Shown here: piece by piece, positions 1 to 64,000 of the stretch
How the letters are laid out: the number at the start of each line of letters is the position of its first letter
Numbering within the stretch: the first letter of the stretch is position 1
Source: Planktothrix agardhii NIES-204
GTDB lineage: Bacteria > Cyanobacteriota > Cyanobacteriia > Cyanobacteriales > Microcoleaceae
Direction of reading: 5' to 3'
DNA: 64,000 nt
Assembly: GCA_003609755.1 (NCBI GenBank)
Contig: AP017991.1
Coordinates: forward strand, 4,079,001-4,143,000
Notes under the pieces: generated by a model
The model's input: only the letters and a program-made list of their open reading frames with translations
Told to the model about the DNA's origin: nothing
The model's database searches: none
Position numbers and translations under genes: made by a program

Positions 1-1121
1 AAAAAATTCCCGCCTCTTTAGGTCAACTTCCCGCCTCAACATTTATTTATCCTCAACCTTTAGGAATTATCCTAATTATAGGCCCTTGGAATTATCCCTT
101 TCAACTATTGATTTCTCCTTTAATTGGAGCGATCGCGGCGGGCAATTGTGCAATTTTAAAACCTTCGGAAATTGCTGTTAATACCTCTAAAATTATTAGT
201 GATATTATCAGCAAAACCTTTAATTCTGAATATATTGCCGTGGTTGAAGGCGGAGTCGAAACCAGTCAAGAATTATTGGCCGAAAAGTTCGATCATATTT
301 TCTTTACCGGGGGGCAAAAAGTCGGTCAAATTGTCATGGAAGCCGCAGCTAAACATTTAACCCCAGTTACTTTAGAATTAGGAGGAAAAAGTCCCTGTAT
401 TGTCGAGGATGATATTCAATTAGATTATACCGCAAAACGGATTATTTGGGGTAAATTAATTAATGCGGGTCAAACTTGTATCGCCCCCGATTATTTATTA
501 GTGAATTGTCTAATAAAATCGGAATTAATTATCGCGTTGCAAAAATGGATTAAAACTTTTTTGGGCGATAATCCCGAAACCAGTCCCGACTATTCCCGGA
601 TTATTAATCACTTTCATTTTAACAGATTACAGCAATTTTTAAAAGCGGGCAATATTATCACTGGAGGCAAAACCAACCCAGAAACAAAATATATTGCTCC
701 CACTTTAATTGATAATATTTCCTGGGATGATTTAATTATGCAGGAGGAAATTTTTGGGCCGATTTTACCTATTTTAGAATATCAGGATTTAGGAGAAGCG
801 ATCGCAAAAATCAACAGTCGTCCCAAACCTTTAGCATTATATTTATTTTCTAACGATAAAAACAAACAAAACCGAATATTACAAGAAACCTCATCAGGAA
901 CCCTCTGTTTTAATGATACCGTACTGCAAATTGGGGGGAAATCTTTACCCTTTGGCGGTGTTGGAGAAAGTGGGATAGGAAGTTACCATGGAAAAACCAC
1001 CTTTGATCAATTTTCCCATTATCGCAGTGTATTAAAACAAACATTTTTATTAGATTTACCCCTACGTTATCCACCCTATAAAGGCAAAGAATGGTTAATA
1101 AAAAAAATTCTAATGCAATAA
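1..1121 (+). CDS. Aldehyde dehydrogenase, class 3 type (5' end outside window)
   Basis: This is the C-terminal part of an NAD(P)-dependent aldehyde dehydrogenase that oxidises aldehydes to acids. The frame is already open at base 3, and the segment PWNYPFQL is read before the first ATG, so the gene starts upstream of the window. The general-base Glu lies in LELGGKSP and the catalytic Cys in NAGQTCIAPD. The C-terminal half has the FGPILPIL and PFGGVGESGIG motifs typical of the class 3 family, which includes fatty-aldehyde dehydrogenases. A role in clearing fatty aldehydes is inferred from relatives. The stop is followed by a short gap to a convergent gene. Confidence 0.93.
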   Translation, partial: KIPASLGQLPASTFIYPQPLGIILIIGPWNYPFQLLISPLIGAIAAGNCAILKPSEIAVNTSKIISDIISKTFNSEYIAVVEGGVETSQELLAEKFDHIFFTGGQKVGQIVMEAAAKHLTPVTLELGGKSPCIVEDDIQLDYTAKRIIWGKLINAGQTCIAPDYLLVNCLIKSELIIALQKWIKTFLGDNPETSPDYSRIINHFHFNRLQQFLKAGNIITGGKTNPETKYIAPTLIDNISWDDLIMQEEIFGPILPILEYQDLGEAIAKINSRPKPLALYLFSNDKNKQNRILQETSSGTLCFNDTVLQIGGKSLPFGGVGESGIGSYHGKTTFDQFSHYRSVLKQTFLLDLPLRYPPYKGKEWLIKKILMQ

Positions 1122-1180
1122 TGCGGTTAAGAAATAGATATAAAATCGCTCTCAAAGCATTTTTAGGAATGTCGGATTAA

Positions 1181-2434
1181 TTAATCTAAAAATAAAGTTT
1201 TAAAGCTGTGGCGACGATATCGGGGGGAGTCGGGAGTGAAATAACTCCACAGGGTTTCCCAATAAAAAAATGAGATTCCATCAAAGCCGCGATCGCGCAC
1301 AACCTTCATTTGTTTTTCAATTTGTTCCATCGGAACAGGATGTCGCAATGTTCCACTTAATAACCCAATCATCACCGGAACTTTTTGCCTAGCAATTTGA
1401 ACCGATTCATGGTCTAATTCTGAAATAAATTTTACCATACTATCTCGATAAACTTGTAAAATAATTTCATCTACTAATCCTTGATTGACCCAGGTTAACC
1501 AATCTTGTAAATACATTTCATAGGTATATTCATAAGGATTAGGGGATAAAGAAATAAGACAATTAGGTTTAGATATTTTAACTTTTTTAACAATTCTTTC
1601 AACTAATTTAGTAATTTTATTTGCTCTCCAACTTCGCCATTCTTGATCATAATAATCATTAGGGGGAGACTGACCATTATGTTCTTTTTGATAGAGTTTA
1701 ATGGTATATTCATCATAGCCAAATTCCACGGGAAGACCGAAATGATCATCCAGTTGAATCCCATCAATATTATATTTCATCACTACTTCTAAAATCAAAT
1801 CTTCAATAAACTGCTGGACTTGCGGATGAAAGGGATTTAACCAGACATTTTGAATCGTCATCGCTTCTAAAATTTGATTCACAATCCAGTTTTTAACTTT
1901 AGTTTGATAGGAAACATCCTCAGAACTCCTTAAAGGATCTAACTCTTTTTCTCCTTTTTGAGTTTGGGCGATCCAGTCGGGATGTCGTTGGACAATAGCA
2001 GAGTTTTTAGGCGCCATAAACCCATATTCAAACCAAGGAATTACTTTTAATCCTTTTCTGTGTCCTTCTAAGACAATTTTTGATAGGATATCTCCCCCTA
2101 ATTGGGTTATATTTAATAATGAATCTTGAGAGCGACCCATGACTCTTTTTCCCACTGCACTTTTATAAAATGTGCTTCCTCTATTCCAAACTACGGGATA
2201 AATGGTATTAAATTTTAGTTGGGATAATTGATCTAAAGCGCGATTAATTCCCCAAGGAAAAAATAAGACTCCACTACTAACATTTGTTAACCAAACTCCT
2301 CTAACTTCATTGGGGATAATTAAAATCGGTTGCGAAGATGTGGGGGAAATTAAAAGGGCGATCGCTAAAATCAATGATAAAATTAAACTGGAAATTCCAT
2401 AGATAATTAAGCTGGTTTTTTTTGTTAATTTCAT
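1181..2434 (-). CDS. Family 10-like glycosyl hydrolase (GHL10/DUF187), membrane-anchored
   Basis: A secreted or membrane-tethered protein of about 417 residues. A hydrophobic segment after MKLTKK acts as signal or anchor. The rest reads as a TIM-barrel glycosidase-like domain starting at EVRGVWLTNV, with DGIQLDDHFG and GISFFYWETLW as strand-end motifs. These match the GHL10 (DUF187, YngK-like) family, thought to act on cell-wall or extracellular polysaccharide; the substrate is unknown. A longer frame opens at a GTG at 2455, but the ATG at 2434 directly precedes the Lys-rich n-region and is preferred. It converges on the aldehyde dehydrogenase gene. Confidence 0.8.
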   Translation of the reverse strand: MKLTKKTSLIIYGISSLILSLILAIALLISPTSSQPILIIPNEVRGVWLTNVSSGVLFFPWGINRALDQLSQLKFNTIYPVVWNRGSTFYKSAVGKRVMGRSQDSLLNITQLGGDILSKIVLEGHRKGLKVIPWFEYGFMAPKNSAIVQRHPDWIAQTQKGEKELDPLRSSEDVSYQTKVKNWIVNQILEAMTIQNVWLNPFHPQVQQFIEDLILEVVMKYNIDGIQLDDHFGLPVEFGYDEYTIKLYQKEHNGQSPPNDYYDQEWRSWRANKITKLVERIVKKVKISKPNCLISLSPNPYEYTYEMYLQDWLTWVNQGLVDEIILQVYRDSMVKFISELDHESVQIARQKVPVMIGLLSGTLRHPVPMEQIEKQMKVVRDRGFDGISFFYWETLWSYFTPDSPRYRRHSFKTLFLD

Positions 2435-2514
2435 TATTATTAAGAAAGGAAACACAAAGGCACTAAGACACGAAGAAGGAGAATTGCAAGCGCAACCTCA
2501 AATAATAGATTATT

Positions 2515-4056
2515 TTAATATAATTTTTTCCATTGCTGATCAATATTTTGGGTCGTATCAATGGTGGTAAGATAGTTTTTTTCGGAATCTGTAAAAGGTT
2601 GAGATTTGGTACGTTGGGAGGTTAATAAATCAATAGTTGCGTCAGAAATATCCCCTTGACGTTGTTGTAAACGTTCTTGTAAAATATCCATTGGTGCTGT
2701 ACATTCAATAATTTGTAGGGGTAATTGATGGGTATGACAGGTTTCTATGACTTCTCCCCGTCGTTCTTGTTGCTCATATTTGGCATCTAAAATTACCCAA
2801 AATCCTTGTTTTGCTAATAATAATCCTAATTCTAATAACCGTTTATAGATTTTTTCGGTCATCTCTGGAGTATAGATTTCTTCTCCTCCTGGTTCGTGGA
2901 GAGGAACATTTGCTAAATGTTTTCTAACTGCATCGGAACGAATATGAATAGCATTTAATTGTTTAGATAGTTGGCGGGCGGTGGTGCTTTTTCCTGACCC
3001 CGATAACCCCGACATCATCACGATTCCTCCTGAAGATTTGCGGGTATATTGCCAAGCTAATTTATAATATTGACTGGCTTCTTGTTTGGCTATTTCTTTT
3101 TGTTTTTCAGTAATAGCTGAATCATCTAATATTAAGGAATTAATTTTGGCTCTAACATAGGCTTGACGGGTTAAATAAAAGGGTAATAATTGTAATCCTT
3201 CCCAGTCTCCAGTGTTTTCAATATAAGTATTTAAAAACTTATTTCCTAAATCATTCCTTCCTCGTCCTTCTAAGTCCATAACTACAAAAGCTACATCATA
3301 AATCACATCTACAAACCGAAATTCTTGATTGAATTCAATCCGATCAAATAGTAATATTTTGTCTTGATAAATACAGATATTTTTTAAATGTAAATCTCCA
3401 TGACATTCTCGAATAAATCGGTTTTTAATCCGACTCTTAAAAATAGCTTCATGGGTTTCAAAAAAGCTGTCTGTATATTGTTTGGTTTGTTCATATTGTT
3501 CTTGAGTTTGACAACAACCAATATATTTTTCTGTTTTTAGATAGTTTCCATCAATAGCATGACGAATTTGAGCAATTTCTCCAAATTTTAAAATATGCTC
3601 ATTGCTGGGACAATTGAGATGAAACTTAGCCACAACATTTCCTAAAGTTTCCATTTCCTGCTTAGTTAATTTATCTTGATTAAATAAATTAATAAATAAA
3701 TTTTCTTGGGGGAATTGGCGCATTTTTAAGCTATATTCAATGGCATGATTTTGATTTTCCCCAAATTGAAAGCGATCGCCTATTTCTATTATTGGTAAAA
3801 CCTCTAAATACAATTCCGGTGCTTGTTGCTGGTTCATTTGTAATTCTTGTTCACAAAAATATCGTCGTTTCTCTAAAGTTGAATAATCTAAAAATCCAAA
3901 GTCAACTATTTTTTTTATTTTATAAGCATATTCTCCCGTTAATAATATAAATGAAATATGAGTTTGTAAAAGTTCAATGGGTTCCTGTACCGGATGGGGA
4001 TAAAAATCCGGTTCTAACATTTGTTGAATTAGCAGAGGAAGTTCAGAGTCAGTCAT
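2515..4056 (-). CDS. Aminoglycoside-phosphotransferase-like / P-loop kinase fusion
   Basis: A 513-residue two-domain protein. Residues about 30-330 form an APH/choline-kinase-like domain with the catalytic loop HGDLHLKN at 219-226 and a following LLFDRIEF that supplies the metal-binding Asp. Residues about 343-513 form an adenylate-kinase-like P-loop ATPase with Walker A GLSGSGKST at 350-358. The pair is a known bacterial architecture (bifunctional aminoglycoside phosphotransferase/ATP-binding protein) whose substrate is not established. It is unlikely to be an antibiotic resistance gene. The start ATG at 4056 faces the divergent kinase gene at 4230 across 173 bases. Confidence 0.85.
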   Translation of the reverse strand: MTDSELPLLIQQMLEPDFYPHPVQEPIELLQTHISFILLTGEYAYKIKKIVDFGFLDYSTLEKRRYFCEQELQMNQQQAPELYLEVLPIIEIGDRFQFGENQNHAIEYSLKMRQFPQENLFINLFNQDKLTKQEMETLGNVVAKFHLNCPSNEHILKFGEIAQIRHAIDGNYLKTEKYIGCCQTQEQYEQTKQYTDSFFETHEAIFKSRIKNRFIRECHGDLHLKNICIYQDKILLFDRIEFNQEFRFVDVIYDVAFVVMDLEGRGRNDLGNKFLNTYIENTGDWEGLQLLPFYLTRQAYVRAKINSLILDDSAITEKQKEIAKQEASQYYKLAWQYTRKSSGGIVMMSGLSGSGKSTTARQLSKQLNAIHIRSDAVRKHLANVPLHEPGGEEIYTPEMTEKIYKRLLELGLLLAKQGFWVILDAKYEQQERRGEVIETCHTHQLPLQIIECTAPMDILQERLQQRQGDISDATIDLLTSQRTKSQPFTDSEKNYLTTIDTTQNIDQQWKKLY

Positions 4057-4229
4057 ATTAAAAAAAGATCAAAATGAATTGAATTTTGCGAAAGAAACGG
4101 TAATCAGTTGGGTATTATTTTTATTATCTCACCGAAAAAAGCAAATTCTCATAATTTGAAAATAAAAGTTACAGAAAATTTGCTATGATCAACGATAGAA
4201 TTGTTCAAACCGTTTTACAGAAATAGTCA

Positions 4230-5231
4230 ATGACAGAACCCAAATCCTTTAATGTCTTTGGTGTTGGAAATGCCCTCCTCGATATTTTGGCATTAGTTGA
4301 GGATAATTTTATTCAAAGCCATGACCTCAACCGAGGTGCTATGACCCTGATGGATACGGTCAAACAGGGGAAATTATTGCAACAATTAGAAAACAATTCT
4401 CTAGAATTACGTTGTGGGGGCTCTGCTGCTAATACTATGATTGCGATCGCCCAAAGTGGCGGTACGGGAATTTATTCGGGTAAAGTTAGTACGGACACCA
4501 ATGGCGAATTTTATCAACAGGATATGGTCGCCGCTGGAATTGGGTTTGAAATTGAACCCGCCGAGAGTAGCCAAGGGCCAACGGGAACCTGTTTAGTATT
4601 AACAACTCCCGACGCAGAACGTACTATGTGTACTAATTTGGGGGTTTCCACAACCTTATCGGTGACGGATATTAATCTTGAGCATTTGGGTCAGTGTGAA
4701 TACAGTTATATTGAGGGCTATTTGTGGGATGCACCCGAACCCCGTAAGGCTAGTATTGAAACGATGGAACATTCCAAACGCCTAGGGGTAAAAGTGGCGT
4801 TTACCTTTTCCGATATGTTTTTAGTGGGACGGTTTGGGGATGATTTTCGCAGTGTTTTAACTGAATATTGTGATGTCTTGTTTTGTAATGCGGATGAGGT
4901 GCGCCACTTCTGCGGTAGCGAAGATTTAGAGGTTTGCGCCCGTCAGTTAGGAGAAAAGGTAAATTTTGTTTTTATTACTAATAGTGATAAGGGCTGTTTA
5001 GTAGTGGAAAACCAAACCCTAATTCATGTTCACGGTTTCCCGGTTAAACCCGTGGATACTGTTGGGGCGGGGGATGCCTTTGCAGGTGGGGTATTATACG
5101 GACTTACCAACGGTTTAACCACTACCCAAGCCGCCCGTTGGGGAAACTATCTCGGTTCCCAAATTGTTCAAATTCATGGCCCCCGCTTACCCGGATCTCA
5201 ACGGGATAAATTAAAGGAAATTATTAGTTAG
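4230..5231 (+). CDS. PfkB-family carbohydrate/adenosine kinase
   Basis: A 333-residue ribokinase-fold enzyme that phosphorylates a sugar or nucleoside using ATP. It shows the N-terminal VGNALLDI strand, the PfkB signature around CGGSAANT (62-69) and the catalytic anion-hole motif DTVGAGDAFAGG (276-287), with Asp282 as the expected base. Full-length members with this N-terminus are usually annotated as adenosine kinase, but fructokinase-like activity cannot be excluded by eye. It stands alone, divergent from the upstream kinase fusion and convergent with rplY. Confidence 0.88.
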   Translation: MTEPKSFNVFGVGNALLDILALVEDNFIQSHDLNRGAMTLMDTVKQGKLLQQLENNSLELRCGGSAANTMIAIAQSGGTGIYSGKVSTDTNGEFYQQDMVAAGIGFEIEPAESSQGPTGTCLVLTTPDAERTMCTNLGVSTTLSVTDINLEHLGQCEYSYIEGYLWDAPEPRKASIETMEHSKRLGVKVAFTFSDMFLVGRFGDDFRSVLTEYCDVLFCNADEVRHFCGSEDLEVCARQLGEKVNFVFITNSDKGCLVVENQTLIHVHGFPVKPVDTVGAGDAFAGGVLYGLTNGLTTTQAARWGNYLGSQIVQIHGPRLPGSQRDKLKEIIS

Positions 5232-5331
5232 GGTCTGGGGTGAGGGTTCGGGTTTCGGGGTTATTAGCAAGGGAGGACGCTCTCATTGCTCTTTGCAAAC
5301 TGCTCCCCCTGCTTCCCCCTACTCCCTAAAA

Positions 5332-5916
5332 TTAAGCCTCGACGTCCCCTTCCTCACCCCGCTCAGGATGAATAATACTAACAACCACTTGTTCGCCATC
5401 ACCGGTGGGTTTAACTCCATCAGGTAATGTGAGTTCTCTAATGTGTAGGGCTTGACCTTGATGTAATTCTGTGACATCGACATCAATACGGGCCGGAATA
5501 TTACCCGGTTCGCACTCAATTTCCAATTCAGAGAGGACGACATCTAACAGACCGCCTTCCATTTTGACCCCGACGGGTTCGCCGACGAAATGCAGACGAA
5601 CAGAAACGGTTAAACTGTCTTGTTGAGCCACGGAAAAGAAGCTCAGGTGATAGGGAAATCCCTTCCAAGAATGTTTTTGCACTTCTCTGAGTAGGGTTTT
5701 ACCACTCCAAGAGATATCAGGAATATTCAGTTGAATTAGAGCCTGGTTAACAACGTTCTTTTTGAGTAGGTTTTCTACGGTTTTCGCCGGAATGGTAATG
5801 CTAATGGATTCTGCCCCTTGATGGCCATACAGCACCGCCGGAATTAATCCTTGACGACGCAAAGCATTGGGTTTAGAGCCTTCTGGTCGTTTTTGACCTT
5901 CAATCGTGATTTCCAT
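5332..5916 (-). CDS. rplY: 50S ribosomal protein L25/Ctc
   Basis: A protein of 194 residues that binds 5S rRNA in the large ribosomal subunit. The N-terminal L25 domain begins MEITIEGQKRPEGSKPNALR and is followed by the TL5/Ctc beta domain seen in the long form of L25. The open frame extends 27 codons upstream to 5997, but the extension is not L25-like, and a good TATAAT box lies inside it at 5969-5974. The ATG at 5916 is therefore the start. Confidence 0.95.
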   Translation of the reverse strand: MEITIEGQKRPEGSKPNALRRQGLIPAVLYGHQGAESISITIPAKTVENLLKKNVVNQALIQLNIPDISWSGKTLLREVQKHSWKGFPYHLSFFSVAQQDSLTVSVRLHFVGEPVGVKMEGGLLDVVLSELEIECEPGNIPARIDVDVTELHQGQALHIRELTLPDGVKPTGDGEQVVVSIIHPERGEEGDVEA

Positions 5917-6253
5917 GAGGTTTCTTTTACTTAGGGTAAAACGCTTAAAAATTTTTAGCCAAACTGTCATTATACCAAAATCTAGCCAAATCGCCATAAA
6001 AAATCAGCCAGTGTTTAATTGATTTCTAGGCTTTACCAGGGAATAGCCAATTATCGCTGATCCGTCACTCTAACCCTTGAAGGGAAAACCTTGATTTTTA
6101 TTGGTCTGAAAGGTTTTAACTTCGTTGAAATACCCCAAAATGACAAAAGAGGGGTAAATCTAGGCGAGGCGTGCGACTTTCAGCGCACCCCAGTTTCCAA
6201 TACTTATCAACAAATTTCATAACATATCAAAAACTCCACAATTTTTTTAACTA
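5917..6253. other. Intergenic region, rplY / TM2 gene
   Basis: This 337-base gap holds the putative rplY -10 box and the 3' flank of the TM2-domain gene. I see no supported open reading frame. A short hairpin-like stretch, GCGTGCGACTTTCAGCGCAC near 6169-6188, could be structured, but it lacks a T-run and is not called as a terminator. Confidence 0.5.
5969..5974 (-). promoter_or_regulatory. Probable -10 box for rplY
   Basis: Read on the minus strand this is a perfect TATAAT, about 53 bases upstream of the chosen rplY start. No strong -35 hexamer is evident at 16-18 bases. The call rests on the -10 match and position only. Confidence 0.4.
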
Positions 6254-7927
6254 CTAAGTAGCCAATGATAAAGGTAGAATGGTAGACTTGCCAAATATTC
6301 CACTAGGAATTTGCAATTTTAAATCTTTTGATGTTAGAGGAACTTCAAATATAATAGTTATCCTTTTTTGTAATCCTGGTTGAATCTCTGTTAGAATAAA
6401 TTCTGCTGTTTCATCCCCTGACATAGTTAAAGCTGTTCCTGCTTCTGAAGACGTGCTAAATTGACGATCTTCATGATCAATTAAAGTTATCATTGAAACT
6501 GATATAGTCCGAGTTTTTTTACTATCATTACGAACTATTAAGCGAATAATTATAAACTCTCCACCAGCACTATTATGATTGCCTAATACCCCAGAAATAG
6601 TTCGTTTTTTTTCAACCTGATCAACAATATGAATAGTTTCATCAACTAAAGCTGCTGCAACTAGCTTACCTTTATACTGAACTCTGACTAAATTGGGAAG
6701 TTGTGCAATTAATTTTTCTTTTTCCGCTTCTTTTTCTTTTTTAAGCCTTTCGTTTTGAATTTCTTGCTGTTTTCTTAATTCTTTTTCCCTTTGTTGTTCT
6801 AATTTTAACTGTTCTAATTTTAGTTGTTCTTCCTTTTCTTTTTCAAGATTTCTCTGCATTAAATCGGCTTCATACTCAGCAATTTTAACTTGAGATTCTG
6901 CATAAGATTGTGTTCCTTCCGGTACTTGCCTTAAAGACATTAAAGCTGGAGATAGCATTCCTGTTTCTCCTAATTTTAATCCAGCCTGTAAGAACTGATG
7001 GGCTATTTGTTCTTGTTGTTCTTTTTCTTTTACTTCTCTTTCAGCTTGCTTTTGTTTCAGAGCTTCTCCAAATTCATTAATTTTTTGTTGAGCTTCCTCA
7101 TAAGCTTGTGTTCCTTCCGGTACTTGCCTTAAAGACATTAAAGCTGGAGATAGCATTCCTGTTTCTCCTAATTTTAATCCAGCCTGTAAAAACTGATGGG
7201 CTCTTTGTTCTTGTTGTTCTTTTTCTTTCTGTTTCAGAGCTTCTCCGAATTCATTAATTTTTTGTTGAGCTTCATCGTAAGCTTCTGAATTAGCTTGAAT
7301 TGTCTTTAATCGAGATATAGCAGAATTAAAATTACCAGCACTTCCTTCTTCTGCTGCTTTCCAAAGTATCTGTCTGTCTAACTTATTTTGATATTCAGTT
7401 AGTTTATTTTGGATATCTTGATTAGATTGACAACCAGGTAATACTGATACAGTTTTTAGTTCTTTGATTGCAGCTTCAAAGTTATCAATGGAAGCATGGT
7501 TTAAAGCTCTTTCAAGAGATTCATTAATTAAAGGATTTTCAAATTCCTTAACTTTTTGAGCTATACCTAAAGCTTTAGAACGATTATATTGATCAATTTT
7601 ATCCATTATAGATAAACATTCAATTAAAGCTGCTATAACTGGAATGATTGTTAAAGATTCATCAATGGCTGTAGTAATCATTACTACTACTGTATAAACT
7701 GCTCCTATAGCATAATCACCTAAATAGTAGCGATGAGCGCCTAGAAAACCGAATATTACACCTAATGTAAATCCTACTCTTTTGCGTTTTCTTACCTTTT
7801 TGATTGATTTTTGAAACATGAGCCTTTGAGGTTCATTCATTTCTTGAATTAACTCAAATTCCCCTAAATTATCTGGTGAATTAAACTGACGAATTAGAGA
7901 TTTTATCTTATGATTAACAAATTCCAT
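6254..7927 (-). CDS. TM2-domain protein with internal coiled-coil repeats
   Basis: A 557-residue protein. Near residues 48-110 it has a TM2 domain: two hydrophobic helices around the motif GAHRYYLGDYAIG. A long Glu/Lys/Gln-rich coiled-coil region follows, containing two nearly identical copies of a segment with the core FLQAGLKLGETGMLSPAL. The last 120 or so residues are beta-rich and Ig-like, resembling DUF4352-type extracellular domains (my judgement). Function is unknown; TM2 proteins are membrane proteins of diverse and mostly uncharacterised roles. It is monocistronic on the minus strand. Confidence 0.7.
   Translation of the reverse strand: MEFVNHKIKSLIRQFNSPDNLGEFELIQEMNEPQRLMFQKSIKKVRKRKRVGFTLGVIFGFLGAHRYYLGDYAIGAVYTVVVMITTAIDESLTIIPVIAALIECLSIMDKIDQYNRSKALGIAQKVKEFENPLINESLERALNHASIDNFEAAIKELKTVSVLPGCQSNQDIQNKLTEYQNKLDRQILWKAAEEGSAGNFNSAISRLKTIQANSEAYDEAQQKINEFGEALKQKEKEQQEQRAHQFLQAGLKLGETGMLSPALMSLRQVPEGTQAYEEAQQKINEFGEALKQKQAEREVKEKEQQEQIAHQFLQAGLKLGETGMLSPALMSLRQVPEGTQSYAESQVKIAEYEADLMQRNLEKEKEEQLKLEQLKLEQQREKELRKQQEIQNERLKKEKEAEKEKLIAQLPNLVRVQYKGKLVAAALVDETIHIVDQVEKKRTISGVLGNHNSAGGEFIIIRLIVRNDSKKTRTISVSMITLIDHEDRQFSTSSEAGTALTMSGDETAEFILTEIQPGLQKRITIIFEVPLTSKDLKLQIPSGIFGKSTILPLSLAT
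6909..7233 (-). repeat. Intragenic direct repeat in the TM2 gene
   Basis: Two nearly identical DNA blocks, about 6909-7035 and 7107-7233 (offset 198 bases), encode the duplicated segment LGETGMLSPALMSLRQVPEG. The shorter linker with core INEFGEALKQK is also duplicated. Near-identity at the DNA level points to a recent duplication. Confidence 0.85.
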
Positions 7928-8031
7928 AGTTTTACCCTAACAATGAAATAATTTAGATATTAAGCGAGTTCTAGGATTATTTTACCTAGTCATAAAACAT
8001 AATATCATTAGCGAACTCAAAAAGCAAGGAA

Positions 8032-8059
8032 TAAAACTCCTCCCCTGGGTAAGGGGAGG
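8032..8059 (-). terminator. Rho-independent terminator of the DHODH-like gene
   Basis: A perfect 8-bp stem (CCTCCCCT / AGGGGAGG, 8039-8059) with a 5-base loop lies just past the stop of the minus-strand gene. On that strand it is followed by GTTTTATT. This would end the nifJ/DHODH-like transcription unit. Confidence 0.5.
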
Positions 8060-8072
8060 ACTAGGGTGGGGT

Positions 8073-9083
8073 CTAAACTAAACTATGATCGGGTTGATAG
8101 GATGTAATTGTCTTCATATATTGGGCGCGTTCATAAGCTGATTGATCTTCACAATTGAGTTGGGACATAGAACCTTGCATCTGTTTAATAGAATGATATT
8201 CGTGTTCTTCCATCCAGTGTTTCATATCCTCCTCCATGACTTTAATATAATTAAAACCATGACGTAATAAGGTAGAACAAACTTGAGTAATTTTTGCCCC
8301 CGCCATTAACACTTTAATTGCATCATGACCCCGTTGAACCCCACTGGTACAGGCTAAATCCGCATTAATTCGACCATATAAAATCGCAATCCAACGCATA
8401 GGTAAACGCAGGTCATGGGGACTACTTAAAATTGTTCCAGGTTCAACAATCAATTCTTCGGGATTAATATCCGGTTGCAGGAAGCGATTAAATAATACTA
8501 AACCATCGGCCCCCGCATCGCAACATTGTTTCGCCATATTCGCCATATTGCTGAAATAGGGACTCAGTTTTAAAGCCAGAGGAATAGTAACTTCTGCCTT
8601 AACATCTCTAATGGTATTGAGATAGTTTTGTTCGATTTGTTCTCCTGTTAAATTAATGTCCGTTGGTACATAATAAATATTCAATTCCAGAGCATTCGCC
8701 CCCGCCTGTTGCATCAGTTGAGCATATTCCACCCAACCCCCAGGAGAAAAACCATTTAAACTAGCAATAATCGGGATATTTGTTGATTCTCTAGCCTGAC
8801 GAATATGTTCTAAATAAAGTTCTGGCCCAACGTGGTATTCATCGGGTTCGGGAAAATAACTTAATGCTTCTGCAAAGCTATTTGTTCCGTATTCTAAATG
8901 ATGATGCAGTTCAAATTTATCTCGCAGTAATTGTTCCTCAAATAAGGAATGTAAAACCACCGCCGCCGCCCCCGCATCTTCTAAACGTTTAATATTATCA
9001 ATATCTTCAGATAACGGTGCAGCAGCAGAAGGAACAATCGGAGTTCGTAAATTTAATCCTAGATAAGTTGTGGTTAAATCCAT
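8073..9083 (-). CDS. Dihydroorotate dehydrogenase-like FMN protein, nifJ-linked
   Basis: A 336-residue TIM-barrel flavoprotein of the DHODH superfamily. Recognisable segments are the N-terminus GLNLRTPIVPSA, SLNGFSPGGWVEYAQ and the C-terminal barrel region with SGVQRGHDAIKVLMAG. Proteins of this subgroup are annotated as dihydroorotate dehydrogenase-like and, from what I recall, often lie next to PFOR genes in cyanobacteria. Linkage to nifJ suggests a role in anaerobic redox metabolism rather than pyrimidine synthesis, but this is inference. It follows nifJ on the same strand after a 187-base repeat-filled gap. Confidence 0.85.
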   Translation of the reverse strand: MDLTTTYLGLNLRTPIVPSAAAPLSEDIDNIKRLEDAGAAAVVLHSLFEEQLLRDKFELHHHLEYGTNSFAEALSYFPEPDEYHVGPELYLEHIRQARESTNIPIIASLNGFSPGGWVEYAQLMQQAGANALELNIYYVPTDINLTGEQIEQNYLNTIRDVKAEVTIPLALKLSPYFSNMANMAKQCCDAGADGLVLFNRFLQPDINPEELIVEPGTILSSPHDLRLPMRWIAILYGRINADLACTSGVQRGHDAIKVLMAGAKITQVCSTLLRHGFNYIKVMEEDMKHWMEEHEYHSIKQMQGSMSQLNCEDQSAYERAQYMKTITSYQPDHSLV

Positions 9084-9128
9084 TGTTTTTAGTCCTAGGT
9101 TTTAGATGATTAATAATGATTGGTTTTG

Positions 9129-9255
9129 CGAGGAGATCAGACCCCCTAAATCCCCCTTACTAAGGGGGACTTTGATTTTCCGGTTCCCCCCTCAAAAAAA
9201 GGGACTTTGAACATCCGGTTCCCCCCTTACCAATGGGGCTAGGGGGGTCTAGGGG
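9129..9255. repeat. C/G-run palindromic repeat, nifJ / DHODH-like gap
   Basis: A stretch built of CCCCCTAAATCCCCC-type and complementary GGGGGACTTTGA-type blocks, with ends that pair (GACCCCCTAAATCCCCC with GGGGCTAGGGGGGTC). Similar sequence recurs at 21488-21587 and inside the decayed gene at 60460-60600, so it is a dispersed family and not a local regulatory element. Confidence 0.7.
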
Positions 9256-9270
9256 CAAGTTAAGAAGGGT

Positions 9271-12200
9271 TTATACAGGTGTAGTTTCTGGAGGTTTACC
9301 TTCCGAAATTGGGGCTGATTTCCCTTCAGAATGACCGTTATTACCCTTAGTTTCTAATGGACGAGCGGCCATATATTCATACATTTTCCAACGGGTACTG
9401 ACGTCTTCTTGGGCTTCTTTTAACAACCGTTTGGCATCAGCAGGTTTGCTCTTGGTCAACATTTTGAAACGGTTTTCCGCATACATAGACGCCTCAACGG
9501 TTTTCTTAGGTGATTTAGAATCCAAAATTAACGGGTTTTTGCCTGCTTCTTTCAAGTCTGGGTTATACCGATACAGTAACCAACGGCCACTTTCCACCAG
9601 ATCTTTTTGATGGGTCATAGCCGTTGTCATATTAATCCCGTGAGCAATACAGTGGGAATAGGCAATAATAATTGATGGCCCGTCGTAGGCTTCCGCTTCC
9701 AAGAACGCTTTCAGGGTGTGTTCATCCTTGGCCCCCATCGCCACACTCGCCACATAAACGTTACCGTAGGTCATGGCAATGAGGCCGAGGTCTTTCTTAG
9801 CCGAGGGTTTACCACCAGCCGCAAACTTAGCAACGGCGCCGCGGGGGGTAGCTTTAGAAGACTGACCCCCGGTGTTGGAATAAACTTCCGTATCCAAAAC
9901 CAAAATATTAACGTTACGGCCACTGGCAATGACGTGATCTAAGCCACCGTAACCAATATCATAGGCCCAACCATCTCCCCCAATAATCCAAACGGATTTT
10001 TTCACTAAATAGTCGGCCAAACTAAGTAACTGTTGGGCGTCAGGGGAATTGAGTCCTTGAAGTTTTTCTTTGAGTTGGACAACCCGTTGCCGTTGTTCCC
10101 AAATATCGGCCTCGGATTTTTGGGCGTTATCGGTAATTTGGGTAACTAAATTATCCCCAACCTCACCGCCGAGTTTGTGTAACAATTCCAGAGCAAACCC
10201 AGCGTGTTTGTCAATGGACATTCGGAACCCTAAACCAAATTCGGCGTTATCTTCAAATAAGCTATTAGACCAAGCCGGGCCGCGACCGTCGGCGTTTGTT
10301 GTCCAGGGGGTTGTGGGTAAGTTCCCGCCATAAATAGAGGAACATCCGGTGGCGTTGGCCACGATCATCCGATCGCCAAATAACTGCGTAACCAACTTGA
10401 TATAGGGAGTTTCGCCACATCCACCACAGGCGCCGGAGAACTCAAATAACGGCTCTTGCCATTGTTGTTGACGGATCAAATCTGGCCGTAATTTTAACCG
10501 ATCAGGGTTGGGAATACCCAAGAAAAAGTCCCAATTCGTAGCTTCTTGTTCCCGCAGGGGTAACTGGGGTTCCATGTTGATCGCTTTTCTCGAAGGCATG
10601 GATTTATTTTTGGCCGGGCAAACATCCACACAGATGCCACATCCGGTACAGTCTTCGGGAGCGACTTGGATGGTGAATTTTTCTCCGGTAAAGGCTTTAT
10701 CCTTAACGTTGGTAAATTTGAAACTGGCGGGGGCGTTTTCCAGGGCAGCCTCATCGTAGGCTTTACCCCGAATTGTGGCATGGGGACAAACCATCACACA
10801 TTTGCCACACTGGATACAGACATCCGCATCCCAAACCGGGATATCCTGGGCGACGTTGCGTTTTTCCCATTTAGAGGTTCCGGTGGGATAAGTACCATCA
10901 CAGGGCAGTTTGCTAACGGGCAAATCATCCCCCCGTCCGGCGATCATCATGCCTTCAACTTCTTTAACAAAGGTAGGGGCTCCGACGGCTACGGGTTCGG
11001 CTCGCCGTAGGGCGCTGTTGGCCTGGGCAACGTTGACTTCATAAAGGTGTTCTAGGGTCTCATCAACGGCCTTTAAGTTTAAGCGAACAATTTCTGCTCC
11101 TTTCTTACCATAGGTTTTTTCGATCGCTTTTTTGATTTGGGCGATCGCTTCTTCCCTTGGCAATACTTTCGCTAAGGCAAAGAAACACACCTGCATAATA
11201 GTATTGATGCGGTTTCCCATCCCCGTATCACGGGCAACTTTATTGGCATCAATAACATAGAATTTCAGATTTTTTCTAACAATATCTTCTTGAATTTCTA
11301 AGGGCAGATATTCCCAAACTTGATCGGGGCCGTAGGGACTATTTAAGAGGAAAGTTGAACCTTCCATCGCACATTGGAGAACGTCTAATCTTTCGATAAA
11401 CGTCCATTGATGGCAACCGATAAAATTCGCCTTACTAATTAAATAAATCGACCGGATCGGTTGCGGCCCAAAACGCAAGTGAGATACGGTAACAGCCCCA
11501 GATTTTTTGGAGTCATAAACAAAATATCCTTGGGCATAATTATCGGTTTCTTCCCCAATAATTTTAATCGAGTTTTTATTAGCACCAACGGTACCATCTG
11601 CACCTAACCCATAGAACATCGCCCGCACCACGTTATCGGGTTCGGTGGAGAAGCTGGGATCGTATTCTAAGGAGGTGTGGCTAACATCATCATTAATACC
11701 AATAGTAAAGTGATTTTTGGGTTTAGTTTGGGCTAAATTCTCAAAAACACTCTTAACCATTGCCGGATTAAATTCTTTAGAAGATAACCCATAACGTCCC
11801 CCTACCAATGCTTTAAGGTTTTTAATCTTAGCTTTAAGGGTATCGTTATCTCCTAACATCACTTCCTGAACGGCCGTCACCACATCTAAATAGAGGGGTT
11901 CCCCACTAGAACCGGGTTCTTTTGTCCGATCTAAAACCGCGATCGCTTTGACAGTTTCCGGCAGTGCCGCAATTAATTGTTCCCCATCCCAAGGACGATA
12001 TAATCGAACTTTTAATACCCCTAATTTTTCCCCTTGGGCATTCAAATAATCCACGGTTTCATGGACGGTTTCACAACCGGAACCCATGAGAATAATTACC
12101 CGTTCGGCATCGGGGGCACCGTGATATTCAAATAGTTTATAATTGCGTCCCGTCAACTGCCCCAATTTATCCATTGCCCGTTGTACAATTTCGGGGGTTT

Positions 12201-12915
12201 GATCATAAAAAATATTAACGGTTTCTCGGCCTTGGAAATAAACATCGGGGTTTTGAGCCGTTCCTCGCAGGACAGGACGGTCAGGTGTTAAAGCGCGGTT
12301 GCGATGTTCATAAACGTATTTATCATCGATTAATTCTCGGATATCACTATCCTCTAATAGTTCAATTTTTTGGACTTCATGGGAGGTACGAAATCCGTCA
12401 AAAAAGTGAATAAAAGGAATTCGTGATTCTAGGGTGGATGCCTGGGCAATTAAGGCCATATCCTGGGCTTCCTGCACCGAGGCGGAACACAACAGGGCGA
12501 ACCCCGTGGCCCTAGCTGCCATCACATCACTATGGTCGCCGAAAATAGATAACCCTTGGGCGGCTAAGGAACGGGCGGCCACTTGGATCACGGCACAGGT
12601 TAACTCTCCCGCGATTTTGTAGAGGTTGGGGAGCATTAACATTAACCCTTGGGATGCGGTGAAGGTGGTTGTCAGGGAACCCGCTTGTAAAGCCCCGTGT
12701 ACGGCCCCAGCCGCCCCGCCTTCGCTTTGCATTTCTACCACGGCCGGAACCGTCCCCCAGAGGTTTTTATCCCCCACGGAGGCCCAAGCATCAGCCCATT
12801 CTCCCATGGGTGAGGACGGGGTGATCGGATAAATGGCGATAACTTCACTCAAACGATAAGCAACACGAGCAACGGCTTCGTTACCATCTAGGGTTGCATA
12901 ATTTTTTGTATTCAT
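9271..12915 (-). CDS. nifJ: Pyruvate:ferredoxin (flavodoxin) oxidoreductase
   Basis: A 1214-residue, full-length single-chain PFOR that converts pyruvate and CoA to acetyl-CoA, CO2 and reduced ferredoxin. The N-terminal pyruvate-binding domain has IYPITPSSPMGE. The ferredoxin domain has two 4Fe-4S motifs, CIQCGKCVMVCPHATIRG and CTGCGICVDVCPAKN. The TPP domain has GACGGCGETPYIK, NATGCSSIYGGNLPTTPW and LDTEVYSNTGGQSSKATPRG. No key residue appears missing. It lies downstream of pflB and upstream of the DHODH-like gene, in a set for anaerobic or low-oxygen pyruvate use. Confidence 0.97.
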   Translation of the reverse strand: MNTKNYATLDGNEAVARVAYRLSEVIAIYPITPSSPMGEWADAWASVGDKNLWGTVPAVVEMQSEGGAAGAVHGALQAGSLTTTFTASQGLMLMLPNLYKIAGELTCAVIQVAARSLAAQGLSIFGDHSDVMAARATGFALLCSASVQEAQDMALIAQASTLESRIPFIHFFDGFRTSHEVQKIELLEDSDIRELIDDKYVYEHRNRALTPDRPVLRGTAQNPDVYFQGRETVNIFYDQTPEIVQRAMDKLGQLTGRNYKLFEYHGAPDAERVIILMGSGCETVHETVDYLNAQGEKLGVLKVRLYRPWDGEQLIAALPETVKAIAVLDRTKEPGSSGEPLYLDVVTAVQEVMLGDNDTLKAKIKNLKALVGGRYGLSSKEFNPAMVKSVFENLAQTKPKNHFTIGINDDVSHTSLEYDPSFSTEPDNVVRAMFYGLGADGTVGANKNSIKIIGEETDNYAQGYFVYDSKKSGAVTVSHLRFGPQPIRSIYLISKANFIGCHQWTFIERLDVLQCAMEGSTFLLNSPYGPDQVWEYLPLEIQEDIVRKNLKFYVIDANKVARDTGMGNRINTIMQVCFFALAKVLPREEAIAQIKKAIEKTYGKKGAEIVRLNLKAVDETLEHLYEVNVAQANSALRRAEPVAVGAPTFVKEVEGMMIAGRGDDLPVSKLPCDGTYPTGTSKWEKRNVAQDIPVWDADVCIQCGKCVMVCPHATIRGKAYDEAALENAPASFKFTNVKDKAFTGEKFTIQVAPEDCTGCGICVDVCPAKNKSMPSRKAINMEPQLPLREQEATNWDFFLGIPNPDRLKLRPDLIRQQQWQEPLFEFSGACGGCGETPYIKLVTQLFGDRMIVANATGCSSIYGGNLPTTPWTTNADGRGPAWSNSLFEDNAEFGLGFRMSIDKHAGFALELLHKLGGEVGDNLVTQITDNAQKSEADIWEQRQRVVQLKEKLQGLNSPDAQQLLSLADYLVKKSVWIIGGDGWAYDIGYGGLDHVIASGRNVNILVLDTEVYSNTGGQSSKATPRGAVAKFAAGGKPSAKKDLGLIAMTYGNVYVASVAMGAKDEHTLKAFLEAEAYDGPSIIIAYSHCIAHGINMTTAMTHQKDLVESGRWLLYRYNPDLKEAGKNPLILDSKSPKKTVEASMYAENRFKMLTKSKPADAKRLLKEAQEDVSTRWKMYEYMAARPLETKGNNGHSEGKSAPISEGKPPETTPV

Positions 12916-13507
12916 TCCTAAAATTCCTCTAGCAATAAAACTTTAATGCGAGTGCCCGCTTAGATACAGAATTGTTTTGGCAATTTCTGCGCCAAAATTG
13001 ACCGTTTTGTTGTTTAGTTTGGGTTGTTAATGATTCTAATTCTGTAATTAAACGGATAGAAATATCCTTAAAATTACTTCAGCTTTTTTTCGTTACCCCA
13101 GCTATTGTTTAATTTGGAATTTTCCAGAGTCAAATATCGGTCGAGATTAATTTTTCCTTAAATTTAGATTAAAGATTGTTGAGGTTTACCCCCTAGATTC
13201 CTATTTTAGATCATCTAATAAAAACGGCAGAAAGGGAACCACAACTTAACGTTTTTTAACTCATTGTCACGATTTGTAATAGCAGGGAACAGGGAACAGA
13301 AGGGAAAAGGAAAATAGGGAATAGGGGATAGGAAAAAGTGATGAGCGATCCGATCAACGATCTGTAACAGATATTTAATATGAAATCCTTGAAATTGATA
13401 CTACAGATTATCCCCTAAAACACCTGTAGAGACGCGCCATGGCGCGTCTCTACGGTAGTTAATATTGTGAAGGGAGTTTCTAAGGTTAAACCCCTAGAAT
13501 CATTCCA
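12916..13507. other. Intergenic region pflB / nifJ
   Basis: A 592-base gap with no supported gene. It holds the nifJ upstream region, a purine-rich degenerate stretch of AGGGAACAGG-type repeats (about 13280-13335) and a perfect palindrome at 13426-13453. Its length suggests that nifJ has its own promoter, although pflB lies on the same strand. Confidence 0.6.
13426..13453. repeat. Perfect 28-base palindrome
   Basis: GTAGAGACGCGC, a CATG centre, then GCGCGTCTCTAC: 12-bp arms with no mismatch, in the pflB-nifJ gap. GTAGAGACGCGCC-type palindromes are, from general knowledge, dispersed in many cyanobacterial genomes. It could act as an attenuator between pflB and nifJ, but it has no T-run. Confidence 0.8.
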
Positions 13508-15784
13508 CTAAAACCGATCATGGAATGTGCGTTTAATCACGTCTAACTGTTGTTCACGAGTTAATTTAATGAAATTCACAGCATATCCAGAAACCCGAAT
13601 GGTAAGTTGAGGATAGTTTTCAGGATGATTCATCGCATCGATTAACATCTCTTTATCCAAGACATTAACATTAATATGATGTCCGCCATCATAGAAATAT
13701 CCATCCAACATTCCTGTCAAGTTATTAACTTGATCCTCTAGGGTTTTACCCAAGGCTTTCGGAACAATTGAAAAGGTGTAAGAAATGCCATCTTGAGCGT
13801 GTTCATAAGGCAATTTTGCCACAGAAGCAGAGGATGCGATCGCACCGTTACTATCTCGTCCATGGAGGGGATTTGCTCCCGGTGCAAAAGGCTCTCCGGC
13901 TTTACGTCCATCGGGGGTATTTCCGGTCATTTTGCCATACACCACATTGGAAGTAATGGTTAAAATAGACTGGGTGGGTACGGCATGGCGATAGGTTTTT
14001 TGATTGCGAACTTTATTCATAAAAGTCCGAACTAAATTCACGGCAATTTCATCGACTCGTTGATCATTATTGCCATATTTAGGATAATCTCCTTGAATTT
14101 CATAATCCAGAGCTAACCCATTTTCTCCCCGCAATATTTTAACTTGAGCATATTTAATCGCGGATAAAGAATCAGCTACAACGGATAACCCTGCGATCCC
14201 ACAAGCTAAAGTTCGATAAACATCCCGATCATGTAACGCCATTTCAATGCGTTCATAACAGTATTTATCGTGCATATAGTGAATTACATTCAGGGTATTG
14301 ACGTATAATTTCGCCAACCATTCCATCATTTGATCAAATTTGGCGACCACTTCATCATAATCTAAATATTCAGAAGTAATCGGAGCAAACAGAGGGGCAA
14401 TTTGCTCACCTGTTTTTTCATCTTTTCCGCCATTAATGGCATAAAGTAACGCTTTGGCTAAGTTCGCTCGTGCTCCAAAAAATTGCATTTGTTTGCCAAT
14501 TCGCATGGCACTAACACAACAAGCAATTCCATAATCATCCCCATAAATAGGACGCATGAGATCATCATTTTCATACTGAATGGAACTGCTTTCAATGGAA
14601 ACTTTGGCACAGAATTTCTTGAAATTTTCAGGTAAGCGTTCTGACCATAAAACCGTTAAATTAGGTTCCGGTGCAGGCCCTAAAGTTGATAAGGTATGCA
14701 GGAAGCGGAAACTGGTTTTACTCACTAATGATCGTCCGTCTTCTCCCATTCCTGCCAGACATTCTGTTACCCAAGTGGGATCACCAGAGAATAATTGATT
14801 GTATTCTGGGGCTCGTAAAAATCGTACCATCCGTAATTTAATGACAAAATGATCGATAATTTCTTGAGCTTCAGATTCCGTTAAAATCCCTTGTTTCAAA
14901 TCCCGATTAAAATAGACATCTAGGAAGGTTGAAACCCGTCCCAAGGACATCGCTGCACCATTTTGTTCTTTAACGGCAGCTAAATAACCAAAATACGTCC
15001 ACTGTACCGCTTCTTTAGCATTGGCAGCCGGAAAACTGAGATCAAATCCATAACTCGCCGCCATCGCTTTGAGTTCTTTTAAGGCTTTAATTTGTTCAGA
15101 AATTTCTTCCCGTAGCTGAATAGTGGTTTCTACAATTTCATCCAATTCTAAGGATTCAAGTTGTTCTTTTTTATCGGTAATTAACCGATCAATTCCGTAC
15201 AACGCAACGCGACGATAATCCCCAATAATTCGTCCTCGTCCATAGGCATCGGGTAATCCGGTAATAATACCAGAATGACGGGCTTTTTTCATTTGACGAG
15301 TATAGGCATCAAAAACTCCATCATTATGAGTTTTACGATATTGGGTAAAAATGTCTTCGGTTTCAGGATCAAGTTCATAACCATAGGATTCTAAAGAAGC
15401 TTTGACAACCCGAATTCCACCAAAGGGCATAATTGCACGTTTTAAGGGGTGATCGGTTTGTAAACCTACAATTTGTTCTAAGCTTTGATCAATATAACCA
15501 GCACCATGAGAAACAATATTAGAGGGAATTTTTGTATCCACATCTAAAATGCCTTTTTCCCGTTCTACACGCATTAAATCTCGCACTAACTCCCACAATT
15601 TTTGAGTGCGTTCCGTTGCTGAAGCTAAAAAGGATTCATCCCCGACATAAGGGGTGTAATTTTTTTGGATGAAATTTCTGACATTAATTTCTTTCGTCCA
15701 TTTATCTTCAATAAATCCTTGCCATTGTTTACATAAATTACTAGAGGATTGATTTAAGATTTGACGTTCATTTGTAGCAATCAT
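13508..15784 (-). CDS. pflB: Pyruvate formate-lyase (formate C-acetyltransferase)
   Basis: A 758-residue glycyl-radical enzyme that cleaves pyruvate with CoA to acetyl-CoA and formate. The adjacent active-site cysteines are in [12 protein letters not shown]. The radical glycine is in the C-terminal motif RVSGYAVNF, at about residue 733. Length matches the family. It requires oxygen-free conditions and activation by PflA, which is encoded immediately upstream with a 153-base gap. PFL together with PFOR in one locus gives two routes from pyruvate to acetyl-CoA, one yielding formate and the other reduced ferredoxin. Confidence 0.97.
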
Positions 15785-15937
15785 AATTCAGACTCCTAAT
15801 TCGATTTGAAACTTTAAGCTTTGACGTTAATAGCAGTAGCGACAAAATGTTAGAACATAGACTCTTGACTCAAATTGAAAGCGTTCTGTATCAGTTCAAA
15901 AGTTTATGATTTTCTGTTTTCTCTGATTCCCAAAATA

Positions 15938-16723
15938 TTACTGAACTGAAAGTCCATAACGCCTAAAACAGTCTTTGACTTGATGAATTTGCTCAGAAGT
16001 GGGCACGGGTGTGTCTTGGAGATGATAAGTGTATCCCAGTTTTTCCCACTTATATTCTCCGAGTTGGTGGAAAGGTGACACTTCTACCTTTTCCACATTC
16101 TTTAATTGAGAAATCAACTTAGCTAATCCTTCAATATTGTCGGGATCATCGGTCAGGTTCGGAACTAAAACAAACCGAATCCAAGTAGGTTTATTAATCC
16201 CGTTCAAATATTGAGCAAATCTCAAGGTGGGTTCAATGGAAGTTCCTGTTACTTGACGATAGGTTAACGGATTAAAGGATTTAATATCCAATAAAACCAA
16301 ATCCACAAATTCGAGAACAGGTTTAGCAACGGTTAAGTTAACGTAACCTGAAGTATCTAAAGCGGTGTGAATTCCGATTTCTTGACAGCGTTGGAAAATT
16401 GCTTGCACAAAGTCGGGTTGTACTAAGGGTTCACCCCCGCTAATGGTAACACCTCCTCCTGAAAATCGCATATAAGAGCGATATTTTTGAATTTCAGCAA
16501 TCAGTTCATCAACGGTAATTTCTTTGCCATCTTGCAAATTTCGAGTGTCAGGATTATGGCAATAAAGACACCGTAGACAACAGCCTTGAGTAAAAATAAT
16601 AAATCGGATTCCTGGGCCATCAACCGTGCCACAAGTCTCTATAGAATGAATCCGACCTGAAACTTTAGAAAGCGGTGAAATGCTTTGAATGGTTTCTGGA
16701 TGTTGATGGGTTTTAACCGTCAT
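15938..16723 (-). CDS. pflA: Pyruvate formate-lyase activating enzyme
   Basis: A 261-residue radical-SAM enzyme that installs the glycyl radical on PflB. The cluster-binding CxxxCxxC is in GCCLRCLYCHNPDTR, near residue 50, and the SAM-binding GGEP motif is in SGGGVTISGGEPL. The N-terminal GRIHSIETCGTVDGPGIRF is the classic PflA substrate-recognition segment. It lies between hypC and pflB on the same strand and is probably cotranscribed with them. Confidence 0.96.
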   Translation of the reverse strand: MTVKTHQHPETIQSISPLSKVSGRIHSIETCGTVDGPGIRFIIFTQGCCLRCLYCHNPDTRNLQDGKEITVDELIAEIQKYRSYMRFSGGGVTISGGEPLVQPDFVQAIFQRCQEIGIHTALDTSGYVNLTVAKPVLEFVDLVLLDIKSFNPLTYRQVTGTSIEPTLRFAQYLNGINKPTWIRFVLVPNLTDDPDNIEGLAKLISQLKNVEKVEVSPFHQLGEYKWEKLGYTYHLQDTPVPTSEQIHQVKDCFRRYGLSVQ

Positions 16724-16789
16724 TTCGCTACTCCTTCGATATTATTCTCTAACACAACAGGGAAAATTGAAATCCTCTCTTAACGTATT

Positions 16790-17023
16790 TTAACTGATTG
16801 TCACCATTTGTTGTAAATCTGTTAAGGTTTGTTGTGCGGCTTGTTCATCGACAATACTCAGTGCAAAACCGACATGAACAATGACATAATCACCGACTTG
16901 AACCTCTGGAACATAAGCCAAGTTGACTTCCTTGATCATTCCACCAAAGCTGACTTTACCGACTTTTTCCAAGGGATCATACCCGGAAATACTCAATAAT
17001 TGACCTGGAATTGCTAAACACAT
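16790..17023 (-). CDS. hypC: Hydrogenase assembly chaperone HypC/HupF
   Basis: A 77-residue chaperone that carries the Fe(CN)2CO unit, together with HypD, to the hydrogenase large-subunit precursor. Family members must begin with Met-Cys, because the Cys binds the iron complex. The sequence MCLAIPGQLLSI beginning at the ATG at 17023 fits this, so the GTG three codons upstream is rejected. The C-terminal segment GDYVIVHVGFALSIVDEQAA is typical. It is the only hyp gene seen in the window. It lies 66 bases upstream of pflA and diverges from hoxE, so one intergenic region may control both directions. Confidence 0.95.
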   Translation of the reverse strand: MCLAIPGQLLSISGYDPLEKVGKVSFGGMIKEVNLAYVPEVQVGDYVIVHVGFALSIVDEQAAQQTLTDLQQMVTIS

Positions 17024-17422
17024 CGGCTGCACCTAAAAATGTTACGTTTCTTGAAGCAAGGAGGGAAAACTGATGAAAAATCCAGACCATTTCTTGTGGT
17101 AGGGATTGTCCCAGTATTTCAGTCCGATCAATACCACATCCATTATTAACCTAGACCGATTAATTCTTTTCTTTATTTTAATACTTTTTTCCATAAATTA
17201 GCAGTAGACTTACAATTTAGAATAGAAGTTGGAGTCAAATCCAGAATCATCGAGATAAACAACACAAGAGTTGTATAACCAACTCTTAACAAAGTCTACA
17301 ATCCCTAAGTCCACAACTGTTATTTAATTTGTGATCATTTTGCTGAACTGAACAGAACTTTTTGAAACGGATCTGCCATTAAAAATCAGCAACAATCCCC
17401 ATCATTAGTAGAGAACTGAACT
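17024..17422. promoter_or_regulatory. Divergent control region hypC-pfl / hox
   Basis: A 399-base AT-rich gap between the minus-strand hypC-pflA-pflB genes and the plus-strand hox operon. It must hold promoters for at least one direction, and probably both. A perfect inverted repeat lies at 17266-17287. I could not identify LexA, NtcA (GTA-N8-TAC) or CRP sites with confidence. Confidence 0.6.
17266..17287. promoter_or_regulatory. Inverted repeat, candidate operator
   Basis: AAGAGTTG and CAACTCTT, perfect 8-bp arms around a 6-base AT-rich spacer (TATAAC), about 135 bases upstream of hoxE and 243 from hypC. The size and symmetry suit a dimeric regulator. No regulator is known for it from the sequence. 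Confidence 0.4.
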
Positions 17423-17953
17423 ATGCAATCTTCTACGGTAACTACTGCAAAAGCTGATAAACCCAAAGCTGGAGCCGCAAAAGGAGGCGATAAACGGTTT
17501 AAAGTCCTGGATATGACCATGAAGCGCAACCAATATCGTCAGGACGCCTTAATTGAGGTGCTACATAAAGCCCAAGAATCCTTTGGCTTTTTAGAAGAAG
17601 ATGTTCTAATTTATGTGGCCAGAAATCTGAAACTTCCCCTCAGTTATGTCTATGGAGTCGCCACCTTCTATCATTTATTCTCCCTCAAACCCAATGGCGC
17701 CCATACCTGTGTAGTTTGTTTAGGAACAGCTTGTTACGTTAAGGGGGGCGGGGATGTCTTAACCGCCTTAGAAGCCCGAACCGGAATTAAAGCCGGGGAA
17801 ACCACCGCCGATGGTCAAATTTCGATTATGACCGCCCGTTGTATTGGGGCCTGTGGTATTGCTCCGGCCGTTGTCTTTGATGGCAAAGTAGCCGCCCAAC
17901 AGACCCCGGAAATGGCCTGCGATCGCATGGCGGCATGGGAGCAGGGGGAGTAA
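17423..17953 (+). CDS. hoxE: Bidirectional [NiFe] hydrogenase diaphorase subunit HoxE
   Basis: A 176-residue NuoE-like thioredoxin-fold subunit that connects the Hox diaphorase to electron carriers. The four [2Fe-2S] cysteines are in CLGTACYVKGGG and MTARCIGACGIAP. The Ala/Lys-rich N-terminal 25 residues are variable in the family. It is the first gene of the plus-strand hydrogenase operon, facing hypC. The last residues (WEQGE) run into G-rich low-complexity DNA before the 102-base gap to hoxF. Confidence 0.96.
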   Translation: MQSSTVTTAKADKPKAGAAKGGDKRFKVLDMTMKRNQYRQDALIEVLHKAQESFGFLEEDVLIYVARNLKLPLSYVYGVATFYHLFSLKPNGAHTCVVCLGTACYVKGGGDVLTALEARTGIKAGETTADGQISIMTARCIGACGIAPAVVFDGKVAAQQTPEMACDRMAAWEQGE

Positions 17954-17990
17954 GAGAGTAGGGGAGCCGAGGAGGTCAGGTCTTGCCGAT

Positions 17991-18050
17991 TCCCCATTAC
18001 CCATTACCCATTACCGATTCCCATTACTTATTACCAATTACCCATTACCC
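17991..18050 (+). repeat. Degenerate heptanucleotide tandem repeat (CCCATTA)
   Basis: Repeats of CCCATTA and close variants fill the hoxE-hoxF gap up to five bases before the hoxF ATG. This is a short tandemly repeated repetitive (STRR) sequence of the kind known in filamentous cyanobacteria. Confidence 0.85.
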
Positions 18051-18055
18051 AAATT

Positions 18056-19672
18056 ATGGAATATAGCGAATTATTAGAATTAGCCGAGAAGGAACAAAAA
18101 TCTCAAAAACCGATCCGGGTTCATTGTTGTACCTCAACCGGATGTGTAGCCTCAAATTCCTTGGGTGTTAAAGATCAAATGGATGCGGCTGTGAAAGCTG
18201 CTGGACTGGAGGAGAGGGTGCAAGTGGTCGGGGTGGGTTGTATGGGATTTTGTGGCCGGGGGCCAATAGTAGAAGTCGAACCCGCCGGACTCCAATACGA
18301 GAAAGTGACGCCTGAAGCAGCCCCATCTATTATTGAAGCCCTGAATGGGGGAGAGGCTAAACCCGTCCAAGGCGATCGCAACCATCCCTTTTTTAGTGGT
18401 CAACTGCTAATTGTTCGAGAAAATAGCGGTAAAATTGACCCGGAAAAAATTGGCGAATATATCGCCGTGGGTGGATACCAAGCCCTGCATCATGCCGTTT
18501 ATGAAATGAGTCCGGCCGATGTGGTAGCCGAAATTACTAAATCCGGGCTCCGGGGTCGAGGCGGGGCGGGATATCCTACGGGATTAAAATGGGCCACCGT
18601 TGCTAAAATGCCCCCCGGACAGAAATATGTGATCTGTAACGCCGATGAAGGAGATCCCGGCGCCTTTATGGATCGGAGTGTCTTGGAAAGTGACCCCCAT
18701 CGGATCTTAGAAGGAATGGCGATCGCTGGATATGCTGTTGGTGCGACCCAGGGCTATATTTATGTCCGGGCCGAATATCCCCTGGCCATCTCCCGTCTAC
18801 AAAAAGCCATTCAACAAGCCAAACGCCAAGGGATTTTAGGGAGTCAAGTCTTTGGGTCGGGAATAGATTTCCGTGTTGATATCCGGGTCGGGGCGGGAGC
18901 CTTTGTCTGTGGGGAAGAAACCGCCCTAATTGCCTCCATTGATGGGGGACGCGGCACTCCTCGCCCTCGCCCTCCCTATCCCGCCGTTTCCGGGTTATGG
19001 GGGGAGCCCACCTTAATTAATAACGTCGAAACCTTGGCCAATATTGCCCCAATTATTAAAAAAGGTAGCGACTGGTTTTCCAGTATCGGCACAGAAAAAA
19101 GCAAGGGGACTAAAATTTTCTCCCTCACGGGCAAAATTCGGAATACCGGTTTAATTGAAGTCCCCATGGGAATTAGTTTACGGACAATTATCGAGGACAT
19201 GGGGGGCGGTATTCCCGGCGGCGTGAAAGTTAAAGCCGTGCAAACTGGAGGGCCATCGGGAGGTTGTATTCCCGCAGAACATTTGGATACCCCGGTAGAT
19301 TACGAATCCTTGGCCCAATTAGGATCTATGATGGGGTCAGGGGGTATGGTGGTGCTGGACGAAAACACCAGTATGGTGCAAGTTGCCCAATTCTATATGG
19401 AATTCTGTCGGGGGGAAACCTGCGGAAAATGTGTTCCCTGCCGCACTGGGACGGTTCAACTGTATCAAATGTTAACCAAAATTCTCAATAAACAAGCTAC
19501 TACCGCAGATATTGAGAAAATGAAACTGTTGTCGGAAATGGTCAAAGCCACCAGTTTATGCGGACTCGGACAAACAGCCCCTAACCCGGTCTTGAGTACG
19601 TTGCGTTATTTTCCAGAGGAATATCAGGCATTATTGCAACCAGAAGAAAGCGGACGGGTTTCGGGGCTTTAA
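18056..19672 (+). CDS. hoxF: Bidirectional hydrogenase diaphorase subunit HoxF
   Basis: A 538-residue flavoprotein that binds NAD(P)H and FMN and passes electrons to the hydrogenase module. The N-terminal thioredoxin-like [2Fe-2S] domain has [10 protein letters not shown] and [10 protein letters not shown]. The Nuo51 domain has the NADH-binding [16 protein letters not shown], the FMN motif [14 protein letters not shown] and the 4Fe-4S ligands [13 protein letters not shown] plus a downstream SLCGLG. The ATG at 18056 is preceded by tandem repeat and has no clear Shine-Dalgarno sequence. Confidence 0.97.
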
Positions 19673-19783
19673 TATTCCTAAAAATGGGATGGTTTATATC
19701 TGCAATGGGTGACTATTTATTGGTATCAACAAAGATAAAATTCACCCATTGTATCCAATACTTTCAAGTAAGGATAATAAAAA

Positions 19784-21433
19784 ATGTTTTGCGAACAATG
19801 TGAACAAACCGCCAGTGGAAATGGCTGTCATCAATGGGGGGCTTGTGGTAAAAGTCCAGAGGTTAATTCAATCCAAGATTTATTAGTCTATTGCTTACGC
19901 AGTATTGCCCCCATTGCTTTAAAAGCTTATGAGTTAGGTATTCCTAATCGAGAAATTGATCGTTTTACCTGTGAAGCGATGTTTTCAACGATGACGAATG
20001 TTAACTTTAGTACGAAGCGATTTGCTGATTCTACCCAACAGGTTTTACAATTGCGAAAAACCTTAAAACAAGCGGTGGAAAGTAAAAGTCCCACCCCCAT
20101 TTCCTGGCCAGAAATTTGTAATTATCAGCCCGATTTTGAGGAAAATTTATCTGAACAAGGACAAAATTTTGCCTTGGATTTAATTCAAAAAGCTAATGGG
20201 AATATTGATATTTATTCCTTGCAATTAACCACAATTTATGGCATTAAAGGATTAGCTTCCTACGCCTTCCACGCCTACGAACTGGGTCAGGAAGATGAGA
20301 AGATTTATCAGTTTATCTATGAAGCCTTAATTGCTTTAGATCGGCAGGATTTAGACTTAAATGCCTGGGTGGGTTTAGCCTTAAAAGTCGGAGAAATGAA
20401 CCTCCGGGCAATGGAATTATTAGATGCCGGACATACCGGACATTATGGACATCCCACCCCCACAAGTGTTCCCTTAAATCATCGTCAAGGTAAGGCTATT
20501 TTAGTCTCTGGACATGATATTAAACAGTTAGAAGCCCTGTTAAAACAAACCGTAGATACGGGGATTACGGTTTATACCCACGGGGAATTATTACCCGCCC
20601 ATGGTTATCCGATTTTAAAACAAAATTATCCCCATTTATTCGGACATTTTGGCACAGCATGGCAGAATCAAACCAAAGATTTTGCTAAGTTTCCTGGGGC
20701 GATTGTGGTGACAACAAATTGTTTAATGCCGCCCCATGAAACCTATGATCAAAAACTGTTTACTCTTGGGCCCGTGGGCTATCCTGGGTTAGGCTATTTA
20801 CCCTCCGATGCTGATGGTATTCCTGACTTTACTCCAGTGATTCAAGAAGCGCTAGAACTCCCCGGCTTTTTGGATGATGAAACCCTCCGGGAAGTGAAAA
20901 CCGGATTTGCCCATAATGCAGTTTTAAGTGTAGCTGATCACGTCGTTGAAGCGGTTAAAGCCGGGAAAATTCGTCACTTCTTTTTAGTCGGCGGTTGTGA
21001 TGGGGCCAAACCCGGACGGAGTTACTATACAGAATTTGTGGAAAAAGTTCCCCAAGATTGTGTTGTCCTCACCTTAGCTTGTGGAAAATTCCGCTTTTTT
21101 GATAAAGAATTAGGTGAAATTGGTAACATTCCTCGATTGATGGATGTGGGACAATGTAATGATGCTTATTCTGCCATCCAAATTGCTTTAGGATTAGCTA
21201 AAGCTTTTGATATTGGTGTTAATGAATTACCCCTATCCATGATTTTGTCATGGTATGAACAAAAAGCCGTGGCGGTGTTATTAACCCTGTTATATTTGGG
21301 GATTCAAGACATTCGTTTAGGCCCGACATTACCCGCTTTTATTTCTCCGAATGTGTTCCAATTACTATCGGACACCTATCATCTGAAAGCGATTTCTACC
21401 CCCGATGAAGATTTAGCCGCTTGTTTAGCCTAG
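19784..21433 (+). CDS. hcp: Hybrid cluster protein (hydroxylamine reductase)
   Basis: A 549-residue enzyme with a cubane cluster and a hybrid Fe-S-O cluster. It reduces NO to N2O in E. coli and hydroxylamine to ammonia in vitro. The N-terminal ligands are in FCEQCEQTASGNGCHQWGAC; later hybrid-cluster ligands occur around TTNCLMPP, GGCDGAKPGR and MDVGQCND. Its place between hoxF and hoxU inside the hydrogenase operon matches an arrangement reported for Lyngbya-type cyanobacteria. It suggests use of Hox-linked reductant under anoxia or nitrosative stress, which is inference. Confidence 0.96.
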   Translation: MFCEQCEQTASGNGCHQWGACGKSPEVNSIQDLLVYCLRSIAPIALKAYELGIPNREIDRFTCEAMFSTMTNVNFSTKRFADSTQQVLQLRKTLKQAVESKSPTPISWPEICNYQPDFEENLSEQGQNFALDLIQKANGNIDIYSLQLTTIYGIKGLASYAFHAYELGQEDEKIYQFIYEALIALDRQDLDLNAWVGLALKVGEMNLRAMELLDAGHTGHYGHPTPTSVPLNHRQGKAILVSGHDIKQLEALLKQTVDTGITVYTHGELLPAHGYPILKQNYPHLFGHFGTAWQNQTKDFAKFPGAIVVTTNCLMPPHETYDQKLFTLGPVGYPGLGYLPSDADGIPDFTPVIQEALELPGFLDDETLREVKTGFAHNAVLSVADHVVEAVKAGKIRHFFLVGGCDGAKPGRSYYTEFVEKVPQDCVVLTLACGKFRFFDKELGEIGNIPRLMDVGQCNDAYSAIQIALGLAKAFDIGVNELPLSMILSWYEQKAVAVLLTLLYLGIQDIRLGPTLPAFISPNVFQLLSDTYHLKAISTPDEDLAACLA

Positions 21434-21487
21434 GGTTAATTTCATGGGTGTCAAAGACAGCCGAAAAAATCTGATTGTAGCCGAATC

Positions 21488-21590
21488 AGATCCCCCTAAA
21501 TCCCCCATCCCCCCTGCCCCCGCGCGCGGGGGGTAAAGGGGGACTTTGAAATCAATCCTGGCCTTATTAAGGGGGGTTAGGGGGGTCAAA
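21488..21590. repeat. C/G-run palindromic repeat, hcp / hoxU gap
   Basis: It has the same organisation as the repeat at 9129-9255: CCCCCTAAATCCCCC at one end and GGGGGGTTAGGGGGGTC at the other, with a CCCCGCGCGCGGGG core. It occupies much of the 272-base gap before hoxU and may form a strong RNA hairpin within the operon transcript. Confidence 0.7.
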
Positions 21591-21705
21591 CCCTATACAA
21601 AATCATGTAAAAATTATTAGGAAAAACTGCTATAATGAAACCAGATACATCTTAAAGTTAAAGGATTAAATTTGATATTTAAACCTCAGAGGAGATGAAA
21701 AAATT

Positions 21706-22422
21706 ATGTCCGTAAAAACCCTAAAAATAGATGGAATTGATGTTGCTGCTGAAGAAGGAACATCTGTACTCAAAGCCGCCGAAGAAGCCGGGGTCAAAAT
21801 TCCCAAACTCTGTCATTTAGACGGGGTTTCTGATGTGGGGGCTTGTCGGTTATGCCTAGTAGAAATTAAAGGAATTAATCGTTTATTACCAGCTTGTGTA
21901 ACCGAAGTTGCAGAAGGTATGGAAGTCTGTACCCAAACCCCCCAACTGCAAGAATATCGACGCATGACCGTGGAGTTATTATTCGCAGAAGGAAATCATG
22001 TTTGCGCCATCTGTGTTGCTAATGGTAACTGCGAATTACAGGACGTTGCGATTGAAGTGGGCATGGATCATAGCCGTTTTCCCTATCGCTTTCCTGACCG
22101 GGAAGTAGACATTTCTCATAGTAAATTCGGCATCGATCATAACCGTTGTATTATGTGTACTCGGTGTGTGAGAGTTTGTGCTGAAATTGAAGGAGCCCAC
22201 GTCTGGGATGTCGGCTATCGGGGAGCCGCAGCTAAAATTATTAGTGGTTTAAATCAACCCTGGGGGGATGTGGATGCTTGTACCTCCTGTGGTAAATGTG
22301 TCGATGCTTGTCCCACGGGTTCAATCTTTAAAAAAGGTACCACTACGGCGGAAATGCAACGGGATAGTGAAAAACTAGAATTCTTAGCAGATGCAAGAGG
22401 GAAACATCAATGGACAAGATAA
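21706..22422 (+). CDS. hoxU: Bidirectional hydrogenase diaphorase subunit HoxU
   Basis: A 238-residue NuoG-like iron-sulfur subunit bridging HoxF and HoxY. The N-terminal plant-type [2Fe-2S] ligands are in CHLDGVSDVGACRLC with a later Cys in PACVTEV. The His-Cys3 cluster is in HVCAICVANGNCELQ. Two 4Fe-4S sites are CIMCTRCVRVCAE and CTSCGKCVDACPTG. An AGAGGAGATG-type ribosome binding site precedes the ATG. Its last 13 bases overlap hoxY, so the two are likely translationally coupled. Confidence 0.97.
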   Translation: MSVKTLKIDGIDVAAEEGTSVLKAAEEAGVKIPKLCHLDGVSDVGACRLCLVEIKGINRLLPACVTEVAEGMEVCTQTPQLQEYRRMTVELLFAEGNHVCAICVANGNCELQDVAIEVGMDHSRFPYRFPDREVDISHSKFGIDHNRCIMCTRCVRVCAEIEGAHVWDVGYRGAAAKIISGLNQPWGDVDACTSCGKCVDACPTGSIFKKGTTTAEMQRDSEKLEFLADARGKHQWTR

Positions 22423-22958
22423 AATTTGCTACGGTTTGGTTGGCGGGTTGTTCCGGTTGCCATATGTCGTTTTTAGACTTAGATGAATGGCTGTTTGATC
22501 TCGCGGAAAAAGTTGATGTTGTCTTTAGTCCGGTGGGTTGTGACTTAAAAGAATATCCTGAAAATGTGGATGTTTGTTTGGTGGAAGGAGCCGTGGCTAA
22601 TGAAGAAAATTTAGAGTTATTATATCAAGTTAGAAAACGGACTAAACTCTTAATTTCCTTTGGAGATTGTGCGGTCACGGCTAACGTTCCGGCGATGAGA
22701 AATATGTTAGGTAGTACGGAACCTGTATTAAAACGCTGTTATTTGGAACTGAGTGATATCGGGGCGCAATTGCCGAATGAACCGGGTATTGTGCCTGAAC
22801 TGTTAGAGCGAGTTCGTCCAATTCATGAATTAGTTGATATTGACATCTTTTTACCCGGATGTCCTCCTTCTGCGGATAGAATTAAAGCCGCGATCGCTCC
22901 TTTATTAGAAGGGAAAATGCCTGTAATGGAAGGACGGGAAATGATCAAATTTGGTTAA
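22410..22958 (+). CDS. hoxY: Bidirectional [NiFe] hydrogenase small subunit HoxY
   Basis: A 182-residue subunit that holds the proximal 4Fe-4S cluster next to the NiFe site. Cluster ligands are in LAGCSGCHMSFLD, FGDCAVTANVP and FLPGCPPSADRI. Length matches the short cyanobacterial HoxY, which lacks a Tat signal, so the enzyme is cytoplasmic. It overlaps hoxU upstream and is separated from hoxH by a 249-base gap full of repeat. Confidence 0.97.
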   Translation: MDKIKFATVWLAGCSGCHMSFLDLDEWLFDLAEKVDVVFSPVGCDLKEYPENVDVCLVEGAVANEENLELLYQVRKRTKLLISFGDCAVTANVPAMRNMLGSTEPVLKRCYLELSDIGAQLPNEPGIVPELLERVRPIHELVDIDIFLPGCPPSADRIKAAIAPLLEGKMPVMEGREMIKFG

Positions 22959-23163
22959 CCGTTGTTGCGCTGTTGTTGCGCCGTTGTTGCGCTTCAGCGC
23001 ACCCAAGGATATAAATTATAACCCTTAATTTTTATCCTCAAATCTAATTAGTAAAGATGCGCTTAGTTGTTGCGCTTCAGCGTACCCCAAGGATATAAAT
23101 TATAACCCTTAATTTTTATCCTCAAATCTAATTAATAAAGATGCGCTTAATCGCAACAACGGG
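22959..23163 (+). repeat. CCGTTGTTGCGC element with 83-84 base tandem duplication
   Basis: The hoxY-hoxH gap starts with three GTTGTTGCGC units at an 11-base period (22961-22992). Two copies of an 83/84-base unit follow (22983-23065 and 23066-23149), differing at a few bases. It ends in CGCAACAACGG, the inverse of its beginning, so the whole block is bounded by inverted repeats. Related pieces lie at 24644-24702 and 26980-26992. Confidence 0.85.
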
Positions 23164-23207
23164 GTAGAAAAGTTCAAGCTAAATAACAAACTACAGAGGT
23201 TAAAAAT

Positions 23208-24638
23208 ATGTCTAAAACCGTTATTATTGATCCAGTGACTCGGATCGAAGGTCATGCTAAAATATCTGTCTATTTAGATGATGCGGGAGAAGTAGAAAAT
23301 GCCCGGTTTCACGTCGTAGAATTTCGCGGTTTTGAAAAATTCTGCGAAGGACGACCGATGTTTGAAATGGCTGGAATTACCGCTAGAATTTGCGGAATTT
23401 GTCCTGTTAGTCACCTGTTAGCTTCTGCTAAAACTGGCGATAAAATCCTCGCTGTGCAAGTACCTCCAGCCGGGGAAAAACTGCGGCGGATGATGAATTT
23501 AGCACAACTTACTCAGTCCCATGCTTTAAGTTTTTTCCACCTCAGTAGTCCTGATTTTCTATTAGGTTGGGATAGTGATCCAGCTAAACGAAATGTGTTT
23601 GGTTTAATGGCGGCTGATCCTGATTTAGCTCGGGCAGGAATTCGCTTGCGTCAGTTCGGACAAACGGTAATTGAACTATTAGGCGCCAGAAAAATTCATG
23701 CGGCTTGGGCGGTTCCGGGTGGCGTGCGTTCTCCCCTTTCCGATGAAGGGCGAGAATGGATTATTGATCGCTTACCTGAAGCTCGACAAACCACCGAATT
23801 AGCTATTAGTATCTTTAAGCGTTTATTAGATACGGAATTAAAAACCGAAATTGATGTTTTTGGCAAATTCCCCTCATTGTTTATGGGGTTAGTTGCCCCC
23901 GATGGTACTTGGGAACACTACGGCGGACACCTAAGATTTATTGATAGTAATGGGGAAATTGTCGCCGATGGTTTGAGCGAAGATAACTATCAAGATTTCC
24001 TCGGAGAAGCCGTTGAAAATTGGTCTTATTTGAAGTTTCCCTATTACAAACCCCTGGGATATCCCGATGGTATTTATCGCGTTGGGCCCTTAGCAAGATT
24101 GAATGTTTGTGACTGTATTGGTACCGAAGATGCAGACCGAGAATTAATTGAATTTCGGCATCGGGCGGGGGGACGGGTAGCTACTTCTTCCTTCTTCTAT
24201 CATTATGCTCGTTTAGTGGAAATTCTCGCTTGTATTGAAGCCATTGAACAGTTAGTTGATGACCCTGATATTATCTCAAAACGGGTGCGTTCAGAGGCGG
24301 GGATTAACTGTTTAGAAGGAGTGGGAGTTAGTGAAGCTCCACGCGGCACTTTATTCCATCATTATCAAGTAGATGAAAACGGATTAATTAAGAAAGTTAA
24401 CTTAATTATTGCCACCGGACAAAACAATTTAGCCATGAATAAAACCGTGACTCAAATTGCCCAACATTATATTCATGGTAATGATATTCCCGAAGGGATG
24501 TTAAACCGAGTCGAAGCCGGAATTCGTGCTTATGACCCTTGTTTAAGTTGTTCTACCCACGCCGTCGGACAAATGCCTTTGCACATCCAATTAATTCAAA
24601 AGGATGGAACAGTAATTAAAGAAAAATACCGCCATTAA
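23208..24638 (+). CDS. hoxH: Bidirectional [NiFe] hydrogenase large subunit HoxH
   Basis: A 476-residue catalytic subunit that binds the NiFe centre for reversible H2 oxidation. The L1 motif is [15 protein letters not shown] and the L2 motif is [12 protein letters not shown], supplying the four Ni cysteines. The protein carries a 25-residue C-terminal peptide after the L2 His, which an endopeptidase (HoxW) must remove after metal insertion. The GAGGTTAAAAAT upstream supports the ATG. The downstream gap contains another GTTGTTGCGC element. Confidence 0.97.
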
Positions 24639-24643
24639 CCCTA

Positions 24644-24702
24644 CCGTTGTTGCGCCGTTGTTGCGCTTAAGCGCAATCTTAAGGGCTAAAGCCCAACAAC
24701 GG
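24644..24702 (+). repeat. CCGTTGTTGCGC element, hoxH / ferredoxin gap
   Basis: Two GTTGTTGCGC units (24646-24655, 24657-24666), a GCGCTTAAGCGC palindrome and a closing CAACAACGG. The ends are inverted copies, as in the hoxY-hoxH gap. Confidence 0.8.
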
Positions 24703-24726
24703 ATTTATGATATTAGGAGGCAAAAA

Positions 24727-24990
24727 ATGCCAAAGGAAAACTTATATTTATGTATGGGTTCTGCTTGTCATCAGCTTGGAGTGTATGAAGTGTTACCGAA
24801 ATTGCAAGCCTTGATGAGTGAATATGATATTGATCACAAAATTGAGCTAAAAGGCTCATTTTGTTTAGAAACTTGTAGTTCGGGAATTGTGATGAAATTT
24901 AAGGACTTACATTTTATTAATATTAGTCCTCAAAATATTGAAGATAGATTTTTGCAAGAAATTCTTCCCGCCATTAAAGATCAGAATTGA
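24727..24990 (+). CDS. Thioredoxin-like [2Fe-2S] ferredoxin
   Basis: An 87-residue protein with a NuoE/HoxE-type [2Fe-2S] site: cysteines in LYLCMGSACHQLG and KGSFCLETCSSG. The ATG at 24727 follows a strong TTAGGAGGCAAAAA ribosome binding site, so the longer upstream frame running into the repeat is rejected. Small ferredoxins of this type occur in hydrogenase operons of anaerobes next to PAS and SpoIIE-type proteins, as here. A role as redox relay or sensor for the following PAS/phosphatase pair is inferred. The next gene begins ten bases downstream. Confidence 0.85.
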   Translation: MPKENLYLCMGSACHQLGVYEVLPKLQALMSEYDIDHKIELKGSFCLETCSSGIVMKFKDLHFINISPQNIEDRFLQEILPAIKDQN

Positions 24991-25000
24991 GATAAACACC

Positions 25001-25501
25001 ATGTTAGAAACAACTCAGAATCACCTCTGGCAACTTTTGTGGGAATATGATCCTAACGGTTTAATTGCCGTAGATTCAGACTTGATGATTAAAGTTGTTA
25101 ATCCGGCTTTTTGTAAACTATTTAATGTTGAAGCGAGTGAAATTATTGGTAAACCCGTAACCGAAATTTTAGGGAATGTAGATCATTTTAAAACTGTTTG
25201 GGAAACTAATCAGGTAATTCGGGGACGGGAAACAGAATATCCTGAATATCATTTGTATATTCGAGAGTTTATTTTTCCCATTAAGGAAGAAAATATTATT
25301 GGCTGTATTATGAGCGATATTACCGCCGAAATGGAACGTAAAAAAGAAACGGATATAATCAAGGCAGAAACCGTTAAAAAAGTGAATGAAGTAGTTGATA
25401 ATCAAATGAAAGTCGCTCAAGAAATTGCCGGGTTATTAGGAGAAACCACCGCCGAAACTAAAATTAGTTTACTCAAAATTATTGAACTGGTGAATCAGTA
25501 A
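25001..25501 (+). CDS. PAS-domain protein of the hydrogenase operon
   Basis: A 166-residue cytoplasmic protein. Residues about 15-105 form one PAS domain (GLIAVDSDLMIKVVNPAFCKLF, cited by its key residues NPAFC) ending in a PAC-like GCIMSDITAEMERKK. The C-terminal 60 residues are helical and probably dimerise. No kinase, HATPase or output domain is present, so it must act through another protein. The likely partner is the SpoIIE-type phosphatase encoded 51 bases downstream. The ligand is unknown; a Cys at the NPAFC position is notable. The ATG at 25001 was chosen because the upstream part overlaps the ferredoxin gene. Confidence 0.8.
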   Translation: MLETTQNHLWQLLWEYDPNGLIAVDSDLMIKVVNPAFCKLFNVEASEIIGKPVTEILGNVDHFKTVWETNQVIRGRETEYPEYHLYIREFIFPIKEENIIGCIMSDITAEMERKKETDIIKAETVKKVNEVVDNQMKVAQEIAGLLGETTAETKISLLKIIELVNQ

Positions 25502-25507
25502 ACTATC

Positions 25508-25522
25508 GGAAACCGGGTTTCT
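25508..25522. repeat. AAACCGGGTTT palindrome
   Basis: GGAAACCGGGTTTCT, one of at least six near-copies in the window (see also 58651, 59111, 60021, 60070 and 62808). Here it sits between the PAS and phosphatase genes. Confidence 0.7.
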
Positions 25523-25552
25523 ATCTATTCCCTATATTTTAGTAAAATTAAT

Positions 25553-26719
25553 ATGAGTCAAGATAACTTTTTTGATATTTGTCACCTGAGTTTGAATAAA
25601 AAAGGCGAAGAACTTTGTGGTGACCAAGTTAAATTTACCAAAAGCGAAACTAAAAGCACTATTGTTTTATCCGATGGTTTAGGAAGTGGGGTAAAAGCGA
25701 GTATTTTAGCCACCTTGACCACGGAAATTTTAATCACCATGTTAAATGCGGATGTTCCTTTAGAGGAAGTGATTAAAACCGTGATTGGAACTTTACCTAT
25801 CTGTCAGGTGAGAAAAATTGCCTATGCAACTTTTACGATTATTTCGATTAATCATTTAACCAATGAATTTAAAGTAATTAATTTTGATAATCCGCCAATT
25901 CTTTATTTTAAAAAAGGTCGCATTGTTAAATTAGAAACCAAAATTGATAAGATCTTAGGGAAAAAAATTCAATATTCAGAAGGAACATTAGAGCGGGGAG
26001 ATTTTATTGGGGCGATTAGTGATGGTATCCTTTATGCTGGGTTAGGGGATACGATGAATTTTGGCTGGGGTTGGGATAATATTGCTAAATACATGGAGAG
26101 AATTTTTATTAGTCAAGCGACTAATTCTCGAACAATTATTGAGCAAGTAATGTCTGAAACCCGTTCTTTATATCGGGAAAATATTGGCGATGATGCAACT
26201 TTTGTGGGGGTTTATGTTAGAAAACCTAACCCGGTCATGATTTTTACTGGCCCGCCTTTAGATATTACTCAGGATGAATTATATGCCGATAGGTTATTAA
26301 ATTTCCCCGGTAGAAAAGTAATTTGTGGCGGAACAACTGGAAATTTAGTCGCAAATTATATGGGAGAAACTATTGAAATGGATATTGCAACCATGCGAAA
26401 AGATTTACCGCCTATTGGTAAACTAAAAGAGGTGGATTTAGTTACAGAAGGAATTTTAACGATTTCTAAAGCCACGGAAATTTTGAGAAAATGTAAGGGG
26501 GATATTGCCCGGTTAGCTTCTGATAATAATGGGGCGGTTTTATTGGCGCGGGAAATTATCGAAGGAGATTCGATTTATTTTTTAGTAGGTCAACAAATTA
26601 ATGAGTTTTATCAGAATCCTTTATTACCTAAAAATATTTCAATTCGTCGTAACTTAATAGAAGATTTAGTCCAGTTACTTCGCAGTCAACAAAAGGAAGT
26701 TGTGATAGAATATTGTTAA
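25553..26719 (+). CDS. SpoIIE-type PP2C serine phosphatase with extra C-terminal domain
   Basis: A 388-residue protein. Residues about 1-225 form a SpoIIE/PP2C-like phosphatase with metal-binding acidic motifs VLSDGLGSG, AISDGI and IGDDATFVGV. Residues about 230-388 form a second domain beginning near MIFTGPPLD, with VICGGTTGNLVANYMG and DLVTEGILTISKATEIL. This architecture resembles phosphatases I recall from [FeFe]-hydrogenase operons of Firmicutes. It would dephosphorylate a Ser/Thr-phosphorylated protein, possibly in response to the adjacent PAS and ferredoxin proteins. The target is unknown and no partner kinase or anti-sigma factor lies in the window. Confidence 0.82.
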   Translation: MSQDNFFDICHLSLNKKGEELCGDQVKFTKSETKSTIVLSDGLGSGVKASILATLTTEILITMLNADVPLEEVIKTVIGTLPICQVRKIAYATFTIISINHLTNEFKVINFDNPPILYFKKGRIVKLETKIDKILGKKIQYSEGTLERGDFIGAISDGILYAGLGDTMNFGWGWDNIAKYMERIFISQATNSRTIIEQVMSETRSLYRENIGDDATFVGVYVRKPNPVMIFTGPPLDITQDELYADRLLNFPGRKVICGGTTGNLVANYMGETIEMDIATMRKDLPPIGKLKEVDLVTEGILTISKATEILRKCKGDIARLASDNNGAVLLAREIIEGDSIYFLVGQQINEFYQNPLLPKNISIRRNLIEDLVQLLRSQQKEVVIEYC

Positions 26720-26739
26720 TAATAAATATAGAAAATAAT

Positions 26740-26958
26740 ATGATTTTAATTGTCGGATATGGGAATCCCATTCGAGGAGATGATGGTGTTGGTCAAGCGG
26801 TAATAACAGAGGTTGAACAGTGGAATTTAACGAATGTGCGATCGCTTTCTATCCATCAACTCACCCCCGCAGTTGCCGCAGAAATGGCGGAAGTTGATAC
26901 GGTTATTTTTGTGGATGCTGCTTTAGAAGGAGATACGGTTAATATTATTTCCTTGTAA
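26740..26958 (+). CDS. hoxW: Hydrogenase maturation endopeptidase HoxW, C-terminally truncated
   Basis: Only 72 residues, where family members have about 150. It starts MILIVGYGNPIRGDDGVG, the usual N-terminus with the first metal ligand, and continues to VIFVDAALEGD, with the second ligand Asp. It then stops (TTGTAA) before the His that completes the nickel-sensing site in the HybD family. Neither other forward frame after the stop resembles the missing part, and cysS ends at 27010 on the opposite strand. It lies 20 bases after the phosphatase gene. It may be non-functional. Confidence 0.8.
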   Translation: MILIVGYGNPIRGDDGVGQAVITEVEQWNLTNVRSLSIHQLTPAVAAEMAEVDTVIFVDAALEGDTVNIISL

Positions 26959-26979
26959 GCCTTACCCTCAAAATATCTC

Positions 26980-26992
26980 AAGCGCAACAACG
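26980..26992 (+). repeat. Fragment of the GTTGTTGCGC element after hoxW
   Basis: AAGCGCAACAACG, the inverse end of the element at 22959-23163 and 24644-24702, located 22 bases past the premature hoxW stop. Confidence 0.6.
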
Positions 26993-27009
26993 AATTTATT
27001 CAACCTCAA

Positions 27010-28449
27010 TTAACGATGCCAAATGGTTTGATTTCCAGGTTGATCAATTAGGGTAATTCCTAACTCTTTTAACTGATCTCGAATCCGATCGCTTTCTGCA
27101 AAATTTTTCGCTTTTTTCGCCTCTGACCGTTGCTGAACTAAGGCTTCAATTTCACTATCACTTAACCCTAAATTCTGACTTTCCTCTGGTTTTGCTTCTA
27201 ACCCGAAAACCGTGGCTAATTCCATTAAAGTTTGCCAAGTTTTCTGTAAGTGTTCGGTCGGGGTATTAATATCGCCTCCATGAATTAATATATTGCGATC
27301 GCGTCTTAATTCCTTGGCTAATTCAAACAAAATTACTAACCCTTCCGGGGTATTAAAATCATCATCCATTGCCTCTTTAAACCGACCAATAGCATCATCA
27401 ATTAAGGCTTTTTCATCGGGTTTAAAGCCTAATTTATCGCCATATTCCCTACCAAATAATAGCCCCTCTTTTAACGTATTCCATCCATTTTCAGCCGAAG
27501 CGATCGCCTCATCGGTAAAATCTAAAGGTTTGCGATAATGGGCTTGTAAAATAAATAAACGAATCACCATCGCATCCAAAGGACTATCCAATAAACCGCG
27601 AATTGTGGTAAAATTTCCTAAAGATTTAGACATCTTTTCACCACTCACCCTAACCATGCCATTGTGCATCCAATAATTGGCTAAAGGTTGATGAGTTGCT
27701 GCTTCAGATTGAGCAATTTCATTTTCATGGTGAGGGAAAACTAAATCCCCGCCGCCGCCATGAATATCAATGGTATTTCCTAATAGCGATCGCACCATTG
27801 CAGAACATTCAATATGCCATCCAGGGCGACCTTTTCCCCAAGGTGAAACCCATGCTGGTTCCCCTAGTTTTGCGGCTTTCCAGAGGGCAAAATCCGAGGG
27901 ATCTTTCTTCTTAATTATATCGGGATCAGATGCAGAAATTCGACCACTAGCACCCGCTTGTAATTGTTCCTGTTGACGACCGGATAATTTGCCATAATCG
28001 GCAAAATCCTTTACACTATAATAAACATCTCCATCGACTGCATAAGCAATACCTTGATCTACTAATTCTTGGATTAATTGGATAATTTGGGGAAGATGTT
28101 CCGTCACCCTGGGATAAGCATTTGCATCCCGAATATTCAAGCGTCGGATATCTTCAAAATACGCTTGAATATATTTATCAGAAACCACATCCATTGTGGT
28201 GTTTTCTAATTTAGCCCGGTTAAGAATCTTATCGTCAATATCGGTAAAATTCTGAATATAATTAACGGTATAGCCACTATATTCTAAATAGCGTCTAACT
28301 ATATCCCAAGCAATATAGGATCTAGCATGACCTAAATGGCAATAGTCATAAACCGTCACCCCACAGCAATACATTTTAACCTTTCCTGCTTCTAAGGGTT
28401 GAAAATTTTCTTTTTGGCGAGTTTGAGTATGATAAATTTTGATAACCAT
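27010..28449 (-). CDS. cysS: Cysteinyl-tRNA synthetase
   Basis: A class I aminoacyl-tRNA synthetase of about 479 residues that charges tRNA-Cys. The HIGH-like motif is in YCHLGHARSYI, the KMSKS motif in GEKMSKSLGN, and zinc ligands include CCGVTVYD and GWHIECSAM. The ATG at 28449 (MVIKIYHTQ) is preferred to 28461 because family members begin at this strand. It is convergent with the truncated hoxW and leads off no obvious operon. Confidence 0.97.
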   Translation of the reverse strand: MVIKIYHTQTRQKENFQPLEAGKVKMYCCGVTVYDYCHLGHARSYIAWDIVRRYLEYSGYTVNYIQNFTDIDDKILNRAKLENTTMDVVSDKYIQAYFEDIRRLNIRDANAYPRVTEHLPQIIQLIQELVDQGIAYAVDGDVYYSVKDFADYGKLSGRQQEQLQAGASGRISASDPDIIKKKDPSDFALWKAAKLGEPAWVSPWGKGRPGWHIECSAMVRSLLGNTIDIHGGGGDLVFPHHENEIAQSEAATHQPLANYWMHNGMVRVSGEKMSKSLGNFTTIRGLLDSPLDAMVIRLFILQAHYRKPLDFTDEAIASAENGWNTLKEGLLFGREYGDKLGFKPDEKALIDDAIGRFKEAMDDDFNTPEGLVILFELAKELRRDRNILIHGGDINTPTEHLQKTWQTLMELATVFGLEAKPEESQNLGLSDSEIEALVQQRSEAKKAKNFAESDRIRDQLKELGITLIDQPGNQTIWHR

Positions 28450-28500
28450 ATTTTTGATCACGGATTTAGACGGATTTCACGGATTTTTAAGAGTTAACAA

Positions 28501-28839
28501 TCAACATTTAATTTGTTTAAAAAAACAACTTCTCGCCCCGGTATGACAAGCAATATCGCCAATTTGTTCTATTTTTAATAATAGAGTATCGGCATCACAA
28601 TCATAATAGAATGATTTAAGTTTTTGAATATGTCCTGATGTTGCTCCCTTGTGCCATAATTCAGAACGAGAACGACTCCAATAGTGAACTTCCTTAGTTT
28701 CTAGGGTTTTTTGAATAGATTCTTTATTCATCCAAGCCATCATTAAAATAGTACCATCTTGGGCGTCTTGAGCGATCGCGGGAATTAACCCTTGGTCATT
28801 AAATTTTAATGATTCTATCCACAAATAATCTTGATTCAT
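28501..28839 (-). CDS. hisI: Phosphoribosyl-AMP cyclohydrolase
   Basis: A 112-residue enzyme of histidine biosynthesis (step 3), opening the purine ring of PR-AMP. Characteristic segments are [28 protein letters not shown] and the Zn/Mg-ligand region [10 protein letters not shown] and [10 protein letters not shown]. Many cyanobacteria have a HisIE fusion; here the protein ends after the HisI domain, so the pyrophosphohydrolase (HisE) must be encoded elsewhere. Confidence 0.95.
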
Positions 28840-28871
28840 AGTTGAGTTAATATTTTAATTTAATTAATCCC

Positions 28872-29321
28872 TTAAACTTCAATATCAAGATTAGGATCAC
28901 AGTTTTGAGCCTTTTTCTTGAAGGTTTGAAAAATATTATAAAAACCGTTAGCGCGAGAAGGAGTTAAACTCGCTTGTAATCCAGTTTCTTGAATAAACTC
29001 AGGGTTAAGTCCAACAACTTCTGTGGGAGTCATTCCATTCATTCCCATAATTAAAAAAGCAACTAATCCCTTAGTTAATTGAGAATCAGAATCCCCGTGA
29101 AACTGAACTTTTCCCTGTTCATCTAAGTTAGCAATCACATAAACCTGTGACACACAACCAGGAACTTTATTATCAGGGATTTTCTGATCTTCTGGAAAGG
29201 TAGGAAGTTTTTGGGCGATAGTAATTAATTGTTCATAACGCAATTTATTAGAAGAAGCACGTTTAAAACGCTGTACAATCCGTTCTAAACTAGGAGGTAA
29301 AGGGCTTGTGGTAGAAGACAT
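28872..29321 (-). CDS. sufE: SufE-type sulfur acceptor for Fe-S cluster assembly
   Basis: A 149-residue protein that accepts persulfide sulfur from the cysteine desulfurase SufS. The acceptor Cys is in KVPGCVSQVYV. The C-terminal half with GLVAFLIMGMNGMTP is typical. It lies between hisI and trpE on the minus strand with short gaps, but no shared pathway is apparent. Confidence 0.93.
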   Translation of the reverse strand: MSSTTSPLPPSLERIVQRFKRASSNKLRYEQLITIAQKLPTFPEDQKIPDNKVPGCVSQVYVIANLDEQGKVQFHGDSDSQLTKGLVAFLIMGMNGMTPTEVVGLNPEFIQETGLQASLTPSRANGFYNIFQTFKKKAQNCDPNLDIEV

Positions 29322-29421
29322 AATCCAAAACCATAAAATTTCTACCTAAGTTTAGCAGGTGTTGGTTAGTGGTTGGTGAGTGACTTTTGGTGTGGCTATC
29401 GTAGCGCACGCACCCTAGGAT

Positions 29422-30963
29422 TCAAGATTTCAAGCAACGAATGGCTTCTAATAACCCCCGGGCTTTATTCAAGGTTTCCTCATATTCTTTTTCAGGTTGG
29501 GAGTCAGCAACTACACCCGCCCCCGCTTGAACACTAACTTGATGTTCACCTTGACCCTGGTTTTGAACAATCATTGTGCGGATAGTAATAGCAGTATTGA
29601 GTTGTCCTTCAAAATCATAGTAACCATAAACGCCGGAATAGGGGCCGCGACGACAACCTTCTAATTCATGAATAATTTCCATCGCCCGAATTTTCGGTGC
29701 GCCGCTCACAGTCCCGGCGGGAAAACAGGCTTTTAACAGATCCCAAGCGGTTTTATTTTCTGCTAATTCTCCAATCACATTACTAACAATGTGCATCACA
29801 TGGGAATAGCGTTCAATTACCATTAATTCATCAACTTTAACTGTTCCCATCCGACAAACTCGGCCTAAATCATTCCGGCCTAAATCGACTAACATAATAT
29901 GTTCTGCGACTTCTTTAGGGTCTTTTAATAAATCTTCCCCTAACGCTTGATCTTCTTGGGGAGTTTGACCGCGACGCCGAGTTCCCGCAATGGGACGGAC
30001 GGTGGTAATTAATTTTCCTTCTAGGTTTTTATCCGCTTTCACCATAACTTCTGGACTAGATCCGATTAATTGCCAATTTCCAAAGTTAAAATAAGCCATA
30101 TAAGGAGAAGGATTAATTAACCTTAAAGAACGATAAAGGGAAAAGGGATCGCCGGAATATTCGGCGGTTAATCTTTGGGATAAAACCACTTGAAAGATAT
30201 CCCCGGCTTTAATATGTTGTTTGCCTTTTTCTACATTGGTGCAAAATTGCTCCTGGGAAACATTACTAATATAGCTTAAAGGGGTTTGCTCACCCTGTTC
30301 ACGGGGGGTTGGGGGGGCGGGGGGAGTCCATTCTAAAAGGGTATTTTCCGGGGATAATGGCGATTGTAATTTAGCCACTAATTGTTTAACCCGATCACAA
30401 GCTTGTTGATAGGCCGTTTCTAAATCTGTATTCCGAGTATCAGCATAAGCGATCGCCCAAATTTTCCGTTTAACCTGATCAAAGATTAATAAATTATCAA
30501 CCTGCATCCATAACCCATCGGGTAAATCATCGGAATTGGGGGAATGTACAGGGACACGGGACTCGATCCATTGAATTAATTCATAACCCCAAAACCCAAA
30601 TAGTCCCCCAATTCCGGCGGGTAACTGGGGTAATTTTACCGGATGATAGGGTTGTAAACAATCTTGTAGGGCTTGGAAGGGATCGCCTATAAATTCTTGA
30701 ATTGTTCCATCTCGCCATTTTTGTACCGTGTGGTCGCCATGAGCTTCTAAAATCCAAACTGGATCACAACCCAAGAAACTATAACGCCCGATGCTTTCTC
30801 CACCTTCAACAGATTCCAAGAGAAAATTATAGGGTTGATTGGCACAAACCCGATACCAAGCCGAAACCGGAGTATCTAAATCAGCCACCCATTCTTGATA
30901 GACCGGAATAAAATTTCCTGTGGAAGCCAGTTGAGCAAATTGGGAGAAATCGGGAAAAATCAT
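29422..30963 (-). CDS. trpE: Anthranilate synthase component I
   Basis: A chorismate-binding enzyme of 513 residues that makes anthranilate for tryptophan synthesis, using ammonia supplied by a glutaminase subunit not seen here. The C-terminal catalytic domain shows IGSSPEVMV, PIAGTRRRGQT, HIMLVDLGRNDLGRV and GTVSGAPKIRAMEII. The start is the ATG at 30963 (MIFPDF); the frame's first codon at 30975 is a TTG. A close paralogue such as PabB is less likely given the N-terminal region. psaD lies upstream on the same strand but is probably transcribed separately. Confidence 0.92.
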   Translation of the reverse strand: MIFPDFSQFAQLASTGNFIPVYQEWVADLDTPVSAWYRVCANQPYNFLLESVEGGESIGRYSFLGCDPVWILEAHGDHTVQKWRDGTIQEFIGDPFQALQDCLQPYHPVKLPQLPAGIGGLFGFWGYELIQWIESRVPVHSPNSDDLPDGLWMQVDNLLIFDQVKRKIWAIAYADTRNTDLETAYQQACDRVKQLVAKLQSPLSPENTLLEWTPPAPPTPREQGEQTPLSYISNVSQEQFCTNVEKGKQHIKAGDIFQVVLSQRLTAEYSGDPFSLYRSLRLINPSPYMAYFNFGNWQLIGSSPEVMVKADKNLEGKLITTVRPIAGTRRRGQTPQEDQALGEDLLKDPKEVAEHIMLVDLGRNDLGRVCRMGTVKVDELMVIERYSHVMHIVSNVIGELAENKTAWDLLKACFPAGTVSGAPKIRAMEIIHELEGCRRGPYSGVYGYYDFEGQLNTAITIRTMIVQNQGQGEHQVSVQAGAGVVADSQPEKEYEETLNKARGLLEAIRCLKS

Positions 30964-31064
30964 AGCGGCGAACAATAAAAAAAATAAAGGATGAAGGTAA
31001 GAATAGACTATCCTCCATCCTAATATGTTTAGGGCATTGCCCTGGTTAATTGCACCTGATCGGT

Positions 31065-31493
31065 CTAAACGTCAGAGGTGGTTTTAGTTGTGAATTTGAC
31101 TTTAACTGGATCAACATTGCTACCAATATTGTGAGCAACGCTATTCACAGATTGACGTCCTTCGTTGACTTTTTCAGGGAAAACGCCATCTTTAGGATGC
31201 AGGTATTCAGTTTCGCCGTTAGGGAAAACCCGATAGATTTTATAGTTGTCGATTTTGGGTTTGAATTTCGACCGCAGTTGAGTCCCTAAAGCTAGACACT
31301 GTTCCTTACGGGCTAAATACATCAGGTTGTCCCCTTCATTCATAATGGCTGCGCCACCTGTGGGCATTTCAAACACCTGTTCTTTGCTGCTAGTCCAGGT
31401 AATCGCATATTTTTCTTCAACTAGGGCTTTTGTTAATAAGCCACCAGTGCTACCACCAAACTTAGGCGGTGTTCCAGTCAGTGCTTCTGCCAT
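31065..31493 (-). CDS. psaD: Photosystem I subunit II
   Basis: A 142-residue stromal-side subunit that docks ferredoxin on photosystem I. The protein begins [20 protein letters not shown], matching the conserved N-terminus, so the ATG at 31493 is chosen over the in-frame TTG at 31508. The Lys/Arg-rich C-terminal part ([20 protein letters not shown]) is the conserved docking region. It confirms an oxygenic cyanobacterium. Confidence 0.98.
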
Positions 31494-31527
31494 AGGAATA
31501 TCACTCAAATTATGTTTTTAGGGCATC

Positions 31528-31554
31528 GTAACACTGATGTTACCCTTGTCTATA
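31528..31554 (-). promoter_or_regulatory. psaD promoter region: -10 box and inverted repeat
   Basis: On the minus strand a TATAGA box (31549-31554) lies about 56 bases upstream of the psaD ATG, with a weak TGTAAC -35 about 16 bases further up. Between the box and the gene is GTAAC-N6-GTTAC (31528-31543), a possible binding site in the leader. High-light-type control of psaD is known in cyanobacteria, but I could not match an HLR1 motif. Confidence 0.35.
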
Positions 31555-31674
31555 GCAGTCGTAAAGAACCGTTACAGAAATTAGTAGGGTAGAGGGAGTC
31601 ACTCTTAACTACAAAAACTTTTTTGACAAACTGGCCAGATTGCTCTAATCTCAAATACAATATTCAGAAATTCA

Positions 31675-32550
31675 ATGCGTGTTCAATCTTTTCGTCCTTT
31701 GAGGGGATTTCAGGTTCCTTCCGTATCCACGGCTATGACCTTTTGCGGATTAGTCATTACGGTTTTATTTCTATTAATAGCAGTATTATCACCTTTATTT
31801 TTAACTTGGGGATGGATACAAAGTCCTACGGAATTTCTTTCTAACCCCATCCATCAACCGCCTTCTTCTCAACATTGGTTGGGAACGAGTCGTTTAGGAT
31901 ATGATGTCTTTTCTCGGACATTATTTGGGACTCAAGTAGCTTGGCAAGTCGTTTTATTAGCAACAATTTTGAGTGTGGGAATCGGTGTACCATTGGGAAT
32001 GGTGAGTGGATATTTAGGGGGAAAAATAGATCGGGTTTTATTATTTTTAATGGATACGATTTATACTTTACCCGGATTGTTACTTTCAATTACTTTAGCG
32101 TTTGTGGTAGGAAAAGGGGTTTTGAATGCAGCGATCGCCCTTAGTGTAGCCTATATTCCTCAATATTATCGCGTGGTTCGCAATCACACTACTTCGGTTA
32201 AAACGGAATTATTTATTGAAGCCGCCCAAGCTTTAGGGGCAAGTACCAGTCGAATTTTAACCCGTTATTTGTTTTTAAATGTGATCCAAAGTGTTCCGGT
32301 ATTATTTACATTAAATGCGGCGGATGCCATTTTAACTTTAGGGGGATTAGGATTTTTAGGCCTAGGTTTACCCGATGAAATTCCCGAATGGGGACATGAT
32401 TTAAGAATTGCCTTAGAAGCATTACCCACCGGAATTTGGTGGACAACTTTATTCCCAGGTTTAGCATTAACCATCATGGTCGTTGGTTTATCTCTCTTAG
32501 GAGAAGGATTAAACGATTTTCTCAATCCCCGTTTGCGGAATCAGCGTTAA
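31675..32550 (+). CDS. ABC transporter permease, DppC/OppC type
   Basis: A 291-residue integral membrane protein with about six hydrophobic helices. The EAA loop that contacts the ATPase is EAAQALGASTSRILTRY. The N-terminal helix and the NPIHQPPSSQHWLGTSRLG segment are typical of peptide/nickel-family permeases that import oligopeptides or similar solutes. No binding protein, ATPase or second permease lies nearby, so partners must be encoded elsewhere. Substrate is unknown. It diverges from psaD. Confidence 0.9.
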   Translation: MRVQSFRPLRGFQVPSVSTAMTFCGLVITVLFLLIAVLSPLFLTWGWIQSPTEFLSNPIHQPPSSQHWLGTSRLGYDVFSRTLFGTQVAWQVVLLATILSVGIGVPLGMVSGYLGGKIDRVLLFLMDTIYTLPGLLLSITLAFVVGKGVLNAAIALSVAYIPQYYRVVRNHTTSVKTELFIEAAQALGASTSRILTRYLFLNVIQSVPVLFTLNAADAILTLGGLGFLGLGLPDEIPEWGHDLRIALEALPTGIWWTTLFPGLALTIMVVGLSLLGEGLNDFLNPRLRNQR

Positions 32551-32553
32551 TAG

Positions 32554-32581
32554 TGGGTAATGGGTAATGGGTAATGGGTAA
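32554..32581 (+). repeat. TGGGTAA heptanucleotide repeat
   Basis: Four perfect TGGGTAA units directly after the permease stop codon: an STRR tract, the complement-type relative of the CCCATTA repeats before hoxF. Confidence 0.9.
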
Positions 32582-32617
32582 CAGAAATAATTAAAAAGTG
32601 ATGTTAATAAAAAAATG

Positions 32618-32641
32618 GCTGTCCTCAATTATTGGGACAGC
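32618..32641. terminator. Bidirectional terminator between convergent genes
   Basis: A GCTGTCC / GGACAGC stem with a 10-base loop, with an A-run before it (AATAAAAAAAT) and a T-rich stretch after it (ATTTTAATT). It can serve both the permease gene (+) and the small gene at 32709 (-). Confidence 0.7.
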
Positions 32642-32708
32642 ATTTTAATTAAGTATTTTTACTTGTTTGATAAAGTTTTGATCCTAAGATTGTTTAAGAC
32701 AAATTGCA

Positions 32709-32900
32709 TCACGCTTCGACTGTTTCCTCCGAGTCTTCTGTATCTAAATTATCGGGATCAACGTAATAACAAACGGTGTCATCAACACAGATTAAAGCCC
32801 AACCCGATTCATCAATATTTTTTAACTTATAGGCTCCTTGTTTCACAAAAAAGCCTTTGTGATTACGGGTTTCGGCTTTGACAAAAACTTGGCTATCCAT
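32709..32900 (-). CDS. Small conserved-looking protein of unknown function
   Basis: 63 residues, acidic at the C-terminus (DNLDTEDSEETVEA), no signal peptide or membrane segment. The body with KAETRNHKGFFVKQGAYKLK and CVDDTVCYYVD reads like a compact beta-barrel. An AGGAGATG-type ribosome binding site precedes the ATG, and the terminator at 32618 follows it, which supports a real gene. I do not recognise the family. Confidence 0.6.
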   Translation of the reverse strand: MDSQVFVKAETRNHKGFFVKQGAYKLKNIDESGWALICVDDTVCYYVDPDNLDTEDSEETVEA

Positions 32901-33179
32901 AGTGATCCCATCTCCTTAATTTATTATCAAAAAATTTTTTGAACGGCTGATTTTGATTGTTAATAACCGAAGTTCTCAAATACTATCACTATTTTTTGTC
33001 TTTGTTAGTTAACTTATGTAATTTTTTGTTGCGCTTTCTTAATACTTTTTAGGAGTTTATAGATTTTCAGTCATTTTCAGCCGTTTTTATTGGATTTACA
33101 GCAGTTTAAAGAATTCAATTATCCTGTGAACAATTACCTAATCATGCTAATTAGAGCAGCAAAATTAGGTAAAAGTTCC

Positions 33180-33599
33180 CTAACCTTCAAATAACCATTG
33201 TTTGACTCGGGCTAAGGATTTCCAGTCGGGTTTGCGAGTTAATCCATCTTCAAAATTCTTCGCTAATTCCTGTTGCCAGTCTGTATCTACTAATACTAAC
33301 TGACTAGCGAGTTCAACGTGGGAACGTACCCCCGATTTCCCTAATTCCAACATCGCCGTCGCTAAATTCACTCGCGCTTGGGGATCATGGGGATTGAGTT
33401 TAACGGCCGATTTTGCCGCGTTATAGGCTAATTTCGGTTTATCTGCTAATAGATATAACCAAGCTAAACTTGTCCAAGCATTACTATTTTTTGGGGCGTG
33501 ATCACAAATATCCTTAAACACTGGAATCAAGGTTTCCGGGTCTTCCCCCGCCTGATACCGTTCAAAACCTTCCTTAAATAATTCTTCTGGAGTCGTCAT
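33180..33599 (-). CDS. TPR protein
   Basis: A 139-residue soluble protein with about two and a half tetratricopeptide repeats. The clearest are SNAWTSLAWLYLLADKPKLA and DPQARVNLATAMLELGK. The C-terminal segment with DWQQELAKNFEDGLTRKPDW looks conserved. TPRs mediate protein contacts; the partner is unknown. It is monocistronic, with AT-rich gaps on both sides. Confidence 0.75.
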   Translation of the reverse strand: MTTPEELFKEGFERYQAGEDPETLIPVFKDICDHAPKNSNAWTSLAWLYLLADKPKLAYNAAKSAVKLNPHDPQARVNLATAMLELGKSGVRSHVELASQLVLVDTDWQQELAKNFEDGLTRKPDWKSLARVKQWLFEG

Positions 33600-33904
33600 G
33601 ATTTGTTGTAGATTTAAAATACGGCAATAGGCTACAAACTGGATTATTTAGTGCCCAATCTATAGCTATGGCAAATTGCCAACCTTTAATTATACAGCAG
33701 GGAATAGGAAACAGGCAACACCGAAGGAAAATATTTTACCGCCCTGGGTTTGCTACATCAAGCCGCATAAAAAACACCTAAAACCAGATGGTACAAGAAA
33801 CAAGGTTTCAAGGAGGGATTTCCCTATTCCCTATTCCCTCCCCCCCCTAGCCCCCCGTGCACGGGGGGTTTGGGGGGGCTATTCCCTGTTCCCTAGATCA
33901 AGTC
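33600..33904. other. Intergenic region with repeats
   Basis: A 305-base gap with no supported gene. It contains AGGGAATAGG-like purine tracts, pyrimidine tracts (CCCTATTCCCT) and the G/C palindrome at 33851-33868. An open frame crosses it but is made of repeat sequence. Confidence 0.6.
33851..33868. repeat. CCCCCCGTGCACGGGGGG palindrome, copy 1
   Basis: A perfect 18-base palindrome followed by TTTGGGGGGGCTATTCC. The same core and flank occur at 54178-54195 (reverse orientation) and 63501-63518, so it is a dispersed family. Confidence 0.85.
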
Positions 33905-34261
33905 CTAGGTGGCAAAGGACTTACCACAACCGCAGGTTTGAGTGGCTTGGGGATTGGTAAACTGAAACCCGCCACCAATTAGAGCATCCGTATAATCAAG
34001 GACTAGGCCGTAAATGTAGAGTAGGCTTTTGCGATCGCAAACGACCTTAAACCCCTCATAATCAAACACATCATCATCCTCTCGAATGGTACCAGGGTCA
34101 GCAAAATCCATTAAATAGGACATTCCAGAACAACCGCCCTGGCGGACTCCGACGCGCAGACATAGATCTTTTCCTTGCTTTTCCCGCAGAAATTGGACTT
34201 GTTTGATGGCTGATTCGGTCATCTGAACCCCTTGGGTTGGGGCTTGAGTCGTTTGTGTCAT
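33905..34261 (-). CDS. A-type Fe-S cluster assembly protein (IscA/SufA/HesB family)
   Basis: A 118-residue A-type scaffold or carrier that delivers Fe-S clusters. The three conserved cysteines are in RQGGCSGMSY and QTCGCGKSF. The length and the extended N-terminus (TQTTQAPTQG) match cyanobacterial SufA/IscA-like proteins. With sufE about 5 kb away it would support the many Fe-S enzymes of the hydrogenase locus, but the genes are not linked in an operon. Confidence 0.93.
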   Translation of the reverse strand: MTQTTQAPTQGVQMTESAIKQVQFLREKQGKDLCLRVGVRQGGCSGMSYLMDFADPGTIREDDDVFDYEGFKVVCDRKSLLYIYGLVLDYTDALIGGGFQFTNPQATQTCGCGKSFAT

Positions 34262-34453
34262 GGGTTAGCCTGACTCCTGTGGTAATGTTTTAAACTGATC
34301 AAAAAATAATAGCCTTCTGATCGAGCTTCTCTATTTCTAATAGTTTATCGCAATTAAACCTTGCTGGGCGACCGAAATTTGTGTCCTTTTTCCTCTGAGG
34401 GACGGGGAAAAGCGATCGCTATTTCTCCTCCCAATCGGCTATTTTTTGCCCAA

Positions 34454-34660
34454 CTATTCCGGTTGTTGAGAATGTTGTCTAAGCCGCCAACTGAATAATA
34501 AGGCTAGAATAACCGAAGGTAAGCAAACGGCGATTAAGGCAATGGTTGAGGACGTGGGAATTGTCAGCAATGGGCCAACGAATTTGATCAAAACCGATAA
34601 TCCTAGGGATAGGAGTAGAACTTTAAGTAAAAATGTGATTTTGTTATCCATAGATGGCAT
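34454..34660 (-). CDS. Small membrane protein
   Basis: 68 residues with two predicted membrane helices: about 9-26 (FLLKVLLLSLGLSVLIKF) and 38-56 (TIALIAVCLPSVILALLF). The tail is basic and polar (SWRLRQHSQQPE). A second ATG three codons downstream (34651, MDNKITF) is also possible. Function is unknown. It diverges from the methyltransferase gene at 34715. Confidence 0.6.
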   Translation of the reverse strand: MPSMDNKITFLLKVLLLSLGLSVLIKFVGPLLTIPTSSTIALIAVCLPSVILALLFSWRLRQHSQQPE

Positions 34661-34714
34661 TCTATAAATATAGAGGGTGCGATCGCTATTTCATAGTTTA
34701 CTTTAAAAATACCA

Positions 34715-36046
34715 ATGCCAAACCAAGACCCGGAATTATTAGAAAAAATTCGCCAGCAGTTTGACTCAGCACCCTATCCTAGAACTCCCTTAGAACAATC
34801 ACCTAAAACCGATTATGAGTTACTATTTATCCATAATTTAGCAACTTGCTATTATCTAAAATATCAGAAAGTTATTAACACAGAAGGTAAAATTATTTTA
34901 GATGCTGGATGTGGAACTGGATATAAATCCTTAGTGTTAGCAGAAGCAAATCCAGGGGCTAAGATTGTTGGAATTGATATTTCTGAACAATCGATTGAAC
35001 TGGCTCGTCAGCGTTTAAAATTTCATGGGTTTGACAATGCAGAATTTTATGTTTTACCCATAGAAAACTTGCCACAACTTAGGTATGAGTTTGATTATAT
35101 TAATAATGATGAATCGTTGTATCTGTTCCCTGATATCACAGTTCCTCTGAAGGCGATGAGGTCAGTTTTAAAGCCAGAAGGAATAATTAGAAGTAATCTT
35201 CATAGTGCGTTTCAGCGTGTTCATTATTTCAGAGCGCAATCCCTATTTAAAATGATGGGATTAATGGACGATAACCCGACGGATTTAGAGATTGAGTTAA
35301 CTGGGGAAATCATGCAGGCGTTGAAAGATCAAGTCTTCTTGAAATCACAAACCTATAATTCTGAAAAAATCAAAGAAAAGGAATGGGTATTAATGAATTA
35401 TCTGTTTCAAGGAGACAAAGGTTACACAATTCCTGAACTATTTGCAGCCTTAAGAAACTCAGACTTAGAGCTAATTAGTATGGTAAAATGGCGAAACTGG
35501 GAAGTGATCGATTTATTCAAGGATGCTGAGAATTTACCAGCATTTTTAGGGATGAGTTTACCCGAACTCTCAATAGAAGATCGCTTACATTTCTATGAAC
35601 TTTTACATCCTATCCATCGTTTGCTGGATTTTTGGTGTGGTCATCCCATTACAAATGAGTCTATCGTTCCGGTTAGTAACTGGACAGATACAGACTGGCA
35701 AACCACCCAAGTCCATCTCCATCCCCAACTGAAAACAACCAAAGCTAAAGAGGACTTAATTGAATGTGTCAAGACCCAAAAGTCTTTTGAAATCAGTCAA
35801 TATGTTAAATTACCGACCATTGTACCCATTACCCTTGAAAGTCGTCGTGCTGCCTGTTTGCTGCCCCTGTGGGAGACGGAACAGCCGATGATATCCCTGG
35901 TAGAACGTTGGCAACAGATTCAACCTGTAGACCCTGTTACCCTAGAACCGATCACTCCTGCAATGGCCTTTGAGCAGGTTAAGGAATTACTGATAAGCCT
36001 GGATGCCTTTCTGTATGTGCTTTTGCAGCGTTCAGGATCAAATTGA
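34715..36046 (+). CDS. SAM-dependent class I methyltransferase
   Basis: A 443-residue protein. Residues about 45-190 form a Rossmann methyltransferase domain with motif I ILDAGCGTGYKSL and VGIDISEQSIELA for SAM binding. About 250 further residues after it (from SQTYNSEKIK) have no clear domain. The N-terminal IRQQFDSAPYPRTPLE box is a known lead-in in cyanobacterial methyltransferases. The substrate is unknown. It lies just upstream of the pilin gene and could modify a surface component, but there is a 99-base gap and no proof of a link. Confidence 0.8.
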   Translation: MPNQDPELLEKIRQQFDSAPYPRTPLEQSPKTDYELLFIHNLATCYYLKYQKVINTEGKIILDAGCGTGYKSLVLAEANPGAKIVGIDISEQSIELARQRLKFHGFDNAEFYVLPIENLPQLRYEFDYINNDESLYLFPDITVPLKAMRSVLKPEGIIRSNLHSAFQRVHYFRAQSLFKMMGLMDDNPTDLEIELTGEIMQALKDQVFLKSQTYNSEKIKEKEWVLMNYLFQGDKGYTIPELFAALRNSDLELISMVKWRNWEVIDLFKDAENLPAFLGMSLPELSIEDRLHFYELLHPIHRLLDFWCGHPITNESIVPVSNWTDTDWQTTQVHLHPQLKTTKAKEDLIECVKTQKSFEISQYVKLPTIVPITLESRRAACLLPLWETEQPMISLVERWQQIQPVDPVTLEPITPAMAFEQVKELLISLDAFLYVLLQRSGSN

Positions 36047-36145
36047 AAAAAAATTTTGTTGGGGTGATATGAAACTTTAGAGCAGTGGGTAAGTTAGAAC
36101 TACCAGATAAAAAGTTAAACATCCCCCCCAAACGGAGAAAAGATT

Positions 36146-36673
36146 ATGAAGACTGAATTTAAAGCGAAATTCCTGCAATACGTTTCTAATAGAAAAAAAG
36201 AAGAAGGTTTCACCTTAATTGAACTGTTAGTTGTTATTATCATTATCGGTATTTTGGCTGCTATTGCACTGCCTTCCTTCCTCAACCAAGCTAACAAAGC
36301 CAAACAGTCTGAAGGAAAACAATATCTTTCTTCGATTAATAAAGGTCAACAAGCTTACTACGCGGAAAATAGTGCTTTTGGAGCAACCATTTCAGAATTA
36401 GGGATTGGTTTAAAAACCCAAACCTCTAACTTTGTCTATGACAATGGAGTTGCTGGTGGTGGTACTGGAGCATCATCCTCAGCTGCCCCTGCTTCCTCTG
36501 CAATGAAAGCTTATGCGGCAGGTGTCGGCTTAAGTGGAACAGGCGAAGCAAAAACAACCTCTACGGTTCTCTGTGAACAAACTGTAGCTGCAAACTGGGA
36601 CAAACCTGTTACTATTGGATTCTCTACTACTGGGCCTGTTTGTGGAGCCAATCAAAGTGCAGTGACGAAATAA
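36146..36673 (+). CDS. Type IV pilin (PilA-like)
   Basis: A 175-residue pilin precursor. The leader MKTEFKAKFLQYVSNRKKEEG is unusually long and basic. It is cut by PilD before FTLIELLVVIII, which has the essential Glu5 and the N-terminal membrane/assembly helix. The C-terminal part has two cysteines (VLCEQ and GPVCGAN) that may close the D-loop disulfide. A Gly/Ser/Ala/Thr-rich stretch around residue 105-125 (GGTGASSSAAPASSAM) is a plausible site for O-glycosylation. Two GT41-type transferases follow directly downstream. Confidence 0.92.
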   Translation: MKTEFKAKFLQYVSNRKKEEGFTLIELLVVIIIIGILAAIALPSFLNQANKAKQSEGKQYLSSINKGQQAYYAENSAFGATISELGIGLKTQTSNFVYDNGVAGGGTGASSSAAPASSAMKAYAAGVGLSGTGEAKTTSTVLCEQTVAANWDKPVTIGFSTTGPVCGANQSAVTK

Positions 36674-36724
36674 TAGCTTAAGAGTCTAACCAGTCTTTCT
36701 GGTTCAGAATATGAATCATTGAGA

Positions 36725-36754
36725 GCGGGTAGTATGAAAAATACTGCCCGCTTT
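36725..36754 (+). terminator. Terminator of the pilin gene
   Basis: GCGGGTAGTAT and ATACTGCCCGC form an 11-bp stem with one G-T pair around a short A-rich loop, followed by TTTC. It lies 52 bases after the pilA-like stop and would separate the abundant pilin transcript from the glycosyltransferase genes. Confidence 0.65.
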
Positions 36755-36788
36755 CATGCGATAAATTTGCAAAAATTATTTGAGTTCT

Positions 36789-39020
36789 ATGAGATCTAAT
36801 CTTAATCTAAGTGTTTATTCTGATTGGGAACAGAAAGCCAAACAGTATTGGGAAGAAAAAAACTATAGCCAAGCGGCAAAATTGTATGAAGCTGCGATTG
36901 AGAGAGAACCAGATGTTAAATCTCTATACTGGGATCTCGGCTTAATGTTATTGTTGCAAGGACAAGAAGTGGAAGCTCAAACCACTTGGTTCTTGGCGAT
37001 GACGGAAGGTGAACCGGATCAAGTTGAACAGTGGACACAAGAATTAATCCAAGTTTTAGAAACGGAAGCTGAACGGCAAAGAATTACGCTTGCAGACTGT
37101 ACAACAGCCTGGATCATTCGACAGCATATTCGAGAAATTAATCCCACAGATATTAATAATCTTTTGCATTTAGTAGGTTTATCAACCTTATTGAACACTT
37201 ATTCTGATGAGGTGCTAGTTGAATTAGGCATTTTAGAGTTATTTCAATCTAATGTTATTGTTCCAGAAGAGGTTAATGATGACTTATTACTGGAAGTTTT
37301 AAATAATGTTTTAGACCAAGCTCCTCAACAGTCTTTATCTTATGAATTAGTGGAAACCACTGTTCCTTATCTTTCTGATGTTCAGTCCTATATGGGAGTC
37401 TTAGTTCCCGTTATCTATCAATTAGCGTATTCTCGAAGTCAACATCATCTGGCAATTAAATTCATCGAACAAGGCTTAAAATTTTCTCCGCAACACCCTG
37501 AGTTATGGCGATGTTTATCGACGTTTTATCAAGATATCGGGGAATATGCAAAGGGGATAGAAGTTGCCAAACATTGTTATTCGGTAATGGATAATTTTCC
37601 TGATCAAGTCTATGCAACTTTTTTACTGCTTCGAGGGTTAATGAGCGCTGGAGGACGCTGGACAGAATTCTGCACAACGATAGAAAATTATCAGTTGATG
37701 CTCAATCGTTTATTGGAAGAAAAGCCAACTTTAGCTTATGATTTGGCTGTCCGCTCTTTTTCAACAACTTTTTTCTTCCCCTATTATCAAGATCAACCCC
37801 GCGAAAACTACTCGCTGCGTCGTCAGGTTTCTGAATTTATCCAGTCTAATATAGAAACTCAAAATACAGAAACAGTCAAGTATTGTCGGGGTTGGAAATC
37901 TCGTTCAAAAACAAATATATTAGCTGAAAAACGCTTAAATATTGGTTATGTTTCCCACTGTTTAAGAAATCATTCGGTCGGTTGGTTAGCGAGAGGTTTA
38001 TTTCAACATCATGACCATGATAAGTTTAAAATTCATAGTTATTTATTCGCAGCCCAAAAGAATCACAATGAAGTACAATCCTGGTATATTAGTAAAAGCG
38101 ATAAAGCCCATAAATTAGGGTTAGATGGAAAAGAAGTAGCTAAAGTTATTTATGACGACGAGATTGATATTTTAGTGGATCTCGACAGTTTAACCTTGAC
38201 ATCAACCTGTGAAACCTTAGCGCTTAAACCCGCACCCATACAAGTCACTTGGTTAGGTTGGGATGCTTCATCGGTTCCCAGCGTGGATTATTTTATGGCT
38301 GACCCTTACGTTTTACCTGAAGATGCTCAAGATTATTATCAGGAAACAATTTGGCGTTTACCTAACACTTATTTAGCAGTAGATGGGTTTGAAATCGCAA
38401 TTCCTAGCTTGCGACGGGACGAATTAGGGGTTTCTAATGATGCCATTCTGTATTTTACGGCTCAACGAGGTTATAAATATAACCCTGATACGGCTAAATT
38501 ACAACTTCAAATTTTGAAAGCTGTTCCTAATAGTTATTTTTTGATTAAAGGGATGGCGGATCAAGAATCTTTGAAAACTTTTTATGCTGAAATTGCTGAA
38601 TCTGTTGGAGTCGATTGCGATCGCTTAAAATTATTACCTTTATCCCCAACAGAAGCGAGTCATCGAGCTAATTTAAGGATTGCTGATGTGGTTTTAGATA
38701 CCTACCCTTATAATGGCGCCACAACCACAATGGAAACCCTGTGGATGGGTGTTCCAATGGTGACAAAAGTTGGGCAACAATTCGCGGCTCGTAATAGTTA
38801 TACGATGATGATGAATGCCGGAATTACAGAAGGCATTGCTTGGACAGATGAGGAATATGTGGAATGGGGGATTAAGCTGGGAACAGATGAGAATTTACGG
38901 CAACAAGTGGCTTGGAAATTAAGGAAAAATCGACAAACTGCTCCGTTGTGGAATGCGAAGCAATTTACACGAGACATGGAAAATGCCTATCAACAAATGT
39001 GGTTAAACTATATTAAATAA
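36789..39020 (+). CDS. TPR / GT41 O-GlcNAc-transferase-like (SPINDLY family) protein
   Basis: About 743 residues. The N-terminal half has TPR-like helices (AAKLYEAAIEREPDVKSLYW). The C-terminal half from LNIGYVSHCLRNHSVGWL is a GT41-type GT-B domain with APIQVTWLGWDASSVPSVDY and DVVLDTYPYNGATTTMETLW. GT41 enzymes O-glycosylate Ser/Thr. The start is the ATG at 36789; an in-frame TTG at 36780 is less likely. The next gene encodes a close paralogue and the previous one a pilin, so a surface-protein substrate is inferred. Confidence 0.87.
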   Translation: MRSNLNLSVYSDWEQKAKQYWEEKNYSQAAKLYEAAIEREPDVKSLYWDLGLMLLLQGQEVEAQTTWFLAMTEGEPDQVEQWTQELIQVLETEAERQRITLADCTTAWIIRQHIREINPTDINNLLHLVGLSTLLNTYSDEVLVELGILELFQSNVIVPEEVNDDLLLEVLNNVLDQAPQQSLSYELVETTVPYLSDVQSYMGVLVPVIYQLAYSRSQHHLAIKFIEQGLKFSPQHPELWRCLSTFYQDIGEYAKGIEVAKHCYSVMDNFPDQVYATFLLLRGLMSAGGRWTEFCTTIENYQLMLNRLLEEKPTLAYDLAVRSFSTTFFFPYYQDQPRENYSLRRQVSEFIQSNIETQNTETVKYCRGWKSRSKTNILAEKRLNIGYVSHCLRNHSVGWLARGLFQHHDHDKFKIHSYLFAAQKNHNEVQSWYISKSDKAHKLGLDGKEVAKVIYDDEIDILVDLDSLTLTSTCETLALKPAPIQVTWLGWDASSVPSVDYFMADPYVLPEDAQDYYQETIWRLPNTYLAVDGFEIAIPSLRRDELGVSNDAILYFTAQRGYKYNPDTAKLQLQILKAVPNSYFLIKGMADQESLKTFYAEIAESVGVDCDRLKLLPLSPTEASHRANLRIADVVLDTYPYNGATTTMETLWMGVPMVTKVGQQFAARNSYTMMMNAGITEGIAWTDEEYVEWGIKLGTDENLRQQVAWKLRKNRQTAPLWNAKQFTRDMENAYQQMWLNYIK

Positions 39021-39062
39021 AAAATAGATTATTGTTTTAAATAATAAAGGTTAAATCTTAAG

Positions 39063-41276
39063 ATGAATTTTCTAAATCAGGATGAGCAAGCAATTCAATA
39101 TCTAAAAAATGGGGATTATAGTGCAGCTATTAATTATTATGAAGAACAGATTTCTATTGAACCGGATATTAAGCCTTATTACTGGTATTTGGGCTTATTT
39201 TTACTCTTGCAGGGGGAAGAAGTAGAAGCTCAAACGACTTGGTTGTTAGCCATGACAGATGCAGAACCTGAAGAAGTAGAACAGTGGACACAGGATCTCA
39301 AGCAAATTCTAAAACTAGGGGCTGAACAACTTCAAGATCAATATTCTTCTGCTTGGTTAATTAGACAGCACATTCGAGAGATTAGCCCGGATGACATTAA
39401 TAATTTATTAAACTTGATTAATTTAAGTTTTCAATTAAAAATATACATAGGTGAAGACTTAACCTCATGGGGTATTATTGAGCAACTTCAGCAAGGGACA
39501 AGTCAAGAGGTTGATGTTGAGTATCTTCTGGAAACTCTCGATCAAGTTTTAAATTTTGATCCCCTTCACCCTCAATCTTATGAGTTATCAAAAGCTTGTA
39601 TTCCTTATGTTAATAATCCAGAAAAGTATATTAATATTCTTCTGAAAGCTGCGTTTCAGATTGCTGTGGCAATGTCGCAGCCTGAAGCAGCAGGAAATCT
39701 AGCTGAATTAGGGTTATCTTTAGATGAAAATAATTTGGAGTTAATTCGTCAAGTTGCGACATTTTATCAAGATAGTGGAAATCGAGAAAAAGGAGTGGGC
39801 TTTGCTAAAAAATATTATTCCCTGTTAGAAAATAAGATAGAAAAAGTATTTGCTAACCATTTAATTATACGGGGTTTAATTCATACAGGTTCAGGTCAGA
39901 CTGCGGAATGTGTTTCTCTTGTAAAATATCAAAAAAATTTGTTAGATTCCTATTTAATAGAAAACCCCAATAACTTAACAGAAAGAGAGGTTTTACAGCT
40001 TTATAGTGCCAGTTTTTTCTTTCCTTATTTCCAAGATAATCTTCCAGAAAACTTATTAATTAGGCATAAAATAGCCCAAGTTTGTCAACGCAATATAGAG
40101 CATCAAAACTCAGATATTATTCAGAGAAACCGTCAAAGATATTCCTTATTGAAGCCAAAAAATCAAACTAAACCTTTAAAAATAGGATATGTTTCCCATT
40201 GTCTGCGTACCCATTCAGTCGGGTGGTTAACTCGTTGGTTATTTCAATATCATAATCGAGAAAATTTTAAAATATATACTTATTTAATTAATGCTCAAGG
40301 ACGAGTTGATGATTTACAAAATTGGTATGTTCAAAATTCCGATTGTGCTTATGAATTTCCCCTTTATGCTTCCGAACAAATTATTAATACCATTACCAAA
40401 GATGAACTTGATATTATTGTTGATTTAGATAGTATTACTCTCAATTTTTGTTGTAAAATTATGGCTCTGAAATTAGCCCCGATTCAACTTTCTTGGTTAG
40501 GATGGGATGCTTCAGAAGTTCCAACAATTGATTATTTTATTGCCGATCCTTATGTGTTGCCAGAAAATGCCCAAGACCATTATCAGGAAACAATTTGGAG
40601 ATTACCCCAAACCTATATTGCTGTGGATGGATTTGAAATAGCTAATCCCTCTTTACGTCGTGAACATCTGAATATTCCCAGTCATGCCATTGTATTTTTA
40701 ACTGCTCAAAGTGGTTATAAATATAACTTAGAAACGGCTAAACTGCAAATGCAAATTATCAAATCTGTGCCGAATAGTTATTTTTTAATTAAAGATTCGA
40801 TTAAGGAGCAATCTTTAGTTCAAGAGTATTTGATTCAATTAGCTGATGAAATTGGGGTCAATTCTGATCGTCTTAAATTTATGCCAGCAGTGCCTTTAGC
40901 TTCTATTCATCGAGCTAATCTAATGTTAGCAGATATTCTGTTAGATACCTACCCTTATAATGGAGCCACAACCACGATGGAAACTCTCTGGATGGGGATT
41001 CCTATGGTAACAAGAGTCGGGCAACAATTCTCAGCCCGAAATAGTTATACAATGATGATCAATGCCGGAATTACAGAAGGTATTGCTTGGACAGATGAGG
41101 AATATGTAGACTGGGGAATTAAGTTAGGAACAGATGAAAATTTACGCCAACAAATTAGTTGGAAATTAAGGAAAAATCGACAAACGGCTCCGTTGTGGAA
41201 TGCGAAACAATTTACCCGTGAGATGGAAAATGCTTATCAACAAATGTGGCAGAAGTATATTGAGGGAAAGAATTGA
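39063..41276 (+). CDS. TPR / GT41 protein, tandem paralogue
   Basis: 737 residues with the same layout as its upstream neighbour and an almost identical C-terminus (APLWNAKQFTREMENAYQQMW). Key motifs are IGYVSHCLRTHSVGWLTRW, APIQLSWLGWDASEVPTIDY and DILLDTYPYNGATTTMETLW. The N-terminal TPR-like region has diverged more than the catalytic half, which suggests different substrates or partners. A 42-base gap suggests cotranscription. The stop codon abuts the stop of the convergent vapC-like gene. Confidence 0.87.
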   Translation: MNFLNQDEQAIQYLKNGDYSAAINYYEEQISIEPDIKPYYWYLGLFLLLQGEEVEAQTTWLLAMTDAEPEEVEQWTQDLKQILKLGAEQLQDQYSSAWLIRQHIREISPDDINNLLNLINLSFQLKIYIGEDLTSWGIIEQLQQGTSQEVDVEYLLETLDQVLNFDPLHPQSYELSKACIPYVNNPEKYINILLKAAFQIAVAMSQPEAAGNLAELGLSLDENNLELIRQVATFYQDSGNREKGVGFAKKYYSLLENKIEKVFANHLIIRGLIHTGSGQTAECVSLVKYQKNLLDSYLIENPNNLTEREVLQLYSASFFFPYFQDNLPENLLIRHKIAQVCQRNIEHQNSDIIQRNRQRYSLLKPKNQTKPLKIGYVSHCLRTHSVGWLTRWLFQYHNRENFKIYTYLINAQGRVDDLQNWYVQNSDCAYEFPLYASEQIINTITKDELDIIVDLDSITLNFCCKIMALKLAPIQLSWLGWDASEVPTIDYFIADPYVLPENAQDHYQETIWRLPQTYIAVDGFEIANPSLRREHLNIPSHAIVFLTAQSGYKYNLETAKLQMQIIKSVPNSYFLIKDSIKEQSLVQEYLIQLADEIGVNSDRLKFMPAVPLASIHRANLMLADILLDTYPYNGATTTMETLWMGIPMVTRVGQQFSARNSYTMMINAGITEGIAWTDEEYVDWGIKLGTDENLRQQISWKLRKNRQTAPLWNAKQFTREMENAYQQMWQKYIEGKN

Positions 41277-41714
41277 TTATTGTGATTCATAAGAAGGAAA
41301 ATTTTCTATCCAACAAACATGGGCAGATAGTACATCTCTATAAATTGCATTGTAAAATCTTTCATCTGCTGTTACCATCTGGCATTTATTAGTAACAGCT
41401 AAGGAGAGGTAAACACAATCATAAATAGCTTGGTCAACTCGAACAGCAATTTCTAAAGCCATTGGCATTAAAGACTGTGAGGGATAAATTTTTAAATCTC
41501 CTCCAATTAAAATAGTTAAATCATTTTGAGCGAGTTCTAAAGTAGTTTCTCCTCGTCGTACCCGCTTCCATAAAATGTTACCAATTTCCGAAAAAAAGAA
41601 ATCAGGGACTAATAATTCATGGGCATCATCTAAGAGACACTGAGCAATTTCCGAATGAATCTCAGACAATACCCATTTTACTGCTACATTGGCATCAACA
41701 ACGAATGTACTCAA
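41277..41714 (-). CDS. PIN-domain toxin (VapC family)
   Basis: A 145-residue PIN-domain ribonuclease. Acidic residues typical of the active site occur in FVVDANVAVKW, FFFSEIGNILW, YDCVYLSLA and MVTADERF. With the overlapping upstream gene it forms a VapBC-like type II toxin-antitoxin pair that would cleave RNA when the antitoxin is lost. Its ATG overlaps the antitoxin stop by four bases. Confidence 0.88.
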   Translation of the reverse strand: MSTFVVDANVAVKWVLSEIHSEIAQCLLDDAHELLVPDFFFSEIGNILWKRVRRGETTLELAQNDLTILIGGDLKIYPSQSLMPMALEIAVRVDQAIYDCVYLSLAVTNKCQMVTADERFYNAIYRDVLSAHVCWIENFPSYESQ

Positions 41715-41962
41715 CGATTTCTATCCTCTCTCAAAAGTTCTACACTATCACTAAATGTCTGATTGCCGTGTTTTTGACGTGCTAGACAAAGTTTAGCTCG
41801 GAAATTAGCTCTTGCAGAAACTTGAGTGGTTATTTCTGCTTCCGCTATTTGGGTGAGAATTGCTTTAATTTCATCCTCTAAACTGCGGTTATGTTTTTGC
41901 GCCAAACTGCGAATTTTATCAAAAACAACGGGGTTGAGATTATCTAGGACAATCGGATTCAT
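41711..41962 (-). CDS. FitA/VapB-like antitoxin
   Basis: 83 residues. The N-terminal VLDNLNPVVFDKIRSLAQKH resembles the ribbon-helix-helix DNA-binding domain of FitA-type antitoxins, with the basic RSLEDEIKAIL helix. The C-terminal part would bind the PIN toxin. It overlaps the toxin gene by four bases, which is normal for these pairs. It probably represses its own promoter. Confidence 0.82.
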   Translation of the reverse strand: MNPIVLDNLNPVVFDKIRSLAQKHNRSLEDEIKAILTQIAEAEITTQVSARANFRAKLCLARQKHGNQTFSDSVELLREDRNR

Positions 41963-42005
41963 TTCATTTCCCCAATCTGAGTAATTCTATTCTATTATTA
42001 ATTTA

Positions 42006-42341
42006 TCAGTATTGAGGTAAATTGCCCATTTTTAGCAGAATTATTAAGTGTTCGATGCGTTCATATTCATCAAGTTCCTGTTTTTCTGAAGGAGTTAGTT
42101 TGCCTGCTTGACTACGATTTAAGAGAGTGTGCAAACGGCTTTGCATTTCCGGGGTGGGACGAAACTCGGAAATTTGCTCAGGAGTGGGTTGACTGGCGAG
42201 AAAATTGAGGATGTAGTGATAAACTTGAGCCGGAAGTGGAGATTGAACTAGACACTGATGCAAAAGTTCAGGCAGTTTGTCTCCTAATTGAGTAAGTTGA
42301 GAGGAAAGTTCTTCAGGGATTTCAATGCTAAAAAGAGCCAT
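42006..42341 (-). CDS. Hypothetical protein with a TA-associated C-terminal motif
   Basis: 111 residues, all helical. The C-terminal half (AGKLTPSEKQELDEYERIEH, then LIILLKMGNL) is a pattern I associate with small cyanobacterial and proteobacterial proteins found near toxin-antitoxin or HNH genes. Exact function is unknown. It lies 43 bases upstream of the antitoxin gene on the same strand, so it may belong to that unit. Confidence 0.6.
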   Translation of the reverse strand: MALFSIEIPEELSSQLTQLGDKLPELLHQCLVQSPLPAQVYHYILNFLASQPTPEQISEFRPTPEMQSRLHTLLNRSQAGKLTPSEKQELDEYERIEHLIILLKMGNLPQY

Positions 42342-42463
42342 TATTCTTAGGGATAAACTGTATAGCCAATTAAGGTTATTTGCTATTATACCGGAATTTT
42401 CTCTAACCTAGTTAACAGCAAATTATTATATTGTGGTAAGTTATACATTTCTATAAGTTCAAT

Positions 42464-42808
42464 ATGGCAAAAGTATCCCCTCAAACTTTGACGATTATTT
42501 TCAACCTGCAACGACGTTTAGTTGAACTGATTGATCAAGCAAAAACAGCCGAGTATAATTTGTTTGAAGACTACGGCGAGACGGACGAAACAATTCCAGA
42601 ACTGGAACAATTACAAAATGGCGCAGAACGTCTGAGAAATCCTTATTCTCGTCTAGCTACTCTGACATTAGCGATCGCTGAGGCTCAACCTATTGCTCCT
42701 GCTGCTATGATCAATTTATTGAGTCAAACTATTGAACAAGCTTCCGTAACGGCTGATGCGGTGGAAGCAACCACTCAAGAAAGTAAAAAAATCTGGAACC
42801 TACCATGA
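42464..42808 (+). CDS. Unknown protein, first gene of a four-gene operon
   Basis: 114 residues, helical, soluble, rich in Ala, Gln and Glu, with no recognised motif. It has a Glu/Asp-rich segment (NLFEDYGETDETIPELEQ). Its stop overlaps the start of the next gene (ATGA), which suggests coupled translation. The family is not recognised. Confidence 0.6.
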   Translation: MAKVSPQTLTIIFNLQRRLVELIDQAKTAEYNLFEDYGETDETIPELEQLQNGAERLRNPYSRLATLTLAIAEAQPIAPAAMINLLSQTIEQASVTADAVEATTQESKKIWNLP

Positions 42809-43014
42809 ATAAACCACGCACAATACCTGATGCAGAGACAAGAGCGCGTTCTGTTGCGAACTGGCGGGAGGCTATTCGCAAAATTGACGCTGTTACCCTA
42901 GCACTGGATGAATTAATCGCTATGGTAGAAGAACATAACCGTCACAGTCCACTAACTTTATACCGATTAGCTAAGTATAAGGGTGAAATCGTGCAAGAAA
43001 CGATAAAAGATTGA
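42805..43014 (+). CDS. Unknown small protein, second gene of the operon
   Basis: 69 residues, helical, basic at the N-terminus (MNKPRTIPDAETRARSVANW), no membrane segment. It overlaps the upstream gene by four bases and is followed 24 bases later by the next one with an AGGAG ribosome binding site. No family recognised. Confidence 0.55.
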   Translation: MNKPRTIPDAETRARSVANWREAIRKIDAVTLALDELIAMVEEHNRHSPLTLYRLAKYKGEIVQETIKD

Positions 43015-43038
43015 CTCCAAACTAGGAGCAATTTAACT

Positions 43039-43248
43039 ATGCCAAAACCTGGATATGATGAAGACGAAAACAAATCACGCCATGCAGCAGTCGATGGGGA
43101 TTGTTGTGAAGAAATGGCTGAGAAATACGGCTGGCAATTAGTTGATATAGAGAAAACGGGTAATCCTGTTCTTGAAGTTGATTGTGTGTTTGAAGGAAAA
43201 ACCGAATTTCCCAAATCCTATTACAACACCGAAAAGGAGGAATACTAA
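43039..43248 (+). CDS. Unknown small protein, third gene of the operon
   Basis: 69 residues, strongly acidic, with a CC pair in VDGDCCEEMAEKYGWQLVD and a C-terminus EKEEY. The sequence could form a small alpha/beta fold. Its stop codon shares a base with the start of the next gene (TAATG), which argues for a real operon. Function unknown. Confidence 0.55.
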   Translation: MPKPGYDEDENKSRHAAVDGDCCEEMAEKYGWQLVDIEKTGNPVLEVDCVFEGKTEFPKSYYNTEKEEY

Positions 43249-43679
43249 TGCGTAAATGGATTGTCTTTCGTGCAGAAAAGCGTCAACCGGGTTGGAAAGA
43301 CCGCAAATATGCTCATACTGGATCTCTCACAAAAACCCTTTTTGAGCATTACGATTGCTCTGACAAGGCATTACCTGAACTTGGATACCGTCCGCCAGAG
43401 TTCATCAGAGTTGATCAGTTTACTGATCCTAACTATCCAGAGTCTTCAACTCATTACCGTCAGAGTGATTGGGAAGTTACACGAGTCGAAACCTATACAC
43501 CAGATATCCCGGTTGGAATGGACTTCGACATGGTTGTGATCTGCTATTGCAAGTACAGTCCCATCAATGCAACCCTGAAGCCGATGCCAGAGCGTGAAGT
43601 CTCTGTTGATTCCTTTGGAGGAGATGAAGTGGCTTATCAGCAGTGGCTAGAGTCCCAAAAACAACTTGCTGAGGTTTGA
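43248..43679 (+). CDS. Unknown protein, fourth gene of the operon
   Basis: 143 residues, soluble, rich in aromatic residues and Pro (DCSDKALPELGYRPPEFI, RVETYTPDIPVGMDFDMVV). It starts one base inside the upstream stop codon. I do not recognise it; CYCKYSP and the C-terminal AYQQWLESQKQ are the most distinctive segments. It converges on the glycosyltransferase gene with only 12 bases between the stops. Confidence 0.55.
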   Translation: MRKWIVFRAEKRQPGWKDRKYAHTGSLTKTLFEHYDCSDKALPELGYRPPEFIRVDQFTDPNYPESSTHYRQSDWEVTRVETYTPDIPVGMDFDMVVICYCKYSPINATLKPMPEREVSVDSFGGDEVAYQQWLESQKQLAEV

Positions 43680-43691
43680 CATTTTCCGGTT

Positions 43692-45956
43692 CTAAATAGT
43701 CAAATCATAAATGGGAATGATCTCTGCACCAAAAGATGCGATCGCATTTTTATCTTCATGGTCTAAAACAATTCGGGCTGTTAAATGGGGGAGTAAACCC
43801 TGGGCTTGAAGATCGGTTAATTGTCCAGTTAGCAAAATTTCTAGTGCTTCTGTCACATCTAATTCAGTCTCCATTAATAAATTCATAATCAGGCTAGATA
43901 GAATTAAATTTGCATCTTCATCGGGGATATTTTGACTATTGATATAGAGGGTAATTTGACTTTTATTCGGTAGAGAAGCGATCGCTTTAAATACCTCCGC
44001 TAACTCTAAATAGAGGGTTTCTTCGGGCTGTTGCCAATCGGGAAATACAATATAATTTTGTTCTTTAAGTTTCCACAATTCCCAACTCCCATTTTTTAAC
44101 TCAATACCTCGCCAATCTAGCAATGTTTCTAAGGAAAACTCTGGAATTTCAATGCCATCAAACTTTTCAATAATCGCTAAGTTTTCCAGATCTAAACTAA
44201 TTCGACCTTGGACAATAGAAAGCAAATTTAACCACTGGGGTTGAGTTAACTCACCGAGGAGCGAAATATCCGGCCCTTGTTCGATATCTAACTCCTCCTC
44301 CATTAATAGATTCATGACCACACTCGATAAAATTAAATCCGCTTCTTCATCAGCCATATTCTGATGATCAATGAGTAGTTTAATATGACTTTTATCAGGA
44401 TGGTTAATCAGTGCTTTAATAACCCGCATTAATTCTGAGCAAACCGATTCTTCAGGCTGTTTCCAGTCGGGAAAGATAATGAGATTAATCTCTTTTAATT
44501 CCAGATGAGTTACATCAGATACTAATAACACTTGTAAACGCTGGAGCATTTCTTGAGCGTCGGTAAAATTGGGAACAAAACCCAATACTTGATTCACAGC
44601 ATTTTCAGCTAAACCAATATTTTGAACCCGCTCTGCTGCTTGAGCTAGATACCAGAAAACCCGCCAATGATTACATCCTAAATTAATTGCATTTTGCAAC
44701 TCAGAAATAGCTTGATGATTTCGATCCTTATTGATGAGAACTAATCCTAACCACAATCTTAAATAACCATCATTCAGATAATAATCTCGATATTGATGAA
44801 CTCCTCCCTCTCCTAAACCTAATAAAATAGATGATTCAGCAATTTGTTGTTCTGCTGCTAATAAATGTTCAATATTATCGGACGTTAAACTAACCGTAAA
44901 AGGCTGTGCTTGATGCCCTAAAGATTGAATAAAAGCCCTAGCCCCCATAAACTTATCAGAGGGTATAACTACATCTAATAAAGATAAGGGTTGGTCTAAT
45001 AAAGTCGAACCCATTGGGATTCCCCATTCTCTTTTTTGCTTGGGTAATTGCATCAATTTTTGATAAATGGGGTTAAGCTGTTTCGCGGCATTTTCTGCCC
45101 CAAATAATTGTTGTGCATATTCTTTAGCATTGCGCCCTAGTCTCAATCTTTCTTCGGGATGATGATACAGATATTCAATCGCTTGGGTATACTCCGATTC
45201 ACTTTGAGCCACTAATCCAGTATAATTATTAATCACTAATCGTTTAATTCCGCCATGGGGAAAAACAACCGGGGGAATGCCTGCATACATGATTTCTTGT
45301 AAGTTCAATTCGGCGGCTGCATAGGTATCTTCACACAAAGGATAGCCGTAGATATCTAAAGTTTCAATCACAGATTTAATATCTTCAACAAATCCCCTGA
45401 AATCAAATTTTTCAACGGCGCCAATTTCCTGGGCTTGTTTTTTTAGATAATCCTCCGCTCCCCCGCCACAAACAATAAACTGTACATTGGGAATATCAAC
45501 AGCAGCACTTATGGATACATAATTTTGGTGCATTTTGCTGAAGCTCACACTGCCAATATAGCCCACATTAAAAGTATCATGGGGTTTAGGTTTAACATCT
45601 ACAACCCGCTCAAAATCGGCCGCATCGTACACCATGCCAATTTTTTTAACTCTGACTTCATTGGGGAGTTTTTGAAATACCGGAAGTTCGTAGGAATAGG
45701 GATTACAAGGAATAGCAAAATCCCCATAATCAACTAAATCTTTTGTAATCACTTGAGGGGGGTATTCTCCTGCGACATGAAACCAGATTAATAACCTCAT
45801 TTCTGGGAGTTCTGATTGCAAAAACTCAAAGAGTTTAGGAGTATTCCAATAATGAATTTGGACAATATCAACATCCTCTATGACTTTTAAAATAGAAGCA
45901 TAGCCAGATGTTGGTAAAAACTTCATACCTGAACTTTCAGCCAGTTCTAAAGCCAT
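43692..45956 (-). CDS. GT-B glycosyltransferase with TPR and two copies of an unknown domain
   Basis: 754 residues. Residues about 1-300 form a family-4-like GT-B transferase: GYIGSVSFSKMHQNYVSISA starts the donor-binding half, and the EX7E-type region is LNLQEIMYAGIPPVVFPHGG. Residues about 380-475 are TPR-like. Two copies of a roughly 100-residue domain follow, each starting with FPDWKQPEE or FPDWQQPEE and containing ILSS(V/L)(V/I)MNLLME. The ATG at 45956 is the first start after a stop, but the in-frame residues just upstream (VTPIVSLKSPDP) look like protein. The N-terminus of the GT domain may therefore be missing. Confidence 0.78.
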   Translation of the reverse strand: MALELAESSGMKFLPTSGYASILKVIEDVDIVQIHYWNTPKLFEFLQSELPEMRLLIWFHVAGEYPPQVITKDLVDYGDFAIPCNPYSYELPVFQKLPNEVRVKKIGMVYDAADFERVVDVKPKPHDTFNVGYIGSVSFSKMHQNYVSISAAVDIPNVQFIVCGGGAEDYLKKQAQEIGAVEKFDFRGFVEDIKSVIETLDIYGYPLCEDTYAAAELNLQEIMYAGIPPVVFPHGGIKRLVINNYTGLVAQSESEYTQAIEYLYHHPEERLRLGRNAKEYAQQLFGAENAAKQLNPIYQKLMQLPKQKREWGIPMGSTLLDQPLSLLDVVIPSDKFMGARAFIQSLGHQAQPFTVSLTSDNIEHLLAAEQQIAESSILLGLGEGGVHQYRDYYLNDGYLRLWLGLVLINKDRNHQAISELQNAINLGCNHWRVFWYLAQAAERVQNIGLAENAVNQVLGFVPNFTDAQEMLQRLQVLLVSDVTHLELKEINLIIFPDWKQPEESVCSELMRVIKALINHPDKSHIKLLIDHQNMADEEADLILSSVVMNLLMEEELDIEQGPDISLLGELTQPQWLNLLSIVQGRISLDLENLAIIEKFDGIEIPEFSLETLLDWRGIELKNGSWELWKLKEQNYIVFPDWQQPEETLYLELAEVFKAIASLPNKSQITLYINSQNIPDEDANLILSSLIMNLLMETELDVTEALEILLTGQLTDLQAQGLLPHLTARIVLDHEDKNAIASFGAEIIPIYDLTI

Positions 45957-45979
45957 TGGATCAGGGGATTTCAGGGAAA

Positions 45980-48900
45980 CTATTGGAGTAACTTTTCTTC
46001 AACATTGGGGTTTAGGGGAAATTGATTGGGTGTTGTGAACCAAACGCCCGTGTAATCAATTTTATTTAAGTTAAATTGTAGATGGTTTTGTGCTTCAAAT
46101 TCATGCAACGCTTTTTTACAGCCTTCCCAATGACCATAATCATCAACTTGGATAAATCCATCATTGACAACCCGATCAAAAAACTGTTCCAAAATCACTT
46201 TTGTCGATTCATACCAATCACCATCGGCGTGTAAAAGTGCAATCACCCCAACGGGATTTCTAAATTGAGGTAAGGTGTCTTGAAAATAGCCTTTGACCGT
46301 CCGAACAACATCAGAAACTCCTAATTGGGTGCAGAGATTTAAAACCTTGGATTCGGGGGCTGCACAACTGCCTTTTCCCCAACCTTCTAATTCCGCCGCC
46401 ACCCCGTTAGATTTATCTTCTTCTGTGGGTTCGGGTAATCCTTCAAAGGAATCAAACGCATATAAGATTCGGGGCAGTTTACTATAGCGTTTCATAACAG
46501 CAGCCATCAACGCCGTTGAGCCTCCATCGGCAACGCCACATTCTACAAAATTCCCGGGAATATTATCAACACAAACTTTTTTTGCTAGAGAAAACAGGGA
46601 ATATAAGCGTTGTTCACTTAGTCCTGTATTATTCTGAACTAGCTGGAATAATTGTTGAAATTCTGAATAGTCTGGAGGGGTTGATTTTGCTTCAACGGGG
46701 CTGAATTGTTGGGATATAAACTGAGGCGTTAATGAGGATATATCAGCCTGAGTTAGCTTTTTCAAATAACCATTAGTTCCCCAGGTTAAGTTATATCCAA
46801 AAAAGTCGCAATATTCTCCATCAATTTCATATTCATTACGATGTTCTGATAAGAAGGCTTTTAAGGCTTTATGGGGGCCGCTATTATAGGAGATATCCTG
46901 AACAATATCAGAAATAATCCCATCTTCAACAACGATATATTCTCCTTGATCTAAATAAGGATGGAAGAAATCTAATACCGCTTTACTGGTAGTAAATGAA
47001 TGATCAGCATCCTCAATAATTAACAAAGGCCGGGGTAAGGAGTTAAGCAATTCTGGGGATAAAGTTTCTCCTAAATTACTGCCATCTCCTTCTAAAAAAG
47101 TAAGGCGAGGGTGAGACACTTTAGTAACTTTAACAATATCAATCGAATAAACATGACCTTCAATGCCAAAGTTATTTATTAAATCCCCAAACCATAGACC
47201 ACTTCCCCCACTTTTAGAACCAATTTCTATAATAGTTTTAGGTTTAATATTCCAAATTAAAATGGGATAGAGGGAAAAATCAAACGGATTTTTTTGTAAA
47301 GGAACTCCTTTATAGGAAAAATTATGTAAAGCATTTTGAATCGACATCATCAAGTCGTAGGGTAAAGCCGTATTCCAGGGCCGTTCGTGGGTAGGAATGG
47401 GTGCTTTTTTCGGTCGAATTAATGATTGAGTTAAGGATTTTACTTGGGCTTGAGCTTCGGGATGAGAAGGATTATTTTCTAGCTCCTGTTGAGCCGCTTC
47501 TAATGCTTCTTCATATCGACCTACTTGACTCAAACAAATAGCTCTAAGATAGTGCATTCCCGGGATAAATACCCCCGATTCCGTTGTGGATTCAGCTAAC
47601 CGTAAAGCTGCTACTCTCTCGCCTTTATTGAGTAAATTAATAGCCGTGTCAATTTGGGTTTTTATTTTCTGTTTTGCCTCTAATGATAACTGTTCTAATA
47701 GTTGTTTTCCTCGGTGGTGATTTCCCTGAAAACTCAAGAGATTTTTTAGGGAATGAATTGAGTCCGAAAGTTGACCAAGGCGAGCTTGAGCAACAGCTTG
47801 AGGATAATAAATTTCTATTCTTTCTGGGGAACTTTCTAAGACTTTTTTGAATAAATTGAGAGCTTCTAAATTCTGATGATTGTTCAGATATTCAATTCCC
47901 TGGGATAAAATAGTTATACTATTTTGATTTTCTTTCAGTTGAGTTTGAGATACAGCAGAACTAAACATAATAGCCTCAGTCAAGTGATCAGATTGAGCAT
48001 TACGGAGCACAACATTAGGATGTTGTAGTGGAAAACCCATGGATTTTAGGGGTAAATTAGCAAGTTGAGAGTCTCTTTTTGTATGGGTTGCATCTTCTCT
48101 AAAGCCAATATTGGAAACTAAATTAACATTGGGAAGAATCGTTAAGCCTCCATGAACCCAACAAGCAAATGTCCAAGCATAATCCCAGGTATCAAATCCT
48201 TGATAAGCACCCTGAAAAATATTTGACCAATAGGCAACTACTTTAGGATTTTCTAAGATCTTTTCTAAGGCTTTATCATCTCTGATTGTTGGCCATAATT
48301 TCATCTCTAAATCATAGAGTTTCCATGATCTTCCCCAACTTGCCCAACCCCAGATATGATTATATCGAGAAAAGTAGTAACTTTCCTGTTGATAATTTTG
48401 CCCAAATTGAAAGTTATTTCCTGAGATTGCCATGATTTTTGGCTCATGACGATAACGTTCTAATAATTCTTCACAAAATCGAAAAAAGGTGACATCTGGT
48501 AAGCAATCATCCTCAAGAATAATGGCTTCTTCAACGGTATTAAATACCCAATTTAATCCACTCGAAACCCGATGACGACAGCCTAAATTAATATCAGAAT
48601 AGTTGGTTAAAACTTCACAATCCCAATCCACTTGATTAATAATAGCTCGAGTTGCTGCACATTTTTCGACTTCACCGACTACATCCAATCGAGGGCCATC
48701 GGCAATTACTAGAAGTTTTTCGGGTTTAACCTGACGAATCACATTAAACACTTGCTGTGTTGTATCAGGTCTGTTGAAAATTATTAAACAAACAGGAGTT
48801 TTGAGTTTTGGTTTTTGTTCACTTTTAAAGATAGCTGTTACTGGATAACTCGCCCCTGGTTTTATTGCTTCTGCATAAATTGACTCATGCTTTCTGGACT

Positions 48901-49453
48901 CTAAATCTAACCCTGGTTCAAAATCTCTGAGTTTCACATTTTCAAATCCACCATGAGCAATGACTTTTGGTAAATTTTCTTCATCAAAAAGATAACGATG
49001 ATGACCGTCCATATAAGCAATATAGTTAATAAAATCTATTTTGGAATGATAGTGATAAGCCGGTGTATAAAGACAATATTTTTGCGGATCAAATTGTTCG
49101 GGATTTTGATAGGATTCTATATAGATTCTGGCGTTAGGAACAGCAATTTTAAAAATTCCTCCCGGTTTCAATATCCGATAGCATTCGGACAGCAAATTCA
49201 GCATTGGATAAGGAAAATAAAAGTGTTCAAATAGATGAGATGAATAAATTTCTTCTACACAGTTATCAGGAAAAGGTAAGGGTTGTGATAAATCCATACA
49301 TAAATCACTTTTGGGATCTAAATCCATTGTGATCCACCCCTCCATTCTTTTTTGTGAAGAACCCAACTCAATTTTAATAGGTCTTCCGCTTTCCAAAAGA
49401 AACTTAATTAGATGCTGGTTTTTTGAAGCAATCTGTGATAAAAAGTTACTCAT
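45980..49453 (-). CDS. Multidomain methyltransferase-glycosyltransferase-TPR-CmcI-TylF protein
   Basis: 1157 residues with, in order: a SAM methyltransferase domain (about 20-180; IKIELGSSQKRMEGW, SHLFEHFYFPYP), a GT-A-like domain (about 215-490; VCLIIFNRPDTTQQV, AIILEDDCLPD with a DD metal site), TPR repeats (about 520-690), a cephalosporin-hydroxylase/CmcI-like Rossmann domain (about 720-900; IIEIGSKSGGSGLWFGDL) and a TylF/macrocin O-methyltransferase-like domain (about 940-1145; NFVECGVADGGSTALMAAV). All four catalytic-type domains keep their glycine motifs. A role in building a methylated glycan is inferred. It is 23 bases upstream of the glycosyltransferase gene. Confidence 0.8.
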   Translation of the reverse strand: MSNFLSQIASKNQHLIKFLLESGRPIKIELGSSQKRMEGWITMDLDPKSDLCMDLSQPLPFPDNCVEEIYSSHLFEHFYFPYPMLNLLSECYRILKPGGIFKIAVPNARIYIESYQNPEQFDPQKYCLYTPAYHYHSKIDFINYIAYMDGHHRYLFDEENLPKVIAHGGFENVKLRDFEPGLDLESRKHESIYAEAIKPGASYPVTAIFKSEQKPKLKTPVCLIIFNRPDTTQQVFNVIRQVKPEKLLVIADGPRLDVVGEVEKCAATRAIINQVDWDCEVLTNYSDINLGCRHRVSSGLNWVFNTVEEAIILEDDCLPDVTFFRFCEELLERYRHEPKIMAISGNNFQFGQNYQQESYYFSRYNHIWGWASWGRSWKLYDLEMKLWPTIRDDKALEKILENPKVVAYWSNIFQGAYQGFDTWDYAWTFACWVHGGLTILPNVNLVSNIGFREDATHTKRDSQLANLPLKSMGFPLQHPNVVLRNAQSDHLTEAIMFSSAVSQTQLKENQNSITILSQGIEYLNNHQNLEALNLFKKVLESSPERIEIYYPQAVAQARLGQLSDSIHSLKNLLSFQGNHHRGKQLLEQLSLEAKQKIKTQIDTAINLLNKGERVAALRLAESTTESGVFIPGMHYLRAICLSQVGRYEEALEAAQQELENNPSHPEAQAQVKSLTQSLIRPKKAPIPTHERPWNTALPYDLMMSIQNALHNFSYKGVPLQKNPFDFSLYPILIWNIKPKTIIEIGSKSGGSGLWFGDLINNFGIEGHVYSIDIVKVTKVSHPRLTFLEGDGSNLGETLSPELLNSLPRPLLIIEDADHSFTTSKAVLDFFHPYLDQGEYIVVEDGIISDIVQDISYNSGPHKALKAFLSEHRNEYEIDGEYCDFFGYNLTWGTNGYLKKLTQADISSLTPQFISQQFSPVEAKSTPPDYSEFQQLFQLVQNNTGLSEQRLYSLFSLAKKVCVDNIPGNFVECGVADGGSTALMAAVMKRYSKLPRILYAFDSFEGLPEPTEEDKSNGVAAELEGWGKGSCAAPESKVLNLCTQLGVSDVVRTVKGYFQDTLPQFRNPVGVIALLHADGDWYESTKVILEQFFDRVVNDGFIQVDDYGHWEGCKKALHEFEAQNHLQFNLNKIDYTGVWFTTPNQFPLNPNVEEKLLQ

Positions 49454-49508
49454 TAGTTAAACCCTCTTTACAATTTATAAATCTAATAATTAGAATTTGA
49501 TCTGAATT

Positions 49509-50336
49509 TTATTGATCTTGATCCGGTTTGGGATTCATGACGTGAAAACATCCTTTACCCAAAAGAGATTTTTTCTGGCTGGGCAGTTCCTGATTATCTA
49601 AAATATCAAGCTTTTTAAAGAATAGTGAAGTACAGTTTTTATAGGTATAACAGGGAATCGGTCGATTATCTTGGGTTACAGGTTTACTCTGATACAGTGA
49701 ATTAAGCCACCCTGATGTCAGGAGATAATTAATTCCTGGGGGAAGATTGGCTGCAATCTCATACCAATTTAACGATAAAATTAGGCTGTGAGCTACAAGA
49801 ATCGAGAAACCTATTTCTACTAACTCTGGATAATCTAAGAGTAAATTTCTGCCTAAATTAGCTGCTTCTGTAAATCTTTGAGCATGAAAACATTGGTGTG
49901 CAAGTTGTAACTTAAAGATTTTTTGTTCCTCATTTACAGTAGATAATAATTTATATCTTTCTGTATTTTTAATTGTTTCTAAGGTAATTGAAGGGATTAT
50001 TTTCAACCATTCATTGAGTTGCTTTTCGTCAACATTACTTCCTAAAATTTTGTAATTAGCTGTTATAATAGCGTTGAACCATTCTTCAAAATTTTCTGGA
50101 CTAATTAAGCTAATATCTAGCTGTGTTTCTAATTGTTCATCTCCTTCTAACAGTAAGTTCATAATCACACCTGATAAATACAGGTCAACCTCTTGACTAG
50201 AAATACCATTGTAATCAATAAGGACAGATAGATTACTTCTGTCATGATGTTGGAGAAATACTTTTGTTATTGTTTCCAGTTCCAACAAAAGATCTGATTC
50301 TGCTTGTGTCCAGTTTAACAGAACTAAAAAATTCAT
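49509..50336 (-). CDS. Protein with a third copy of the unknown glycosyltransferase-linked domain
   Basis: 275 residues. Residues about 1-110 match the repeated domain of the 43692-45956 gene (LNWTQAESDLLLELETI, IMNLLLEGDEQLETQLDISL). A TPR-like stretch follows, then LTSGWLNSLYQSKPVTQDNR, which resembles the lead-in of certain SAM methyltransferases. The usual continuation is then lost, and a Lys/Cys-rich tail ends the protein. It may be a shortened relative of a larger TPR-methyltransferase. It is 55 bases upstream of the large fusion gene on the same strand. Confidence 0.6.
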   Translation of the reverse strand: MNFLVLLNWTQAESDLLLELETITKVFLQHHDRSNLSVLIDYNGISSQEVDLYLSGVIMNLLLEGDEQLETQLDISLISPENFEEWFNAIITANYKILGSNVDEKQLNEWLKIIPSITLETIKNTERYKLLSTVNEEQKIFKLQLAHQCFHAQRFTEAANLGRNLLLDYPELVEIGFSILVAHSLILSLNWYEIAANLPPGINYLLTSGWLNSLYQSKPVTQDNRPIPCYTYKNCTSLFFKKLDILDNQELPSQKKSLLGKGCFHVMNPKPDQDQ

Positions 50337-50564
50337 AGACTAGGATGCTTTGAAAGATCGCTGTTTACAGTATACCCTGTTGTTTTCGGAAAATGATCAT
50401 TTTTGTTTGATTCTTGTTTTTCCGATGTCCTACTGTATGCTCATTGATCTTTTGAGGGTATAGTAAAACCCGGGACTCAATAATTGCTAAGATGATTAAT
50501 ATGTTAGAATAAAATTAATTAATTCTTTATTGTTCGATCACAAACCTACATTGCTTCTGAAAAA

Positions 50565-53500
50565 ATGAGATATCTAAATTTCTTAGAAAAATTATCACCC
50601 ATCAATCAAAAGAAAAAGTTACTGGAGCATGGCTCAATATTATTTAAAAACTTACAGTCATTTTCAGAAATCTTAGAAAACGAAGAATTAATGATTGTTT
50701 CTATTTTATTAAATTGGGCAGTTGATGATTTAGAAGATCAGGAAATTTATTGTCAACTTGGGGTAAATTCTTTTAGCACTTTAATTTCTGCATTAATCAA
50801 CCATCCTGACTGCATGGCTTATGTAGTTGATTCGTTCTACGAGAAAAACAACTCAAGCAATTATGAAGATCTAGTTAATAATTTAGATGATCTTAACTTA
50901 ACTGAACAAGTCTTTCTCTTTGATCAAGATCCCGAAGAATTTTTATTAGAATTAAAAACCGTTGATTTTGAAAATAAAATTGGGGTATTTGTATATGATT
51001 GGAAAAAAGATTATCGTTCTGTTTTCTATAGTTTATTGTTAATTAAATCCTTTCTATCTGATCAATCTTTAATAATTATTGAGGGGTTTAATCACCCATC
51101 TGTACAGCAAGCGATCGCAGATTTTCTGACGGCAAACCCTGAATTTTTAATTGAGAAAGAGTTTTTGTCTCAGTCTGATCAATCTATTACTGTTGGCAAT
51201 GTAAGGGTTATTTTAAGTCGAGATATTAATAGAAATATCAGCCTAGAGTCATCGGTTATATTTAATTACCGTCAACCTCAAATAATTGAAAGAATTTCAC
51301 AAATTGAGCAATTAGAAGACTTGTTAGAAACCATTTATCAAGAGGCTGTAAAATTACACCAGGAATATAAATTTAATCAAGCTGAAAGTAAATATAAAAT
51401 ATTTTTAAACTGGAATAAAAATCATCTGGAATCTTGGATTAATTTAGGTCAATTATATTATCAAACCGAAAATTATCAGCAATCTTTACAAGCAAGTTCT
51501 CAGGTTATTGAAATTGATCCCCAAAGATTTGAAGGCTACTATAACTTAGGTCAATGTTTGGAAAAATTTAATCAAATTTCACAAGCGATCGCAGCCTACC
51601 AAAAAACAATCCAATTAAAACCCGATCATCTTGATGCCTATAATAACTTGGCTAATATCTTAACACAACAAGGGCAATTTATACAAGCGGAAACCGTTTA
51701 TCGTCAAGGGATTAATATTAACCCTAACCATTTTGGCAGTTACTTAAACTTAGGTAATCTCTTTTTATTGCAAAATCAAATAGAATCAGCCTTAGAAAAT
51801 TATCAAATTGCTTTACAAATTATTCCCAATAATCCTGATATTCTGCACAATTTAGAACTAGCTAAAGAAAGGCAACAAAACCCCGCACCCTATTATAGCA
51901 GTTTTGGCGATCGCTTATATGAATTAGGGAATTATCAAGGTGCGATCGCCCAATATCAAAAACTACTGGATTTACAACAGGGAGATGTTAATATTTATGA
52001 AAAAATCCATCAATGTTACTGGAATTTAGGAGAATATGATATTGCAATTAATAGCTTAAAAACAGCCATAGAGCTTTATTCTAAATTTGCACCTCTCCAC
52101 TTTACCCTAATTACCAATCTTCTCTATCAGGGAAGAACAGAGGAAGCAGCTACACAAGCGAAAATTGCCTTGGAATGTTTACCGAAAGATTATACTTTTA
52201 CATTGCTTAAAAATTTAATAGTTCCGATGTTTTATCACTCCGTTGAGGAAATCAGCTATTATCAAGAACGGTTTAACAAAGGATTAAAAACCTTAATTGA
52301 AACAACAGATTTTAATGATTCTGAAACCTTGGAACCAGCGTTTTTAGGAATGGGAAGATTTACTAATTTCTACCTGGGTTATCAAGCGAGAAATATTATA
52401 GAAGAACAACGGATTTATGGTGATTTCCTCCATCAGATGATGTCAGCAAAATATCCCCAATGGGTGCAACCGTTAACCCTACCAACAGTTGAGAATAAAA
52501 TTAGAGTTGGATATGTTTCTAACTATTTGCATTGTTATAGCGGGTCACTTTGGTTAACGGGTTGGTTGCGCTATGCTAACCCTGAGCATTTTGAAATTTA
52601 CTCTTATTATACTGGTAATTCTCCCGATCCAGTTACGGAACAATTTCGACAATATAGCTATAAATTCTATCATATTCCAGACAATTTAGAAGCGGTTGCT
52701 GAACAAATTTTAAAGGATAAACTGCATATTTTAGTCTATCCAGAAATTGGCATGAACCCCCCAACAATGGAACTCGCCGCCTTGCGTTTAGCACCTATTC
52801 AATGCACCGCTTGGGGTCATCCAGTAACATCGGGACTACCCACTATTGATTATTTTCTTTCTAGTCAATTAATGGAACCAGAGAACCCCCAGGAACATTA
52901 TTCAGAAACGTTAATTTTATTACCGAATATTGGGGTTGCTTATCCCAAACCGCAGGATATTCCAGCGTTAGTTAAAACTCGCGCAGATTATGATTTACCA
53001 GAGGATGCGGTGATTTATTTATGTTGTCAAGCACCCTTTAAATATCTTCCTCAATATGATTATATTTTACCAGAAATTGCGGTAAAAGTTCCTAATGCTA
53101 AGTTTTTATTTTTCCGAGGAACACTATTAAATGATCGGTTAAAACAAGCATTTGCTAATTATGGGTTAAATTATCAAGATTATTGTTTACATAGAAACGT
53201 CCCTAAACGGTTTGATTATTTGATGTTAAATTTGCTTTCTGATGTGTTTTTAGATACTTTTACTTGGTCGGGAGGAAATACATCTTTAGAAGCGATCGCT
53301 TGTAATTTACCCATTGTAACTTGTCCTGGGGAATTTATGCGCGGACGCCATGCTGATAGTTTCTTAAAAATGATTGGTTTAACCGAAACAATTGCAGAAA
53401 ATGAAGCAGAATATGTTAAAATAGCAGTTAAATTAGGATTAGATTCTGTATGGCGCAAAACAATTTCTGAACAGATGAGCGATCGCCATTATCTAATTTT

Positions 53501-53591
53501 TGATGATCAAGTTTGCGTGGCTGGGTTAGAGGAGTTTTATCAAACCGTTGTCGCTGCTTCGGCGCTATTTGATTTGTCCTCAAATCAGTAG
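50565..53591 (+). CDS. TPR / GT41 O-GlcNAc-transferase-like protein, large form
   Basis: 1008 residues. An N-terminal region of unknown fold (1-240) is followed by about six canonical TPRs (RFEGYYNLGQCLEKFNQISQ, HLDAYNNLANILTQQGQF). A C-terminal GT41 domain follows from VGYVSNYLHCYSGSLWLTG, with APIQCTAWGHPVTSGLPTID and SDVFLDTFTWSGGNTSLEA. Unlike the pair at 36789-41276, it has the WGHP form of the motif and real TPRs, so it is a different subgroup. It diverges from the 275-residue gene across 228 bases. Confidence 0.88.
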   Translation: MRYLNFLEKLSPINQKKKLLEHGSILFKNLQSFSEILENEELMIVSILLNWAVDDLEDQEIYCQLGVNSFSTLISALINHPDCMAYVVDSFYEKNNSSNYEDLVNNLDDLNLTEQVFLFDQDPEEFLLELKTVDFENKIGVFVYDWKKDYRSVFYSLLLIKSFLSDQSLIIIEGFNHPSVQQAIADFLTANPEFLIEKEFLSQSDQSITVGNVRVILSRDINRNISLESSVIFNYRQPQIIERISQIEQLEDLLETIYQEAVKLHQEYKFNQAESKYKIFLNWNKNHLESWINLGQLYYQTENYQQSLQASSQVIEIDPQRFEGYYNLGQCLEKFNQISQAIAAYQKTIQLKPDHLDAYNNLANILTQQGQFIQAETVYRQGININPNHFGSYLNLGNLFLLQNQIESALENYQIALQIIPNNPDILHNLELAKERQQNPAPYYSSFGDRLYELGNYQGAIAQYQKLLDLQQGDVNIYEKIHQCYWNLGEYDIAINSLKTAIELYSKFAPLHFTLITNLLYQGRTEEAATQAKIALECLPKDYTFTLLKNLIVPMFYHSVEEISYYQERFNKGLKTLIETTDFNDSETLEPAFLGMGRFTNFYLGYQARNIIEEQRIYGDFLHQMMSAKYPQWVQPLTLPTVENKIRVGYVSNYLHCYSGSLWLTGWLRYANPEHFEIYSYYTGNSPDPVTEQFRQYSYKFYHIPDNLEAVAEQILKDKLHILVYPEIGMNPPTMELAALRLAPIQCTAWGHPVTSGLPTIDYFLSSQLMEPENPQEHYSETLILLPNIGVAYPKPQDIPALVKTRADYDLPEDAVIYLCCQAPFKYLPQYDYILPEIAVKVPNAKFLFFRGTLLNDRLKQAFANYGLNYQDYCLHRNVPKRFDYLMLNLLSDVFLDTFTWSGGNTSLEAIACNLPIVTCPGEFMRGRHADSFLKMIGLTETIAENEAEYVKIAVKLGLDSVWRKTISEQMSDRHYLIFDDQVCVAGLEEFYQTVVAASALFDLSSNQ

Positions 53592-53703
53592 GGGTTGCTT
53601 ACGAATATTCATGATTCTGATAACAACATCTATCCGAGAGGAATAGGCAATGGTCAATAGGAAAGTTGCCTATTCCCCATTACCCATGGAAAACAATTGA
53701 CCA

Positions 53704-53886
53704 TTAATTATGATCAGAATCTGGAAAAGTCCGCTTAAATTCTTCAATTAATTCATCAATTTCCTCTAGGGCTTGATTAACGTCTATTCTAAGAGTTCCT
53801 AAATTGGGTTTTTCCAAAAGTTTAACGAGGGATTCTCGTTTACCTTCAATTAAAGCCACTCTTTCCCTAATAGTATTTGCATCCAT
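53704..53886 (-). CDS. Small coiled-coil protein
   Basis: 60 residues, almost wholly helical and heptad-patterned (RERVALIEGKRESLVKLLEK, QALEEIDELIEEFKRTF). A GAGAGAGGAAAAAA ribosome binding site precedes the ATG. Function is unknown; it could be a small structural or regulatory protein. Confidence is limited by its length. Confidence 0.5.
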   Translation of the reverse strand: MDANTIRERVALIEGKRESLVKLLEKPNLGTLRIDVNQALEEIDELIEEFKRTFPDSDHN

Positions 53887-54030
53887 GTTTTTTTCCTCTC
53901 TCAGTAAATCAGTTATTAATTTAACATTATTAACCCTTTGTGGTTGAAATTAATCTCTAATTAGGCCCTGCTGAAGCAAAAGATCCCATTTGTTAGACCC
54001 TGATTGATTCTAGGGACTGATGAAAGCCTA

Positions 54031-54103
54031 TGCGCCCTACTGGAATCGAACCAGTCTGAAGGCGAATTATGAGTTCGCTGCCTCCCCAATCGGCCAAGGG
54101 CGC
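54031..54103 (-). tRNA. tRNA with CAT anticodon, probably tRNA-Ile2
   Basis: On the minus strand a full 73-base cloverleaf can be drawn: acceptor GCGCCCT/AGGGCGC with discriminator A, D arm GCC/GGC, anticodon stem GCGAA/TTCGC around CTCATAA, and T arm ACTGG TTCGATT CCAGT. CCA is not encoded. The CAT anticodon fits Met or lysidine-modified Ile. The ACTCATAATT loop and the GC-start acceptor with A73 resemble plastid trnI-CAU more than elongator or initiator tRNA-Met, so Ile2 is preferred. TilS would need to modify C34. Confidence 0.85.
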
Positions 54104-54177
54104 TTCCAATAATACAATACCATACTCGCACCCAAAATTGTTAATATAGCAGGGAACACCGGAACAGCCCCCCCAAA

Positions 54178-54195
54178 CCCCCCGTGCACGGGGGG
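54178..54195. repeat. CCCCCCGTGCACGGGGGG palindrome, copy 2
   Basis: Same 18-base core as at 33851 and 63501, with the GGAACAGCCCCCCCAAA flank in inverted orientation. It lies 75 bases upstream of the tRNA gene. Confidence 0.85.
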
Positions 54196-54390
54196 CTTGG
54201 GGGGGAGGGAACACCCGGGGAAAACACTTTACCGTCTGGGTTCCAAGATCCGTCTGGTGTCTTAACTGCCTTGGCGGGCGCTATAGCGATCGCTAATCCC
54301 GAATAAATTCTGAGTAAGCTTTATAGGTGATACCATATCATTCGGTATTAGCCCTTAAAATGGCGAGTTAAATCATATCTAAATCTTGAG

Positions 54391-55086
54391 ATGGGACTAA
54401 ATTCAACTGTTGTTCTGACTGTCGTTTTACTAACCATGATGTTTGGGGCTGGCTTTACCAGTTCCGTCTGGGGCTATAGTCTGGGTCGTTCGGCGTTGAA
54501 AGAAATTACACAACCCGATGTACGTCCAAACAACTTAGCCAATAAAACTAAAAATGGAAACCGCCACGATGGGGTGCTGTTGCTCAAAGAGAAGGATATC
54601 CTAGCAACGGTTAAGAAACGCATGGAAGGGAAGGAAGAAGTGGCGAGTGCATCAGCTAAAGCAGCTAATAAACCCACCTCTACCCAAGCCCAAAAACCGA
54701 AAACTGAAAGTTCCCCCGCCCCAGTAGCGAATAATAAATCTGTGTTTCCTATTGTTAGCCGGGATGGGGGAGTCAGCTTAGAAGTGGTGGGGGCGACTCG
54801 TAAAGGAAATTCTTTGGTTTTAAACGTTAACCTGAAAAATGAAGGCCAAGAATCTGTTCGGTTTCTCTATAGTTTTTTAAATGTTACCGATGATAAGGGT
54901 CGTGCTTTGAGCGCGAGTGTGGAAGAACTACCTGGTCAATTGCCTCCTAGTGGCAAAATATATCAGGGAACGGTTACAATTCCCACGGCATTAGTCGAAA
55001 ATTCCAAGGAATTAACCATGAGTTTAACTGATTATCCTGACCAAAAAATGCAATTGCAGATGTCAGGCATTCCTGTGGCGCAATAG
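54391..55086 (+). CDS. Membrane-anchored protein with Ig-like C-terminal domain
   Basis: 231 residues. A hydrophobic N-terminal helix (TVVLTVVLLTMMFGAGFTSS) anchors the protein. A low-complexity Ala/Lys/Pro/Ser linker (about 85-120) leads to a beta-rich domain (about 125-231; LEVVGATRKGNSLVLNVNLK, VRFLYSFLNVTDDKGR) resembling DUF4352-type Ig folds. Probably exposed outside the membrane. Function unknown. The next gene (CNNM type) starts 26 bases after its stop, so they may be cotranscribed. Confidence 0.7.
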   Translation: MGLNSTVVLTVVLLTMMFGAGFTSSVWGYSLGRSALKEITQPDVRPNNLANKTKNGNRHDGVLLLKEKDILATVKKRMEGKEEVASASAKAANKPTSTQAQKPKTESSPAPVANNKSVFPIVSRDGGVSLEVVGATRKGNSLVLNVNLKNEGQESVRFLYSFLNVTDDKGRALSASVEELPGQLPPSGKIYQGTVTIPTALVENSKELTMSLTDYPDQKMQLQMSGIPVAQ

Positions 55087-55112
55087 ACATCTGGATTTGT
55101 GCAAAGGTAATC

Positions 55113-56537
55113 ATGACACTCACGACTCAAGATGTGCTGTGGCGATTGTTCTCAGTGCTATTTTTGATTACGATTAATGCCTTTTTTGTGACGGCTGAAT
55201 TCTCCATGGTTTCGGTACGGCGATCGCGTATTAATCAATTAGTTGATGAGGGGGATGCTCCGGCGCGAACCGTTCAACAACTGCAACGAAGAATTGATTT
55301 ATTTCTGTCTACAACTCAGTTAGGAATCACCCTTTCTAGTCTAGCATTGGGTTGGATTGGAGAAGCAACGGTAGCGATGACTTTAAAGGAAATTCTTACT
55401 CCTTTACCCCTACCTGTTTCTTTCCAGAATGCGATTTCTCATTCCTTAGTAGTTCCAATTTTTGCATTTTTCCTAATTGCTTATTTGCAAATTGTCCTAG
55501 GAGAATTATATCCTAAATCCCTAGCATTAGTCTATCCTGAACAATTGTCTCGGTTTTTAGCTCCTCCAAGTTTAACGATCGCCCGTTTTTTTAAACCCTT
55601 TGTTTGGAGTTTAAATGAATCGACCCGTTGGTTATTGCAATTATGTGGAATTCAGTTTACGGGTCATCCCTATACCAGAGTCACCTCGGAAGAATTGCAA
55701 TTAATGATTACCACCTCCAGTGAATCGATCGGTTTACAAGCTGAGGAACGAGAATTACTGAATAATGTGTTTGAATTTGGGGATGTAATCGCGGAAGAAA
55801 TCATGGTTCCCCGTACCAGTATTGTAGCTATTCCTAATAACGCTACGTTCCAAATGTTACTGAATGAAATGGCAAATTCTGAACATTCCCGTTATCCGAT
55901 TATGGGAGAATCTTTAGATGATATTTTAGGAACAATTGACTTTAGAGATTTAGCTAAACCCCTAGCAGATAGGTTACTATCTCAGAGTAGTTTAATCAAA
56001 CCTTGGGTACGTCCGGCACGGTTTATTTCTGCACAAATGCCCTTGAATGAGGTATTGTCTTTAATGCAGCGATCGCAGTTACAATTAGTGATTGTAGTTG
56101 ATGAATTTGGAGGAACAGCCGGATTAGTAACTATTCAAGATGTGATTGCAGAAATTATTGGGGATCATTTTAATTCCACAGAATCTGAAGATGTTACGAT
56201 TCAATTTATTGACGATCATACTTTTTTAGTTCAAGCTCAATTGGACTTAGAAGAACTGAATGAACGTTTAGATTTAAACTTACCTTTAACCGAAGAATAT
56301 CAAACCCTTGGAGGGTTTTTGATCTATCAATTCCAAAAAATTCCCGCCGTTGGAGAAACCTTAAATTATCAAACTTTTGATTTTACTATTTTATCAACAG
56401 AAGGCCCTCGTTTAGATCAGATTGAAATTCGGACGATTCTACCAGAAACCCTAGAAACTCCCTCAGAAACCATTAATATAGAAGTTGAGGAATCCCAGGA
56501 TATTCCTGAAGTTTCTGAAAGTTCCGAACAAGAATAA
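55113..56537 (+). CDS. CNNM/HlyC-CorC family membrane protein
   Basis: 474 residues. The N-terminal DUF21 transmembrane domain (about 1-190) has three to four helices and QLGITLSSLALGWIGE. Two CBS domains follow (about 215-340; EEIMVPRTSIVAIP, LVIVVDEFGGTAGLVTIQD), then a CorC_HlyC domain (about 355-440; LEELNERLDLNLP, TLGGFLIYQF). The family is linked to Mg2+/Co2+ export or homeostasis; the hemolysin name is historical. The C-terminal tail is acidic. Confidence 0.93.
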   Translation: MTLTTQDVLWRLFSVLFLITINAFFVTAEFSMVSVRRSRINQLVDEGDAPARTVQQLQRRIDLFLSTTQLGITLSSLALGWIGEATVAMTLKEILTPLPLPVSFQNAISHSLVVPIFAFFLIAYLQIVLGELYPKSLALVYPEQLSRFLAPPSLTIARFFKPFVWSLNESTRWLLQLCGIQFTGHPYTRVTSEELQLMITTSSESIGLQAEERELLNNVFEFGDVIAEEIMVPRTSIVAIPNNATFQMLLNEMANSEHSRYPIMGESLDDILGTIDFRDLAKPLADRLLSQSSLIKPWVRPARFISAQMPLNEVLSLMQRSQLQLVIVVDEFGGTAGLVTIQDVIAEIIGDHFNSTESEDVTIQFIDDHTFLVQAQLDLEELNERLDLNLPLTEEYQTLGGFLIYQFQKIPAVGETLNYQTFDFTILSTEGPRLDQIEIRTILPETLETPSETINIEVEESQDIPEVSESSEQE

Positions 56538-56572
56538 TCAGTCATCAGTTTAAAGATTAGCCGATTTACAAT

Positions 56573-56614
56573 AACTGATAACTGATAACTGATTACTGAT
56601 AACTGATAACTGAT
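56573..56614. repeat. AACTGAT heptanucleotide repeat
   Basis: Six units of AACTGAT (one reads TACTGAT) in the gap between convergent genes. The tract continues across the stop codon of the antiporter gene at 56593. Confidence 0.92.
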
Positions 56615-58491
56615 AAAGGGACTTCCTCAACAGCAGGATGTTTTTCTAAGGTTAAATTAGATTTTTGAGAACCGGATAAACGCTTAAGCAAAGTGGGTTT
56701 AGGATCATGAAGAAGATAAATAATCTGATCTCCAACTTGCCAAGATTCTGAAGCGGCTAAAACTTGGAAATTGCCATCTCTTTCTATTAATAAAGGAATT
56801 AATTCCCCAGAACGAATTAATGCTTGTAGATGGGCTATTTGAAATTCTAATCCGGGTTGACGTAATACTGTTTCACCTAATTTTACTTCCTTGTCTTCCA
56901 GATAAGTATTCCACTCTTTTAAAGAAACATCTGGAATAAAAGCCTGTTGAACTTTCTCCCGATTAACAGTTATTGTAGTTTGAGGTTCCCGGGGAAATAA
57001 TGCTAATACCCGGGGCGGTTTAAATTCGGCATCTGCACGTTCAGCGAGTACCAGATTAACTTCCCCATTAGTAGTCATCGCTAGGAATGTTCCCATTAAT
57101 TCTAATCCCGCTTCTTCCAAAACATTATGATCTAAAGCACTACTTTGATAAACCCGTAACCCTTGCTCTCTCGCTGTTTCACAGGCGACCGAATCAGTAT
57201 CAATCATCACCACTAACTCATCCCGTTCTTGGAACAATCTACCAATTAATCGACTCAAAGGATTTGAACCCACAATCACCGCCCCGGTTACTGACTGGGA
57301 AGTTACTCCTAATTTTTCCGCCATCCATCGGGCAGTTAATCCTTGAATTACCACCGTCATAATAATAGTTAAAAAGACTAAAGCTTTAATTGAGTCTCCC
57401 CCATTAATTCCCCGTTGGGTAAGTAAAATCGCAAACAAAGAAGCAACAGAAGCCGAAACAATTCCCCTGGGTGAAATCCAAGACGCAAATAATTTTTGTC
57501 GCCAATTCAGGTTACTATTTAAAGTACAAAGCCAAATATTAATCGGACGCACAACCCACATTAAAGCGAAAACCGTTAATACACTTCCCCATCCCAAAGC
57601 TACTATACTTTCTAATGATAAATCCGCCGCCAATAAAATAAATAAAACCGACACCGCCAACATAGTTAACTGACCTTTAAATCGGAGTAACTGACGCATA
57701 TCAGGAACACCGACATAACGCACCATCATTCCGGCGACAACTGTTGTCATTAACCCCGATTCACTCATTATTAATTCAGCCGTATCAAATAATCCCCACA
57801 GAGCCGCTAATACCACTAAATTCTTTAATTCTTCCGACATAAATTGGGCAGTTTTTAATAACCATCCCAAAATCCCTCCCCCAATTACCCCAATTCCCGC
57901 CCCAATACCTAAACGCAAGAGCAATTGTCCCATAATTTCTAGGGGGTCAGCATTGCCATTCAGGACAACGTTAAGGACTAAAACCGCTAAAATCGCCCCC
58001 ACTGGGTCAATTAGAACCCCTTCACCCTCTAACAAAGCGGAAACTTGACGGTCTACGGAAACCTGTTTCAGCAATGGGCCGATGACCGTTGGGCCTGTAA
58101 CCACCACCAAAGCCGCGTAGAGAAAGGCGATGGGCCAAGGAAATTCCCCTAACCAATGGGCGGCTATTCCTGCCCCCATCAGGGTGATTAAAGTGCCAAA
58201 GCTAACTAAATTGCGAACACTCCCAGAGACTTGACCCAGCGCCCGCAGGTCTAAACTTAATCCCCCCTCAAACAGAATTAAGGCGACTGATAGGGAGACA
58301 ATGACTTCTAAACCATTTCCTAAAAGATTGGGCTGCACTAAACTCAAGCCATCATTCCCCGCCAGAATTCCGAATAATAGCAGAAACACGATGGCAGGAA
58401 CTTTCAGGTAGTCTGCCAAGACTTGAGCCGAAATCCCTGCCATGACGGTAATGACAATTAACAGGGTGATCTGAAAAGATGATGTTTCCAT
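56593..58491 (-). CDS. CPA1-type cation:proton antiporter with RCK domains
   Basis: 632 residues. About twelve hydrophobic helices form an NhaP/KefB-like Na+(K+)/H+ exchange domain (about 5-395), with VLIDPVGAILAVLV as the ion-binding region. A TrkA_N/RCK domain (about 400-520; VIVGSNPLSRLIGRLF, MIDTDSVACETA) and a RCK_C region (about 540-610) follow and probably bind nucleotide or ions to gate transport. The protein would control pH or salt in the cytoplasmic membrane. Its last residues (LSVISYQ) are encoded by the AACTGAT repeat. Confidence 0.92.
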   Translation of the reverse strand: METSSFQITLLIVITVMAGISAQVLADYLKVPAIVFLLLFGILAGNDGLSLVQPNLLGNGLEVIVSLSVALILFEGGLSLDLRALGQVSGSVRNLVSFGTLITLMGAGIAAHWLGEFPWPIAFLYAALVVVTGPTVIGPLLKQVSVDRQVSALLEGEGVLIDPVGAILAVLVLNVVLNGNADPLEIMGQLLLRLGIGAGIGVIGGGILGWLLKTAQFMSEELKNLVVLAALWGLFDTAELIMSESGLMTTVVAGMMVRYVGVPDMRQLLRFKGQLTMLAVSVLFILLAADLSLESIVALGWGSVLTVFALMWVVRPINIWLCTLNSNLNWRQKLFASWISPRGIVSASVASLFAILLTQRGINGGDSIKALVFLTIIMTVVIQGLTARWMAEKLGVTSQSVTGAVIVGSNPLSRLIGRLFQERDELVVMIDTDSVACETAREQGLRVYQSSALDHNVLEEAGLELMGTFLAMTTNGEVNLVLAERADAEFKPPRVLALFPREPQTTITVNREKVQQAFIPDVSLKEWNTYLEDKEVKLGETVLRQPGLEFQIAHLQALIRSGELIPLLIERDGNFQVLAASESWQVGDQIIYLLHDPKPTLLKRLSGSQKSNLTLEKHPAVEEVPLSVISYQ

Positions 58492-58567
58492 AGGCGCTAT
58501 TGTTGCAGACTACCCACTGAATTGAAAAGAGTTATATTCTGTTCCACTATACCCTCTGTCCCAGTAG

Positions 58568-58592
58568 GGTGCGTAATCGAAGCGCACGCACC
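58568..58592. repeat. GGTGCGT...ACGCACC inverted repeat
   Basis: Seven-base perfect arms around an 11-base loop. Variants occur at 29392-29416, 58762-58790, 61010-61039, 62751-62783 and 62840-62872, each containing AGGGTG/CACCCT and a GCG-rich loop. It is a dispersed small repeat. Confidence 0.75.
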
Positions 58593-58650
58593 ATCCCCAA
58601 CCCAATTAAATGATCAAACCATCATCAAAGCGATCGCTTCCCCAACCCCA

Positions 58651-58664
58651 AAAAACCGGGTTTA
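58651..58664. repeat. AAACCGGGTTT palindrome variant
   Basis: AAAAACCGGGTTTA, a shortened copy of the family also present at 25508, 59111, 60021, 60070 and 62808. Confidence 0.6.
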
Positions 58665-58724
58665 TGATTAATCAAATTTTTAATATAAATTGCTCAAAAG
58701 ATGGTGCGATCGCCAATAATAAAT

Positions 58725-59021
58725 TCAGAGGATAATATCTCTGTGATTGTGATCTAATATTGGTGCGTGCGCTGCGATGGAACACCCTACTAATTCAGGT
58801 TCATTAATAAGGCGTAAAAGTTTAACGGTTTCGATAGTTTCCATTGCAAAGGTATTGCCTTCTTGATCTGTAAAGTCAATTAAAAATGCTTTTTGATCAA
58901 AAGACATCAAAACTGTTCCCATTTGCCCTCGACGGAGTAGAATTTGCTGATGGGTGACTTTGTGGGTAGCGATCGCATCTTCGGTTAGAGCCACCAAATC
59001 GTATTCTTGAATTTCGTTCAT
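58725..59021 (-). CDS. DUF4926 protein with a repeat-derived C-terminus
   Basis: 98 residues. Residues 1-72 match the DUF4926 pattern (EYDLVALTEDAIATHKVTHQ, LRRGQMGTVL, FLIDFTDQEGN), a small domain often seen near toxin-antitoxin genes in cyanobacteria. The last 20 or so residues (VGCSIAAHAPILDHNHRDII) are encoded by the GGTGCGT repeat at 58762-58790 and its flank, so the natural C-terminus appears to have been altered by insertion. Function unknown. Confidence 0.72.
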   Translation of the reverse strand: MNEIQEYDLVALTEDAIATHKVTHQQILLRRGQMGTVLMSFDQKAFLIDFTDQEGNTFAMETIETVKLLRLINEPELVGCSIAAHAPILDHNHRDIIL

Positions 59022-59110
59022 AATCAGTTATTTATTCAATAGGATTTAGTGGAATTTATAGGCTACATTAACATTTGTAGCATACTTGATCAGTTGTGAG
59101 AGAGAAACCC

Positions 59111-59123
59111 AGAAACCCGGTTT
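59111..59123. repeat. AGAAACCCGGTTT palindrome
   Basis: A copy of the AGAAACCGGGTTTCT family, 55 bases upstream of the DUF2281 gene. Confidence 0.65.
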
Positions 59124-59178
59124 GCTGAGTTCTATGATTTCAGTTAAAATGTAAATGTGTTGATACAAGGTTCAGGAT

Positions 59179-59460
59179 ATGAACGCAATCAAAGAGCTTA
59201 TTTTAGACAAATTAGATCATTTAGAAACTTTATCTGAACCTGTTTTGCAAGAGGTTTTAGATTTTGTTAGCTTTTTAGAATGGCGACTCAATACAAATCA
59301 GCGACCACTTCCCAGTTCCAATTTAACAGAAGACCCTTTAGATTCGGCAGAAGATACGGGTGCGTTTTTGTTAGAAATTGCTAGTTCTTTTGTTAGTAAT
59401 TTATCGGATGAATATTTGGATATTTTGCCAAGGGATGGTGCACTACTAACTTTAAAATAG
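59179..59460 (+). CDS. DUF2281-like small protein
   Basis: 93 residues. The N-terminal IKELILDKLDHLETLSEPVL, then QEVLDFVSFLEWR, matches the DUF2281 pattern, small helical proteins abundant near toxin-antitoxin genes in cyanobacteria. The C-terminal part is variable. It is convergent with the YoeB-like gene, with one base between stops, and may be an orphan antitoxin-like protein. Confidence 0.7.
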   Translation: MNAIKELILDKLDHLETLSEPVLQEVLDFVSFLEWRLNTNQRPLPSSNLTEDPLDSAEDTGAFLLEIASSFVSNLSDEYLDILPRDGALLTLK

Positions 59461-59461
59461 C

Positions 59462-59725
59462 TTAATAGTGAAATTTACAGGAAACAATCACAATTTCTTC
59501 ATCAGTAACGTTATAAACTAAGCGATGTTCTTGGGTAATTCGTCGTGACCATAGCCCGGATAGATCGTGTTTCAATGCTTCTGGCTTCCCTAAACCAGAG
59601 AAAGGATCACGTTGAATATCTTTAATCAGCGTGACAATTTTGGTATAAATTTTTTTGTCTTCTATCGCCCATTGGTATTGGTTAAACTCATCAAAACTTC
59701 GAGGTATAAATGCCACTTTTCTCAT
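59462..59725 (-). CDS. YoeB/Txe-type toxin
   Basis: 87 residues. The sequence ends SCKFHY with the His-Tyr pair used in ribosome-dependent mRNA cleavage by YoeB. It contains the GLGKPEALKHDLSGLWSRRI and EHRLVYNV motifs typical of the family. It overlaps the antitoxin stop by four bases. Confidence 0.92.
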   Translation of the reverse strand: MRKVAFIPRSFDEFNQYQWAIEDKKIYTKIVTLIKDIQRDPFSGLGKPEALKHDLSGLWSRRITQEHRLVYNVTDEEIVIVSCKFHY

Positions 59726-59955
59726 AATTTAGCGGGATCGACATAAATATAGTTCTCAGGATATTTAAGTGATTCTACAGCTTCTTTTAGATGGTGGCGA
59801 TTAGCTTCTGTAGATAGTAGATAATCTGTTTCATCGGTTTCGGTTGATTTCCCAATTAATAAAATTGCCTCAACAACAGTTCCTTCTGGCAAATCCAGGG
59901 AAGGTAAATCGAGTTTACCATTTTTAATAGTTGTCTTGTATTTAAGAGTATCCAT
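59722..59955 (-). CDS. Composite antitoxin (AbrB-like N-terminus, YefM-like C-terminus)
   Basis: 77 residues. The N-terminal part (TTIKNGKLDLPSLDLPEGTV) resembles short AbrB/DUF104-type antitoxin domains, whereas LLSTEANRHHLKEAVESLKY resembles the YefM/Phd-type toxin-binding C-terminus. It would neutralise the YoeB-like toxin and repress its own promoter. Overlap with the toxin gene is four bases. Confidence 0.82.
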   Translation of the reverse strand: MDTLKYKTTIKNGKLDLPSLDLPEGTVVEAILLIGKSTETDETDYLLSTEANRHHLKEAVESLKYPENYIYVDPAKL

Positions 59956-60020
59956 AACATCTGATATTTGAGAGATTTTTTAATTATACCCAATTTAACT
60001 GGGGTTGGGGTGGGAAATAG

Positions 60021-60084
60021 AGAAACCGGGTTTCTATTGGAAATTATTTACTAAAAACAAAGTTTATGCAGAAACCCGGTTTCT
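60021..60084. repeat. Two AGAAACC(C/G)GGTTTCT palindromes
   Basis: AGAAACCGGGTTTCT at 60021-60035 and AGAAACCCGGTTTCT at 60070-60084, in the gap upstream of the decayed CHAT gene. Confidence 0.75.
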
Positions 60085-60203
60085 GGGTTGGTTAATCATC
60101 CTTCTCCCTTCCTTTGTGTCTTCGTGTCTTTGTGGTTCTTTTCCAACTTCAATCTATTATAATCATCAATAACAGCCAGACCCAACCCCAACCCGCCCTC
60201 ACC

Positions 60204-60928
60204 ATGAACGACGCCTACTTACAACTATTACTCAAAATACTAAAAGCAATTGCCAAAAATAAAAATAATCCTGAAGCGGTCTATCCCTTACTCCTAGAAA
60301 ATAGCGATAAATTAGATCAAACCTTTATTCTCACCTTGCAAGAATGGGCAACAGAACAACTGCAAAAAGCCGACCCCGACCAATCCTATAAAATTGCATC
60401 AAATGTTGGTGTTATCGCAATTGTGGGAAGGGGAAATTATTGATAGTAGCAGTGGAGATGACCTAACCCCCCAACCCCCTTCCCTGCGAGGGAATGGGGA
60501 GCAAGAGGTTTCTGTTTCTGGGGATTTTCCTCAAGTCCCCCTTTCCAATGGGGATTTAGGGGGATCTCCACAAGTCAAACCCGATTTAGGGGGATCTGCT
60601 AATATTAATTTAGGCAGTAATCTCAACACCCAACGCCAAAACCTGCAACAACAACTTAATAGCTTGCAAGTTGAGGAATTTACCCCCACCGAATCGGTTT
60701 TATCAGAATTTACCCAAAGAAAACAATTCTAATGTCCTGGCATTACAATCGGCGCAACATTGGTTTAGAAAGGTTTCCCGTGATGAATTTTTAACTTGGT
60801 TACGCGACGATCTAAAATTAGATGAAGAATTCGTAGATGATTGTGAAGTCCGTCTGCGTCGAAGTTATCCTAAACATCCCTTTAACCAACCCCTCCATTG
60901 GGCTCCTTTCGCTATTATTGGTTTATAA
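60204..60928 (+). pseudogene. Decayed CHAT-domain protein gene
   Basis: Three pieces in three frames. The first (60204-60443) reads as the helical N-terminus of cyanobacterial CHAT proteins (MNDAYLQLLLKILKAI, QTFILTLQEWATEQLQKADP). The middle (about 60400-60732) contains the C/G-run repeat, translated as LTPQPPSLRGNGE. The last (about 60720-60928) matches the C-terminus of the family (ALQSAQHWFRKVSRDEFLTW, HPFNQPLHWAPFAIIG). The CHAT peptidase core with its His-Cys dyad is absent. The parts are joined by frameshifts, so no functional product is expected. Confidence 0.7.
60463..60600. repeat. C/G-run repeat inside the decayed gene
   Basis: CCTAACCCCCCAACCCCC, CTTGCC-type spacers and GATTTAGGGGGATC blocks, of the same family as 9129-9255 and 21488-21590. 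Confidence 0.65.
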
Positions 60929-61047
60929 TAATAGGAAATTGCTCCATCCCTGTAGGGGGAGCGTCCTCGCTCCCTAAAATATACAGTTTAAATGCAGTAC
61001 AACTTATTAGTGCGTGTGCTTTGATAGCTACACCCTACGATTAAGGT

Positions 61048-61458
61048 TTGTTGAGTAAAATAGAGGATATTATCAATAATTCCGATCAAACTGTTTACGA
61101 TTTTTTAACCTTCTTAGATAATCCTAATCCTGAGCTATTATCCGATGAAGTTAAAACCGGATTAAAACAACTCCAAAACGAACTCAAAACCCTTCCCCAA
61201 AAATCGAATAAAATCGCTTTAGCAATTCTGGACTGGTGTGAAAAATACCCCAAAATTGATCAGGTTTTCAAAAATACCGATTGGCAAAAAGTCCGATGTG
61301 ATATGATTGAAGAAGGAGAAGAAGTTCCACCACCTGATCCTATCTTAGAAGTTGAGAGTTTGACCAATAAAATGATGATTGCGATTGATAAAATTAATCA
61401 AGAAAATGAGTCTAGCGATCGCCCCAACCTCAACGAAGATAATGGCCCCGAAAATTGA
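61048..61458 (+). CDS. Hypothetical helical protein beside the CHAT remnant
   Basis: 136 residues, nearly all helical and acidic (PELLSDEVKTGLKQLQNELK, VRCDMIEEGEEVPPPDPI). The frame starts with TTG at 61048 after an in-frame stop. Its end overlaps the next gene by 17 bases, so the two were probably cotranscribed. I do not recognise the domain; a role as a small effector-associated adaptor is possible from context only. Confidence 0.5.
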   Translation: MLSKIEDIINNSDQTVYDFLTFLDNPNPELLSDEVKTGLKQLQNELKTLPQKSNKIALAILDWCEKYPKIDQVFKNTDWQKVRCDMIEEGEEVPPPDPILEVESLTNKMMIAIDKINQENESSDRPNLNEDNGPEN

Positions 61459-62793
61459 TCATGTTTACGCTTTAAATCTCTATTTATTTGCTTTTAAACT
61501 CGAATCTGGTTTAACAGCAGATTTACAACCCGTTGAAAATCCAGTTACGGTTGTTAAAGAGCAGTATCAACCCATATTAGACCAGTTTAAACCCCAATTT
61601 AAAGACGGAGATCTTAATCCTCAATTACGCTCTGAAGATGCTTTAAAATCTATCCCAAGAGACACCCTAGACTTATTAGAAACTCAACGTCAGGATCGGA
61701 ATTTTTACTTTAAGTCGGGTTTAGAAAAAAACTCTAATCCTCAAAAACCGAAATCGTTATATAGTCTGCTATTATATCCCCAAAAAATATCCGATACCTA
61801 TTCTTTATTATTGCATATTTTTCGACCTCAAGACCCCGGATATGATCAAGTTAAGTTAGATGAAATTAAACAATTTCACCCCAAAAGTTTAATTTTAAAC
61901 GATCCCGAAAAAGATTTTTTAGGACAAACCCTATTAGTAACGGCGTTTTTACCCGAAAATACCCCAACAGATGATAAAAATTTAAGAGCGATCGCCGAGC
62001 AATTACGGTATGATTTATTTGGGGATTATTGTAATACTTTTTATCAACAGGGAAAACTGTTAGGGAGTTATATTGTTGAATATGGAAACCCTAAAACAAA
62101 TCTGAATCGAATTTTAATTGTATTTTATTTAACCGACGCTACCTCAGAAAAAATTAAGCCAATTTATTTTAATTTACCCCAATTCTTTCTATATTATCAT
62201 AAAATAGCCTATACATTTGAATTTAGTCGTCAAGCTTATCAAGAAGCTGATGAGCTAACTCGCAACATTATTGAAGCAGAATTAAGAAAAATAATGAAAC
62301 TTGACACGGAAGCAGAAACCTCTAATTTAGAGTTAGAAGGTTTAAAAAAACAACTGATCACCCTAATTAAAATCGCGCCTAAATATACCTTAAAATTAAG
62401 AAACCTAGAACACGCATTGAACAAGCTAAAATTGACCAAGAAAAAGCAGACATACTCCGTCAGAGTGAAGAAGGCGAAAAAGACCGCGATAAATCTTTAG
62501 AGCGTACTATTTCAACGTTAGGCGTTGGTTTAGCCGCCGGAGGTATTGCTTCATCAATTACCTCAGCATACATTGAAAAACCCCTACCCCTACCCTATCT
62601 GGAAAAATCTCTATCCGTTCCTCCTTTTATTCTAGCATTTTTATTAAGTGTTGGAATAGCTTTTATCGCGGGTTTTATTACTTGGGGTTTTATTACTTGG
62701 CAAATTACAAAAAAAACGGAAACAATCTCATTACAAGAACCACCACCAACAGCAGAGTGCATAAGCGAAGCGAACGCACCCCACGAAGAATAA
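61442..62793 (+). pseudogene. Frameshifted membrane protein of the CHAT-linked type
   Basis: An ATG frame runs from 61442 to a stop at 62500 (352 residues from this start; DHVYALNLYLFAFKLESGLT, YTFEFSRQAYQEADELTR). Around 62400-62440 the similarity moves to the -1 frame, which continues to 62793 with a polar helix (QEKADILRQSEEGEKDRDKS), ERTISTLGVGLAAGG and two hydrophobic segments (FILAFLLSVGIAFIAGF). Together this resembles uncharacterised cyanobacterial proteins with a C-terminal membrane region. A one-base deletion or a sequencing error would explain it. The final residues come from the GTGCAT...ACGCACC repeat. Confidence 0.68.
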
Positions 62794-62807
62794 AAAACCC
62801 AACCCCA

Positions 62808-62822
62808 AGAAACCGGGTTTCT
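62808..62822. repeat. AGAAACCGGGTTTCT palindrome
   Basis: A full copy of the palindrome, between the frameshifted gene and fur. Confidence 0.8.
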
Positions 62823-62865
62823 GAATTCTGATCAAGTTTTGGTGCGTGAGCGTTGCTTACTCACC

Positions 62866-63315
62866 CTACAGGTGGGAGATGGGTTTGTTAATATTAATAG
62901 GATTAACAGAATAACCGTAAAAATTAATTTGATAATCTGTAATTTTAACGCCTGTTTGTTGTTCAACTTGGGCTAATAATTCTGGAGGTAATTCGATATG
63001 AATATCTAAAATTTGTTCGGTATCTAAACAATTAACATGGGAATGGGAATCACTAATATGTCCATATAAACGGCCGTCGGAACGTTCCACACACTCAATC
63101 ACATTTTCCCGGGATAGGGCTTCTAAATTTTGATAGACTGATGTATGACCAATAGCTTTACCCTGTTGATTTAATCGATCATAAATGTCCCGGGCTGATA
63201 AATGTTCTTGAACTTGCCAAAGCAATTCTAAAACTAAACGGCGCTGACGACTCAGCCGCATTCCTTTAGCTTGACAATAATTGATTGCATCTTCTAAAGA
63301 ACGAATTGGTTTCAC
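62866..63315 (-). CDS. Fur-family transcriptional regulator
   Basis: 149 residues. The N-terminal winged helix (about 15-85) has LSRQRRLVLELLWQVQEHLS, and the recognition part GHTSVYQNLEALS is typical. The C-terminal metal-sensing half has SDSHSHVNCLDTEQILD and IELPPELLAQVEQQTGVKI. The CxxC motifs of the usual structural zinc site are missing (CLDT replaces the first). It could be a PerR-, Zur- or Fur-like repressor; by eye I cannot decide. Its stop codon abuts the small repeat at 62840-62872. Confidence 0.92.
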   Translation of the reverse strand: MKPIRSLEDAINYCQAKGMRLSRQRRLVLELLWQVQEHLSARDIYDRLNQQGKAIGHTSVYQNLEALSRENVIECVERSDGRLYGHISDSHSHVNCLDTEQILDIHIELPPELLAQVEQQTGVKITDYQINFYGYSVNPININKPISHL

Positions 63316-63427
63316 TATTCTCGCCTCAGTTTATTTATGAAATTTCAATAGTTTTAGGATCACCGATCCCATACTTAGACTATACTTTCTATTGTATCTT
63401 AGGGATTTTATAGTAAACAGTGGTTTC

Positions 63428-63588
63428 TATAGCAATCCTAAATAGGTTGTAACATTTCAATACTGATATGAAACGGCTAGAAGTATTACCCCAGATCCCT
63501 CCCCCCGTGCACGGGGGGTTTGGGGGGGCTGTTCCGGTGTTCCCTTTTGATCAGGGATTTTAAACACAACTCAAATAGGATTGCTATA
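63428..63588. mobile_element. MITE-like element with 13-bp terminal inverted repeats
   Basis: TATAGCAATCCTA (63428-63440) and its perfect reverse complement TAGGATTGCTATA (63576-63588) bound a 161-base segment. It contains the G/C palindrome at 63501-63518 and no open frame. The TA ends suit an IS630/Tc1-type origin, which duplicates TA; this is inference. It sits between fur and crr6. Confidence 0.65.
63501..63518. repeat. CCCCCCGTGCACGGGGGG palindrome, copy 3
   Basis: Same core and TTTGGGGGGGCTGTTCC flank as the copy at 33851, here inside the MITE-like element. Confidence 0.85.
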
Positions 63589-63608
63589 TCTGCAAAGGTT
63601 GACATTGA

Positions 63609-64000
63609 ATGGCAATTATAATCAAGCTGAATTCTGAGCAAGTAAATCGTTTAGATCTGTCTCCTGTGCAAACGGTGATCGATTCCCTATCTAAAAATAA
63701 CGATATTACAGCCTATGAACAGCAGATTAGCTTCGAGATCGATTATCCCCGTGACCCGGAAGACCCCAGAGAAATTTCAGAAGTTCCTGAAATTCGCCTA
63801 TGGTTTATTCGCCTAGACGCCCAATATCCTTGGCTACCCTTGTTTCTGGACTGGAAATCTGGGGAATTAGCCCGTTATGTGGCGATGCTCGTCCCCCATC
63901 AATTCCATCGTACCGAAGGCATCCAATATAATCCGGAAGCCCTAGAAATCTTCTTAATGCAAAAGATCTTTATCCTTGACCACTGGTTCACCCAAAACAA
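63609..64000 (+). CDS. CRR6-type NDH-1 (NdhI) assembly factor, 3' end outside window
   Basis: The frame opens with ATG at 63609 and is still open at base 64000 (130 residues visible). It reads EVPEIRLWFIRLDAQYPWLP, LFLDWKSGELARYVAMLVPH, GIQYNPEALEIFLMQKIFIL: the CRR6 (DUF1817) family. CRR6 assists assembly of the NdhI subunit of the photosynthetic NDH-1 complex in chloroplasts and is conserved in cyanobacteria. The gene starts 21 bases after the MITE-like element, so its promoter may lie within it. Confidence 0.9.
   Translation, partial: MAIIIKLNSEQVNRLDLSPVQTVIDSLSKNNDITAYEQQISFEIDYPRDPEDPREISEVPEIRLWFIRLDAQYPWLPLFLDWKSGELARYVAMLVPHQFHRTEGIQYNPEALEIFLMQKIFILDHWFTQN

Follow-up and report, generated by a model that had tools for sequence, protein, structure and literature searches.

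The kind of gene cassette discussed here is known from fermentative anaerobes. The accessible portion of PMC8924675 treats HydS, also called HfsB, as a putative H2 sensor, and that of PMC11837493 describes HfsC as a homologue of serine phosphatases. As far as the available text of PMC5707799 goes, which also names HoxJ as a Ralstonia protein, deletion of hfsB gave a higher ethanol yield, with adhE expression correlated. For a HydS of group D, which has no PAS domain, EPR work argued against a redox change of the C-terminal cluster as the signal (PMC13104023, from its accessible part). In the portions of this literature open to us, the phosphatase is linked to HydS/HfsB by the proximity of the genes and by the phenotypes of deletion mutants. 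A variant that naturally lacks the hydrogenase head would isolate the PAS-tail-phosphatase part; it is small, and it occurs in cyanobacteria, where direct tests are possible.

Here we describe such a version from Planktothrix agardhii NIES-204, in a stretch of 64,000 nucleotides (the window) where genes for a ferredoxin, a PAS protein and a SpoIIE-type phosphatase (the trio) lie inside the operon of the [NiFe] hydrogenase Hox. From sequence comparison we consider it probable, at roughly 0.6, that the trio represents a sensor-phosphatase cassette of the HydS/HfsB-HfsC type minus its [FeFe] head, which would serve as a relay of redox or H2 status that adjusts fermentation. The initial annotation of this locus knew of no such arrangement beside Hox, and we likewise found no description of the [NiFe] Hox-linked head-less form in searchable open papers, including the accessible parts of PMC2674450, PMC3858816, PMC4918915, PMC5707799, PMC11837493, PMC8924675, PMC13104023, PMC13222304, PMC13421787 and PMC5186783.

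Organisation of the hox operon

The [NiFe] bidirectional hydrogenase genes and hcp, in the order hoxE-hoxF-hcp-hoxU-hoxY-hoxH, occupy positions 17423..24638 of the plus strand (ORFs, NCBIfam, Pfam), with the hybrid-cluster-protein gene hcp in the interval between hoxF and hoxU (19784-21433, plus strand; Pfam Prismane). HoxE, HoxU and the hydroxylamine reductase scored above NCBIfam cut-offs; HoxF, HoxY and HoxH matched related families below cut-off and were named via gene order and homology. Between hoxH and a truncated copy of hoxW, all on the plus strand, lie the three reading frames of the trio, open and intact at 24727-24990, 25001-25501 and 25553-26719. The first starts 88 bases after hoxH, and the following gaps, the last one up to the hoxW start, are 10, 51 and 20 bases, exactly the placement and spacing first annotated. 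Divergent to hoxE are hypC (named by eye), pflA and pflB, an adjacency that we dropped as functional evidence because, although pflB-pflA adjoins hypC-hoxE in the window, neither pfl gene was found in the examined stretch of a strain of the same species (G255) or of a congener (G157). Promoter- and terminator-like sites were no more numerous than the shuffled mean.

The hoxW annotated after the trio is indeed there, but as a truncated copy of 72 residues (26740..26958, plus strand; ORF and comparison with congeners), the intact gene lying elsewhere in the genome. After the trio, hoxW encodes 147 residues in two congeners and has an unrelated end in G255. By protein search, an intact second hoxW of 144 or more residues was located about 1.7 Mb away (G000:C1:2399734-2400165), followed by genes that by eye resemble hypA and hypB; in Spirulina subsalsa, too, the trio is followed by hoxW-hypA. 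The truncated copy is therefore best read as what remained when a block moved, and there is no need to assume impaired maturation of Hox. A Hox enzyme without maturation protease in this strain is ruled out by the intact copy; a search with the family PF01750 returned no protease, but it was blind here, missing also the truncated copy and the control Synechococcus elongatus.

The first gene of the trio (24727..24990, plus strand), with AGGAGG just 5' of it, would encode a thioredoxin-like [2Fe-2S] ferredoxin of 87 residues. Its match to 2Fe-2S_thioredx (PF01257; 5.9e-4, 20.1 bits) falls under the curated cut-off of 24.8, so that the identification rests on four cluster cysteines, C9, C14, C46 and C50 (CX4C...CX3C), which are invariant in 19 of 19 aligned rows, and on the conserved context of the orthologues. 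A copy of the N-terminal domain of HoxF is ruled out by an identity of 12%. The third gene (25553..26719, plus strand) encodes, by Pfam, alignment and homology, an HfsC-like SpoIIE/PP2C-type phosphatase of 388 residues (PF07228; 8.5e-16, 58.9 bits against a curated cut-off of 25), with a C-terminal domain of ~165 residues that has no Pfam family (26216-26716, plus strand). Aligned to SpoIIE structures, its aspartates 24, 41, 157, 213 and 214 are invariant in 44 of 44 rows; the metal ligands are presumably among these five (D24, D41, D157, D213, D214). It shares with the HydS-linked relatives described below, to which its identity is 36-43% (37% for Ruminococcus albus), the marks of the HfsC type, namely homology over the full length, C-terminal domain included, and a gene placed directly after that of a PAS-bearing protein.

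Distribution among cyanobacteria

We searched 386 genomes of the phylum for the phosphatase and for HoxH (E at most 1e-100). The phosphatase was found in 145 of them, in 12 at 71-100% identity (same class or closer) and in 133, graded 'same phylum', at 29-37%. HoxH was present in 86 genomes, among them all 12 with the close phosphatase and none of the 133 'same phylum' ones. The co-occurrence with hoxH that the initial annotation asked about holds in all 12 SpoIIE-positive genomes of the class, which, like the rest of the sample, are related by kinship and not independent. Searches for the ferredoxin, the PAS protein and AdhE covered 80 of the 86 hoxH-positive genomes; the six left out, all of family f25, have no SpoIIE phosphatase according to the search over all 386. 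Within the 80 the trio is all-or-none, each of the three genes occurring in the same 12 genomes, which span six genera of the sample, and the remaining 68 genomes having none of them. On a HoxH tree of 24 rows (16 with the trio and 8 without, the latter hand-picked among high-scoring trio-less genomes) its presence is patchy and requires at least five changes.

The initial annotation had also asked whether the order with hoxH is kept. This is so in eight of the 12 genomes, where the trio directly follows hoxH, but not in the other four, all from family f8, in which it is split. The block hoxH-ferredoxin-PAS is still whole in G187, the phosphatase gene being about 0.95 Mb off; G151 keeps hoxH-ferredoxin, with the PAS and phosphatase genes on other contigs; in G109 and G119 ferredoxin and PAS stay together apart from hoxH, and phosphatase-hoxW is found elsewhere. 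In all four, hoxH or hoxW adjoins a member of the trio. Since each split genome retains all three genes, their linkage in the genome persists after linkage on the map has been lost.

Such adjacency could also mean that the ferredoxin, perhaps with the PAS protein, is an accessory partner of Hox in electron transfer or maturation, and that the phosphatase targets a subunit of Hox or Hyp instead of affecting gene expression. The position of the trio between hoxH and hoxW in the window, G255, G157, G286, L068 and L077 agrees with this, as does a ferredoxin gene directly after hoxH even in the split genomes G187 and G151. However, 68 of the 80 hoxH-positive genomes manage without the trio, so that Hox does not need it; the PAS domain and tail are signalling modules in common with HydS (see below); and the examined 19 kb of S. 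subsalsa have adhE ahead of the trio and no hoxH. We regard a purely accessory role as decidedly unlikely.

Relatives outside the cyanobacteria

A scan of named genomes gave at least 576 confirmed relatives of the phosphatase, of which the best 80 were analysed. In 66 of these best 80, mostly Firmicutes, an [FeFe] HydS gene lies directly upstream of the phosphatase gene, confirming the similar cassettes that the initial annotation placed in [FeFe]-hydrogenase operons of Firmicutes; in five of the 66 (L080, L105, L108, L109 and L129) the HydS gene is cut by a contig end or broken. At the HydS loci a thioredoxin-like ferredoxin commonly precedes HydS, and HydA2 or HydABC-like genes are near. The remainder of the best 80 are six cyanobacteria and eight others without HydS. 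The trio stands beside HydABC-like genes in KSB3 (L076) and Planctomycetota (L112), and a Fusobacteriota MAG (L079) has the order adhE-trio-ferredoxin-[FeFe] hydrogenase. Five of the eight non-cyanobacterial head-less loci (L073, L074, L075, L078 and L099) have no hydrogenase gene in the examined stretch, and three of these (L074, L075 and L078) have no ferredoxin there either, leaving a PAS-phosphatase pair, which implies that neither a hydrogenase nor that particular ferredoxin is required as the input. Occurrence away from hydrogenases, named in the initial annotation as evidence against the idea, is not seen in the cyanobacteria, where hoxH is present in all 12 genomes; the five loci with no hydrogenase in the examined stretch do speak against the annotation.

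One may thus consider that the cassette is merely parked in the hox operon and is a general redox- or stress-responsive partner-switching module, similar to RsbU. STAS anti-anti-sigma factors are frequent targets of SpoIIE-type phosphatases, and the five loci without a nearby hydrogenase, together with the splitting of the trio in 4/12 cyanobacterial genomes, would fit such a module. Against it, hoxH occurs in 12/12 trio genomes yet in only 86/386 of the sampled ones, hoxH or hoxW still adjoins a trio member in 4/4 split genomes, and HydS adjoins the phosphatase in 66 of the best 80 relatives; moreover, no STAS or GHKL gene was noticed beside the trio when its neighbours were viewed, short of a systematic scan. 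On balance this seems rather unlikely.

A phosphatase tree of 98 rows was built by a quick method with midpoint root and shows long branches within the 'same phylum' set. In it the 14 rows from cyanobacteria group as a single clade (SH-aLRT 99), nested in a clade of 20 rows (SH-aLRT 95) that holds head-less cassettes only, the others being from Armatimonadota, two Chloroflexota, KSB3, Verrucomicrobiota and Fusobacteriota. This clade is compatible both with a loss of the head and with never having had one. L112 and L099 were placed among the HydS-linked rows, where one row, Acetoanaerobium L053, carries the HydS label though no hydrogenase lies beside it; their placement indicates more than one origin, or more than one retention, of the head-less state.

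The PAS protein and the signalling end of HydS

The second gene of the trio (25001..25501, plus strand) encodes a protein of 166 residues with PAS matches only (PAS_9, 8.8e-9, above the Pfam cut-off); the [FeFe] hydrogenase domain PF02906 with its H-cluster, present in the HydS-type relative L049, is absent. The annotation as a stand-alone PAS protein without output domain is correct in this sense, but the protein is not an anonymous one. HydS proteins end in a PAS domain followed by a tail with the consensus QMxVAQEIAxLLGETTAETK, and by alignment the same tail, QMKVAQEIAGLLGETTAETK (25403..25462, plus strand), is found in the window protein. The latter scores 58-116 bits against the C-termini of the 66 HydS loci, tail included, and 48-81 bits against the corresponding termini of the 'same phylum' genomes. 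The next-best PAS protein of its own genome reaches only 21.9 bits in an alignment that ends before the tail, which rules out a generic PAS identity. A loose form of the tail motif was detected in 69/69 HydS-group, 20/20 'same phylum', 15/15 cyanobacterial and 7/7 other head-less rows. As both the PAS domain and the tail match HydS termini, we conclude that the predicted protein corresponds to the signalling end of HydS/HfsB, the sensory [FeFe] hydrogenase, with the hydrogenase head absent.

A pair of cysteines is seen in head-less PAS proteins of the alignment, Cys38 (codon 25112..25114, plus strand) and Cys102 (25304..25306, plus strand). Both are present in all 15 cyanobacterial rows, which include near-copies (the window and L037 are identical), and in three further cyanobacterial sequences, 18 in total. 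The complete pair also occurs in three of the seven other head-less rows, a fourth having Cys102 only, but in none of the 69 HydS-group rows (nine have one cysteine), a group in which Desulfomonile L099, whose upstream protein is a membrane PAS protein of 767 residues, was counted, nor in any of the 20 'same phylum' rows, at least two of which repeat the same genome. This row set passes over eleven locus names, mostly duplicates of included stretches. The pair may mark a sensing chemistry that replaces the H-cluster.

Selection, loss and exchange at the locus

Between congeners, dN/dS is 0.21 for the ferredoxin, 0.083 for the PAS protein, 0.074 for the phosphatase and 0.023 for hoxH, i.e. all are under purifying selection. 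Together with the intact catalytic aspartates and the four ferredoxin cysteines, this argues that the predicted parts work. The congener G262 has no trio, but between its hoxH and hoxW sits a remnant in which 33 bases that match the beginning of the ferredoxin gene at 88% are joined directly to the final bases of the phosphatase gene; it is the scar of a deletion, one visible loss of the trio. Compared with G255, dS is 0 to 0.012 in the trio and 0.03 to 0.24 in the hox genes, and in bins of 250 bases the divergence is 0-0.4% over the trio, 0.4-14.8% at 17000 to 24750 and 0-6% downstream, which weakly suggests a recent exchange of the trio segment between strains.

Two copies of a dispersed repeat flank the trio on the plus strand, one with a 19-base core at 24689..24707, within a stable RNA hairpin 5' of the ferredoxin gene (z -3.3), and one just after the truncated hoxW (26980..26998); the hairpin is explained by the repeat, which forms it. 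We considered a mobile element with the 19-base repeat at its ends and dropped it, as the genome holds seven copies when up to one mismatch is allowed. These flanking copies, the clean loss in G262, the near-identity of the trio in two strains with more divergent hox genes (dS 0 to 0.012 against 0.03 to 0.24) and the truncated neighbouring hoxW might still be taken to mean that the trio is an insert carried between dispersed repeats, either in decay or selfish, that has no role today. Yet its catalytic and cluster residues are invariant across the aligned rows, dN/dS is 0.07-0.21 between congeners, the trio is present in six genera of the sample, and the 94 bases that precede the ferredoxin gene of G157 contain no such repeat, which makes an insert without a role very improbable.

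Proposed function

By analogy with what has been proposed for hfsB/hfsC, the cassette would relay a signal from Hox through the ferredoxin and the PAS protein to the phosphatase, a chain suggested by gene order and homology. The ferredoxin may take electrons from, or equilibrate with, the HoxEFU diaphorase or another ferredoxin pool, and would then set the state of the PAS protein, probably via the PAS pocket and a putative role of C38/C102. The tail would bind the phosphatase and toggle it on or off, and the phosphatase would dephosphorylate serine or threonine residues of a protein that controls dark fermentation, or of Hox itself; no kinase or phosphatase target was identified within the operon. 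Fermentation control is the most likely output, the leading candidate being adhE expression, again by analogy with hfs. In S. subsalsa adhE lies directly before the trio, and AdhE is present in 11/12 trio genomes (in G157 as a partial match, residues 140-871; G151 lacks it) against 26/68 without the trio (Fisher p 9e-4, kinship not removed).

A more specific version would have a head-less relative of HydS become a cysteine-based PAS redox sensor, receiving its input from a catalytic [NiFe] hydrogenase via a dedicated [2Fe-2S] ferredoxin and steering fermentation through the phosphatase, so that cyanobacteria would sense the redox state of their hydrogenase by a Ser/Thr-phosphatase pathway; we offer it tentatively, as a possibility against which the odds still lean. 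The head-less cassette would also offer a candidate regulator, of the Ser/Thr-phosphatase type, for dark fermentation and H2 output in cyanobacteria.

Comparison with known systems

The standard hoxEFUYH(W) operons of the hcp-containing Lyngbya/Arthrospira type have the hox order of the window and likewise hcp between hoxF and hoxU, whereas the Lyngbya majuscula region after hoxH, as given in the accessible parts of the same papers, contains a membrane protein, xisH, xisI and hypotheticals, and not the trio (PMC2674450, PMC3858816). The hfsABCD operon of Thermoanaerobacterium and the hydS operon of R. albus resemble the window in the order ferredoxin-sensor-phosphatase, in the PAS domain with tail and in the phosphatase, and at several such loci adhE is nearby; this likeness is drawn from HydS-linked relatives, the Thermoanaerobacterium sequences being outside the comparison. 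Unlike them, the window has a sensor without H-cluster domain, no HydA2 partner, a [NiFe] Hox neighbour and the PAS cysteine pair.

In Ralstonia, HoxBC-HoxJ combines a dedicated regulatory hydrogenase with a histidine kinase as an H2 sensor. Compared by description only, it too couples a signalling protein to a [NiFe] hydrogenase, but in the window the partners are a catalytic-type Hox and a Ser/Thr-type phosphatase rather than a regulatory hydrogenase and a histidine kinase. The head-less cassettes found here in KSB3, Planctomycetota and Fusobacteriota MAGs consist of the same three genes as that of the window, with a hydrogenase of the [FeFe] class in their case and of the [NiFe] class in ours, suggesting that hydrogenases of two unrelated classes can be served by a single signalling cassette.

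Probable rearrangement in and around the hox operon

In the window, pflB-pflA-hypC (13508-17032) lie divergent to hoxE. At the corresponding place beside hox in G255, a genome of the same species, no pfl gene was found, and the position is instead occupied by a long ORF that, judged by eye, resembles pyruvate:ferredoxin oxidoreductase, so that the pyruvate enzyme beside hox appears to have been swapped between the two. Within the operon, hcp (19784-21433) lies between hoxF and hoxU, an arrangement already published for Lyngbya and Arthrospira (PMC2674450, PMC3858816) and shared by G213 (locus L061), a genome that does not carry the trio.

Downstream of the trio lies a truncated hoxW (26740-26958), of 72 aa in the window strain; the hoxW that follows the trio in G255 is also truncated, with 103 aa and an unrelated end. 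A second, intact hoxW (L155:2735-3211), followed by hypA/hypB-like genes, is found about 1.7 Mb from the truncated one. We take the two copies to represent a block that moved, leaving a remnant behind. The break in hoxW adjoins one copy of a dispersed repeat with a 19-base core (26980-26998), and another copy (24689-24707) is contained in a strong hairpin upstream; the genome holds seven copies in total, allowing at most one mismatch. In the trio-less congener G262 (L060, ~8005-8055) the ferredoxin gene's beginning and the phosphatase gene's final bases are fused, a junction that we read as the scar of a deletion.

The phosphatase and related cassettes

The HfsC-type phosphatase ends in a domain of about 165 aa (26216-26716) whose conservation spans phyla, and a Pfam scan of this domain in five members returned no family above its cut-off. 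In alignment A2, Cys22, adjoining the catalytic GD, is invariant (44/44 rows) and Cys84 is present in 43 of the 44; in alignment A1, several rows from the same phylum outside the class lack Cys22. These two cysteines could possibly constitute a redox switch within the phosphatase itself.

The phosphatase was also found in 133 genomes of the same phylum outside the class, many of them small. In one (L049) it is flanked by HydS, the sensory [FeFe] hydrogenase, and an [FeFe] hydrogenase, with a gene that by eye is Rex-like upstream. In R. albus, an APH-type phosphotransferase gene (L054:5040-5789) has adhE on one side and the HydS cassette on the other, and is likewise placed at several further loci, making its product a candidate kinase that would counteract the phosphatase.
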